Of a stretch of 64,000 bases of DNA, positions 1 through 64,000 are shown one piece after another (position 1 is the stretch's first letter; each line of letters opens with the position of its first letter). Location: NCBI GenBank assembly GCA_026745465.1, contig JACYXH010000310.1, positions 3,900,001-3,964,000 on the forward strand. The letters run 5' to 3'. Made by a program: the position numbers and the translations under genes. This DNA comes from Lota lota. Taxonomy: Eukaryota; Chordata; Actinopteri; Gadiformes; Lotidae. A model generated the notes under the pieces. That model worked only from the letters and a program-made list of their open reading frames with translations. It had not been told where the DNA came from and did no database searches.

Positions 1-3000
1 TCTGTAGTTTGGGACAATGTCAGAAGGACACGGTGAAGCAGTGAAGTTGTCTGAAGGAAATGTCCCCGGCACTATGTTACGTCTCATTTGAATTTTAAAA
101 TGGCCCCTGCCACACAGATTAGAGACTTTATTTTTATGACCAAGCACAGCGTAAAGATGCCATCATGATACGCCCATTTGAAGGAAATCGAATTAGAGTC
201 GAAGTCTAACGTTTAGACTTCGATCGCATGGTATTTAGGCTTCTAATAAGCGGGTTAGTTATACAGACACATTGTTTCCGCTTTATTGCCGGAGTCAGTG
301 ACTCCCATGAATAAAATTGAAATAGTGGACACTTCCAGTGTGAAGGCAGCATTGTTTCTGTTGCTTGGGTCTAGCATCAAAGGAAATACATGGATAATTA
401 TGCTGTGTACTTTTTGTATTACATTTTTCAGATTGTTGTATTTCCTACTCAAACTGAGAATTGTTTAATGAACCTACTGAGTAGGTTCCGCCCACCCCCC
501 ACCCCCCCCCCCAGAGTGGAGGGGGGGGGGGTTAAGGAAATGGCTGACTCACACAACAAGCTCAAGGCCTCAAAACTAATGACGCAGATTTGCATCCACG
601 TAGACCAACCCCCGCCCCCCCTAAACATGCCGGCGTTGTAGCTTCTACAATCTCTACCGCTATGCTGTTGAGGATCTCAGTTTACCCGCTCTACTTGGTC
701 GGAATATGACCTTTGTGCACCAAATGTTCACCGTTCAACAGCCATTATCTAGCCCATGGACATCAGGCAAACAGGAAAATCAAAGGCACATTTCCATTTG
801 ACCTTATTCCTTATGCCACATTGCCAATAGCCTGGTATTGAGATCCGATGCCCCCTTATTCACACCTGAGGCAGAAGCTTGCCAAACTATAAGTCATCAT
901 AACCTGGGACTCGTCCACAAATCAACCCACAAATCCAAGTATCATTAACAGAATGGACGCATCTGGTGACACGATGCTAAAATTATTTCCATTTTCCAAA
1001 GAACTTCACTTGCTCTTGGGAAAGGATTTGATGTTTTCTAATCTTATTTGTATGTTAGTGATGTCTGGTTAGTTTCTTGAAACTTAGTTTTTAATAAAGC
1101 CAATGAGACCAACAAAAGCTATTCAGCTCATGCACACAAGAGACACAATGCCATCAGTGTCTTACTAAAAGACTATACCCTGTTATGAAATGATATTTTA
1201 TGTCACATTATCTACAAAGTTATTTCTATAATCACCCACCATAAATATACAGCAATTTATGCAAGCATTTTTATAAAGATGTCTAGGCCCATTTGTCCCA
1301 GCCATGAAATCCAAATTAATCCTACCTCTGTTGTTCACTGAAAATGATTGTATATATTGTGTGACAGCTCCAAATTCATAGTGGATTTAAGAGGTTAGGA
1401 TGAAAGGAGTGCAGTAATGGCATAACATATAAGGAGTCCTTTGCCACACACTGGTATAATAACAAATAAAAAGTACATATTTGTTATATTTGGGAGGGAT
1501 AAATCATAAATGCCTGTTGGACAGATACAGTAGCTTCAGCCAGGCTCTCTACACAACTTCTAAAAGCGGTTTCTGTTTAAAAGCTTTCGGTATCTTACCC
1601 CTGTTAAAGAGCACACAGCCACAAAGGCCTACCTATTATGAAATGTGCTCTTTGGCAACAGTGGAGCAAACTGTTCAATACATCTCAATTTTCAATCCTG
1701 TGACAGTCGTCACCACACATAATTCATGTTTCGGATGGATTTTCCATCGGTGAGGGAGAAAAGAAGAAGCAGAAACAATTTTAAAGGGAGCTCCGATAAA
1801 AGGTCCACAAAATTGACCTCTTTGCCGAAATCGTCCAGCGGCGAATCAATTTCTGAGGATCCCATAGTGTGGAGTGTAAGTGTGGAGGCGAATTCTCCAA
1901 TATTGAGGGCGAGATGGTTCTGTGGTGGGGGGATTTTGTGGCCCGGTCATTTGACTCAATCTGGGCTTGGATGTTAACCCTGTTGAAACAGCTGGTTCCG
2001 TTAAACCCCAGTACCTGAACTAAGCGCTGAAATCCAACCACAGGACCATTATGGGCCATTCACAAACATAAATTGCAATTAACTGTGTTTCGGTACTGTC
2101 CCACTGTTTTCACGTTTTAGCTACTTTTCAATTGATGCATTGCATATTAGCGCTGGAGGGGTTGAAAGTCAATATGAAACGCCTGAATTAGCTTGAGCCA
2201 TTTAGGGACGTTAACTGTCATCCTCATCATTGTCTCTATTTAGGAGCTTTTTAAAAAGCTTGGTTGTGCTGGAGACTTCCAGTCCTGCCGCAATACAATT
2301 GATAACTTCTACTTTCTAATTGTCCTTTCTGAACCTCTAACACTTTCAGTTGTAAACTATGTATTACTATTTTTTTAAATAAAATAATCACATTGCAAGG
2401 TTTACACACAAATTTGCCTGAGACTCTATTGATCAAAAACAACATTCTATATGCACACAAAAGATGGAAATAAGCACTAGAAAATACATACGTTTGCAAG
2501 CAGTGTGACTGCAGTACTGCAGGAACCCAGTATAAAATAAGTTCAAAAGCGAGTGGAACATCACACGCATACATTCAGTAATACACCATACACAGCCAAT
2601 GTGTATGGTGTAAATACATATGTATGTGGGTATTTTAATCAATCCGTGTTTCCACATAGACAGATTTTTGCATTTTAATGGTTTTCATTTGTGGGCATGT
2701 TTGGTGTTAATGTAACCTCACAGCTCCTACACAGTAATCACTGAGGTGGGTAGCTTACCTGTGACTGATGGGAACTCACTTGTTAGCTGTTATTTCATCT
2801 CATCGCCAGGTTAGATAGGACACAACTCAATCCTCCACCATCCGTATTTTATGTCAGGATTTGAACTAGGGTCTATGGTAAAGGGACAGGTCAATATATG
2901 ATCTTGTTCCATTGAGAGATTATAACCTCCTCTGCAGAGGTACTAAATTAGACAGCTTTTGGATGGAGGTGTAAATGTTGGCTCAAAGCACACCTGCCCA

Positions 3001-3974
3001 ATTGATCCAGAAATAAAATAATATTACGTTTGAGAAGTATTGAATATCCATTATAGCAAACTTACTCGTTAACATGCTAACTCAGGATTGTTTTACTTTA
3101 TCATTTCTGATAACATGGTTTAAATGACAATCAAGGATATTTTCTTACATTATGAAAACCAACTACCAATACATCTTGCAGTTATAATCTCCTCACCCTC
3201 CAAAAAAGTCCATAAGAGTATAAAATATATAAGCATTGTACTGCACAAGTAATGCCGCATTATAACTGGTAAATCATAAGAAAATACAGCATTAACAATA
3301 ATAACAGTGATTCTTCTTGTGAGAGCTGCAATCTCAGTCTGAGGTCTACAATGCAGAAGCTATATTTTTCTATTTTTCTAACAACAATAATATTCTAAGC
3401 CTTGGAGCAGAATAAACAGCCAAATTACTAGGCAGCCCTAAAATGATGGTCTGCAATCTACTTCTCCTCGTTCATTCCACATCACCATGGCCTAGAGACA
3501 CAATGTCTCAAACAAGAAATATTTCACCATAACAGCAACACTCTCTCTCAAAAAACACCTCTCTCGCGCTTTCTCTTTACATTCTGTCCCTCTCACTTTT
3601 TACCTCTTCTTTCGCTATCACATTCAAAGCCTGAATTTGATTTGAATGGCTTCTTGACAGCTAAAGAAGAAAAGGCGGGTCTGGAGTGAGAATAGAGTAA
3701 TGGTATTGTCATATTTGAGCACCGTTCTACTAAGAATCGCTTTCAAGTTCATGTTCAACTATCAATTTGTTTCGCCCCTGGCCAGCCATGCACCCAGTCT
3801 GTGAAGTTTCCCTTTTATCCAAAGGAGAAAATGTGAAATCCAGAGTGACGTTTATTTTATTCAGTCTGATATGAACTGTGGATGGAGTAGTGAGATAGAG
3901 TCACTGGAGAGATGTCACAAAGTATTAGATGACTTAGGTCTTCTGGGAGGATTTTACAAAGACATACAAAGACA

Positions 3975-4145
3975 TTATATTTAAGGTGCAGTGTGTAGGA
4001 CGTAGTGGCATCCAGTGGTAAGGTTGCAGATTGCAACCAGCTGAATAACGCACCCCCCCCCCCCCCCCCCCACCCCCCCTACGCCTCCCCTCATCCCTCC
4101 CTTTCCTACGACAAACTATTGTAAAACTATTGGCCATAACTTACA
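3975..4145. repeat. interspersed fish repeat fragment with poly-C
   Basis: Starts TTTAAGGTGCAGTGTGTAGG and contains CATCCAGTGGTAAGGTTGCA, a block I recognise as a common dispersed teleost repeat, then a poly-C run (4052-4070) and a C-rich tail. Probably a non-autonomous DNA transposon fragment. Confidence 0.5.
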
Positions 4146-5195
4146 AGTAAGAAAGTGGTCCTAGGATAAGATAAGATAGCGTCTCTAGAGCAGTAAGTCT
4201 GATGTGGGCTACTGTAGAAACATGGCAGTGCAACATGGCAACATGGCATGTAAACAAAGACAGAGGCATGGGTCAGTCAGTGGTTTTGATCTGTAGAATA
4301 TATCAGTTATAAGAAGTGATTTTATTGCTAACATTATTTAAATAATTACCGATCAGCATAGAGTACCGATATGTCTAGGTCATTTGAAGCTACAAGCTAG
4401 TTGAAATGTGGGCCAACCCTATCTCTCTGTTTGCCTATCTGTGCAGGGAGCCAGTGGGCGGGGATGAGAGGCTTTTGTACTTTAGTTTGTTTGTGCCTTT
4501 TGGGTTTTAGTCTAATGTTTGGTTTACACTCTATAACCTCCCCACAGAACACGTTCCACTCATCCATACACTACACCCACCACTGATTACAGTTCTTTAT
4601 TATACTATTATTCTTACTTATAATACATATCTTATTTCATCATTTAATCAGGTGTAGAATCCATTCTTTGCTATGGCCACTTGAGCCAGGTCGTAACAAA
4701 TGTTTTGTATTGCAACTTTAATCACATAATAATTAATTAGTACCCAGAGATTAGGCATATTTGCATTATATGCATGTATGCATGCTTTGTTCAGGGCAAT
4801 AGTGCTCATATGTGCCTGCAACATACCCCATATATATAGAACACTAGACTAGATATATTTAAACAGATAGACTGGTGCCCAATGTTACTTCCAGTCTTCT
4901 GACAAGACCTTGCACCAGTAAACCATGGAGAACACATTATGTGATTATGGTGGTGTGATCATTTTTGTATGTAGGCCTACATTGTGGGGAGGTGGGCGGG
5001 GGGAGCATGGCCTTATACCACCATTAACCCAAACCCATTTTCACTGCACGGCTGCCATGGTATGCATGACAACATGAAGAGATGCAATTACAGCATCCGA
5101 GTGGAGCCAATTAAAAAGTGCGGGTGTCTTTTAAGTGCTGAGCAAGGCCCGAAACGACCGGCTATCTCTCAGCCTCCACTGTTTCATTAAATGAA

Positions 5196-5370
5196 ATCAC
5201 TCGTACGCGTTTTATGAGGGAATGGATGCGAGGGGAGAGCGAGGCGGTGGTGGGTGTCTAGTCTGACGACGTGCGCAGCGTAGAGTGGTCTTGCGTCAAG
5301 TGGACGAGAGAGAGACGGGGGCAGAGAAGGGATCGCCTGGGAGTGGAATCGGGGCCCGTTTCCTGTCTGG
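5196..5370. promoter_or_regulatory. CpG-enriched patch in the intron downstream of exon C
   Basis: About 15 CpGs in 170 bp in otherwise CpG-poor intron, followed by C-rich pyrimidine runs and a short segment with homeodomain-type sites (GTTAATTA near 5503, TGATTGACA near 5488). It could be an internal promoter or conserved enhancer. No first exon recognised beside it. Confidence 0.2.
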
Positions 5371-5981
5371 TCTTAAGCCGTTCCCACTACCTTCCCTCCC
5401 CCCCTCCCCCCCTCCCCCTCCCCCTCCCCTCCTCCAGTCCACACATTCTGCAGCTTTCATTAAGCAGCTATTCATCATTCACCTGTATGATTGACAAAGG
5501 GTTAATTACCCTCCCCCCTCCACCTCTCCCTCCCCCTCCCCCTCACCCACACAACAGAAGAAAAGAAAAAAAGTATATGCATTTTTAACGAGCTGATATT
5601 ACCACGGAAACAGGCGTGCAATCGATAGAACAGCACAGCGGTTGAAGATCGATCGCGCCTGGCCTGAGTCAGACTCCTGCATCTGTAACCCCCCCCCCCC
5701 CCGCCCGCCCGCCCCCGAGCTATAATCCACAACTTTTGCTTTGTCTGTGTGTGTGTAGAGGTGGTGGGTGGGGAGCACTTCTGTTATAATTACTTTGGTT
5801 GTATTAAACTCATTTTTCATTCAAAGTCCCAAGGCTGGAAACAAAACCACCAGGCTAAGCATTACATTCACCGGGCCTGACCAAGACTCAGGCGTCCCCC
5901 CCACCAATGCAACTATACATTGAAAGGTATTTTACAACCGCCTGAACAACAACACACACACAAGACCTTTGTGGTGAACTG

Positions 5982-6035
5982 GACCTGTTGTTTACGTTGA
6001 TTCACTAGTATGTGTATCAATGTAAACAACAGGTC
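5982..6035. repeat. perfect hairpin, 20-bp arms
   Basis: GACCTGTTGTTTACGTTGAT and ATCAATGTAAACAACAGGTC around a 14-nt loop; the only non-Watson-Crick position would be G:U in RNA. Confidence 0.9.
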
Positions 6036-6503
6036 AGCATATTACATATAATAAATTAACCACTCACCACAGAGAGGAAAGCATGCCTTACTCTAAATAA
6101 CCTATTCCAGCGTCCCGTAAACATGAATAACACTTAGGAATGCGATACCCAGAGCAGCCTTGTTTCGGAGGTCTTGAAGATGAATACGGGCACAACCTTG
6201 ACACGCTGTTTAGAGGACAGTTTATGTCATCAACCGCAGCTGGATACGTTAAGTAAAACCTAAGCAGCCACTTCCAGGGCAAATTACATCCTGATCAGTC
6301 AGCTATGGCTACCTGATATCCCTGCAGCGTATTTACTCCCCCAAGCTGTCTACACATGCATACTTGCTCGACTTTGTCTGAAGGACGGCTTTGAATCACG
6401 TCAATACGCAATCTATCATGTCAGAAACTTGGACAATGTTCCAGCTCACTTCACTTTGAGTCTGGTCAGTGCCAACAATTCTTTAATTTGCACTGTACAG
6501 CTA

Positions 6504-6504
<1 letters not shown>

Positions 6505-6574
<70 letters not shown>

Positions 6575-6590
6575 ATATATATATATATAT
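6505..6590. repeat. (ATCT)n then (TA)n microsatellite
   Basis: About 17 ATCT units followed by a TA run; the Tc1 copy at 6600 inserted next to it. Confidence 0.98.
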
Positions 6591-6599
6591 GTTCATATA

Positions 6600-8241
6600 C
6601 AGTATCTCACAGAAGTGAGTACACCCCTCACATTTTTGTAAATATTTGAGTATATGTTTTCATTTGACAACACTGAAGAAATGACACTTTGCTACAATGT
6701 AAAGTAGTGAGTGTACAGCTTGTATAACAGTGTGAATTTGTTGTCCCCTCAAGATAACTCAACACACAGCCATTAATGTCTAAACCGCTGGCAACAAAAG
6801 TGAGTACACCCCTAAGTGAAAATGTCCAAATTGGGCCCAATAAGCCATTTTCCCTCCCCGGTGTCATGTGACTCGTTGGTGTTACAAGGTCTCAGGTGTG
6901 AATGGGGAGCAGGTGTGTTAAATTTGGTCTCATCGCTCTCACATTCCCTCATACTGGTCACTGGAAGTTCAACATGGCACCTCATGGCAAAGAACACTCT
7001 GAGGACCTGAAAAAAAAGAATTGTTGCTCTACATAAAGATGGCCTGGGCTATACGAAGATTGCCAAGACCCTGAAACTGAGCTGCAGCACGGTGGCCAAG
7101 ACCATACAGCGGTTTAACAGGACAGGTTCCACTAAGAACAGGCCTCGCCATGGTCGACCAAAGAAGTTGAGTGCACGTGCTCAGCGTCATATCCAGAGGT
7201 TGTCTTTGGGAAATAGACGTATGAGTGCTGCCAGCATTGCTGCAGAGGTTGAAGGGGTGGGGGGTCAGCCTGTCAGTGCTCAGACCATATGCCGCACACT
7301 GCATCAAATTGGTCTGCATGGCTGTCATCCCAGAAAGAAGCCTATTCTAAAGATGATGCACAAGAAAGCCCGCAAACAGTTTGCTGAAGACAAGCAGACT
7401 AAGGACATGGATTACTGGAACCATGTCCTGTGGTCTGATGAGACCAAGATAAACTTATTTGGTTCAGATGGTGTCAAGCGTGTGTGGCGGCAACCGGTGA
7501 GGAGTACAAAGACAATTGTGTCTTGCCTACAGTCAAGCATGGTGGTGGGAGTGTCATGGTCTGGGGCTGCATGAGTGCTGCCGGCACTGGGGAGCTACAG
7601 TTCATTGAGGGAACCATGAATGCCAACATGTACTGTGACATACTGAAGCAGAGCATGATCCCCTCCCTTCGGAGACTGGGCCGCAGGGCAGTATTCCAAC
7701 ATGATAACGATCCCAAACACACCTCCAAGACGACCACTGCCTTGCTAAAGAAGCTGAGGGTAAATGTGATGGACTGGCCAAGCATGTCTCCAGACCCAAA
7801 CCCTATTGAGCATCTGTGGGGCATCCTCAAACGGAAGGTGGAGAAGTGCAAGGTCTCTAACATCCAACAGCTCCATGATGTCGTCATGGAGGAGTGGAAG
7901 AGGACTCCAGTGGCAACCTGTGACGCTCTGGTGAACTCCATGCCCAAGAGGGTTAAGGCAGTGCTGGAAAATGATGGTGGCCACACAAAATATTGACACT
8001 TTGGGCCCAATTTGGACATTTTCACTTAGGGGTGTACTCACTTTTGTTGCCAACAGTTTAGACATTAATGGCTGTGTGTTGAGTTATTTTGAAGGGACAG
8101 CAAATTTACACTCTTATACAAGCTGTACACTCACCACTTTACATTGTAGCAAAGTGTCATTTCTTCAGTGTTGTCACATGAAAAGCTATACTCAAATATT
8201 TACAAAAATGTGAGGGGTGTACTCACTTTTGTGAGATACTG
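6600..8241 (+). mobile_element. Tc1-type DNA transposon, full length, inactive (copy 1)
   Basis: Ends are CAGTATCTCAC at the left and GTGAGATACTG at the right, flanked by TA on both sides, the Tc1/mariner target-site signature. Long inverted repeats of about 220 bp at each end contain an internal second copy of the GTGAGTACACCCC motif, an IR/DR-like layout. It encloses a broken transposase gene. The same family recurs at 27504 and 56034. The left end abuts an (ATCT)n/(TA)n microsatellite, a favoured TA target. Confidence 0.95.
6974..7996 (+). pseudogene. Tc1 transposase pseudogene (copy 1)
   Basis: The start ATGGCACCTCATGGC is in one frame. An A-run just after (7009-7016) carries an apparent +1, moving the reading frame (AKTIQRFNRTGST onward); near 7494 an apparent one-base loss after VWRQP returns it to the original frame, which runs to GGHTKY and stop at 7996. 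Paired-like DNA-binding motifs (VAKTIQRF; RRMSAASIAAEV) precede the catalytic core: D in WSDETKIN, D in QHDNDPKH, and E in NPIEHLWG, with 34 residues between the second D and the E (DD34E). The catalytic triad is intact; the two frameshifts make it inactive. Confidence 0.93.
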
Positions 8242-8639
8242 TATATGCTCTTATATTATGAACTCTTCCCTAGCACAAAATAAATACCAATTAAAGAGGT
8301 GTACACTGTACTTACTTACATACGGCCTGGTAAGTTAACAGAAATAAAAGTTGGCTTTCCTAGATTTTATTAAAGAAAAGAGACTGAATGTGTGCGGCCC
8401 CATGAGTGGAGACCCAGATGACTCAAATTGTGTGTGGAGTGTACTCCTACACCTTTGTGTTCCCAGCAATGAAGCAAGGTGCTTGAGGAGTTGTCCTTCA
8501 AACAACTGCTGCGTACGGACCACAACAATTGAAGAAATAAAATCATCATCCTCATCGTCATAACCTTCACATCACTTGTCCTTACCCCCCCCCCCCCCCC
8601 CACACACTTCTACATTAGGTTTGATTTACATGATTTCTC

Positions 8640-9360
8640 TTCAGAACATGATAGTGCCATTAACAACATAATAATTGATGATTGTGTTCCAAGGGTAGAC
8701 ATTAATCTGACCAATAAGGCAACAGGCCCTGACGATGTCTCAGCTTTCCTTATGAAGACATGTGAACTTGGGTCTCTGTCTTTCAAAGTCTGTTGATTCC
8801 CACACAGTTCCATCCCTCTGGAAAACAGCAATCATTACTCCTCTTCCAAAAAAACGTGTTCCTCAAGAGAACAGTGACTATAGACTGGTAGCCTCTATTG
8901 TCATAAGTGCCTGGAAAAGTTGATGGTGTGGAGGCTGAGGCCAAACATAAATGGACAGCTAGATCCTTGTCAGTTTGCCTGTAAAGACGATCGTGGCACT
9001 GACGATGCAATACTTACCATACCACACCTTATTTTGCCACAGCTTGAAACCCCCAAGGACTACGCCAGACTGCTGTTTGCAGACTTGAGATCTGCATTCA
9101 ATACCCTGCAGCAACACATCCTTCTTAGTAAACTCAGACGGATGTCTGTTAACCCATATATCATCAGGTGGTATCACTCATTTTTGACCAACAGGACCCA
9201 GCAGGTCCGAGTGAACCAGACATTATCAGAGTTTAAAGACATCCTCCAGACTTCCTCAAGGATGTGTGAGTTCTCCCATTCTGTTTACAGTATTTACAAA
9301 TGAGTGTACAAGCAGTCATCCCAGCACTTTTATTGTTATGTTTTCTGTATAAGGACCCCA
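8640..9360 (+). pseudogene. non-LTR retrotransposon reverse transcriptase relic (L2/Rex1-like)
   Basis: Recognisable pieces in order: NKATGPDDVSAFL, a degraded stretch with frame breaks (8790-8930), LDPCQFACKDDRGTDDAI, ARLLFADLRSAFNTLQQHIL (motif A, catalytic Asp present), and WYHSFLTNRTQQVRVN. Motif B is eroded after about 9260 and the YxDD motif is not seen. This order is typical of L2/CR1/Rex1-clade LINEs in fish. 5'-truncated, as expected for target-primed insertion. Confidence 0.75.
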
Positions 9361-9710
9361 TCGACAAGCAGTGGGGCCCAAAACACACAAGGGAAATATT
9401 GGTAGGAATGAAAAAAAGAAGAGCAACAGATACTCAAGACATCCTAACTAAGTATTTAGAAATGGGTGAAGGAATGAATGACTGCTTTGGGGTAGGAAGT
9501 AGTGTGTTAACTAGTTTGCTGCATCACAATCGTCATGCATCACTTAGGTGGGGTTGAGGAGAAGCCATCAATCTTTTTTTATTTGTATTCTCTTAGCTAG
9601 CCATTTCCAAAAGCGAAGAAGAATTTCAGATCGAACAATGCCAAAAAAAGGAAATAATAACAACTAAAGAACAAAAAACAAAAAAGGGTGCATACATATC
9701 CCTCTAATGC

Positions 9711-9830
<120 letters not shown>

Positions 9831-11568
9831 GGAAACTAAACTTGCCATGTAGTTTGCTGTGGTCACACCCGGGTATGCAAGATCAAAACGGGTAACCAGT
9901 GCAGGCTGTAGGCAGAGAATTAAAGACAGGATCACTAGCCAGCAAACTGGGGGGGAGGGAAGGGGACAACAGCAGAGAGGATGGGGTGGGGGGGAGGGAG
10001 AAGGATGGGGAGGCAGACAAGGCAAAGACAAAGCAGGGAAGGAAAAGAAAAAAAGCAGTTTTCATGAATGCTCACTCATACATTTTATGTCATGGAGGAT
10101 TTGAAAGGAGAATATTCTGGAGGGAATATACTCAAAGAAAAGAGAGATATAAAAGTTAAAGAGAAAAAGAAGTTAAGGGGATGTCAATCAGGATTACAAG
10201 TGGCAGGCCAGACAGAACCAGCCAGGCCTTCATCTTGTCTGTACATTATGAAGCGTGTATGTTCATCTGTAATTACTTTAAATCCAAACAGGATGCATTT
10301 TGGATCCCCTCCCCATACAGATCCAAAAGTGACCAAAGAGTGTTGAATTCAGACTCATGTATTTACAAATAGCACCCTCCAGTGGTTGGGAAAGCTACTA
10401 TAGGATACAGTGCACGTCATGCATGTTGTGCCTCGGCTCATTAGAGCGATAGGGCAATGCCTCGCACTGTGCACACGTATACTCATTAGCACACGAGTGC
10501 ACGCCAGAAGAGTAAATAATAGAACAGGCCAGGGGGGTTATTAAAAGCACTTCTCGCGTCTAATGTTCTAAGCATTCAAAACTCTGATTAAAAATGTGTC
10601 TGGGATCTATCAACGGATCGATGATAAAACTGTCCCCATTAGGAGGCGTGACAGTCAGCTTCCCCAGGTGTGTGTGTTATTAGAGTCTTAACGTTACCAA
10701 CCGAGAAGCAGCTAATCTCCATCCCTCATCGCTCTGACAATCAAATCTTAATCCCAGCAGGACTACGTTTTTGGGAAGGACGAAAATCCAAAATCATGAG
10801 AGTAACTTTTACTTTGAAATAAATGTTTCTGATTTTAAACATTTGGAAAAGGTCCACTTTTCTTTCTCCTTTCTGCTGATGCTGGAATGGATGCTTTGAT
10901 CGAATCCAGTCGGCTTGGTGCCAGTGATAAACAATGAATGTATTCAGATCTAATCAGCTGAACTCCAGAGATGCACCAGCTACATCCAATGCTTCTCCCA
11001 CTCTTGGCCTACAGAACTTCAACTATTGACTTGAACTCTTAGCCCTTGGCTGTCCAGAGAAGCTGGATGAAATGTTTTCCAGAACCTTGGTTCGGCTCAG
11101 ACGTATGAAACGTAAAAAGCGACTTCTCGTGTATGGCTATAGGGGTGTTGTCCAGGCGACCCAATGGGGTCACGTTAACCCGATAGAATTTCAGAACCTG
11201 AACAACAGTAACCATATGCTAGCTGAAAAAATATATATGTTGCGGAACATTGTGGAATTGCCAACTTTGTTCTATTTCAATATAAGATAAGATAAAGCTA
11301 GGCGGGAAATCCAGGTACAACTGGAAACATGGTTGTTTAGCTATGTAGAAAATTCTCGTACACTGAAACCTGAAGCATGGCTCTCTTCATTTCCAACACT
11401 TCCCTCTACTGGCATGAATATAAATATAAAGTGTAAAACCACTTTCAGTTCAATTATATGCTTACCTACATGCAAACTGGCTATTTTAAACTAAATAGCT
11501 GGACTGTATTTGACCCTCATTCAGGAAACACATTGGCTTGAAATATACCCAGAAGAGAACAGAACAAC

Positions 11569-11640
11569 ACAGACAGACAGACAGACAGACAAAGAGAGAG
11601 AGACAAAGAGAGAGCAAGAGAGAGACAGAGAGAGCGAGAT
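11569..11640. repeat. (ACAG)n/(GA)n microsatellite
   Basis: ACAG units then imperfect GAGA. Confidence 0.9.
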
Positions 11641-12012
11641 GGAGTGCTTTAGTAATTTCCTTCTCTACAAAATATCAAAGCGGAACGGATTCAACTATGC
11701 AGTTCCAGATAAGAGCTGGTCAAGATGAAAAAGGAATAACCGGAAAACCGACAGTGGCCAATTTAATACGTACAATAAACACAGCAGAATCACCGATAGA
11801 TTGCTATGTGGGCCTTTCTCGCTCTAACCATTCAGTTGATCACATTTTGAAGTGCACCTTAAACTCCCTGTCTACTCCTGCTGTATCCCTGAGTCTCTAC
11901 ACCATGGCTTGCTCCTATTGTTCACACCCATCCATCATCGTCACCTGCAGAATATTGACATAGAAGACATATGCTACTGCAATAAAGTCAGACTTATACT
12001 ACTTATATATAA

Positions 12013-13584
12013 ACTGCTCAAAAAATAAAGGGAACACTAAAATAACACATCCTAGATCTGAATGAATGAAATAATCTTATTCAAAACTTTTTCTTTACAT
12101 AGTTGAATGTGCTGACAACAAAATCACACAAAAATTATCAATGGAAATCAAATTTATCAACCCATGGAGGTCTGGATTTGGAGTCACACTCAAAATTAAA
12201 GTGGAAAACCACACTACAGGCTGATCCAACTTTGATGTAATGTCCTTAAAACAAGTCAAAATGAGGCTCAGTAGTGTGTGTGGCCTCCACGTGCCTGGAT
12301 GACCTCCCTACAACGCCTGGGCATGCTCCTGATGAGGTGGCGGATGGTCTCCTGAGGGATCTCCTCCCAGACCTGGACTAAAGCATCCGCCAACTCCTGG
12401 ACAGTCTGTGGTGCAACGTGGCGTTGGTGGATGGAGCGAGACATGATGTCCCAGATGTGCTCAATTGGATTCAGGTCTGGGGAACGGCCAGTCCATAGCA
12501 TCAATGCCTTCCTCTTGCAGGAACTGCTGACACACTCCAGCCACATGAGGTCTAGCATTGTCTTGCATTAGGAGGAACCCAGGGCCCACCGCACCAGCAT
12601 ATGGTCTCACAAGGGGTCTGAGGATCTCATCTCGGTACCTAATGGCAGTCAGGCTACCTCTGGCGAGCACATGGAGGGCTGTGCGGCCCCCCAAAGAAAT
12701 GCCACCCCACACCATGACTGACCCACCGCCAAACCGGTCATGCTGGAGGATGTTGCAGGCAGCAGAATGTTCTCCACAGCGTCTCCAGACTCTGTCACGT
12801 CTGTCACATGTGCTCAGTGTGAACCTGCTTTCATCTGTGAAGAGCACAGGGCGCCAGTGGCGAATTTGCCAATCTTGGTGTTCTCTGGCAAATGCCAAAC
12901 GTCCTGCACGGTTTTGGGCTGTAAGCACAACCCCCACCTGTGGATGTCAGGCCCTCATACCACCCTCATGGAGTCTGTTTCTGACCGTTTGAGCAGACAC
13001 ATGCACATTTGTGGCCTGCTGGAGGTCATTTTGCAGGGCTCTGGCAGTGATCCTCCTGCTCCTCCTTGCACAAAGGCGGAGGTAGCGGTCCTGCTGCTGG
13101 GTTGTTGCCCTCCTACGGCCTCCTCCACGTCTCCTGATGTACTGGCCTGTCTCCTGGTAGCGCCTCCATGCTCTGGACACTACGCTGACAGACACAGCAA
13201 ACCTTCTTGCCACAGCTCGCATTGATGTGCCATCCTGGATGAGCTGCACTACCTGAGCCACTTGTGTGGGTTGTAGACTCCGTCTAATGCTACCACTAGA
13301 GTGAAAGCACCGCCAGCATTCAAAAGTGACCAAAACATCAGCTAGGAAGCATAGGAACTGAGAAGTGGTCTGTGGTCACCACCTGCAGAACCACTCCTTT
13401 ATTGGGGGTGTCTTGCTAATTGCCTATCATTTCCATCTGTTGTCTATTCCATTTGCACAACACCATGTGAAATTTATTGTCAATCAGTGTTGCTTCCTAA
13501 GTGGACAGTTTGATTTCACAGAAGTGTGATTGACTTGGAGTTACATTGTGTTGTTTAAGTGTTCCCTTTATTTTTTTGAGCAGT
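12013..13584 (-). mobile_element. Tc1-type DNA transposon, second family, inactive
   Basis: Termini ACTGCTCAAAAAATAAAGG and its inverse CTTTATTTTTTTGAGCAGT, embedded in TA-rich flanks at both sides (tatataa and atatata), consistent with TA target duplication. It encloses a minus-strand transposase in three readable pieces. Unrelated at sequence level to the 6600-8241 family. I recognise it as a Tc1 family repeatedly seen at high identity in unrelated fishes. Confidence 0.93.
12268..13288 (-). pseudogene. Tc1 transposase pseudogene (second family)
   Basis: From the N-terminal side: [19 protein letters not shown], where the expected initiator just before RRSL reads ATT (Ile, 13286-13288). HTH-like [19 protein letters not shown] and [14 protein letters not shown] follow, then an in-frame TGA at 12947-12949, probably CGA to TGA. 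The frame continues through LFTDESRFTLS (first D) and MQDNARPHVAG (second D) until a small deletion near 12485 shifts it; the DLNPIEHIWD motif (E) is read in another frame, ending GGHTHY and stop at 12268. Three independent lesions make it dead. Confidence 0.92.
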
Positions 13585-13790
13585 ATATATATATGTATAT
13601 ATATATATATACACGCACATACATACATACATACTTGTGGGTGTTTATGCAGGTTAAAGGGCTGCCAGATTGACAATGAGTGAGAAAGAGTGAGGCAGAG
13701 AGCGAAAGAGAGAAAGTTAAGAGGTAGTGAGAAAAAGGGCATGGGGCAGAGCGATAGCAAGAGCGTGAGTGAGAGAGGGGGGATGCAGAT
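13585..13790. repeat. (TA)n, (ATAC)n and GA-rich low-complexity run
   Basis: TA repeats and an ATAC run (to about 13635) next to the transposon end, then GAGA-rich sequence from about 13670. Confidence 0.9.
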
Positions 13791-13964
13791 TGATAGGATG
13801 CCAGGTAGTCATTCATGGCTCGGAGATGACGAGAGACAGTGATGGGTTGAAGGGAATGTGAGTAGAAAACAAAACTCAAACAGAAGATCCTCTGGGGAAA
13901 TTACAAAGAAGGTGTGTGTGTTTGTATATGCACGTGTGTGTGTGTGTGTGCAGAGGTTACTGAC

Positions 13965-14129
13965 CTTGAGCGGTGAGATGTGCGAGTGGGACACGTAGCC
14001 GTGCACGTTCTCGATCTCCGACAGGTTCTTCTCTGACACGTGCACCAGCTCAGGGGCGCGGGCCTCGCCTGTGAGCCGCGGGAACCCCCCCTGGTCCAGG
14101 GCCGGCGAGTCCTCGTCCTGGTAGTGGTA
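13965..14129 (-). CDS. dlg2: dlg2 exon C: common MAGUK N-terminal PEST region
   Basis: A 165-nt internal exon with acceptor gacccccctccatcag before TACCAC and donor CTCAAG followed by gtcagtaac, phase 0 at both ends, 55 codons. It begins [20 protein letters not shown] and contains [19 protein letters not shown] and then [10 protein letters not shown]. This is the segment shared by alpha, beta and L27 isoforms (YRYQDED in mammals), covering the MAGUK N-terminal PEST/polyubiquitination region before PDZ1. Differences from mammals: H for R in YRYQ, one Lys fewer at the exon start, and a Pro/Gly/Ala-rich middle. Codons are GC-rich against AT-rich introns. The next exon (PDZ1 side) is not visible between 13964 and position 1. 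Confidence 0.93.
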
Positions 14130-14171
14130 CTGATGGAGGGGGGTCGGAGGGATCCATCAGAACCCATTCAT

Positions 14172-14420
14172 TCATGTTCAATGTAACAATTCAAAGGGAA
14201 ATGTAACAATTAAATGTTCATATTACAAATCAATGCTAAATGTAACAATTCAATGTAAAATGTTACAATTCAGTGTACAATGTTACAATTCAAAGTGAAA
14301 TGTTACAATTAAATGGTCAATGTTTCAATTAAATGTTCATGGTAAACTGTTCCAATTCATGGTTAAATGTTACAATTCAATGGTAAGGTTACGATTCAAT
14401 GGTCAACATTACAATTCATC
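14172..14420. repeat. AT-rich minisatellite beside exon C
   Basis: About a dozen imperfect copies of a motif of about 20 nt, consensus near AATGTTACAATTCAATGGTA, with variable spacing. It ends 43 bp from the exon C acceptor, on the upstream intron side in transcript sense. Confidence 0.85.
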
Positions 14421-16281
14421 TTTCGTGCTATTAATAAATGCCTCATCTGAAATGGGAGAGACTCAGAGGTAACCTGCAGATGTTTTGCTGCTAGTATTGT
14501 TTCCCTGTGTGTACGCAGGGATCTTAATGGACTCATGGGAAGAGACACATGCAGCATTAGACATGCAAATAAGAAATATGTTTGACTAACGTACACAGAA
14601 AAGCTCAAATAAACATCAAAGGAGCACTGCTGAACATGCAAACCCTAGTGTGCGACTTGCCAGGAAGTGTTTGTTATACAATGGTGTTAAACAAGTGATT
14701 GTGGCGGTGCGATCGATGCCATTTCTTTATCCCATAACACAATAAGACAAGTTTATAAAGAAGCAAAGCAATGCAGAGAGCAGCAGTGACAAAGCAAGCG
14801 AAACGCAGTTCAACAAGACTGTACACTGAAGCTCATAGATCATTCATGTATAAAACCATTGAGAATGTGGATAACTTCTTTTTAATGCTACGATCGTCCA
14901 ATCATGCTTGGACAATAATTCCTACAGATCACAGCATGTGAACCAGACGACATACACCAGGCGATGGTCAGGTAAAGGAGACAAGAGGATGGAAAGACCA
15001 TGCAGCACCAAAGATCAAAGATCAACAAACATGACAAGGACATGGAGGAACCCCCCCCCCCCTCTCACCCAAGGAGCACTCATCAGGGCAGGGTTCATGC
15101 AGGGCGGGGGCTGTCCATTTGGCGGAGAGCCCTGGACCGCCGGTGGCCTGTTCTGGAGAAAGAAGCAGTACCACTTATAACCACTGGGGGGCGGAAGAGT
15201 GTTGTCTCACAGAAGCACGTCGCACAGGACAGTTACCATTTTGCCCCTTTTCCAGTTTCACCATCATTAATTACATCACTGGATTCACTTTAGGGTCACT
15301 TCTTTCTGTTCTTCTTGTTAATGAATGTGCTATTGTCTAAATAGATCATTGGCAATCACAAAGTTATGAAATATTTAACATGTAACAGAGCAAACGCAGT
15401 GTGACTGATAAGACTGGAGTACCAATAGTAATAATGGAGTACATAATTACAATAATAATAACAGTAATAATACAATAACAGATGAACAAAGATCAATTAG
15501 AGTAGCGTTTCATGAATTACAGCTCAACCAGCACATACACATGAGCCCTGCAGAGGCGCGGTCAGGAGCTCATTAAGCGAGACAAGCAGTTTGTTTCGTG
15601 ATCGTACATGCACGTGTTCGCACATGTGGTCACAAACACGCTCAGCCATGTCAAAACCACATTCCAAAACAGGTAAACCCAATCACACGGACACAGGGAC
15701 AGACAGACTGACTGAAACAGACAGAAAAGACACAAGTCTATGGGTGTTGATTTGAGACAGTGCCAATGCTAAGTGGTCAGGTGCATACAGTATATGGTTC
15801 ACTCTGGAACAAATTAAATGTGGAGGGGTTTAAGAGGAGTCTTCATGTTAAATCCGAAACAATCATGTGAACATGTACAGAGAATCAACTTCTGGATTTG
15901 CAGTATAATAATAGGATAATGCATTTGTAATACATTTTGTACACATTTTGTCATTTGTGGCGTTGGGAGGACTTTTAAGTTCAAAAACAAGAACTGAACA
16001 AATAAGTTAAAACTTGGGGCTTCCGCCGTAGAAAAGACATCAAGCGTAAGACCTATAAGCTTGGCTTATGGCACCTGAACTGATGGCAATGGCAGTGAGG
16101 GGGAGAAAAGTGTGTAAATATCACCTCACTGTGGAATGACCTGGACTGGTGGTCTGGATAGCAGCTTGTATACAGCATGTACCTTAAGTTCACACTGACA
16201 AAAACTGAAAACGCTGATCTTTGGTTTGCCACACGTTGACAGATCGACACAACAATAAACACTGAAGAATGGCTGTCCCTC

Positions 16282-16283
<2 letters not shown>

Positions 16284-16361
<78 letters not shown>
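16284..16361. repeat. (GT)n microsatellite
   Basis: Uninterrupted GT, 39 units. Confidence 0.98.
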
Positions 16362-16362
<1 letters not shown>

Positions 16363-19321
16363 GATCTCTACGTAAAAAGTACAGTTTGCTGGGTGCTGGA
16401 GATGTGGTCCCATTGCAACGCTGCAGTGTTTATGGTTATCTACTAATGATGAGGAGGTGGAGGAGGGAGGGGGGAGGAGGGAGGGGGGGGGCCTTCAGCG
16501 ATACTGTAAAGGGCCAACGTCAGGAAGGATGCTTAACTCTCGCCCAATCACACATCTACTAGGTACCGTCGCTACTAAAAATAGTACGCTGGCCTTTTTT
16601 TCTTCTTCTGCCCTAGTTGTCCATCTCATGCATGAATCTTTAATGTTACACTATAGATATGGTAAAGAAACGGTGCAGTCAAAGCGATACATGCCAATTC
16701 TTGGTGGAATACAACAGCAAAATAACAATAATTCTGAATGTCTGTCTATCATCAAGACACATTTCAGTAGGGAGTCATGTTATCATGAGTGCAGGAAAAG
16801 CCTGTAGGTTAGTCTCGTGTTGTGCTTCCCTGTTGTCTTGACTGCATGATATAACAAGAGAGAGCGAGAGGAGGTATCTTATGTCATATCTTATTGAACT
16901 TTTATGTGCTTTTGCAATGTGAATGTATGTTTTCCATGCCAATAAAATCTTGAGACAGAGACAGAAAAAAAGACAGAGATACAGAGAGGGATGCATAGTG
17001 GTACAGAGAGGGAAGGTTTTTGTCTGGACAGGTGTGCGCACACACACACAATCACACACACACAGAAGCTCAACTTTTTTCACCCACACACCTGTGTCGC
17101 CTCATTTTTGTGTTGACTTCTATTTTTGTGCGTTATGCCGTAGATAAGCAGCAATTCACTGATGCAGCTACTCCACACAAACCACCATATATTTATTCAG
17201 GCACTAGACCCTGGCCCTCACCACATAAAGTAGAGAAAACGCTCCGGCGAGGAGAATGCCGAAGGTGTAGAAAGCCAGATGGACTACTTTCAGTCGACTG
17301 TGGCCAGTGAATCCCTCCATTGTTGTTGTAAACAGCTTTTATCTGGCTATATTTAACTTGGAACAAATTGTGTGGTCTTTACTTGGATGTCTTTTTTTTT
17401 TACAAACTGCTTAGTGGCACAGTTCCTTTGTATTTGACGTAAAAGTTATTTTATGTTATTACTGAGGTAAGTCTTTTTTTATACTAAACTACTCATAATT
17501 TCATCACTGATGTGGAGTCAAAGGTGTTACTTTTAACAATGGAAATGGAACTACACAGAATCACTTGGTAGCTTCAGAAACACAAATAGATACCAAAATA
17601 TACTCATCAGCCTGCTTTGAAGACAACACAGGGTGACTACCAGAAGTGGTGGAGGACTCTGATTGGCTCCCGATACATACGTGACCACCATAAAGAAGGC
17701 TCACTTCTCCAGACGAGAGAGACAGGGGATTGAACAGACTGTTTCAATCACTGGAAACAATAAAAGTGTAACTGAATATTTCAGCAGCATAGTAAGGCTC
17801 CATAATAGGCGTCTCTGAGATAAATGATTACAACATCAAACGAATTTCAAAGTTATAACAACAGTGATGATACCAGATCCATGAAGAATTGTATTATTTG
17901 AGTTGACTGTTCCAACATACATCTCAAGGTTTTCTTTTTGCTAACTGATGTATTTAGCTATGCGGTTGGCCACCATGAAATGATGGTCAGGGTTGTTGAA
18001 GTGCCACACCAGGTAAGGCATTTTGATCGGGCAATTGAAGGATAAATTCCCATGAATATATTCTATGTCTCTATTAAGATTAACCCTATGGTCTAAAAAT
18101 ACAGGCAACTAAGAGACTACTTTATCCGACTAAGGCATGGCATTCAGAATTCCACAAAACCTAAAAATATTTTTAAACAATAAACAATTTAAACAAGTTA
18201 AACAATTTGAGACTAATAAATAATCATTTGGTACATTTAAAAATCACTAAAGATACACTCAAGGTCAATTTTAAGTAAATGAATATCATACAGTATTTTA
18301 TACATTTTAATTAAGCTCCAACAGAGGACAACAAAGAAGTGGCAGGGTAAAACAGACTACACACATGCACAGCCGTGATGGTCTCTAATAGAGAGTCGAT
18401 TTTTCCTGTGTTGGCGTTCGCATAGTGAGCTGCTGCGGTATAATGTGCTGTAGTATAATGAGGGGGAAGCATTAGCATGTAGCACAGCCCCGGGAGGACC
18501 AGAGCTGTGACCCCGAGGCTCAGAGAAGCCCAGTGACCTACTATGTTAACCAGGGAGGGAGCAGCTCGACCGCCCCCGGGTACCAGCACCCACAGTAATG
18601 CTGCTGCTTACGCAATGGATGCCAGCAGGCCACTGGACCCACTGTATGGCATCCAATGGATTCACATTTCATCTCCACGCAAATATCAAAAAATGTGTCT
18701 AAAAATGAGTTTGACAATACTGCTCTTACAGCATTGGAATGGAAGAGGGTGTTTTTCAATTTTATTAAACCTTTTCCAATTTTCCAAGTGATTACTGAAG
18801 TTGACCAAAATATGTACCTATGAAAGTAAATACATTCAGTAAGTAAGAACCAGTACCCTAATATATATTGTGGCTACTCAGAGTGTGCTACAACACAAAT
18901 CCTGTGAATGTTGTGCATGTCTTTTAGAATGTAGAATGGCAGTATGCAAGAATGTAACTAGCAACCCTCCAGTTCTGAAATTGCCTCGGCACAGGTTAGA
19001 CCAGAGTTGAGGTGGGATCTATTGGAAACACAAATAGCCATCTTCATTTTCAGAAAGCGTTTTTGTATGTATCAGACACAAATTATTATTCATGAAGTAC
19101 TAGAAAAAAAGAACCATGTTGGAGCGATGATTACAAAAAAAATCCACCCACTCCCCCATCACTCACACAGACATGCACACACACACTAGGATTACTACGT
19201 CCCCTCCGAGCTACAGTGGCAGCCATGTTGCAGAGGTAGAGCGCAGCGACACGTGAGCTCACTCGACCACGGCCTGCTAACAACTGACGGGGATTTTAAC
19301 CATGAGTGACGACTGCTGCAG

Positions 19322-19445
<124 letters not shown>

Positions 19446-20014
19446 AAGAAAGGGAGAGACAGAATGAGGAAGACAGAACACATTAAATAAATAAAAATAA
19501 ACAAGGGAGGGAGAGAGTATGGGAGATAAAGACAGTTAAAGAGGTCGAGATTAAGAGAGATAAAGAGAGAGTGAGACAGAGAGATTAAGAGATGGAACAA
19601 GGGAGAGTGTTTGCCCTCAGGGTACAAAGAGTAAAAATGGGCTTTTACATGGATAGAGCGGGGAGACGCAAGCCTTTCCTGATAATGAGATCTAAGGGAC
19701 ACAAGACTCTTTCCTTCAAAAACACAAATTGGACAAGTCCATCAGCAGTCTGACGCTCAAAGTGTACAACCTAGAGAACTAGCTGGTCTAATGGATGACG
19801 ACGACAGACAAATGGCAAACGTAAGGTCCTTAAAGACTGAGTGAGCGCACACAAACACATACTATAATGTGTTTGTGAGTGGGAGTGACCGTTCTTCACT
19901 TCTAAACGTTCTTTCTCTGCATCCTTCATGCCCTTTTAAGTATTCCATCTTAATATTTTATAAATCGTGGCTTCCCACACAGTGAGAGGAGATCTGCATT
20001 TGACTCACTGGTGA

Positions 20015-20035
20015 ATCAGCACCATGGACAGCAAC
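20015..20035 (+). promoter_or_regulatory. RE1/NRSE-like REST binding site
   Basis: ATCAGCACCATGGACAGCAAC fits the degenerate NRSE core TYAGMRCCNNRGMSAG without mismatch and differs from the 21-bp consensus at about four positions by my count. REST silences neuronal genes outside neurons, and DLG2 is neuron-enriched, so an intronic site between the beta exon and exon C is biologically sensible. Confidence 0.55.
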
Positions 20036-20073
20036 ACAGGAGAGCACGGTAGAGCACTTTCATTATAGACACG

Positions 20074-20434
20074 TTTAAAGTTGCTGTAGGCAAGATTAAA
20101 GAGCTTTTATTTGAGTGTTATTTGTTAGAAATTACATAGCAATCTGTCAGCATTAGTGTGTGAAAGGCGCTGTGATAATATCTGTGTGAGCCAATTTAGA
20201 TTTTAGAGAATTTGCCAATCAGGGCATATTTTCCGTGATTGGTTCAGGGCATCAATTTTGCCTGTCAATCCCAGGTGCTTGAATGCAACTTCTCAATGGC
20301 GGACCATTGTAGGGTGGGAGGAAGCACAGAGGGAGGGGACTTTGTTCAGGATGTTTAACTTCAAACTCTTGCTCTCTTCTGCTCTATTTGGCTCTCTCTT
20401 TAAAACTATCAAGTCCTACCTACAGCAGCTTTAA
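20074..20434 (+). mobile_element. TTAA-flanked MITE, copy 1
   Basis: Begins TTAAAGTTGCTGTAGG and ends CCTACAGCAGCTTTAA, inverted termini bounded by TTAA, as in piggyBac-type non-autonomous elements. The core includes TTCTCAATGGCGGA and a GATTGGTTCAGGG segment shared with copies 2-4. Confidence 0.75.
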
Positions 20435-20809
20435 GATACAAAACAGTGCAGTCTGCTAAGGGTTCAAGTCCGTTGATTGGAAGATCCTCCCCCATCAAAC
20501 CACTGTTTGATGGAGATGTGGCTTGTTGTTCTGCAATCAGCCAACGTGTGCCCCGGGGGGCGCCGCGTGTGAGGACACAAACACCGCTAGCTTCTATCTG
20601 TTTAGGTCTTCACCTTCAGCTGAGCTCGCTTCATACAAACTAGCCTCCTCAGAAGTTGTTTTGTGTATGCCCAATCGAGGCAGACTAACATCTGGACGTG
20701 AGCAACACACGGGGCTTCAAGGCGCAAGAAGCAGTCCTCTGGAGGGGATGGTTTGGGAGTGAGAGTTGGATGGGGGTCTTATCATATTATGTGTCATGAC
20801 TATGACGCT

Positions 20810-20810
<1 letters not shown>

Positions 20811-20862
<52 letters not shown>

Positions 20863-20930
20863 GAGATGTGTGTCCAGGGCTTGCGGTGTGTGTGTGTGTG
20901 TGTGTGTTTGAGATGTGTGTGTGTGTCTTG
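20811..20930. repeat. two interrupted (GT)n tracts
   Basis: GT runs at 20811-20852 and 20886-20926, with duplicated flank GTTTGAGATGTGTGT. Confidence 0.95.
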
Positions 20931-21697
20931 GCTTAGGTTTGTCTAGTGTGATTTGTTTCAGTAGGTCTTCCCTCCCTGGGAATCTCACCTTAACCTTTCT
21001 GTGGGCTGATCCGGTTCTGCGGTGCCGAAGGACAAAAACAACAATAAAACAGTGTCTTTGCGTTGATATCTCTGTCTATGGGCATAATCCATGACATGTT
21101 GTTTGTGAACACACTATCAAAAGCTCCATTTATCATCCCCCAGCAGCCTCCAGATTACATCTTTCTTCTTTAGGGATAGTAGGGAATAAAATGCTAGTCT
21201 AAAGGCCATTTCCCATTGGACATAAAAACCACTAACACCCACTAACATCTGGCTTTTGTCTTTAATGGGAAAGTTTACAAATTGGCATTCATTCCCGGGA
21301 CAAATGGTTCTGCAGTAGTCAAGGGTATCGGCTCCAGATGTGGATGGAATCATGACTTATTTTCGCCCCCTTTTCTTGCGTGATGCTATGAAGTGCGTTG
21401 AAGTTCTGGACGTTGGGAAGTAAATAGAGTGGAAAAACATGCAACAGAGATTTTGTTCTTCGAAGCGAGATTGAAAGAGAGACTGAATAAGTAACATATA
21501 GAAGGGAGCAACCACTGTAACATTTTTACTGGCCTCTATGCCGTTCTCTTCTGTTTGCTAATCCTGTTGCGCGTTCATAAAGTTGAACATGACACACCAG
21601 AAGAAAACACAGGTGTGCAAAAGAACCTGTATGTAAGTGCCAATTTTTCTGGAAAAGAAATGGCAATCCCCGTTTGTTTGACTTTCTCTTGCACAAA

Positions 21698-22025
<328 letters not shown>

Positions 22026-23990
22026 GAACACTGACAGCAGAGCATGCACTGCATGCCCGGGCTGCGGTGGGTCTTGAGAAGGCTCTTTATCTGTTCCTTA
22101 TCGACTTATTTGAGCTAAATCGCTTTTGTCAATCGCCATCGTCGCTCCGCTTGATACCAGCTGTCACTCTCTGTTAAGAAGTAGAAGTATCTAGAAGTAG
22201 AGTGTAGTTCTTAAAGAGGAAAGGAAAATGTAGGACTCTTTCTAGATGATTTCAGACGAGTCGTGACTTGTTAGGCTATCGGAGCCATGGGATCACTTCC
22301 ATTCAGAGTTTCTGGTTTCATATTGGAATTTTCTAATTATTACATTTTGTCTGATTTACTAAGTTACAAAGTTATATTTATAGCCATTTCCTCTGTGACA
22401 ACTTCAAACAAAAATCATATTCTTGTTGCTAAGACCACATCTCTTGACTTCATAAGAGAAAAATCTCATTTAGTTTGAATTTGGAGAGAGCAGGAAAAAC
22501 TCTTAGCCTGCCATATTGATCATGGACATGAAATGAGGAACATTAGCAGAACAGAACAGAAAATCTCAGAGCTCAGGAACAAAGCCCATGCATGCATACC
22601 AACTGTGCACATTAGATATTGTTGGTATCTGATTTTACGGATTAAGGCTGCACAATTGAAACAAAAGCTTTGTTCACAGCTGTGTCTGTAGTGGAGTGTA
22701 AACTGCTGCAGGCTACCGGAGTTTGTGTTCACTAATAGAAAGTGTGAAGAGCAAAGCACAACCTCTATAGTTGGCACTGCTGCTAAACTGGTCCAATCCC
22801 ATGTCTGTGGTTGGGTTTGCACAGGGATTATGGACTGCTCCAACTCCACAGACTGTAAGCTACATGATGCAATTTCTTCCACTGTTGTCTTCTGACAATA
22901 TTTTAAGTACTTGAAACTAAGATAGCAAGCACATAGGTGAATGAGATAATGAGTTATTTGGACAGGACAACGAGTGATAACAAATAGTTTAAATGGTGTA
23001 GTAGTAAGTCATTTGGAAGAGATGCAATTTCCTATTTCAAATCTCAAGATAAACGGCAAAAATATGCACTTCAAGTGAAAAGTGATGATTTTATGCTTCC
23101 TTCTTGGCAGAGCAGGGGAATGGAGATCCCCAGGGTATAGTTTTGACCAATTTACAAGAAGCACGTTAAAAGAGTGGGACAATTACTGAAGTACTTAAGA
23201 GTCCTCATGGATCACATTTTCAACATCTTTCACAGATTGTTATCCTCATTTTGCGTGTCCTTCTGAGTCAGGGTAAATATGGATCATTGGCCAAGGCGAG
23301 CACTGTACCTTGTTATTGAGCTTCGCCAGTGGTTAATAATTTGCCTTGACAACAGACTGTAATAAGTGCTGAATATAAATCTGGTCTTTTTTCAGATTGG
23401 CCCTTCAACACAACATATTTCAATGGACAGGTAAATGAAATGCCAACCAATTGGACCCTAAATAAATTACTTGTTAAAAATTGCCAAGACCTACATGAAC
23501 AAATGAATTAGCTGACTCAATATCCTATAGAATAAATTATATAACATTCATATGTAATATAGAATATATGAAAATATATTTATTAATCAGTTCGATGAAC
23601 TAAGCTTTAGCAAGAATTAGTACAGGTCAAAGACACATCAACAAGACACTACTTCACCATGACAACTTGCAATACTTTTTTATTTAACTGTTTGATCTCA
23701 GGGGACAGAGAGGCAGAGCACAGCACAGGAAAAAGGCGGCAAATACCAAAACAAGAAATAACAAATGAGTTTTCTGTGAAGCAGCCTCCGGCATGCATCA
23801 CCATGAGCAAGAGACTACAACTATTAATTCAGAAACACCTGATATACAGACCAGTTCGAAACCATCAGGTCATACCCACACGGACACATTGCCACACAGT
23901 TCAATGGACACAGGCTCGAGTTCAATGACAAATTTAACATGAGAACATTTAGCTCTTTCCTGTAATTATTGATCATCAACAGCAGTTCAT
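22026..23990. other. intron between exon C side and the beta exon
   Basis: A CpG-bearing unique stretch at 22040-22150, otherwise AT-rich; nothing recognised. Confidence 0.5.
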
Positions 23991-23993
23991 CAG

Positions 23994-24182
23994 AGAGACA
24001 GAGAGAGACAGGGAGAGACAGAGAAAGTCAGAGACAGAGAAAGAGAGACAGACAGAGACAAGAGAGAGAAAGAGAGACGTGACAGAGAGAAAGTCAGAGA
24101 CATAAAGAGAGAGAGAGAGAGAGACATAAAAAGAGAGAAACAGACAGAGAAAGAGTGACACAGAAAGAGAGAGAAAGACAGA
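23994..24182. repeat. (GACAGA)n-like purine array downstream of the beta donor
   Basis: Imperfect GACAGAGA/GAGAGACA repeats. In transcript sense this is a CU-rich tract starting about 22 nt after the beta exon donor, similar to PTB-binding tracts. Confidence 0.9.
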
Positions 24183-24204
24183 CAATTAACCCTAGGCAGC
24201 CTAC

Positions 24205-24303
24205 CTTGCATCCAAACATGAGGGACAGAGAGTTGCTGGTGCAGGCCACTTTGCAGTGGCAAAGCACTGGGGTGCACTCTGGACTCTTCACTATAGGACA
24301 CAT
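24205..24303 (-). CDS. dlg2: dlg2 alternative first coding exon, PSD-93 beta, conserved ATG replaced
   Basis: The exon ends at TGCAAG before gtaggctg and encodes LCHCKVACTSNSLSLMFGCK, matching mammalian PSD-93 beta (MICHCKVACTNN then TLSLMFGCK), with the CHC palmitoylation pair and further cysteines kept. At the position of the mammalian initiator Met (24265-24267) this fish reads GTG. The nearest in-frame upstream ATG is at 24301-24303, adding MCPIVKSPECTP before the Val; the 5' boundary given here uses that ATG. Initiation could be there, at a non-AUG codon, or the exon could be non-functional. Phase 0, joining to exon C. A CU-rich tract about 190 nt long follows the donor in transcript sense. 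Confidence 0.85.
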
Positions 24304-24446
24304 GCTTCTAGCAAAAAGCACCAAAAATGAATTAACAATAAAAAAGGATCCCTGTAGGAATGGTCAATGGCACTGGTACTGTGAGCAGACTGGCTGAACC
24401 AAACTCCTCTGAAGTGTGGAAAAGAGGCTTTCACGGGTCTTTCGCC

Positions 24447-24600
24447 TTCTCTATACCTCCCCTCTCTCCCTTTCAGACAGCAATACACAGGCTCAAATGC
24501 TCCCCCCCTTCACTCTTTTCCCCTTTCTTCAGTGTCTCTCTCCCTCTCTCTTCTTCTCTCCCTCTCAATCTCTTTCTTTTCCCCGCCTCCCTTGCTCTGA
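24447..24600. repeat. pyrimidine-rich tract upstream of the beta exon
   Basis: CT/CCTCTC-rich run on the plus strand; purine-rich in transcript sense, in the putative 5' UTR/promoter side of the beta exon. Confidence 0.7.
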
Positions 24601-25030
24601 TTCCCTTGGGTCGTGTAGTAGCATGAGCTCATCACAACCAGGAAAAAACTGCTCTTACACATCATCGACTAAAGTATGAATATAATGAATTTGATGTATT
24701 TCTTCCAAAAAAAGGGAAAGGGCGACGAGAATAGAACATAGCAGCAGCAGTGTGTGTATTCGTGTTAAACGTTGTTGTTATCATCACTCCATCTCACACG
24801 ACATCATAGCCTTCTCTCCTACCCCCACCAGCTGGCCTATAGGTTAGCGTAGGCCTACATGTTGGTATAGATAGATTATGCTCAACTCAGAACCACACTG
24901 AGAGCCCCCATATGGTGCACTCTGTTTCTTGCAGTGGTTACTAAGCATTAGAGAGTTAGCTAGTAACCAGTAGCTGTCTATATGCTGAATACTAGGGCAT
25001 ACATTTAGCTGTTCATTGAATGACAGCACG

Positions 25031-25148
<118 letters not shown>

Positions 25149-25646
25149 GTCTTTTATATTTAGGGTACCATCCCTAAATCAGGTTCCAACATAAATAACA
25201 TAAAACGTTAAATGTGACTTGCTTATAATGTGGGTAAACGTATACCCATAGGGGGATATGGCTCCAATGTGAACTGGAAGAGACTCTGGATGTGACTGCT
25301 ATCCCCATCTGCTAGCAAGAAGAAAACCAGCTAACTCTGGGGTGAACTCACTGTGGCCCAAATTTAGAGGCCAAATTTAGAGTCATTGCGCGATACCCCC
25401 ATCCTGCCTATGCCTACTTCCTGGCATCCATACAGCCTCCATGTGTGAGCCCAGCAGGGGTCCCCTGCTTACTAATGGGAGTTGCAACTAAAGTGCTGAT
25501 TTACGCAATCGAGGTGAAAATGAGTAAATCACAGTAGGCCAATATCCTGCCTGGGGCTCCTAGCATGACTTCACCTGCGAGAGTCAGGACAGTCGACCGT
25601 GTCGCCTTATTCTCTCCCCCATTGCTTGCACAGTTCATGCCTGATG

Positions 25647-25648
<2 letters not shown>

Positions 25649-25738
<90 letters not shown>
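25649..25738. repeat. (GT)n microsatellite
   Basis: About 45 units with one GC interruption near 25710. Confidence 0.98.
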
Positions 25739-25916
25739 CCATCCTTCTGAGACATGGGGAGTGTAGACTTGGATCTGAAAGAAAAATTATGATTCTTTTG
25801 GAAAAGGGAGCGCATGTTTTTTAAATGTCTGGTTATGTAACAAAGCAGAAAACACAATACACACGCAAACCCGTGTGAGCGTTGCAAACATTTTACAATG
25901 TATTACTTAAAGAAGG

Positions 25917-25931
25917 CCACTAGATGGCGCT
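25917..25931 (+). promoter_or_regulatory. CTCF-like motif
   Basis: CCACTAGATGGCGCT is a close match to the CTCF core (CCAcyAGrkGGCrCt). It lies in the intron about 1.6 kb upstream (transcript sense) of the beta exon. Confidence 0.5.
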
Positions 25932-26138
25932 GTAATACAGCATGTATATATGGCCTACTATGGCATCAGCGCAAGTGAGAGTGGAGCCACAGGAAGTGTC
26001 AGAGCAGTAACTAAAATGTAAATTACTCTCTGCTTAATAATCAGTGACCTAGGTCTGCTGAGGATTACTTAATTAATCCCAAACACTACATTCAATTATG
26101 TAATCATCACAAAATACACACGTTAGTACGCTCACACA

Positions 26139-26284
<146 letters not shown>

Positions 26285-26552
26285 ATGTTAGAAGCATACA
26301 CAAGAGAATCCTCTCATTTTGCGAGCCATGAAGATTGTCTTCGCTTTCCATGCATATTAAACTAAGTAACGTCTACACAGGCACACTGAGAAGCCGGGCA
26401 CTGCTACTCATTTAGTGTCATCGAGTTACGCGACTGCGGCGTGCACTGGTTTGGACTCGTTTATAGAGCGCCAAAGAACATTAACATTTAATCAGAATAG
26501 AAAGGAAGAACAAAAAAAGGGCGCCTCATTGAGAAAATTCTGTCCGTGTACT

Positions 26553-26846
26553 TTAAGGGTTGTAGGTAAGATTTAAGAGAAATAATATGAGTGTAATTTG
26601 TTAAAAATGACCTTACAGCTACTAGTGAGTGAAATGCCAAGTGCCTGATTGGTTCGGGGAATCCATCTTGACTGTCAATCACAGGTGCTAGAAATGCAGC
26701 ACTTCTCAATGGCGGAGAAACGTGGGGAGGAGGGGGGCAGAGCAGGAGAAGAGTTAATTTAGTATTTTAGTTAAAAACTCTTTCTCTCCTGGTCTTTTCT
26801 GCACACTCAGGTTACAACTCTGGCATCGTACCTACAACACCATTAA
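26553..26846 (+). mobile_element. TTAA-flanked MITE, copy 2
   Basis: Starts TTAAGGGTTGTAGGTAAG and ends TACCTACAACACCATTAA. Shares TTCTCAATGGCGGAGAA, GATTGGTTCGGG and TGTCAATCACAGGTGCT with the other copies in the same orientation as copy 1. Confidence 0.75.
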
Positions 26847-27503
26847 CAAGAGCCGGCTCATGCATGTCAGCATCATGAAGTGAATGAAAGCCTCCAAGTG
26901 TTGCTCAGCTGGAACACATCGTCAGCAGTACGGGCATCCCTGCCTCTACCTGACACATATGCAGTGTGTCACATGATTACGTAATGAGGAAGTGTAATGG
27001 GAAGCCATGGTGTTGCTCATGGATGGTGGCTGCACACATGACACCTCCCCCTCACCACTGTTCTCATTAAGCCCTCATTATGCAGTCACAAATATGTCCA
27101 GACCAGAAGCACTGACACATACAGTCACGCACAAGCAAACACGATTTGTTTGTTTTCTTGAGACCTTAATCATAGTGAAAAGGGTTTGTGACAAAAGGGT
27201 AAGCATTACAGCCTAATGTGATCACAAACAGGCTGCAGTGTAATGCTCAAGTGGAACCAAACACGCTTTTTTTTCCACCAATCACACGATTTGAAGACTA
27301 TACCTTGGAGAGAAGTAGGTTTTGTAGCAGGAGGAGGACTTGCCTGGTGTGTCTCTGGTGTGATAGAGGGCAGCTATGGGAGAGTGTCGCCCATCAATTA
27401 TAGAAACGTTGCTTTTTTCACTTTTTCCTCTCAAATGTTTCCAGCAGCCGCAAACTCAAATTACACCTTACTATAACTCTGCTACAAGGCTACAGCACCC
27501 ATA

Positions 27504-29057
27504 CAGTATCTCACAAAAGTGAGTACACCCCTCACATTTTTGTAAATATTTGAGTATAGCTTTTCATGTGACAACACTGAAGAAATGACACTTTGCTACA
27601 ATGTAAAGTAGTGAGTGTACAGCTTGTATAACAGTGTAAATGTGCTGTCCCCTCAAAATAACGCAACACACAGCTATTAATGTCTAAACCGCTGGCAACA
27701 AAAGTGAGTACACCCCTAAGTGAAAATGTCCAAATTGGGCCCAAAGTGTCAATATTTTGTGTGGCCACCATCATTTTTCAGCACTGCCTTAACCCTCTTG
27801 CACTTCTCCACCTTCCGTTTGAGGATGCCCCACAGATGCTCAATAGGGTTTAGGTCTGGAGACATGCTTGGCCAGTCCATCACATTTACCCTCAGCTTCT
27901 TTAGCAAGGCAGTGGTCGTCTTGGAGGTGTGTTTGGGATCGTTATCATGTTGGGATACTGCCCTGCGGCCCAGTCTCCGAAGGGAGGGGGATCATGCTCT
28001 GCTTCAGTATGTCACAGTACATGTTGGCATTCATGGTTCCCTCAATGAACTGTAGCTCCCCAGTGCCGGCAGCACTCATGCAGCCCCAGACCATCACACT
28101 CCCACCACCATGCTTGACTGTAGGCAAGACACACTTGTCTTTGTACTCCTCACCTGGTTGCAGCCACACACGCTTGACACCATCTGAACCAAATAAGTTT
28201 ATCTTGGTCTCATCAGACCACAGGACATCCTGGACGTTCCAGTAATCCATGTCCTTAGTCTGCTTGTCTTCAGCAAACTGTTTGCGGGCTTTCTTGTGCA
28301 TCATCTTCAGAAGAGGCTTCTTTCTGGGACGACAGCCATGCAGACCAATTTGATGCAGTGTAGCGGCGTATGGTCTGAGCACTGACAGGCTGACCCCCCA
28401 CCCCTTCAACCTCTGCAGCAATGCTGGCAGCACTCATACGTCTTTTTCCCAAAGACAACCTCTGGATATGACGCTGAGCACGTGCACTCAACTTCTTTGG
28501 TTGACCATGGCGAGGCCTGTTCTGAGTGGAACCTGTCCTGTTAAACCGCTGTATGGTCTTGGCTACCGTGCTGCAGCTCAGTTTCAGGGTCTTGGCAATC
28601 TTCTTATAGCCCAGGCCATCTTTATGTAGAGCAACAATTCTTTTTTTCAGATCCTCAGAGAGAGTTCTTTGCCATGAGGTGCCATGTTGAACTTCCAGTG
28701 ACCAGTATGAGGGAGTGTGAGAGCGATGACACCAAATTTAACACACCTGCTCCCCATTCACACATGAGCCCTTGTAACACTAACGAGTCACATGACACCT
28801 GGGAGGGAAAATGGCTAATTGGGCCCAATTTGGACATTTTCACTTAGGGGTGTACTCACTTTTGTTGCCAGCGGTTTAAACATTAATGGCTGTGTGTTGA
28901 GTTATTTTGAGGGGACAGCAAATTTACAGTTATACAAGCTGTACACTCACTACTTTACATTGTAGCAAAGTGTCATTTCGTCAGTGTTGTCACATGAAAA
29001 GATATACTCAAATATTTACAAAAATGTGAGGGGTGTACTCACTTTTGTGAAATATTG
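27504..29057 (-). mobile_element. Tc1-type transposon, copy 2, internally deleted
   Basis: Same family as 6600-8241 but inverted. The left end is CAGTATCTCAC after TA. The right end reads GTGAAATATTG before TA, two transitions from the other copy. Relative to copy 1 it lacks roughly 100 bp near the transposase C terminus (break near 27800, between CCCTCTTG and CACTTCTCC). An 18-bp perfect hairpin begins exactly at its right end. Confidence 0.93.
27749..28685 (-). pseudogene. Tc1 transposase pseudogene (copy 2)
   Basis: The minus-strand ATG at 28685 is followed within about 10 codons by an apparent two-base insertion (gagagagttc region, 28661-28670). Further frameshifts lie near 28366 (after QTIRR) and 27987 (extra G in a G-run), a two-residue in-frame insertion sits at WNVQDVLWSDE, and about 100 bp are lost near 27800. 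More decayed than copy 1, with which it shares most residues, for example HKKARKQFAEDKQTKDMDYW. Confidence 0.92.
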
Positions 29058-29096
29058 TATATGTTGCCAAGGCCATGAGGCCTTGGCAACATATAC
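29057..29096. repeat. perfect hairpin, 18-bp arms, 4-nt loop
   Basis: GTATATGTTGCCAAGGCC, loop ATGA, then its inverse. It starts at the last base of the Tc1 copy 2 right end. CATGAGGCCTTGG is then repeated directly at about 29097. Confidence 0.92.
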
Positions 29097-29379
29097 CATG
29101 AGGCCTTGGATATGATGTATTACCGTTGGCTAATACACTGGCTAACACACTAATTAACACACACACATATATATATATATACATATAGTGTATGTATTAG
29201 TGTATATGAACACACATACGGAGTGTGTTTGCCACTCGGGCCAACCTGGACTCCCACAAGGACATTGATTAATATGCCTCCTCTGTTCTGGACCTGGATC
29301 CACACCAGCATCAACAGTGTCACCAGCTTTAAACAGATAACTGCATTCCCTAATCAGAAGCAATGAATGAACAGAGCGG

Positions 29380-31160
29380 CCCTCAACACCGCATTCAGAT
29401 CGGGGGATGCTCCGGCCTAAAGCCCATCCAGGCTAACCTGCAGAGGGGCATCAAGAAGGCCCAAGCACAGCCACAAGCTCAAAATTGAGGTGCTCTTCAA
29501 GAAAAGCGGCGACCCCCAACGCATGTGGCAAGGCCATCACGGATTACAAACCCACCAACCCCATGCCCCCAACCAGCGACGCCTCCTTCCCTGATGAGCT
29601 TAACAGCTTTTACGCCCGCTTTGACTGGGACAGCCAGGAGGCGGCCATCAAGGCTGTGCTCTCCGCAGACCACCCAGTACCTCACACACTCCTCCACCGA
29701 CGTATGTGCCGCCCTGAGCGGGATTAATGCACGCAAGGCTGCTGGCCTTGATGGCCTCCCTGGACGCGTGCTCAGGGCATGTGCTGGGCAGCTGACTGAC
29801 TTGACTGACGTCCTCAACCTGTCACTGGCCCAAGCAGCTGTCCCTATGTGCTTTAAAACCACCTCCATTGGGCTGGTGCCAAAACAGTCCACTGCAACAA
29901 GCCTTACTGACTTCCGCATTGTTGCTCTCACCCCCACCATCTCGAAGTGCTTCAGGAGGCTGGTCCTGGCTCACCTCAAAACCTGTCTACGGGGGGCGAT
30001 CATACAGAGGCGCGCCCGTCGCTAGAAAAGCCTTGCCAGCAAAACCATTGTTTTCCTATGGAACGGCATGCAGCTGCTGCTTTACCCGACGTTCTTAGCC
30101 AAAGCGTCTTGAATTTTTTAAGCGGCCGCGTTTCTAGCGACGCGCCTCAGTGTGATCGCCGCCTACCACTCCACACTGGACCCCCTCCAATTCGTCTACC
30201 GCCAAAACGATGCCATCTCCACTGCATTACAATCCACCCTCTCCCACCTTTACAACAGTACATGAGAACGCTGTTCATCAAATTCAGTTCAGAATTCAAC
30301 ACCATCATCCGTTCTAAATTGCTCCCCAAACTCAGTGACCTGGGCATCAACACCTCCCTCTGCAACTGGATACTGGACTTCCTAACCGACAGACCCCAGT
30401 TTGTTAGGTTAGACAACCTTACCTCCTCAACCTTCTTCCTGAACCCCAGCGTCCCACAGGGCTGTGTGCCGAGTCCTCTCCTCGTCTCCCTCTTCACCTA
30501 CAACTGCACATGGTTCTAATACCGTTTTGCATGAGGCCAATGGTGGTTGGCCTCATCAGCGACAACAATGACTCGGCATCCAGGGAGGACCAGGAGGTCC
30601 AGCAACTAGCAGCGTGGTGCGCTGACAACAACGTGGTTCTGAACACCAAGAAGATACCGGATAACCAAAGGTAGCACACACACCCCCATCGTATCAACAG
30701 GACGGAGGTTGAGTGTGATGTCAGCTACATCAACACATGAACCCTGGACAGGAATGCTCACCAGTGCCTCTTCTCCTTGAGGAGACTGAAGAAGGTCCAT
30801 CTGTCTCCTTCGATTCTGGTGAACTACTACCGCTGCACCATCGAGAGCATCCTAACCAACTGAATCACAGTATGGCGTTGCAACTGATCTGTTCGGACCG
30901 CAAAGCAATTGAGAGAGTGGTGAAAACTGCCCAACATATTAGCGGTTCCTCACTCCCAACATTGAGGCTGTCCAGTGCATGCAAGGTCTGCTGAGGGACG
31001 TGCAGTATCGTCAGGGACAGCTCCCATCCCAGCCACAGACTGTTTGACCTCCTCCCCTCTGGGAGGCGCTGCAGGACTCTCCGTTCAGTTCCTGGTTCAG
31101 GAACAGCTTCTTCCTTGTGGCTGTCACTCTGCTGAACTCTGCACCACGGTGAAATCTTAA
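29380..31160 (+). pseudogene. L2/Rex1-like LINE ORF2 relic
   Basis: Ordered fragments of a reverse transcriptase: NARKAAGLDGLPGRVLRACA, FKTTSIGLVPKQ and [18 protein letters not shown], then an inserted foldback element (29994-30161), LDPLQF.YR remnants, [20 protein letters not shown] (motif A with catalytic Asp lost), [29 protein letters not shown] (motif B), a destroyed YxDD region near 30530, and QQLAAWCADNNVVLN. Downstream C-terminal pieces run to about 31150 with several stops. GC-rich against surroundings. No intact frame longer than 190 codons. Confidence 0.88.
29994..30161. mobile_element. 168-bp foldback/MITE inserted in the LINE relic
   Basis: The left arm at 29994-30028 reads GGGCGATCATACAGAGGCGCG and then TCGCTAGAAA; the right arm at 30131-30160 is its inverse with two mismatches and a 2-3 nt indel. 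CTAC occurs just outside each arm (29987-29990 and 30163-30166), a possible 4-bp target duplication. No coding capacity. It interrupts the reverse transcriptase reading, so it inserted after the LINE. Confidence 0.65.
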
Positions 31161-31164
31161 TCTT

Positions 31165-31335
31165 AAATAAAATAGTTGCAGTTGCTAGGGTCATCGACTC
31201 CCAGTCCAAAGGTCCTGGGTTTGATCCCCGTTGTATGCGGCAGCCTACTTGTAGGCATTCCTGAGCCAGATACCTTACCCCCCACCTGCTTTTCAATGAC
31301 CTGTAACTGACTTCACTGTCGCTAATTAAAAACAC
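31165..31335 (+). repeat. tRNA-like SINE/LINE tail with B-box
   Basis: Contains GTTGCTAGGGTCATCGACTC and GGTCCTGGGTTTGATCCCCG, resembling a degenerate A-box and a B-box (GGTTCRANTCC) of a tRNA-derived head. It follows directly on the LINE relic. Not a functional tRNA: I cannot fold a cloverleaf. Confidence 0.45.
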
Positions 31336-31483
31336 AAAAGCTAACTAGCAAATTAATAGTGAAAAGTTGCTATATTGTGAACACTCAATCAAAAACCTAA
31401 AACATGACAATACACATGTTTAGCGTCTCTAATGCCTTCATGCTCAGGCAACAAACAAGTAAGAAACACACATACACATATTT

Positions 31484-31619
<136 letters not shown>

Positions 31620-31878
31620 TTCTGCTTGTAATTACCTTTGTTTGTAAACAAACCTGCATTTGACCCAGCCTCCCAACCCCACACACACTAATCCTTTCCA
31701 AACGTACACCTAATGGCATCGGCAGAGCCAGGGGACTTGCCAACTGGACAACTAGCATGGAGCACACAGAGGAACACTCAGAAAGACAGCAGGCTCGCCT
31801 GCCAAATAAATGCTGTTGTTGTTGTTTATTATACTACTATTAGTATACTGCTGTAGAAGGGCGCTTTTTTCTCCCCAG

Positions 31879-32036
31879 ATAGGAAGCGCTGATCGTTCTG
31901 CTACGCGATGGTCCTACTCCATTATGTCCGACGGCTGGGACGAGCGTGCCAAGAAAAGCGAGGGCGAGCGGGCGGGGTACAGAGTTAAATTTGGCGTCTA
32001 TCGTCTGAATGAGAGAACTCTGGAGGGTCTAATCAG
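31879..32036 (+). other. exon-like island of unknown origin, plus strand
   Basis: Bounded by a textbook acceptor (gcttttttctccccag) and a donor-like AATCAG followed by gtactt, this 158-nt stretch is open in one frame and unusually rich in CpG and G+C against AT-rich neighbours. The frame contains SIMSDGWDERAKKSEGERAG then YRVKFGVYRLNERTLEGL. I do not recognise the protein. It is antisense to dlg2. It could be an exon of a nested gene, a retroposed fragment, or transposon-derived; a TTAA-type MITE begins about 40 bp downstream. Confidence 0.22.
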
Positions 32037-32077
32037 GTACTTTATCTACATTAAATGTGTTTGTGTCACTACATGTT

Positions 32078-32455
32078 TTAAAGCTGCTGTACCTACAATT
32101 TGAGAGTTGTAGAGACAGAGCAAAAAAGAGCAAGATTTTTACCTAAAAAACGTATCATCCCTCCCTGCTGCCTCCCTTCCCATGTTTAAATTCTCCGCCA
32201 CTGTGAAGTGTTGCATTTCATGCACCTATGATTGACAGGCAACATGGATTCCCTGAACCAATCAGGGAAGAGATGCACTGGTCAGAAATGAGCCAGGAGA
32301 TGTCTAAAATCATAATAGACTCAGAGGGGCAGGCGCAGTCAAATGAAAACAGATATTCTCATAGTGCATTACACCCACTAATAGCCAACGGATAGCTATG
32401 GCCTTTCTATCAAATTACACTCAAATAATAGCTCTTAAATCTTACCTAAAAGCGT
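32078..32455 (-). mobile_element. TTAA-flanked MITE, copy 3 (inverted)
   Basis: Low-coordinate end TTAAAGCTGCTGTACCTAC. The core in reverse orientation has CTCCGCCACTGTGAAG, ATGATTGACAGGCAAC and CTGAACCAATCAGGG. The other end near 32455 is eroded and lacks TTAA. Confidence 0.7.
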
Positions 32456-32518
32456 CTTACACCAAAAGCCTGTACAGGGTCGTGTTATCTTTTGTCACTA
32501 AGCTACCAAATACTCCCT

Positions 32519-32549
32519 CGTACTCCCTCACACACTGTGAGGGAGTACG
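32519..32549. repeat. perfect hairpin, 14-bp arms, 3-nt loop
   Basis: CGTACTCCCTCACA, loop CAC, inverse arm. The left arm is itself a direct copy of the preceding TACTCCCTC. Confidence 0.92.
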
Positions 32550-35500
32550 GACCGGGATGATTGGTCGCACGATGACCCAGCCAAGATAGTGCTCTGCATG
32601 TCAAGTGACTTTACTCCCCCATTGAACTTGACATTACCTCCTTATTTTGTTGACCGGCCACAACAGAGAAGTATATATGCTCAGATATTCAGTGAGTAGA
32701 CTAAAGGAAACTTCAAAAGTCAACCACACCTCAAGAGGAAGAGGGGACTGAAACAATCCAGGAAACAATCTGAATGGTTGAAGTACTTGTAATTATAGCA
32801 TTGCTTTTATATTGTATAAAAATTGTAACTGGTAGTGGTAGCAACAACAGCCCATATTTAAGTCGCACTACTCACACTAATATATTAGCATTGAGTCTTA
32901 ATTATTATTATTTGAGATACATGTCACATCACTCATTAAAAAAAACTCACTCACTTTATATTAATAATCCAAAGACTGTGTGGAGTGTTTGTGGTTGATG
33001 GCTGGTTTGAGCAGCCTCATCTGGCCCTGCCTGGAACATTCTTCCATCTCTACAATAAACTGGTTTCTTTAACTAACTACCTGTGTCCTGGTGTCGGAGG
33101 TGCCTAGTAAAGCCTCTTAGGTGGCGTGTAGCAGGATCCAGTGCTAAAGTCTGATAGCATACAAGCTAAAATCTTGGAGAACGGGGCGTTTAATTTTTTC
33201 CCGCTTCCTGTTTGTTTCAACCAATCATGTGACTGGAGGCAGGGATCTATAGGCGTGTAATTGAATAACAGTGAACACAAACTCGGCCAGCACTAGTTAA
33301 CTTTAAAAAGGTGTCTGTATAGGTTTCAAATCAACACCATGTAGACTGGCCACTGTAGAAATACACTTATTAAAATCCCCTTCTGAAAGCTTCATCCAGT
33401 CTCCCCCCAAATGTTCTACTATAACATTGTAGATCTGCTGAATCCCGAATTACCCACTCACTGGCTGTGCCTTGAGGTCTGGATCGATAAAATGCTTTGC
33501 CATTTTCGTGACACCCTTCTCTCCTATGTACAAAACCAGGGCCAGGGCCCAAGCAGCCATTTCATAGACCAATACCTGGTCAGAAGCCATGCTGTGGTGA
33601 TCTATTATGTAACATGCTGTCATTGTGAGGCCTCAGCCACTGGATACATATAGTTTTACACTGAAATTATGTAATGGTTTGGTTGTTTTAAAAATCCCTG
33701 ACTAAAATAAAGAAACATAACAATCTCAGTCTACCTACCTGAATACCAGACACAGGAATAGAAGGGGCCAGGTGGTTCGATTTGTCTCTATCTCCTTTGT
33801 TCCACTTCTTTCACATTACGTCCCGCTAATGTTATGATTCAAATGGAACACAACTCAACTTGCATTCCGATGGCAGGGGGCACTGGGGGAGAGTGGGAGG
33901 AGAGAGAGGGAGGACAGAGGGAGGAGAGGGAGGGAGGAGAGGAGAGCAGAGGGAGGTGAATGAAAGAACGAGAGGGGAATGGAGAAGAGGCCACTTTGTT
34001 GGCTTTGACAAAAGGGGGGCAGGACAAAAAACAAGCGTGTCAGTTAACATTCTCCTGCACTCCTTTATCAAGAACAAGCTTTCACCTAAATAGAATTCTC
34101 CTCACTACAGCCCAACATAAAGTATGGGTAGTATTCACTTTGGAGTTTTTCAGTGCTGGCAACTGTCCACAGGCAAACAAAAATAAAGAGTGGTGGAGAT
34201 GAACAGGCAAGAACAAACTGAATCCAACTTGAATAGCTTTATTTTTTATTCTTACTGTGCTAATGAATCCTTTTCGTCTTCTATTGGGTAGAACTATTAT
34301 ATTCAGAAATCCCATCATATCTAGAATGTTTAATGATAGACCAAGTCAACAGAAGGACACAATGAAAGGACATTGAGCAACATTTGTTCTGCAGGAGCTG
34401 GGAAAGCAGTCAACCCAGGGATAATAAATAAATAAATAAATAAATAACCCAATTCAGTTTCCCCAGCCAGCAATGGAAGAAAAACAACAATAAAACAGAT
34501 GCTGCTGACATTCAGAGCAAGGAGTTACAACAGCCATACACCGCCCACACCTAAACCCACTGGAATCCAATCAGGTTACAGATATCGGGAGGGGGGAAAT
34601 TGTAGGACTAATTGCAATTTTCATGGGAGACATTTTTTTTGGGATCATTAAACATTTTTACTAAACAAGTGACCAACCAGCTTGCAGTGTGAAACAACTT
34701 GGACGTGGATTTAAAGCCCCGGTCTGCATATCGAAACTGCTGAGAGTGAGAGAGACTGTGCCGGCTCTCGGATTACCCTATTCATGGTGGGACAGAGTGT
34801 ATATTGTTGTCATGCCGAAGTGATTTACTGTATCAAATTGAGCGTCCTACAAATGTAGGCCATAAACAGACAACAGTCTTGATGAACAATCCACAAATAC
34901 AAAAGAAACAAAAAAGACAAAACAATACAAAGACGCTCAAGCTCAACAGCCTCTTTTGGCGACCAGCTGAACGATACAACCTGTCCTCATCGCTTACATT
35001 GCACTCCTACTGTTCAGACTGGCCAACAACAGACATATAGGGCATCACACTTGTAGTTCAAGCACAAAATCACAGGAAATCGATCGTGAACAAAATGTGT
35101 TTCCTTAGCAGCCTGCGCCAGCTGTGATGGCCAAACTCTGCCAGGAGAACTGCAGCAGCACGGAAACAAGATGCACATCCACTGTGGGCATGCATACCTG
35201 TGTCTGTGTACGTGTGTGCCTGTGTGTGTGTGCGCGCGCTTGTGTCTGTGCACGTGTGCGATTGTGTGTCTTTGTGTGTGTGTGTGTGTGTGTGTGTACG
35301 CTGGCATGCAAACGCAAGTGCAGAGATTTTTTGGACAGGTTAAGCCTTGCTGTAATGTGAGGGGAAGGGGGGTATGCACAATGTTTTTTGGGGGGAGAGG
35401 AATAGAGGGAGGGAATATTAGAAAAGAAAGGTGGGTGTGGGGGGGAGACAGGAGGGACTTTACTGCAGTTATCTTTGCAACAGAGTTTAGGCTGCATACC

Positions 35501-35662
35501 CCCTCCTCTCTCCTGGTCTGCTGGACAAGGCTGCCAGTAAATGTACAAACACATACACACACACACACACAAACACACACAAACAAACAGAGCGAGAAAA
35601 GAGGGAGAGAGAGCGAGGAGAGAGACACACACACACACTCACACACCACTGCAGATAGAAAT

Positions 35663-35696
35663 CACTTTCAAACTGTTGAAAGTCAGTTTGAAAGTG
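35663..35696. repeat. perfect hairpin, 13-bp arms
   Basis: CACTTTCAAACTG and CAGTTTGAAAGTG around TTGAAAGT. Confidence 0.9.
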
Positions 35697-35750
35697 GACA
35701 CCTCCATTATAGCACAACATTCTGAAGAGGCTTCTAGACTGTTTGCTTAC

Positions 35751-35780
35751 CTCCTGGCTGTCCACCTTGCCTTGCTGCAT
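35751..35780 (-). CDS. possible dlg2 alternative first coding exon (MQQGKVDSQE)
   Basis: ATG CAG CAA GGC AAG GTG GAC AGC CAG GAG and then gtaagcaaac, a good donor, phase 0, the same strand as and in line with the other alternative starts. Ten codons without cysteine, so the product would be a non-palmitoylated variant if spliced to exon C. The sequence upstream on the transcript (about 35790-36230) has scattered CpGs and a CT/GA-rich stretch like a neuronal 5' UTR. I do not recognise the peptide. A start followed by a donor arises often by chance, so this is a candidate only. Confidence 0.33.
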
Positions 35781-35789
35781 GCTTGTGTG

Positions 35790-36230
35790 TATGTATGTGC
35801 GTGTGTGTGTGTGTGCGTATGTGAAGGCTATGTTCAGACTGTGGCTCTGGTTGAAGCGGGCATGCGTGCTGCTTTTGAATCGTATAGCGCTAAGCCAGGA
35901 ACAGCCCTCCTCAATATTAATGCCGGCGCTCAGATTGGCTGCTCATTGTGTCCCCCTTTCTCCCTCTTTCTCTCTCTCTCTCTTTCTCTCCTCCTGTGTG
36001 TGCGTCTGTGTGTGTGTGTGAGATGCTCCCGCCTGCTGCCGGGATGTGTTTGTGTTTTGGGACAGCAGTGAATTGCTTCCCCATCGATGGACCGCAACTC
36101 TGCGGCAAAATAAGTTCCCCCCCTCCCACACCCCTGCCTTCAGTGTAGGGAACCCAGCCAACGGGTGGAACCACGGGGCTCCCCGGGCCATGCTGCAGCA
36201 CGGACACATTAGGGTGCGACACACGTAACT
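35790..36230 (-). promoter_or_regulatory. mixed CpG/CT-rich block upstream of candidate start at 35780
   Basis: Contains scattered CpGs (35850-35940 and 36030-36100) and a pyrimidine-rich run on the plus strand at 35955-35995. It sits immediately upstream, in transcript sense, of the MQQGKVDSQE candidate. No core promoter element recognised. Confidence 0.2.
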
Positions 36231-36718
36231 TTTATGCCTGGAGGGGGCGAGTTGTAGTCATAGGGGATTGTACTTGTTTTAGTGCCTAGTCAGCGTTACC
36301 TTTAACCCTTTTGAAATCAGTTATAAACTGTGGGCAGGAAAATGCAGGAACAGGTGAGGTGATACCCACCTGGCTACGGATGCTTTCATTGTAGAGGCAG
36401 ATGAACGCATTATGAAGCCATATATATGAAGCTAATTCAAGCGATTTCCCTCCAAATTGTAATGACTTCATGAAATCGCATTCTGCATTGGGACAGCCTG
36501 GAAATGGGGTGATCATTTGTGACTGAGGTTTTCCACAGGAGGGGAATAAAGTAACTACCAAAAGTCTAAACCTTTCTTCTATTTTGGGTAGGTGTTGTTA
36601 AGAGTTTGCTAATCCTAGGAGACACGTTAAGCTTTGGCTGATTCCTTGGCAGGAAATAGAAGGTGCCGCCACTGAATTAACTTCACACCAGCTAATAACA
36701 CTGGGGGAGTTTAGCTGC

Positions 36719-36863
<145 letters not shown>

Positions 36864-39184
36864 TAGCAGTCTAATTATATCATCATATTTATACTATTTC
36901 AACTTTAGTGTGTCACAGTGGGCACACTATTGCATTGTATTTCCTTCAATGATGCATGCAGGCCCAAACATGCTGAAGCCACAGAATACGCGCCCAACAA
37001 CTGCGGTCTCATAGCAATTCATGATCAATTGCTAGTATCTTTATATTTTCGATCATGAGTTCACAAAAATGATACATCTTTATATGAATAACTAAATACG
37101 AAGTTTGAAATACACACATTTTTGTGTGGTTCTGTGGTATTTAAAATGTGCGCTTACAAAGATTAGGTTAGTACATTTATTCATATTGGGAGTGAATCGT
37201 GTATATATGTGTGTATTTAAAGAGTCAATCTAAGCAATTTGTGTCGTTGAATATTTTTAAGACAATATAAACTAAATATAATGTGTTGTATATGTGTTGT
37301 AAAAGGAAGCAGGAAGGTTTTGGAAAGATGCGATGATTCATTGATCCAACACATCAAAGCATCAGCTGCCTTTGATGATATCTGACCCACTACTGTAGGT
37401 CAAACCTTGTTATGAATCATAGAACTGACTGAAGGAGAAGAAGTCAATCCATCGCATGATGTTGAACCAACTATAGCCCTTAGTGAGGATCTGAACCAGG
37501 TTGTATTTTGACTCTCCACTGAGGCACACAGGACTATCCATCATCGTTTTGCCAATGATAATACAGAGGAGCTGACATTATATTTGCCCGGTACCAGCCC
37601 CTGAATCTCCGCCCACTTTTTACAAAAGTTCTGCGGTTCAGGGTCTGGTGTCGGTTGCTTGAGTGTTATTCGGCTCAGCTGAGCGAACTTGCAGAGCCAA
37701 TCAGTGTCTTCTTGGCAAAAAGAATATGCTGACGGAGCGAGTGACCATTGTGAGCAACTGAAAAACAAACACGGCGACTCCAATAGCAAAAGGCTTGGAT
37801 TCTGCCTTAAAATCTCTTTAAAGTCTATGGATTCTGAATTGATGCTGCTTTGAAAAGACTTTCAGAAGTATTGGCGCTAACACAATCAACACAGAGCAGC
37901 ATCCCTTTCAGAATCATTATCTACTGGCTTAGTGATTGGTTTAGGTGGAAGCAACACTGAGCAGTCTGGAAAACGGCTCAGATGGAAGAAACTTTGATCT
38001 GAATTATTAAGAGAAATAAAATAGAAATTCAGGATGATTATCAGGCTAACACTACACAACCGGTTCAATCAGTTATTAAAATCACAGCACGAATAAAAAA
38101 CCCAGACTCCTGTAGCCAGGACTCAAAGGGACCATCTGTGACAAAACGAGAAATAGATGAGAAAATGGTAGGAGTTTATCTATTCTGAAAAGAAAAGCAC
38201 ACAATACATGTAGTCACAGATGCTGCAAAGTGGACTTTTTTGGAAGCATACATCTTAGTTAATTCACACAATGAGTTACTAATTGTGAACTCTGGTCATG
38301 GGCTTGCTGCTGGCTTCTGGCCAGATGTTCCTCACTATGCCTAACTAGGACTGTGGGGCCTCTATGTGCTGGCCAACACCTAAAATCCCTGCTGAGCCCC
38401 CAGGCTAACTCTCCCTGTTCCTTCCCCTGAACTCACTCTAAACGATTTCTGAAAAAAAGTCGGACTTTCTGAAATGCCTGTAAATATTAGTGCTACTACC
38501 AGCTAGCTTCATGCTAACTCCAAGACTGGATGTACACCTTGACCATGCATTTATTTATTGATAACCTTTTAAAAAACTTGCATTATCGTCAACAAAGATG
38601 ACAACTCTGGGTAATAGCATAAGTTAGCATAAGCAGCCCAGTATCCATAAAACTAAAAAATGAACTACTAAAAGAACACAGTAAAAGCATACCAAAGATT
38701 GAAAGCAGAAAAGATATCATCAACTTAAAAGCCTGTCTATAAAATGGGTTTTGCTTAGGAAAATTGCATGTAAATGACATGTCATGTTTGTGTTGAGAAC
38801 AGTACTTGATTGGGGTGCCATTTGCTAAGGAAGATGCTAGTCAACCATTCCTTTGCCTGCCACTATTAGCCGTATAACCTTACACACTATCAAACGCTTC
38901 ATCACTCATTCGTCTGTAAGTACGAAAAAAAGGGACTTAAAAATCAATAACTCAGCAGATTTTCATAGGTAAGTCCCTGATTTTTTAAATATACTGTATT
39001 TCATGAAGCAAACAAATGTCATGTTTCATCTGCTATGTTTTGTAATCATCTGCATCCAATTTCACATTCCACCAACAGTGTGGTCACACACCCTTGCTAT
39101 CCACAGCTAATCAATGCAGCAGTTTGCATCGAGTCCACTCACTGGCCAAAACCCAGACTGCAAAACTTTGACCAGCCCTATCCT

Positions 39185-39590
39185 TGTGAAACCATCCTGA
39201 TCTTGCGACGTAACATTTCAGTTTCTAACTGAAGATCAGCCTTGCCTCGCTCCACTTGTAACCATCTTTCAAAACCCCAAAAGTAAACATCCCAATCAGG
39301 GCTAGGGGTAGGGAGTTTTAAGCAAGGAGTGCAGCGCCGTATTCTGCACAGCCACTTTGTTATTGAATCTGATTGAATTGAGTTTTTTTTTCTTTTTACA
39401 TGGGTTGCTCCCAAATGCGGAAATAGATTGCAGCCCAAGTCTTTATGAACTAAAACTCCCTACCCCTAGCGCTGATTGCTCCATCCACTTTTTGGGATTT
39501 CAAAGTTGGTTTCAACGGGAGCGAGGCCATACTGATCTTCAGCAAGAAACTGAAATGTGACCTGAGCTTGTGACATCAGGATGGTCTCAC
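39185..39590. repeat. inverted-repeat pair next to the PSD-93 alpha exon
   Basis: The left arm at 39185-39322 and right arm at 39451-39590 are diverged inverse copies. Shared blocks include ACATTTCAGTTTC, CTGAAGATCAG, GCCTCGCTCC and CTAGGGGTAGGGAGTTTTA. The spacer is about 130 bp. It lies in the intron about 260 bp past the alpha donor, so the transcript could fold into a long imperfect hairpin. It could be a foldback element or two opposed copies of one repeat. Confidence 0.75.
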
Positions 39591-39846
39591 AGCGCGAGAC
39601 CAACCAAAAATATTGAACTTTTTTTTTATTTTTTATAAAATTACATTTGTAATAACTTCTTAGTAATAGACAACAGAGAAAGTGATCTTCAGCCTGATTT
39701 TCTAGGCAGGAAAGGGAACAAAAGCATTCAACACTGTAGTTGTTAACTGGGAAAACAAAGTTGGCTAAATACAGAAACAGAACACAATGATGCCAATTCA
39801 AACTGTATTGTACCAGTGCACACACGCACACTAAGAAATCCCTTAC

Positions 39847-39888
39847 CTTCCGGTGTGATCGCAGGGAACAATAGCAGACAAAAAACAT
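39847..39888 (-). CDS. dlg2: dlg2 alternative first coding exon, PSD-93 alpha
   Basis: Fourteen codons from ATG (39888-39886), MFFVCYCSLRSHRK, ending exactly at donor gtaaggga. Mammalian PSD-93 alpha starts MFFACYCALRTNVKK, so most of the first ten residues match and both cysteines of the palmitoylation motif (Cys5, Cys7) are kept. Phase 0, joining to exon C as HRK-YHYQDED. The region upstream on the transcript (39889 to about 40140) is open sequence suited to a 5' UTR. A GC-rich block with an X-box lies about 1.5-1.9 kb upstream. An inverted repeat (39185-39590) sits in the intron just downstream of the donor. Diagnostic for dlg2 over other DLG paralogs. Confidence 0.92.
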
Positions 39889-41114
39889 GGCAGCCTTGGA
39901 GCGACATGAAGCGTCTGGAGGGGCATTGGTGGTCACTCGCTTATCCCTTAGACGGTGGCATGATAAGCCAAGAGCATAGCCACGGCATCACAAGAGACCG
40001 AGAAGGTAGCAGTAGCATCTCTGAGCGTGAGATACTCCTACTCTAGCATCATCCTCCCCCCAGCCTTCTTCTTTCTTTTGTAAATAGCATCACTTGATGC
40101 AAAGCTACAGCTCAGAGGCGTGGAACTCAGCTGTCGCGAGAGCGAGAGAGAGAGAGAGAGAGACACAGACTTGTGATTTTTTGTGTCCAAGGATCATTAG
40201 TTGTTTTTTTAGAAGCTACAAATTAAAATGGCCCTCTAATTTGTGGAAAACACTGGGTGTCTTAGTTTGCAGCGTGTTGCACCCCACCTAGGATGAAATA
40301 TTCTCACATGCCGCATTACATAACAAGCTGTACTCCACAGTGTCACTCCACAGCACTCTGCAGGAAGTCTTAATATTCCACAATTGCTGGCTCTAACTTG
40401 GTTTAAACTATTTTCAGCACAGAACAGCCATTAACTTCACATTACAAATGAAGGACGAGAGCAGGAAGTCAACAAACATATCTGCAAATGTTTGGCAATG
40501 GGAAATGGGAAATTGTACATTTTGGCCCGTTAATTCCAATTATCAAATAGCATCCATGCAAAGAGAGAAAACAAGGAAAAGTCAAAGCAATTCTGAAACT
40601 GTGTTTATCTTTGCAAAATATGAAACATGGACAGTAAATAGAATGGGGACAGCAAATACATTTGTGACAAGTGGCATGTGTGACAAACTGACAAATGTGT
40701 GATGTGTTAATTATCTTACAGACTAGTTCTTAAGTGGTCGGGTTACATGTTTGAACCAAAAGATAATGTTCACACAACCGCCAATTCCATTTTGTTATGC
40801 CCAGATAGCCACGTGACTTTATATTCAAATTATTATTATTTATTAGTGTTATATAATATGGGAAATTTATATGGAAGTTATGTTATTGTGTGACACAAGT
40901 AAACCGGGCATGATGAGAAAATATGTTGTATTCAATGTAAATAATGTAGTTAGATAATGTAGATGCATCTGAACATAGTAGTTTAAGATAAATCAGACTA
41001 CAGATTGCATCTACACCTTGTGCTGTTGCTGCACATCTGAACCAGAGAGAACACACACAGCTCTAATAGCTGCATGCAAATATCTGCATGTGACACCAGC
41101 GTCTTTCTTCTGTC

Positions 41115-41420
41115 CATCCCTATGCCGTTGAATTAAATCAGAATAATTTCTTTAAATAAAATCTGAATGACGTCGTAACATGAAATCTGAAGGATGTCGA
41201 TAAATAAAATCATAATCATGTCATCGAATCAAATCACAATGTCGTTAAATACAATCTGAATCACCTCGTTAACTCAAATCCAAATCGTTTCAGCGAATCA
41301 AAATCCGAAGGATGACATTGAATCAAATCTAAATGAGGTCATCGCACCGAATCTGAATCACGTCGCCCACGTCGACTCCTGACGTTGAATAACATCAGAA
41401 CCGCGTCAATGAATCAAAAG
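41115..41420. repeat. CpG-bearing minisatellite (about 27-30 bp unit)
   Basis: Roughly ten diverged copies of a motif near AAATCTGAATCACGTCGTTG plus AATCAA. Each unit carries one or two CpGs (ATGTCG, ACGTCG, ATCG). It abuts the GC-rich block at 41406. Confidence 0.8.
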
Positions 41421-41760
41421 AGCTCGTCGGTTGTTTATTCTACCGAAGACCCGGCAGCTCCAGCAGCTCCTGCGGCGCGGCCCGTGAGAGGAGAGGGGAG
41501 GAGGGTCAGGGACAAGTGCCTGCCGTCTCATTGAAGACAGAGCCGTGTGAGAGTGGGCCCGCGCTTCATCTCCGTGTGTCACCGGAGGGAGCCGGCAGCC
41601 TTGGGGAGGCGAATACACAGGCAGCGTGGTTGTATGTGGGCAGATGCGCCAGCCAGGCAGGCTGAATGTAGTGGGAGGTATCAAAGATGCTGTATAGAAT
41701 ATATTTTTGGTGCCAGCCTCCCTGTTACCGTGGTAACTGTCCATCGATTCAGCGCTTAGC
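41406..41760 (-). promoter_or_regulatory. GC/CpG-rich block with RFX X-box, candidate promoter of PSD-93 alpha
   Basis: Roughly 16 CpGs in the first 240 bp, and the palindromic X-box GTTACCGTGGTAAC at 41724-41737, which fits the RFX consensus GTNRCC(N0-3)RGYAAC on both strands. The block lies about 1.5-1.9 kb upstream of the alpha ATG in transcript sense. A minisatellite (41115-41420) abuts it. The 212-codon minus-strand open frame across this block has no recognisable protein and looks like GC-rich non-coding sequence. Confidence 0.4.
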
Positions 41761-42482
41761 AGAATTAAAGAAGAGAGAAGGATCTCTCCTCCTCCACCTC
41801 CTCCTTCTCCATCCCTTAACGCTTTATTTCCCCTAAGAGCATGGAGGAGCTGAGGAGGTGGGGGGGGGGGGGGATCAGGGGGGGATGGACGAATCGGGGG
41901 TGGGCACGGTGGAACGTATATACCCGTGTGAGAAGAGGAGGCGATAGAGAGGGGATAGGGAGGGATGCAGGGGTTGGTGTGGAGGAGTTGACATGAGAAA
42001 AAATAAAACAAAGAATGAAAGGAACTAGGCGGTCTGCTGCTCACCAGCTTTCTTAATGCTGCTCCTTTCTAACGGAGTATTTGTAACCGACAGCATGAAA
42101 TTTGGGGACTCCGAGATCCATTACAGATTCCATTAGTTTATGTTATTGTCATTTGTGCCAGTATTACATTTAGAGCTGTACCATTATGAATGAATCATGT
42201 TCATAACTACAGAAATAGAATAAATTAACCTGTTAATTATTAATCAAACCCACTAATATCATGAGAAAACTGTATTGCCTATACGGGACAGGCATGTCTA
42301 TGATCGTCTTGTTTGCAGTAGAGTCACTAGACTCTAGTCTGCACTGCACAATCCGTTTTAATTATTATAATAAACCGATTGCCTACACTTGATATCTTGT
42401 CACAACAAGTTCTTTGTTACGCAGCAAAAAAAATTTTTATTGTTTCAAAGAGCTTCTCCCTCTGTGGTTTTTGGATGTTGGA

Positions 42483-42490
42483 TGACGTCA
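42483..42490. promoter_or_regulatory. full palindromic CRE (TGACGTCA)
   Basis: TGACGTCA, followed 23 bp later by a GACGTCA. It lies about 0.7 kb upstream (transcript sense) of the GC-rich block proposed as the alpha promoter. An eight-base match alone is weak evidence. Confidence 0.25.
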
Positions 42491-42633
42491 GTAGTGACTA
42501 GTGGACAAGACGTCAACATCCCTGAGATAAACATCGCCTTTACCGATCAGCAGTCTGAAAATAAATCTCCATTATCCCCAATCTGTTTTTAATCTCACAG
42601 ATGTCCCTTTATATACACACACAAGAAATCAGT

Positions 42634-43040
42634 TTCAAAAGGTGCAGTAGGTAATATTCAAGAGTTCTAAAGAGAGCAGAAAAGAGCGGAAGAGAGCTAA
42701 TTTAGAAACTGAACAAACAAACAAAAACATCCCTTCCCGCTCTGCTTGCTGCCTCCCTCCCTACATTTCTCCGCCATTGAGAAGTATTGCATTTCCTGCA
42801 CCTGTGATTGACAGACAAGATGGATTGTCTGAACAAATAAAGAAAGATATTCCCTGATTGGTCAGAAATTAGCAAGGGCGGTCTAAATCACAATTGGCTC
42901 ATAAAGAGGCAGGCGCAATCAATTTGAAGCATTTAATCTCAGAGTGCATTTCACTCATTAATAGCTGACAGATGGCCAGGCCATTTCTCACCAATTATTC
43001 TCAAATAATAGCTCTAAAATCTTACCAACAGCACATTTAA
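42634..43040 (-). mobile_element. TTAA-flanked MITE, copy 4 (inverted)
   Basis: High-coordinate end CTTACCAACAGCACATTTAA; low end TTCAAAAGGTGCAGTAGGTA, where TTAA has become TTCA. Core: CTCCGCCATTGAGAAGTATT and CTGTGATTGACAGACAAGAT. About 85 bp longer inside than copy 1 minus indels. Confidence 0.7.
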
Positions 43041-45965
43041 TGCTCCTCTCCCTCCGCTGATGTCATAACCAATACTAAATACTCCCAACATATGTTCAAA
43101 TTTTGTTATACCAACATTTATTACACTTGCCAGTACCTGCTGCCATTATCATTTTATAATGAGACCCTGAGACCCTGAGAATCCAAGTGTGTATACTATC
43201 CACAGGTCCACAACATCCCGTCATAAAATGTGACACCATTATTTCCAATGAAGTTGCTCGCTACTCCAAATGTCAGAGTAGCACAACTCATCACCTTCAG
43301 TCCGTCAGCCGATCACCTTCCTCTCACCTTCCATCATTACATTACTGTAAAGATACCAAAAAAAGTAGATTCCCTATGTGAAACATGTGTAAGTTGCTAT
43401 GCTGTGCCTCTCCACTATTGTCTAAGTAGTACTCATTTGAAACTGTTATCCAAAAGGTCAGAAGTCCCCCAACTGTGGGATATGCAACAACTGAATCTAT
43501 AAGGATCTATTCAATAAACACCCTGGAAGTGTCTAACATTAGTTTGTTGTTTTTTTACGCTAAAGGACTATCAAAGTACCAACTAAAGGTGGGGGAGGGG
43601 GGGTCCTAGCATGTTGCCTCAATTACAGTTCAACCGGCGGACCTAAAAGCAGTGTTATCCAGACACATGATAATTTGCCTTTCCCAGAGTCTCCATCTTC
43701 CCCCCACCCATACACACAAACAGGCCCAATGCAGTTTCCAGGCAACACACATGGCATCACAAACACTCAGCAGGCTGCCCTGTAGTGAGCAGAAGGAAGA
43801 AAGTTGTATGACTGTTGCTTGAGTCTTGGTTCCTGCCTCAGCAACGGCATCATCTGTACTCATGGAACGTAACGTTGAGCCAAGACAATTACGTATTATT
43901 AAGTAAAACAAGTTGAGTACAAAATCAAGTTGTGCAATTCAGGTGTATTCATATCGGACCTGAGTAAAACACGATTAATATATATATATATTCATATATC
44001 CAATCCTGCTTAAACATATCACTTTATAGACTTCATGATAAGGTTTTTCATTCAAGCAATGCAATCGATTTCTAACATGCAAGAAATGAGGGGAACTCAT
44101 TTAGGTCACCGAAACTGGATCACCAGCCTTTTTATTTTAATGAACAGAATGTGGGATTAAGGGGTTGAATAAGTTAAATATTGTAATGTCTTTAATAATA
44201 AGTCACAGTTCCGTTTTAAGCTCAGATATGCTTTACAACTTTCAGAGCTTTTAATCCCTGGACATTGACAGCCTAGCAGCAGACTGACCAACATACACGG
44301 TTTTGGGATGACATCACTGTCAAAAATACAGAAACATTTAAAGTTGCATGGAATATGAAATGTTGAATATGAAAAGTGTAAGGAGGTCAATAAGGATGCA
44401 TGTGATAATGTGGATATTTAGACAAGTTACTGGACAGCGAGTTCTGCAGCTAACAGTTCCAAAGCCAATAGGCAAACTCCCTTCAACTATTGGCAATGTA
44501 CTGTAATGTATCTCCACAATGTTTAGTATACACACATATCGGGCAGGGAGAAATTGTGAGTGTGAAGGACAGAAAGACAGGAAAAAAAAGATGTTGAAAA
44601 TGGAGAGATTGAATGAATGCAAAAGAAGCTTTGACATATTTTCAGAATATAATTGGGAAGACGTCATCCATAGCAACTGTGTCAGAAATAAAAATAATCA
44701 TTGTCTATCTCTCTCCGTGTCTCTCCCCCCCCCCCCCCCCCCCCTCTCTCTCTCTCTAATAGCTCAGTGCTCCTCGTGCTCCCTAAGCATTACGTAACAG
44801 GGCCTTGGCATGTAAACTGCATATCATTAAGCTGCACACACACTCATTCTCAGGGGGTGGGTACTAAAAACCATGGAGTATCGGCGGAAGCGAGGCGAGA
44901 GTAAAGTCCTAAATGCAGAGCCTCGCTTCTGCATTTCCTCTGCTCATTTCGGACAGGATGACCAAACACCGCTACAGGAAGTGGCGTCCAAGAGATCCCC
45001 GCCGTGACACTTTCAAGAGATTTCCATTCAGGACCTCAATGCTGCTCACCTTACATGGATGGGCGTTATCGTTAGATTATTGACTATAGAGAATGTGTTC
45101 GGTGATTTACAGATCCCCACCTCCAGCAACATGATTGGTCGGAACATATATGACCCGAAAGTGACACGCCAGTTCACCCAGACTTGAGTTAGTCTGCAAT
45201 TAGACTTAAGATACTAATCTAAAGTCTGATTTGTGAGACTAATCGCAGACAGGGAGAGCGGTAAATTAATCTCTCTGATATTCCAGCCAAGGTGGGCAGC
45301 TCAGATGCATTTATCTTGAACATGGCCTGTGCCTAAACTTAGGCTGCACTCAATGCACATTTTCCGCACAAACGATTGAGAGTGCTTCAGGGTATGTTCA
45401 CTCGGGGTGGCCACTGCAGGCAAGACAGCAGGGGAGATGTAGACGGCACTAACGGTCTAACCTATGTGTCCTCAGTACGTGGTCGGGTGGACGGGGAGCG
45501 GGGGCTGCTGATTAGAGGACAACCCTGTGACTTGGAGGACACAGTGATCATTAATTTAGCCTGGATATGGAAGCGCTGCAGTTAACCATTCAAAGGGAGT
45601 CAAAGGAGATAGAAAATGCAGCGTAAAACACCCAAAGAGGGTATTTAAGCAAGTTTGGAGATAGGATTATGTGGTTAAATTGCCAATACAACGCTGCAGG
45701 TTAGCGTAGCGAAATGCTATTGTATTTTCTGACATAAAAAAGAACTGCAGAATGAGGATAAATGAGGGGCCACCTAGAGCACTATCTCAAAGCACAACCC
45801 TTATTAAAAACAATTACAGGAAGGCACATATGGCCGATAAACTCTTGAGTCCAACACTTGAGATGAAGATGTGTACGACGTAATGCTGGCTTCCTGGAAT
45901 GCTTGAATGGAGACAACAGCTGACAAAAGGGAAAGAAATCTTCCCCATTAATTTTCCCATGTTCC
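43041..45965. other. intron between alpha and PSD-95-type exons
   Basis: A poly-C/CT run (44727-44758) and a mildly CpG-rich stretch (44880-45015) containing the palindromic pair AAATGCAGA/TCTGCATTT. No exon recognised. Confidence 0.5.
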
Positions 45966-45969
45966 TTTA

Positions 45970-46195
45970 AAGTCCTCCTCCTCACTGACTGATAAACAAC
46001 AAAGGGGTTCCACTAGCTTCAGAGCTTTGAGTTTACTTCTGATTTTAATTGTGAGGACACAAAAGTGCCAAAGCACTTTCATTGAATTATTTTTGAATGT
46101 CATTGAGTTCATTGACTTAGTTTTTCACACATCTTCATTTATTTTGTTTATGTCTTATGTGTTATGTGTGCACCCCAGGAAGACTGGGTGACTAC
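45970..46195. repeat. LINE/SINE 3'-tail type repeat, copy 1
   Basis: Shares GTGAGGACACAAAAGTGCCA then AAGCACTTTCATTGAATT and TGTGTTATGTGTG...ACCCCAGGAAGAC with 48215-48383. The ACCCCAGGAAGA end is a signature of 3' tails of fish L2/Rex-type retroposons. Confidence 0.6.
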
Positions 46196-46210
46196 AGCGA
46201 CTACTAACCC

Positions 46211-46249
46211 TATTAAAGCATCCCCGACTACAACGGGGATGCTTTAATA
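46211..46249. repeat. perfect hairpin, 16-bp arms
   Basis: TATTAAAGCATCCCCG, loop ACTACAA, inverse arm. It lies just past the LINE-tail repeat. Confidence 0.92.
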
Positions 46250-46345
46250 AGCAATAAAACACACACAAAACAATACTAAATATTCTGAGGACACTGAGCC
46301 CAGCAATTATTAATTAGACTGTTCTGTTCAAAAGACATGGCAGAG

Positions 46346-46346
<1 letters not shown>

Positions 46347-46395
<49 letters not shown>
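46347..46395. repeat. (CA)n microsatellite
   Basis: About 24 units, about 210 bp past the PSD-95-type exon donor in transcript sense. Confidence 0.97.
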
Positions 46396-46396
<1 letters not shown>

Positions 46397-46601
46397 CCAG
46401 AAATAACATGAAAACAGAGCTTCTGTCCTTCAGCATCACCGCATGCCTCATTCTTCCACCTCACTCGCTCTCTCTCTCTCTTTCTCGCTCACTTCTTTTC
46501 TCGCTCTCACGCTCTCCGTTTCTTTCTCACTCACTTTCTTTCATTATATTTTATCCTCTCTAAATCCCTCTCCACGTTGGTCGCCTGCGTTTGCCTCTTA
46601 C

Positions 46602-46631
46602 CTTGGTGGTGACAATGCAAAGACAATCCAT
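46602..46631 (-). CDS. dlg2: dlg2 alternative first coding exon, PSD-95 type (MDCLCIVTTK)
   Basis: Reads ATG GAT TGT CTT TGC ATT GTC ACC ACC AAG and then gtaagagg, a strong donor. The decapeptide MDCLCIVTTK is identical to the N terminus I know from PSD-95 (DLG4) and the SAP97 (DLG1) alpha isoform, where Cys3 and Cys5 are palmitoylated for synaptic membrane targeting. It ends in phase 0, so it can join exon C to give TTK-YHYQDED. The ATG context is GACCAGCATGG. Upstream on the transcript lie about 180 bases of GC-rich 5' UTR-like sequence, a possible acceptor (ttactttcag, exon edge near 46809), the 46858-47005 CA array and a CpG-dense block. I did not expect this exon within dlg2. A chance match of ten codons ending exactly at a donor is very unlikely. 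Confidence 0.88.
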
Positions 46632-46855
46632 GCTGGTCGGAGGCAGGAAAGTGAAGTGGCAGTCTCAACCTATGCTAAGATTCATAACTGCCGCCGCAGC
46701 CGCATCCGAATTACCGTCCAACGCGGGCCAGATGTGGGCAAGAAATAAGGAAAAGAAACGATAGCGGCTCGTGAAATACAGAGGAAAAAGAAACAAAGAT
46801 GAGGTCCCCCTGAAAGTAAAGGCAGAGGAGGAGAAGAGGAGGCGCTGACACACAG

Positions 46856-47450
<595 letters not shown>

Positions 47451-48130
47451 CTTCATACATAGTTCAGTGTAAGCAGCTGGCAGGTAGCATCACACGCTAC
47501 TACCGAATTGACTGCACACGACACAGACGATGATGTCAACGTACAGTAGGCGTAGCACTGAGCTAGATGTATGCCGCAAGTATGTATTTGCAAGTCGAGC
47601 AAGTGTGCGCCCACGTACATTTATACGAGAGAGAAAAAAGGTTAATTGTGGCCTACTTCATTGAGATTTATTTATCATCATCTTAACACAAATCAATTAT
47701 GGATATATTTTAAGTTACTTAAAAGTGATGACTAATAGTCAAGCACATCAAAAAGATTATTGAAAGCCTAAAACTTCAGATTGTCCCGCCAACACATTGT
47801 CCTACTACAGCTTATGTAATGGTCAGTTACTTTAGGGAGAGCGCTTTTCAAAATAAACAGGATTAGATACCACCTTTAACAAACTGTAGCACTGTGAAAA
47901 ACGTATAATGGACAGCATACTGCACAGTTTGTACATGTCCTCCCAGACATGCATGCTTTTCAGTTTATACATTCATGTAACAGCGTACATGGATCAGTTT
48001 CCACAGCTAAAAATCCCAACAAAAAGTCTAGTCTAAAAATACTTTATTCTCAATGAACCAAAACCAACAATACTGCACAATACACCAAACAAATACGTAA
48101 TTGCCATGACACTGTGCACTCAAAAGTCTT

Positions 48131-48453
48131 GAACAGTCAAGACTGTGGTTACAAATCCCAGTATGCATTACAATGTTCCAAAAACGGACTCAGACAGTGC
48201 TGTGTAGTCTCAAAAACCTCCTCCGCACTGACTAATAATCAACGAAGGGGAGCCACCAGCTTCAGATTTGGGCTTTCACTCCATTTGTGAGGACACAAAA
48301 GTGCCAAAGCACTTTCATTGAATTCATTGACCATATGGAATGTAAGTTTATATCTTATGTGTTATGTGTGGACCCCAGGAAGACGAACAGTCAAGACTGT
48401 GATTACAAATCCCAGTATGCATTACAATGTTCCCAAAACCGACTCAGACAGTG
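48131..48453. repeat. LINE/SINE-tail repeat copy 2 inside a 69-bp direct duplication
   Basis: GAACAGTCAAGACTGTGGTT...CAGACAGTG (48131-48199) recurs at 48385-48453 with few differences, 254 bp apart. Between them lies a second copy of the 45970-46195 repeat (48215-48383). Partial tandem duplication of a unit of about 254 bp is the simplest explanation. Confidence 0.7.
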
Positions 48454-48677
48454 AGGACGACAAAAGTGTTAATGACTAATTACATTTGATTGACTACGCT
48501 TGGAAGCATCGTCAAGACGACCGTTTCAGTAAGCGACTTCTCTGTGACCCGACCTATGTTTAGATGCCTGGAGACACTCAGCGGCCACAACTTTTTTCTA
48601 GCACCATGACCTTGGCTCGGCAAAACTCATAAACCCTCACCAGCTGGTGACAGCGAGGCAACAAACAAACAACAACT

Positions 48678-48869
<192 letters not shown>

Positions 48870-48878
<9 letters not shown>

Positions 48879-50319
48879 ACAACAGCCAATGGAATTAGAG
48901 AATTTAGAATTTAGTACGTGGTCATTTTCTGCACAGCGTATACTGAAGGCTGGACTGTTCATATTTATGTATTCATATTTCAATACTGTTATATTCATGA
49001 CCTGTATGTTTCTTGCACAATCTATTTTTAATGGCATATATTTTCTGTATATTTTACACTTTTTAGCTTTTACTTTACAGTCTATGGAATCTGCCACACT
49101 ATCACTCCACTGCAGATATGACACATATGAGGGGGTGGCGAAGAAAGCCTTTGAATCTCTTGATCTTGAATCCTAGTTAAGAGGCACCTTAGCTCACTGC
49201 TAGAGAAGGACAAGCCGGTGTGTTCAAGGCAGAATTATTTATAAGTAACAGATACATCAAACTATTGACAAATAAGAAGGAGGCTTGGCCGGCCACTAGT
49301 ATGGCCGAGGTGACAGTTGGTTGCAGTCCCTAAAAATACCAACAGGATTCGACAAATCATGTACAATCTGAACTCCTCCGATTATGTTAAATTCCTTAGC
49401 GAGGCAGAGTCTGTGCCATGACGTTTCCCCAGCTGAAATTAAATTACTATAAAAAATACTGTGCCCACAAGCAAAGATGAATCACTTCTGCACGTATTAC
49501 TTTGCATTTATCAAAATGCCTAATTTGATTACAACATATTAAAAATATATATATGTGAGTAACATGCTTTACGTGAAACTAGAATGGGGTAACAAATTAA
49601 ATATATTGTAGTTGTTTTGGAGTTTGAACCTTGAAAAATGGCATTTTGTAAGCATGAATACCGTCATCATATGCGCCACCAACCAATCATTGTCCTGTTT
49701 CTCTCACACACATACACACAAACGCATACACCCACACACCCACATGGCACTGTGAACCCCCTGTGATGACCAGTTTGATGAGGCAGGGACGGTTACCCTG
49801 GCGATGAGGAGCAGCCTTGAAGACAGCTTTCATTGGTTAATCGTACACTTCCCAATGGTTTGGCGGTGGTTACAGAATGTGGTCAAAGTCCAAGCTCACC
49901 CTCTAAGAGGAACCAGCGAAGGCGGACTGTTTCACTAGCTGAGGCTCAGGTGTGTGTGTGTGTGTGGGTGTGTGTCAGCCTGCTCTGACCCAAGTCCCCT
50001 GGGTTGACCTTTTAAGACCCTGACGTAAGATCAGGTCAGCGGTTGGGACCATGACTCATTGGACAATAGGAAGATTAATTTACTTGACTTTACTATTACA
50101 CACCGTTGCAGAAATATGAATATTAATTATGGGGCAACAATTTTCTTCTTGAGCAGAGTGCTAGATCCATGCACTGCAGGTGGTGTTGTGTGTGTCTGTA
50201 CTACAATGTAATGGCCAGAGCCAAGATGCAATACAAATTCAAGATAATAAAATGTTGCTTCTCCAGCACAGCACGCACACACACACGCACACACACTATT
50301 ACTCGCAGAGAGTACTCAC
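48870..50319. other. intron downstream of exon B
   Basis: Short CA/GT tracts (49700-49740, 49950-49975, 50276-50297); the last gives GU repeats just after the exon B donor in transcript sense. Nothing else recognised. Confidence 0.5.
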
Positions 50320-50388
50320 CTCAGACATCTTGGCACTGCTCTCACTCTGCTCCGTCACACTGGGATCCACACATCTCTGCTCCCTCTG
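50320..50388 (-). CDS. dlg2: dlg2 exon B: 23-codon linker exon of the L27 isoform
   Basis: A 69-nt exon with acceptor catgttcccag before CAGAGGG and donor TCTGAG followed by gtgagtact, a near-consensus 5' site. Phase 0 at both ends, encoding QREQRCVDPSVTEQSES and then SAKMSE. Phase is compatible with the end of exon A (KEE) and the start of exon C (YHYQ). I recognise no domain: this is the low-complexity acidic/Ser-rich linker between L27 and the PEST region, which in the human long isoform is longer and of different sequence. Being symmetric in phase it could be skipped without frame loss. Transcript-sense GU repeats begin about 24 nt after the donor. The call rests on splice sites, phase and position more than on sequence similarity. 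Confidence 0.75.
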
Positions 50389-51768
50389 CTGGGAACATGA
50401 ACACACACAGTTAGCCAATAACATCGTAGCCACACGTTGATCAATTATTTCACCAATTATTTGAATTTCAAAGCTAAGATAATTTTTTAGAATAGGCTAA
50501 AAAGAAGGACTGTGGAGCAAACAGAACATAGAATGAAAACTCAACGATGCCGGGCTGACAATGAATAGCTACGGTGTCTCTGGTGGAACATACATTGGTG
50601 TTGAGAACAAAGGTGGAGTGAAGTAGCAGAAAATCCAAAACAATGGATGTTTGGCAGTGTGCTTCGAGGGTGCAGTGACTAGGGCGATGTATCGTGGCAT
50701 CGTCACATTCTGCTTGAATAAAGCCAATTAAGGTGGCAGAAGAACCTCTTGGCCCACAAAGTGCAGTATAAATATTCTCATTGATCCAGTTTCTCTTGCA
50801 CATCTCTTCATTTTACAAATTCTGCTACAACACAGCTTTTCCGATCAGTAATGCAGAAATACACCAACATACAGGAAAATCGAATAAGCTGCATGACCAA
50901 ACTAGACAGGGCGGAAGTAGGCTACGGCGAGTCTTAAATTGGATCTTTTGTGTATGTGTCCCAATCGCATGGCGGTCCAGATTGGGACGAGCGGCCTGCT
51001 CAGCTTTGCAAGCTCATTTAGAACTCTAAGTCTAGTCTAGTCTAAGCCACCATGTGCCCGTGCGTTACTAAAATATACTGTATACTATGTAGTGCTGAGT
51101 TTGAGTGCCCATTTCACTTACTACAGAGCAGTGGACGTTCACACCAGAGTGTGTGCCTATCTCCATGCTGTTTTGTGGAATCCCAAATGTTCATGTCGTA
51201 AAACTGTCACAAAAAAAAGTGAGTCTCAGACAGTAATGGTGCACAACTGTAAGAATTCTGTTTCTATTATACATTTCTTTGGCGTTGGCCTGGGAACGAG
51301 TGGGCTGAAATAAAGAGCAGTAATCAGTGTACAAAGTGATGAGGATTACAAGGCCAAGCAACACACTTGGGCGGCGAGGCAGCCAAGGGCACGAAGCCAT
51401 TCTACAAAACCATCACTCTATTCAACGCTGCTTAATATTTAATGAAGCGAGGGGGAATTTAATCAGAATCTGACAAAACTCTCCTTCTTCATCTATTGGG
51501 GTATATTAGCAGATGTGGGAGCCAAACTAGAAAGATAATGTCAGGGAAATTATATTAATGCTAGAAATGTAACGTTTGATTTATTAGAAATGTCTCATGA
51601 TGCAAACATTATGTTTTATAAACTAATAAAGACACAGGCATTATTCAAGTAAAATTTGTGTAGTAAATTGGGTCTATGAGCAGATGAAAGAGCCAAATTA
51701 GAAATATGAGATCGAAAAAAAATGATATTCATACATTTGATGTATTAGCAATTGTAAGACAATAAAGA

Positions 51769-51801
51769 CCAAACAAGCCAAAAAAGGTATGGCTTGTTTG
51801 G
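51769..51801. repeat. perfect hairpin, 12-bp arms
   Basis: CCAAACAAGCCA and TGGCTTGTTTGG around a 9-nt loop. Confidence 0.88.
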
Positions 51802-54587
51802 CTTGAACCAAAATTGGTTCCACAAGTCTATTAGGTATGTCTGAAGGGGTGTCCATATGTTTCAGGTTTAGGTTTGGTTGTTGTAGGGCTTTGGTTTGGT
51901 TCTATGGTTTTGGCCTGTTATGCAAGAGCGTTCAGTGCAACAGAAAAAGATATGTGCGTGGAAGCACGAGGAAGTGTGGCGCTATTTAAGGCATGGCTTA
52001 TTCACAAATGCTGTTTCACCTAGAGGCTTGGCGGGATTACAGAGTGAGACAGTGTACATTCCACAAGGTACCACAAAGTCCTTTCGTTTAGTCTACCCAT
52101 TTCATTCACTCAGTGATTTGTCAGGTTGTTTAGCAAATGTTGAAAATATCTAATGTTTCCTGCAGGATTTTGAGAAACTGTGCTGTGGGTGTTTTTTGTT
52201 TTTATTTAATCGATCTTTGAAACACATTTGTTATCGGGTAATTCTGTCCGCACTATATACGTGTGCCCTCAATACAAATATAACGTGCAGCATCTATATA
52301 GATTAAAAACACAATCAGTGGCACAATATGTTTTTTGTTCACCCCTTTCTACATCATTTTACCATCACCAAAACAGTAATCCCCAATCCCGACAAAGTGC
52401 AGATCAAGCACCCACCCCGTCCGCTTGACATTTTAGACCAACACATGGCTGGGGACTGTTGATTGTTTACTTTGGATGATGGTCGGCGTCTGTCGGCCCT
52501 CATTATTTTGAAAGGACATGTTCCTAATCTTCCAGGGCTAACTGTGCTAGCGGTGTAGCAGCGTAAGTTTGCTGGTGGTGGTGACACAGAGTGCTAGAGG
52601 GGGCTAGAGTCCCTGAGGACTGCTGCTCGAATCCCCTTCCATTATCTGTGCAGCAGCGGCGCTAGGACATTCCTCCACCAAGCTGTTCACTGGCTAGCAC
52701 TCGCTACTGTGTTAGCATAGCATGGAGCAACCAATGAATAGCATTGTAATCGTGTACAATTGGATGTATACAACTAGGCTTGAAATGTATGGAATTTGTT
52801 TTGTTGGGTTTGAGGAAAAATTAAGAAAGAAGGAGAATGTTTTGACGGTGGACAAATGAGATTACCAGCGGTTTATCAAAATGCTTCACCAAATCGCAAT
52901 GCCAAGTAAAACACACACACACACACACTTACACACACGCTGCAATAAATTGCTGGTTGTGGACCGAGTAAGCATCCTGTTAAGTGACAGACATGCACAA
53001 CAAAGCAAAAAATAAATACACAACACATAGACCCTGTTATTAAAAAAAGGATATACAGTCTTTATATTGTGTACCAATAAGGGCCACCTGACATCAACAT
53101 TTTTATTCTACAGCCAATTCTATTAGTTTATTAACATGAAACATCAAAGGTAAACAGGGCTTAAAAGAAGCACATTCTAAACGAATGGGACGGCTCACAG
53201 AGCCATGCGGAAGCTTTGACTCGTGGTGCAAGCATGCGAGTGCACGCAATGAAATTAAGTGTGTTAAAATATTAAACAGAGGCCATCCTCCTCCTCCTTA
53301 CCCAACTCTGTGGTCTTATGAAAGTTTGTGTTTTACTAGTAAAATTATGAGTTGTTTTATAGCCTGCGGTCTTAGCTATGTATAGTCAGCTCCCAGATGC
53401 GTAGGCGACTATATTCACAAAACTAATTATTAATAGATGTAGATGAATAAGCCAAGATTATACAACAATTGAGCATCAATTTGCCTCCTCTTAAAATCAT
53501 TGTATTGGGACCTGCACCTATGACCCATGATGCATTTGATTTGTTTTTGTACTGGATCCATGGTTGGTTTTAATGCCAGAGTTGCATCAGTGCTTACAGA
53601 CGTGGTTGGCCAACTACGTAATTCAGCAGGAAATGGTTTCTAAAAACCCGATAAGGAGTTATTTTCTTGATCTTTTAATAAGAAATGTATTTTCTGCACC
53701 TTGACTTACTGCTTTCTTTCAAATGCCTCACAATAAAGCAAAGTCTTTCTTTATATTTTATATTTCATTTAGTTCCTCCATGCCGCCTAAGCCCAATCCT
53801 AGCGTTTGATCCCTTTAATTAGAATGTCAACAGCCTCAGGATGGGAACATGCATCACACCTCTCTCTCCACACGTCCTGACGTGCATGCGTGTGTGTGCG
53901 CGTGTGTTTTCTCAGTAACAAGGGGGAAGTTCTGTGTGAACACGACTGAGATGCTCATCAGCTAGTAGGCAGGTCTCTAGCATTATCCCTGGCTGCACGT
54001 TTTCCAAGAAACTCAGGAAAAAAGGGGGAAGGAAGAGGGTGAGGCAGAGAGGGAGTGAGAGAGTCAGAGCGCAAGAGAGAGAGATAAGACTTGGAAAGCT
54101 TCATAATGCCCAAGAGCCCTAGTTTAAAAAGGACCACAACAACAGTCTTTATTCCACTTCTTTCGTTCTCTCCCTCTGTATTTCTCTCCTCCTTTATTTC
54201 TTTCAAGGTTCTGTGTGTTTTTTTCTTCTAAAAGGTTCGCCTTGAACTGTCACACAGATTTTAACACCAACAATCACTTTATTTTTGTGAATATATAACA
54301 GAATACCGTTAGAATTCTGTGTCAAGTATTCTGTGACTCTTGATGGTCATTCTGATGGCAACGTCGACAAGGGCTCAGTGAATTTGTCTACTGACATGAA
54401 GTGACCTTGGAAAGAATTCCAGCTTAGTATAATATAATTCAGTTTGTCGTTTCTTGATGAGGTTTCTTTAAAAAAAATAAAAGATGACCAATGACTTTCA
54501 ATTTTACTGTCAGTATCCTTTTAAGGGCTAGAGCCCGGTGGTAACTTTGTGGAGTATTTTCAGTATTTATATCTACAGTAGATAATA

Positions 54588-54626
54588 TAAAGAACAAGCT
54601 TTTACTCTACAAAAGCTTGTTCTTTA
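54588..54626. repeat. perfect hairpin, 16-bp arms
   Basis: TAAAGAACAAGCTTTT, loop ACTCTAC, inverse arm. Confidence 0.92.
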
Positions 54627-55223
54627 ACTATGACCTATCTGGAACATCACTGCCGGGAAAAAACATATCCCTAACATAGGGATACGCAATTCACAAGACA
54701 AGGCATTTTTCTTGAAAGTAAATGATTCCACTTTCACTGTATCATGGCTTTAATTATTGCTTTGCCTGGCTTGAACAAACTTTTTTTGATTTGAATCCTT
54801 CCAGAAAAGATAAGAGAGGTTTTGTTTACAAACACCTTAGATTTGGTTCCTGGGGGAACCCAATTAGCGTTAGCACCCCTCAGCTCTGACCAAAGTCTTC
54901 TTAGAACAAACGCTTAGAAGCAGTTGCTTTGAAGCACCGCACCACAACACGCTTGCGTATATGATCACGTGATGAACCATGCCACAAACACCAACTTAAA
55001 ACAATGCTTGGGTCCAAATATTCTCATTCGACTTTAAACGGTTTCATCCAAAACCGTCCTTGTTTAAAACACGGATCGTTAACCAGGAAAATGTGTGAAG
55101 TTGTTAAGGCAGAAATTGGTCTCACGGTGCATCATTATATTTAAATAATACAGTTTTATTATGCAACTAAACAAAATGCAAATGAAATCAGGTGATTCTT
55201 CTGCGTAGCTTTGTGTTCCGGGG

Positions 55224-55391
<168 letters not shown>

Positions 55392-55407
55392 CTAGCACGA
55401 CTCTCAC

Positions 55408-55565
55408 CTCTTCCTTCTGTACGGAGCAGGGTGTCTGGGCGACCTCAGGGTCCGGCAGTGTGACGGCCTTCTCCCACCTGTCAGCCATGTGGGTGACCTC
55501 CTCCAGCTTCTGCTCACAGCTCTTGTGGGTGTTGAGGAGCGTCAACTCATAGAACTCCTGGATAT
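55408..55565 (-). CDS. dlg2: dlg2 exon A: end of L27 domain and linker
   Basis: A 158-nt internal exon. The acceptor is cctccag before ATATCCAG and the donor is GAAGAG followed by gtgagag. It enters in phase 1 (the previous exon supplies the G of a GAT codon) and leaves in phase 0, giving 52 whole codons. The protein begins (D)IQEFYELTLLNTHKSCEQ and continues KLEEVTHMADRWEKAV. DIQEFYE directly follows the L27 helices in L27-containing DLG isoforms, and the SCEQK..EE pattern matches the long DLG2 isoform. L27 domains drive MAGUK oligomerisation and partner binding. The remainder is a weakly conserved linker ending CSVQKEE. The (CA)n tract, read on the transcript, starts about 17 nt after the donor. 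Confidence 0.9.
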
Positions 55566-56033
55566 CTGGAGGAGGGGGGGAGACGGCTGTTACTAAAGGT
55601 TGTTACTGTTTACTCGTTACTGTTCCTCCTTCCTCTCTAATGAGGCTCCGCACGATGTGGAAGTCTTAAGATGTATATTCTTCCATCATTATAAGAGCAG
55701 AAAAGCCCACCCTGCTTAAAAAACAATCAATTATTAATTATCCGTTTTGGGCAAATGTTCTGGAAAAGGCACCTAAAAGAGATGCCATTTTTATCCCAAC
55801 ATTTGTATGTTTTTTTTTTTTTAAACACCCAACAAAAAGTTACTCTATCCCTAAAGGTGGTAGACATCATTAGTCTTGGCTCTTGCCGATAAACCTGGTT
55901 TCACAATGTTCATGTTCTTTTTATATTGTACATAGGAGAACATCACGTATAGTCATGTAAATATTTAGGAATCTGGTTCGAAGAAAGGCACTGTGATGAT
56001 GTATATCACAGTGGTACACAGGGGCAAATCCTA

Positions 56034-56398
56034 CAGTATCTCAAAAGTGATACACCCCTCACATTTTTGTAAATATTTGAGTATATCTTTTCATGTGACA
56101 ACACTGAAGAAATGACACTTTGCTACAATGTAAAGTAGTGAGTGTACAGCTTGTATAACAGTGTAAATTTGCTGTCCCATCAAAATAACTCAACACACAG
56201 CCATTAATGTCTAAACCGCTGGCAAAAAAAGTGAGTACACCCCTAAGTGAAAATGTCCAAATTGGGCCATTTTCCCTCCCCGGTGTCATGTGACTCGTTA
56301 GTGTTACAAGGGCTCAGGTGTGAATGGGGAGCAGGTGTGTTAAATTTGGTGTCATCGCTCTCACAGTCCCTCATACTGGTCACTGGAAGTTCAACATT
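56034..56398. mobile_element. Tc1-type transposon, copy 3, end fragment
   Basis: Starts CAGTATCTCAAAAGTGATAC (small deletions against copies 1 and 2) and follows copy 1 through the inverted repeat to GTCACTGGAAGTTCAACAT, then stops abruptly just at the transposase start region. The rest of the element is absent. Confidence 0.9.
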
Positions 56399-57505
56399 GC
56401 AAAACAACTTTTTTTAGCTAGCTCGCCAGTAGTTCCAGAAAACTGTTTCCTACCGCCAACAAAACCAAGCCCAAAACAATTCAATATTAAATCCTGCGCA
56501 CACAGGATGATATTGTTTTAACATAATTCTCAGTTGCAACAACAAAACACTTTCCACTTCCATTTCCTTCAGGCTATCATTAAACATATACCCGGGCACA
56601 TGCATATTTTAAGGGTGTGAAAAAAATATTGATTTAACATTAACACCTGTTCACTGGGTTGTATTAAAGATTTGATATAATTTCTATATATTTGATATAA
56701 TTAAATGCACAGAATCTATGCATTGTGAGCTTTGCTGTGCCATGTCTCCTGCATCATGGTACATCTACTAGCAGTATCTTGCCAGGTCACAGCCCTACAT
56801 CTTTACAGAAAAGCAGCCTAGCTGACTTCAGAACCAAACAAGCAACACCACAGCCCTAAAACATGTTTATTGAATACACTTTGAGGGTATAAGATACACT
56901 GTACTCCACATATAAAACATGCACAGCAAAACAAGTTAATCCAAAGTGGAAAAGCTTGTCCGGTAATTAGGGCGAAACAACGCAATCACAGCAAACCAAC
57001 TGCTTCCATCTGCTTCAGGAGAATCATTTTCCAGTGGAGAGATAAGGTGAAGCATAAATAATAGATAAAGATAAAAATACTTTTGCCGTTGCGTGAATCG
57101 TTTTATTTTCTAGTCCTACCACTTCAGAATTTACACTATATATATAGGCTCATTCAGCCCGGCAGTCTGTCTCACATTGCCAAGGGTTACCGTCTGAACC
57201 ATATTTTGATGTTGTTGGTTTACAAAAATAAAGTTCACAAATATATAAAAAGAAATAATGATGTTTCCAGCCCTGATTAAAGCCTTGCATCTCATTGTGC
57301 CAACAAATGTTAGGAACTTTCGGCATTATACATTGAGCAAAACGTGGAACAATGAAACAACATGAAAGAGCCTGTTCATGCAGGGTATATTAAAAGCTGG
57401 CTTGGACAGCACTATAGTTCATAGGCTCCCAGTTTTCCGAATCACAGTGACTCACTGCAGCACACGCAACGCTGCATTCAAAGTTGTCTAGCATGCTAGG
57501 CAAGA

Positions 57506-57531
57506 AAGCGTCCAACATCTGTTGGACGCTT
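57506..57531. repeat. perfect hairpin, 12-bp arms, 2-nt loop
   Basis: AAGCGTCCAACA, TC, TGTTGGACGCTT. Confidence 0.9.
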
Positions 57532-58207
57532 CATTATAATGTCTACCACAGACCGAGCTCCAGAATTAGGGTCCACCAAGTGAAACTCTTTGTACGACAT
57601 TCACTGGCCACAGCCATTGTTACCAAAGCACAGGCGTGTCTATAGAAACGGCTAACCACTTACATTTTTTTTACTAAAATGAGGGCTCCCTCTCTCCCAT
57701 CCCCTCCACCCCCAAGTATGGGGGGGGCTCCTGAAGTGATCTACCACTGCGCTCCAATGCCCTGCCTCTCCACACTTAAGTCCCATTTATATTTAAATGG
57801 TCGTGAATAACAACACGCTATTAGCATTCATCACCACACACTGAAGGGCTGCAATGTTTCAATCCCCAACACACACAAAAGATCCCCCATTTTTCTTTCT
57901 GCAGAAGACACTCATGAAACAATGGCGGCCTAGATGCGGGCTACATGATATTTGCGTAGACAATTCACAAGAGAAACGGCTTAATCTTGATGCGGATTGC
58001 AGGGAGCCAAAATGCAAACCTCCCAGAAGATGTTCAGCGGGTGGTGTGCAGTGTATTCAGAATGGTCTAATAATAGTCAACGGAATATGGTTTGTTTTTA
58101 GCAACGTTTGTTTTTTAGCATCCGTTAGCAATGTACAGACAACTACAATTCAGTAAAGTTAGCCGGCTACCGCTGAATAGCAAATCACATGAAGAAGAGA
58201 TACTGAC

Positions 58208-58211
58208 CCAT
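58208..58211 (-). other. possible ATG-G start/donor upstream of exon A
   Basis: On the minus strand, CATCACCATGG is followed by gtcagtat. The Kozak context is near ideal and the donor (gtcagt) is usable. The exon would end in phase 1 with G, exactly what exon A needs, so splicing would give M-D-IQEFYE with the conserved Asp restored. Evidence is only motif plus phase; the chance probability is not small. Confidence 0.25.
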
Positions 58212-58363
58212 GGTGATGCGTTAGTGGACTTTTTGGTGGATATCCAAATGAATTGTAAATAGACAGACCAAAACAGACAAAAGTAGTATTCCTCAAGGAA
58301 CAAATGTGTGACTTTTTTTAGCAAGAGGACATGGATGCAAGATGTCAATTCAATGCAACTTAC

Positions 58364-58403
58364 TGTGCGGTCCGACCTCCCTGGTCTCCCCGGTCATGTG
58401 GCG
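58364..58403 (-). other. possible small exon or first exon upstream of exon A
   Basis: Minus strand: acceptor-like tgctctggctgcag, then CGCCACATGACC and onward to CCGCACA, then gtaagttg, a near-consensus donor. If it begins at the ATG (58397-58395) it encodes MTGETREVGPH and ends in phase 1, compatible with exon A. As an internal exon it is 40 nt. I do not recognise the peptide. Local GC and CpG are higher than the flanks. Confidence 0.3.
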
Positions 58404-58586
58404 CTGCAGCCAGAGCACAGTGAGATGGCTCAGTGAGAGTACCAGATGCCCAGTATCAAGTCTAAGAGCCAGCCTAATCCTCCCAACATAGACAGGACAC
58501 CTGTTCCGTCCGATGCAGACTATGAATTTACATCCCAGATAGCACATTCCCAGTCCAGCTCCGTGCTTAAAACCACCAGCGGAACC

Positions 58587-58592
58587 CCCCCC

Positions 58593-58623
<31 letters not shown>

Positions 58624-58642
58624 ACACACACGCACACACACA
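58587..58642. repeat. poly-C then (CA)n
   Basis: About 23 C followed by a CA run. Confidence 0.95.
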
Positions 58643-60667
58643 TAAAAAAACAAATAAACAAGTTTCCTTTGTTGCTCCGCCCTCTACGCACATTTGAACT
58701 CAGGTCACAACAATGCTTACAGTTATGAAACCGTGCATGCACCAGTGCTATTATTTAGTACCAAATTCACACACACGTTAACATGGACCAGCAAAACGTC
58801 CAAATCCATTAATCAAACTAGGAACGCCTCCTTACCAGCTCCTGACAAGGAGTCACTCCACGTTGTTTCAAGGTCCTTCGCTCTGCAGGACCAATCGGTA
58901 CAAGGCAGCATTAAGGGTTGCAGCTGGCACAGTATTAGACACTTGCATGTAAACACCACGATGAGCCACACAGGATCAAACTTTGACCGCACTGTGCTCT
59001 CCTTCAACATAATGAAAGGGGACACCATCTCACCATGGGAGGGTTCGAAGTGATTATGGTGGTGACCCTACCACATCATTCCTAAAATCATGATATTATT
59101 ATTGTTACTCTTTACTGAATCCAGCCTTATAGCCTTAAGCTATTTAGTTGGAGTTGAACTCCTTGCACTCTACACAGAGCAAGTGTACAATTCTTAATAT
59201 TGTAATGAATAGCAGACAGTGTATCTGTTAATCCAAAAGGCATTATCTGTTAAGCCATGGGCTTTATCACAAAATATCATGACCCAAAATCCCCGTCTGC
59301 ACATTCTTTTATTTTTTTCACTGACCACATGAACATTAGTCACATGAATACCGAATTATATCCACAACTGATATTGGACCAAAGAGTCAAAGCCGATGCT
59401 TTGGTTTTAGGCAACATGTCCTTCAATACTTCTTTAAATACACTTAATGGATATTTAATTAATCAGCAAGACACTCAGGATATTCAGGTCAGAATTCAAG
59501 TAAAGTAGTAGCAAAAAAATAAATAAGGATGCATTTGAAATATCGCTTAAAATGTACAACAATTATTAATTATTATTTACTTTTACATCATTGATCATAA
59601 TGCTTTTGAATAACAGACACTGTTGCAGAGTTAGCAGCTTTCCTTTGACATGAAATCCCTTCTTTCTATTTCTAAGCATATGACAGCAACTGTTTGCATG
59701 GTCCCCCCCGCCCCCCCCTCCCTGATCAGGTTTCCAAGGCAACCATGCAGTGGAATTTGAAGTAATTTGCATCCTTCAAAAAAGGAAAATGCTCCAATAT
59801 GCTTTCTCACTTGATACCTTATTAGAAAAAACACACAGATTGTACACAAACAATCAACACACAGACGCAAGCACACACAAACACACACACACACACACGG
59901 GCGCAACGCTCCGGCTGTCACAATGCAGATCTGCTTCCCCCAGTGCTTATGTAATGGGTGGGTGTGGGTGGAGTGGGCTTACAGCTTGCAGAGAGCATGG
60001 CTCTTCCAGCTGCAACCCCTCCCTTCACTTCTTCCTCCTCCACAGTGACTAAGGTGGCAGATAATCCTTCTATCTCTCCACGCGCGGAGACACACCAATT
60101 ATTCAGAAATAACAAATCACTCGTCACCCTTGGCTCTGGTTTGCCTCGAGGAAGTGGCTGCCGTGATGGGAGACAAATGAACGTGGGTAGGCTGCGGTGG
60201 TTCAGGGTGCTCAAAGCCATCCGTTTTGCGGTCTTATGGCTGGAATGTTGTTTTTATTATCGTTTTTCTTTATGTACATTTTGACTTGAGTAGTCGGGTT
60301 GCTTTTGGTAAGATATCCACTAATCATGCATCCAGCAGTCATACTATTACTACTTACTACTATTGGGAGGAGACGGCACAGAGCCTGAGCCGGAAACCAA
60401 AAACTGCTTTCATTTTAATGAGTGTATTTGTATGTACCATTTCTTTTTTCAGATATACGACATGTTCTCACTCTTATAATTAACAGACAATCAACCATAA
60501 CTTCAGAAGCATCCTAGCGGTTGGATACGGGCAGGTGGTGGGGTTCATGTCTTGGTTACCCCGCATCCCGGTCTTCACTTCTCACATCATCCCCTGCCTA
60601 GAGTCTTCTGAATGTGCTGCACGTTGCCTTGTTTTTGCCAAGCTTGTCACCACTGTGGACTGTGTGT

Positions 60668-60776
<109 letters not shown>

Positions 60777-61767
60777 CTAGGAAAGGGCCTCACTTAGCAG
60801 AGGATGATGGTACAGAGTGGGCGGTCAACTCACATTTGGTAGAGCTCCAATTTGAAGGAAGGCTAAGAGAGGTTGAATCAAACTTAATGACTGTAGGATC
60901 TGGTTGGTATTGTGGAGTGACAAAAAAAATCAAACCCTTTATATTTCCTAACACATTAAAACAATGAGCAAAGCCAAACTGGAAACATTGTCCTCATCTA
61001 AAATACAGCTCGGAACCACAAATAAACATGTTGTTGATAACCATATTCATGTTATCATGAACATAAATCAATAAGTTAAAGCCACTTGCCTAATGGCATC
61101 ACCAAGGAAACAAGTTAGTACTTTTACGATAAATATATTCTCAATTTCGCCACACTGGCTGCAGGCAAATAAAACATGGAGATAGAGATGTTATCAGAGG
61201 AGGAAAGCATTTCAAGATTGACGTTATGAGAACTTATAACATAAGGCGTGTGTGAGGTAGCTAGCAACGCTACAATTAAATGCATGTGCATGTCAAGGTT
61301 CGCCATCAACTTGGCAGCCAAGCCAGGCTTAACAGTCATTTCTTCTTTCATTGTCTTTTGTTAACAAACAAGGCAACAAAAGTGTAGGTTGTAATAACAT
61401 GCATGTCGTGTTAACGGACAATGCAGCGTGTGTATTCCCAGCTCTATGATTGGTGGTGTACGTGAGACGTAAGTAGTGCTATGTTATATCCAAGTGTGGT
61501 ACCATGGCACTGGAGTTCTGCAGTCAGACCAAATACTCTCCAGTCTTCCTCAGTGCATTTGCCCAATTGACTTTATCATTGAATCTGAATATCACAAGCA
61601 ACGTATGCATACATAGGTGTCTGTATGTGTCCGTGAGAGCTTATGCACATGTGTAATGACGTTGGGGGTGGGCGCACAATGATAAGAAAAGACAGGGAGA
61701 GTAGCAGCAGAAGCCTTGGGTAAGTACCATAATTGATGATTCATATCCCTTTTTGATAATGCTGTGC

Positions 61768-61891
<124 letters not shown>

Positions 61892-63069
61892 GGATTAAGA
61901 TATTGTGTCATACGGCTACACCTTCTGCGTGAATGGTTGCTATTTGCCATAAGATGAAGAATTCCAGCTTGTGAGGAACAAGCAACACGTAGCCCTGTTA
62001 AGGCAAGGCAGGGTCAGTGGTGGGGATGTGTTAATGACCGTAGAAGTAGGTGGGATAGGAGGAATTATCGTGGGGGAACATGAGAGCAGTACTGCGTCAA
62101 CTTTCATCCTCCATAGGCAGTGGCGTTAGAGCTCGGGACAACCATAGTTGTTGTTATGGAAATAATGCAGCAAACGGATTCACAATAAGCGCAGTTCAAT
62201 GGACGCGCCAAACCAGGTCACTTATTGATTTTTGCCTGAATAGTTTAACTGCATCCCATGAATCAATTACGTACATTTTTTAAATATATATAGTTTTCCA
62301 CAAACTACAGTTATGATAAATTCAGATTAGTTTCAGGTTCATAGAAGGAGGAAGATAAAGAAAAACTACAGTAATGCTACAGTTAGCCTTATAGCTCCCT
62401 CTGTTGGAGATCCGGTTGTATTTTATAAAGTATCATCCTTCCTCCCTGAAGACTAATAGCAATTTGTACAACAGACTGCATCTACATAACATACTGTATT
62501 TGTAGATAATAATATAAAATAATAAGAATAATATATGGGTTATGAGGGCAAGTAGAATCAATACTGTACTCCCTTTTCCTTTGAACAAAAACACAAACCT
62601 TCTCAGTACTATACTATAAGTAAACACTACTACAACTCTAATGAATCATATACCACTATGTGATAAAGCAGACATCTTTCAAACCTATGCTTTCAAAATA
62701 ATTCCTTCCTCCCACACAACTTAATGCAATCATACTTGCATGCGTCATAGTACATCACAAATATACTACTCAAAAGCCCTGCTCGATATACCATCCTCAC
62801 ATACATGTATTCACATGTATGCACACGTGAACCACACAATTGCTTGACATGCATACATTAGTACTATGATTATTATAGTCTTTATAATTACACTACGAAA
62901 ATAAATCCATCAAAATCCATGTCCAAAATTGGCTGTTGCCAGTTAAGGGGGGATATAATCCCTAGCCTGCTGGGTTTCGACCTATGCTCTTGCACGACAT
63001 CTTTCATTCTATGAACAGTTGTCACTTTCAGTTGTTCATGACAAGCCGCATTTGGTTCTCACACACTCT

Positions 63070-63084
63070 CCACAAGATGGCAGT
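63070..63084 (+). promoter_or_regulatory. CTCF-like motif
   Basis: CCACAAGATGGCAGT fits the CTCF core in the same orientation as the site at 25917. A weaker opposite-orientation match (CTCCCTCTGTTGG) is near 62396. Confidence 0.45.
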
Positions 63085-64000
63085 ATTTTCCAGCTCAACC
63101 GTTGTCTGTACACCAAGCTGTACCGGCGCTCTATTGGCTACAGCATTGCCTTTTTATTTATAACCATTCACCTGGAAGTTAAAATTCAATATCCAAGTTG
63201 CCTACACTGTCAAGACGCTAAAGCATTCTTTGTTTCCATGTACAGCTCACCTCATGTGCAATCAATACATGCATCCCGTGATGTGATTTACCATACATGA
63301 CAGAAAAAGGAATGAAGGGATTGCTTGAGTCCGTGCTTCTCCGGCTCCACTAAGCCCCCCGATAGAAGATGGAGAGAGGACTCATGTAAAAACCATTTGT
63401 TGTGGCCTTCTTAGCAACCACACCAGCAGATGATAATGTAGACAGCCTAAAGCCCTGCAAGAGTCCCATAATCCATTAAGTACACAGGAAACACTCTTAA
63501 AGCCAGCCCATGACACCCGGGACCTTTGACACACAGAGCAGATGTGAGCTGCACTTCAAGTCATCACCATCATCTCCTGCTCAGACTTTGTTTACATTTA
63601 TATGTAAATGTAACATTTGCAATCACTTTGAATGGAGCAATGAACACGGTGCATATGACATGACTCAAATTAAGTTAGTTAAAAAAAAGAAGAGGAAATC
63701 AATAAAGCACATTCCATCAGACCCCGTAGCCAAAGAATGGAAGGAGCTTTTTTCCCCAGACACAAAAAAACTATTTACAACTACAGTGAGTGAATATTTC
63801 CGGGCACATGAAGTCGTCTTCCCACCATCCTTCCTGCTGCAGGCTGATGGGAGCTCCCGTTGGTGTCTGAGCAAAATTAAATTAATACTGAAGCGGGTAA
63901 AAAAAAAAAGCCCTCTCCCAGGAAACCCCATCTCTCTCTGTCTCTCTCTCTATCAGGCTTGAGTGGTGAGAGAGAGTCAGGTCCTATTAAAACCACAGAC

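Follow-up and report, generated by a model that had tools for sequence, protein, structure and literature searches.

A candidate PSD-95-type alternative 5' coding exon in the dlg2 locus of Lota lota

The N-terminus decides how a DLG scaffold is placed: a lipid anchors it in the postsynaptic density, or L27 recruits it. Among the isoforms, PSD-95-alpha and SAP97-alpha bear a lipid, and L27 is found in the beta forms; in PSD-95, palmitate is attached to Cys3 and Cys5 of the residues MDCLCIVTTK, and for PSD-93 six N-termini are listed, of which two are palmitoylated (PMC6365469, available portion). Here, we asked whether dlg2, the gene for PSD-93, could also start with the PSD-95 anchor. The question arises from 30 bases in a 64,000-nucleotide stretch of the Lota lota genome (hereafter the window), which an earlier note had read as a palmitoylated N-terminal exon of PSD-95 type embedded in dlg2.

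The MDCLCIVTTK exon and the gene around it

On the minus strand, positions 46631-46602 read ATGGATTGTCTTTGCATTGTCACCACCAAG followed by GTAAGAGGC, that is, MDCLCIVTTK and a donor, and the letters thus confirm the ATG, the DCLCIVTTK and the donor reported in the earlier note. The start context, ACCAGCATGG, has A at -3 and G at +4, and the donor is near-consensus. Two ATGs lie within 260 bases upstream, and the in-frame one (46685) meets a stop after six residues. The exon and its surroundings are as follows.

46602..46631, minus strand: MDCLCIVTTK, a coding exon of alpha type in a strong Kozak context; donor GTAAGAGG, phase 0; paralogues in dlg1, dlg1-like and dlg4
C310:3968407-3968562 (near 68547, outside the window), minus strand: first L27 exon found in dlg2, by protein probing
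55408..55565, minus strand: second L27 exon, dlg2 beta form (DIQEFYELTLL...QKEE), by probing and Pfam; phase-0 donor
39847..39888, minus strand: PSD-93 alpha1 first exon, MFFVCYCSLRSHRK; donor GTAAGG
24205..24303, minus strand: PSD-93 alpha2 (beta in Parker naming) first exon, MCPIVKSPECTPVLCHCKVACTSNSLSLMFGCK; donor GTAGGC
13965..14129, minus strand: shared exon (...SHISPLK, MAGUK_N_PEST), predicted splice partner; phase 0

The exon has the hallmarks of an alpha-type start: an ATG with a short peptide carrying Cys3 and Cys5 (named reference, PDB 2mes), a phase-0 donor that would fit the shared MAGUK_N_PEST exon, and a place between the L27 (beta) exons and that shared exon. Along the contig (C310), the L27 exons lie at 3968407 and 3955456, the MDCLC exon at 3946602 and the shared exon at 3913965.

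To delimit the gene, 264 kb of C310 were probed with three proteins, DLG1, DLG2 and DLG4; the MDCLC and MFF exons are below the length cut-off of this probing and were located by separate searches. The exons of dlg2 follow each other in order on the minus strand over ~118 kb, reaching 49.8 kb below the window, and Pfam recognizes L27_1 and MAGUK_N_PEST at the locus. This ordered, single-strand series of L27, PSD-93-type first, PEST, PDZ, SH3 and GUK exons bears out dlg2 as the surrounding gene. The shared exon runs from 14129 (TAC, preceded by ...CCATCAG) to 13965 (followed by GTCAGT), and the PDZ1, PDZ2, PDZ3, SH3 and GUK exons come after it; with phase 0 on both sides, 14129 stands as the partner position that the earlier note had proposed.

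Most PDZ, SH3 and GUK exons scored best with the DLG2 probe, with near ties for PDZ3 and SH3 with DLG1 and for PDZ3 also with DLG4, and with one GUK exon at 75.5 for DLG1 vs 74.3 for DLG2. Against single-PDZ PDB chains, DLG2 came first for PDZ1 (171 bits; DLG1 151, DLG4 145) and, by a small margin, for PDZ2 (158.5 vs 155.7 for a DLG1 chain). Five PSD-95 chains with several PDZ domains outscored DLG2 in each of the two PDB searches, which we read as the sum of their domains. These DLG2-best exons, some of them near ties with DLG1 or DLG4, occur together with first exons of PSD-93 type. A degenerate pattern for the first residues of alpha1 (MFF) has one exact match in the genome, at dlg2. In the alpha2 exon (24303-24205, minus strand), an upstream in-frame ATG gives MCPIVKSPECTPVLCHCK..., and the peptide, MCPIVKSPEC...LCHC...GCK, contains Cys10 plus Cys2. 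This Cys10 agrees with Cys10 of full-length mammalian PSD93beta, mutation of which is reported to cut ZDHHC14-dependent palmitoylation by 88% (PMC7685708, available portion).

Chance was rejected as the origin of the decapeptide. Its exact sequence is expected 4e-9 times in the window (both strands, regional base composition) and 3.6e-5 times in the whole 575 Mb genome (867 contigs), and none of 300 scrambled decapeptides matched the 264 kb around dlg2. The window was also scanned blindly for stretches of 9-30 codons that begin with an ATG, carry two Cys among their first 8 residues and end at a phase-0 AG/GTRAG donor. Of the three candidates, one is the MDCLCIVTTK exon and another that of PSD-93 alpha1; the third, MVSSVCGCNQ at 28183, is probably due to chance. 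An exact 20-base pattern had no match in the genome, and the exon-plus-donor pattern had none in a viral-contig and a genome-contig collection, neither of which is meant for vertebrates.

The window has other features as well. A second CpG-dense block (41001-41700; up to 34 CpG per 500 bp, o/e 1.23) lies ~1.2 kb upstream of the MFFVCYC exon. A third CpG-rich stretch (29501-30500) has long overlapping ORFs on both strands and no DLG exon match. The translations of 28154-28689 (minus strand) and 6855-7262 (plus strand), which gave weak incidental tblastn matches, resemble Tc1/mariner-type transposase.

Copies of the exon in other DLG genes

At least six loci for DLG proteins with three PDZ domains are present in the genome. 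Scored exon by exon, C310 is dlg2, C285 dlg1, C764 dlg4 and C425 dlg3 (SH3 95% to DLG3); C637 is closest to dlg4, and C109 (dlg1-like) is closest to dlg1 in most, not all, exons and by small margins. There are in this way two dlg1-like and two dlg4-like loci. A genome scan with a degenerate decapeptide pattern, allowing up to 2 mismatches, hit 4 places, all in DLG genes, and the reversed pattern hit none. The exon is accordingly found in 4 of the 6 DLG loci, each time with a GT donor, and the copies read as follows.

dlg2: MDCLCIVTTK
dlg4: MDCLCIVTTK
dlg1: MDCICIVTTK
dlg1-like: MDCICILTTK

The identity with dlg4 and the paralogous exon in dlg1 uphold the earlier note's assignment to the PSD-95/SAP97-alpha type. 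At up to 3 mismatches, neither dlg3 nor the second dlg4-like locus shows a copy, and the exon can therefore be lost. Two further 3-mismatch places (C249 and C363) were set aside as chance matches: they have no ATG, the reversed control gave 1, and on those contigs the nearest DLG-probe match listed is millions of bases away.

In dlg1 on C285, L27 lies at 1100099, a second, weak L27 match (E 0.37) at 1091765, the MDCIC exon at 1086667 and the shared exon at 1070947. With that weak second match, the order L27, L27, MDC exon, shared exon is the same as in dlg2. The comparison of L27 order is with dlg1 alone, since dlg4 and the dlg1-like gene gave no L27 match; in these two, the shared-exon match follows the MDC exon on the same strand after 38 kb (dlg4) and 20 kb (dlg1-like).

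Two observations concern the paralogues themselves. An L27 exon match (E 6.8e-5) lies at C425:117600-117746 on the plus strand, 37 kb upstream of the dlg3 PDZ exons and on the same strand as they are. The shared exon of dlg4 (C764:2018150-2018450) carries a LHMSDKNLAAMEALHGYTPHTHISPVK segment like that of DLG1/DLG2; to our knowledge, human PSD-95 has no such segment.

Upstream region and history of the exon

The earlier note had placed the densest CpG block of the window in front of the exon, and the counts agree: the top 500-bp window is 47001-47500, 0.4-0.9 kb upstream, with 41 CpG and o/e 0.96 (mean of all windows, 10.0 CpG). The upstream features are the following.

46901..47700, no strand: CpG island-like block, putative promoter of the MDCLCIVTTK exon; the four 500-bp windows starting at 46901-47201 have 31-41 CpG and o/e 0.91-1.00
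46848..47005, no strand: (TG)78 microsatellite, between the CpG peak and the exon
46632..46662, minus strand: leader upstream of the ATG, ending in the acceptor-like CTTTCCTGCCTCCGACCAG followed by C; 97.1 percentile on a home-made score

The CpG block is a plausible promoter of the exon, and the leader would be either 5'UTR or the 3' splice site of an internal exon. In the second case, the MDCLCIVTTK exon would not be a true first exon but an internal one of 31 nt (C + 30 nt) behind a non-coding leader in the CpG block. The CpG peak is indeed 0.4-0.9 kb away, and each of the four paralogous exons has an acceptor-like AG 1-4 nt ahead of its ATG, three of these AGs standing above the 95th percentile of our crude score (percentiles are among scored AGs on the minus strand of the window, where the shared-exon acceptor reaches 92.9); of the 1303 ATGs on that strand, 105 score at least as high as the lowest of the four. 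However, the dlg1-like copy reaches merely the 79.7 percentile, and the A at -3 doubles as the Kozak base. Moreover, the MDCLCIVTTK exon is not alone in having this signal: such an AG also precedes alpha2 (98.2 percentile) and, in weaker form, alpha1 (87.4). We regard an internal exon as somewhat unlikely. Because the protein would be identical, it would be a variant of the first-exon reading and not exclusive of it, with control via splicing as well as via the promoter.

Could the exon instead be a non-functional relic of an ancestral alpha exon, its role having been assumed by the alpha1 and alpha2 exons of dlg2? The pattern of conservation speaks against this. In-register blastn similarity among the copies extends over 33-45 bases, covering the exon and donor only; besides it, dlg2 and dlg1 share a single weak match of 26 bases, out of register, and there are repeats within single copies. 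In the six pairs, 28-31 of the 36 positions of exon plus donor are identical; of the 200 positions on either side, 37-86 are identical upstream and 44-61 downstream. Upstream, ungapped comparison gives 37-47 identities for the three pairs that include dlg2 and 71-86 for the other three, and GA-rich repeats are visible upstream of the dlg4 and dlg1 copies. The dlg2 and dlg4 exons differ at six bases, all synonymous, with no amino-acid change; dlg2 and dlg1 differ at four bases, with Leu4 changed to Ile, and dlg2 and dlg1-like by two amino acids. Under neutral change, all ten residues would survive with P ~2e-5 at 0.5 substitutions per site; at 1.0 substitutions per site they did so in none of 200000 simulated runs. 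With the ten residues, the start context and the donor intact between dissimilar flanks, a relic is improbable.

A recent insertion or copy of the dlg4 or dlg1 first exon into dlg2 would account for the decapeptide being identical to that of dlg4, but it is less probable still: in-register similarity ends with the exon and donor, six synonymous differences separate it from dlg4, and the exon holds the same ordinal place as the dlg1 exon. Finally, that the locus is dlg1 and the exon an ordinary SAP97-alpha, as parts of the shared exon resembling DLG1 and the near-tied DLG1/DLG2 probe scores of SH3 and the first GUK exon might suggest, can be dismissed with near certainty, given the whole-gene comparison, the single-domain PDB ranking, the MFFVCYC and LCHCKVAC exons of PSD-93 type at the locus and a separate dlg1 gene on C285.

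Since similarity is limited to 33-45 bases and all changes between dlg2 and dlg4 are synonymous, the most likely reading is an alpha-type exon that is old and under selection, neither relic nor recent insertion. The neutral-survival probability, the dissimilar flanks and the order in dlg1 together make parallel insertion unlikely. Retention under selection from the ancestor shared by DLG1, DLG2 and DLG4 is the simplest reading of this one genome; of the two histories that the earlier note had offered, this is the better one, the dlg1 exon having the same place and the flanks being dissimilar. We therefore consider it quite likely that these 30 bases serve dlg2 as a functional, alternative coding exon at its 5' end, paralogous to the PSD-95-alpha/SAP97-alpha start exon and kept in its ancestral place. 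Counted against this reading is the uneven CpG block near the MDC exon, which is present in dlg2 (42 CpG in the best 500 bp) and dlg1 (41) and absent from dlg4 and dlg1-like (20 each).

Predicted product and comparison with known N-termini

Our model suggests that transcripts would start at the upstream CpG block, the putative promoter, and that the MDCLCIVTTK exon would be joined in phase to 14129. The donors of this exon, the second L27 exon, alpha1 and alpha2 are all phase 0, as is the acceptor at 14129, so the four 5' parts of dlg2 are interchangeable on one acceptor. The predicted product is a PSD-93 without L27 that opens MDCLCIVTTK-YHYQDED, which palmitoylation at Cys3 and Cys5 would anchor at synaptic membranes, beside the alpha1 (MFFVCYC) and Cys-rich alpha2 forms. 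Searched against the PDB at E up to 10, the spliced N-terminus had two matches, both PSD-95 (2mes and 2xkx).

The minimal diacylation sequence of PSD-95, MDCLCIVTTKKYR, contains the basic residues Lys10, Lys11 and Arg13. The shared exon opens AAG TAC (Lys-Tyr) in dlg1 and dlg4 and TAC CAC in dlg2, and the predicted dlg2 start keeps Lys10, lacks Lys11 and has His for Arg13. Thus, the earlier note's "PSD-95-like lipidated PSD-93" holds for the type of N-terminus, but the product is not fully PSD-95-like. In PSD-95, Lys11 and Arg13 are reported to help S-acylation, and the mutants K10,11A and K10,11A/R13A are mainly soluble (PMC6944663, available portion). With Lys11 missing and Arg13 replaced, basal lipidation of the dlg2 form may be weaker than that of PSD-95; as Lys10 is kept, our guess is that it would not be abolished. 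Going further, we tentatively propose, with less than even confidence, that dlg2 still makes the ancestral PSD-95-type alpha form in addition to two PSD-93-specific lipidated forms, and so has three lipid anchors plus L27, the ancestral anchor being weaker and more enzyme-dependent through the loss of Lys11/Arg13. If so, mammalian DLG2 would have dropped or altered the exon, or would hold it as alpha0.

An intact PSD-95 anchor in dlg2 suggests that the choice between alpha and beta forms is older than the split of DLG1, DLG2 and DLG4. It also warns that PSD-95-type and PSD-93-type anchoring are not fixed properties of the paralogues, and it offers a natural variant, with neither Lys11 nor Arg13, for gauging the weight of basic residues in lipidation.

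In the 5.39 million open papers searched, the decapeptide and its first seven residues occur in a single one, in a passage on PSD-95, and among the papers listed on DLG2/PSD-93 isoforms, fish and DLG evolution none was found to name a dlg2 MDCLCIVTTK exon. The novelty is nevertheless modest: alpha0 is already described in mouse, and the exon may be annotated in gene or transcript databases. The earlier note's view that this is no standard PSD-93 isoform is likewise left uncertain by alpha0, a third palmitoylated exon of mouse Dlg2 that is spliced to exon 4 (PMC6389146, available portion) and hence lies upstream of it. A published primer, used to seek the mouse exon-4 equivalent in the window, gave best matches with 6 of 20 mismatches, none convincing.

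Going by its description in that source, alpha0 resembles the MDCLCIVTTK exon as a third palmitoylated alpha exon and could be its orthologue; unlike it, alpha0 is joined to exon 4 and not directly to the exon common to alpha1/alpha2 (PMC6389146). The PSD-93 alpha1 and alpha2 first exons, both present here, share the gene, the acceptor, the phase and at least two N-terminal cysteines, but their peptides are different (MFFVCYC... and MCPIVKSPEC...LCHC...). The SAP97-alpha exon of DLG1 is alike in position, since the dlg1 copy of this genome likewise has L27 matches (the second weak) on one side and the shared exon on the other; it differs in reading MDCICIVTTK and in retaining Lys11 and Arg13. 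Closest in sequence is the first coding exon of PSD-95-alpha (DLG4), with the same ten residues and a phase-0 donor feeding the MAGUK_N_PEST exon, whereas the exon described here sits in dlg2 and would yield a product without Lys11 and Arg13.
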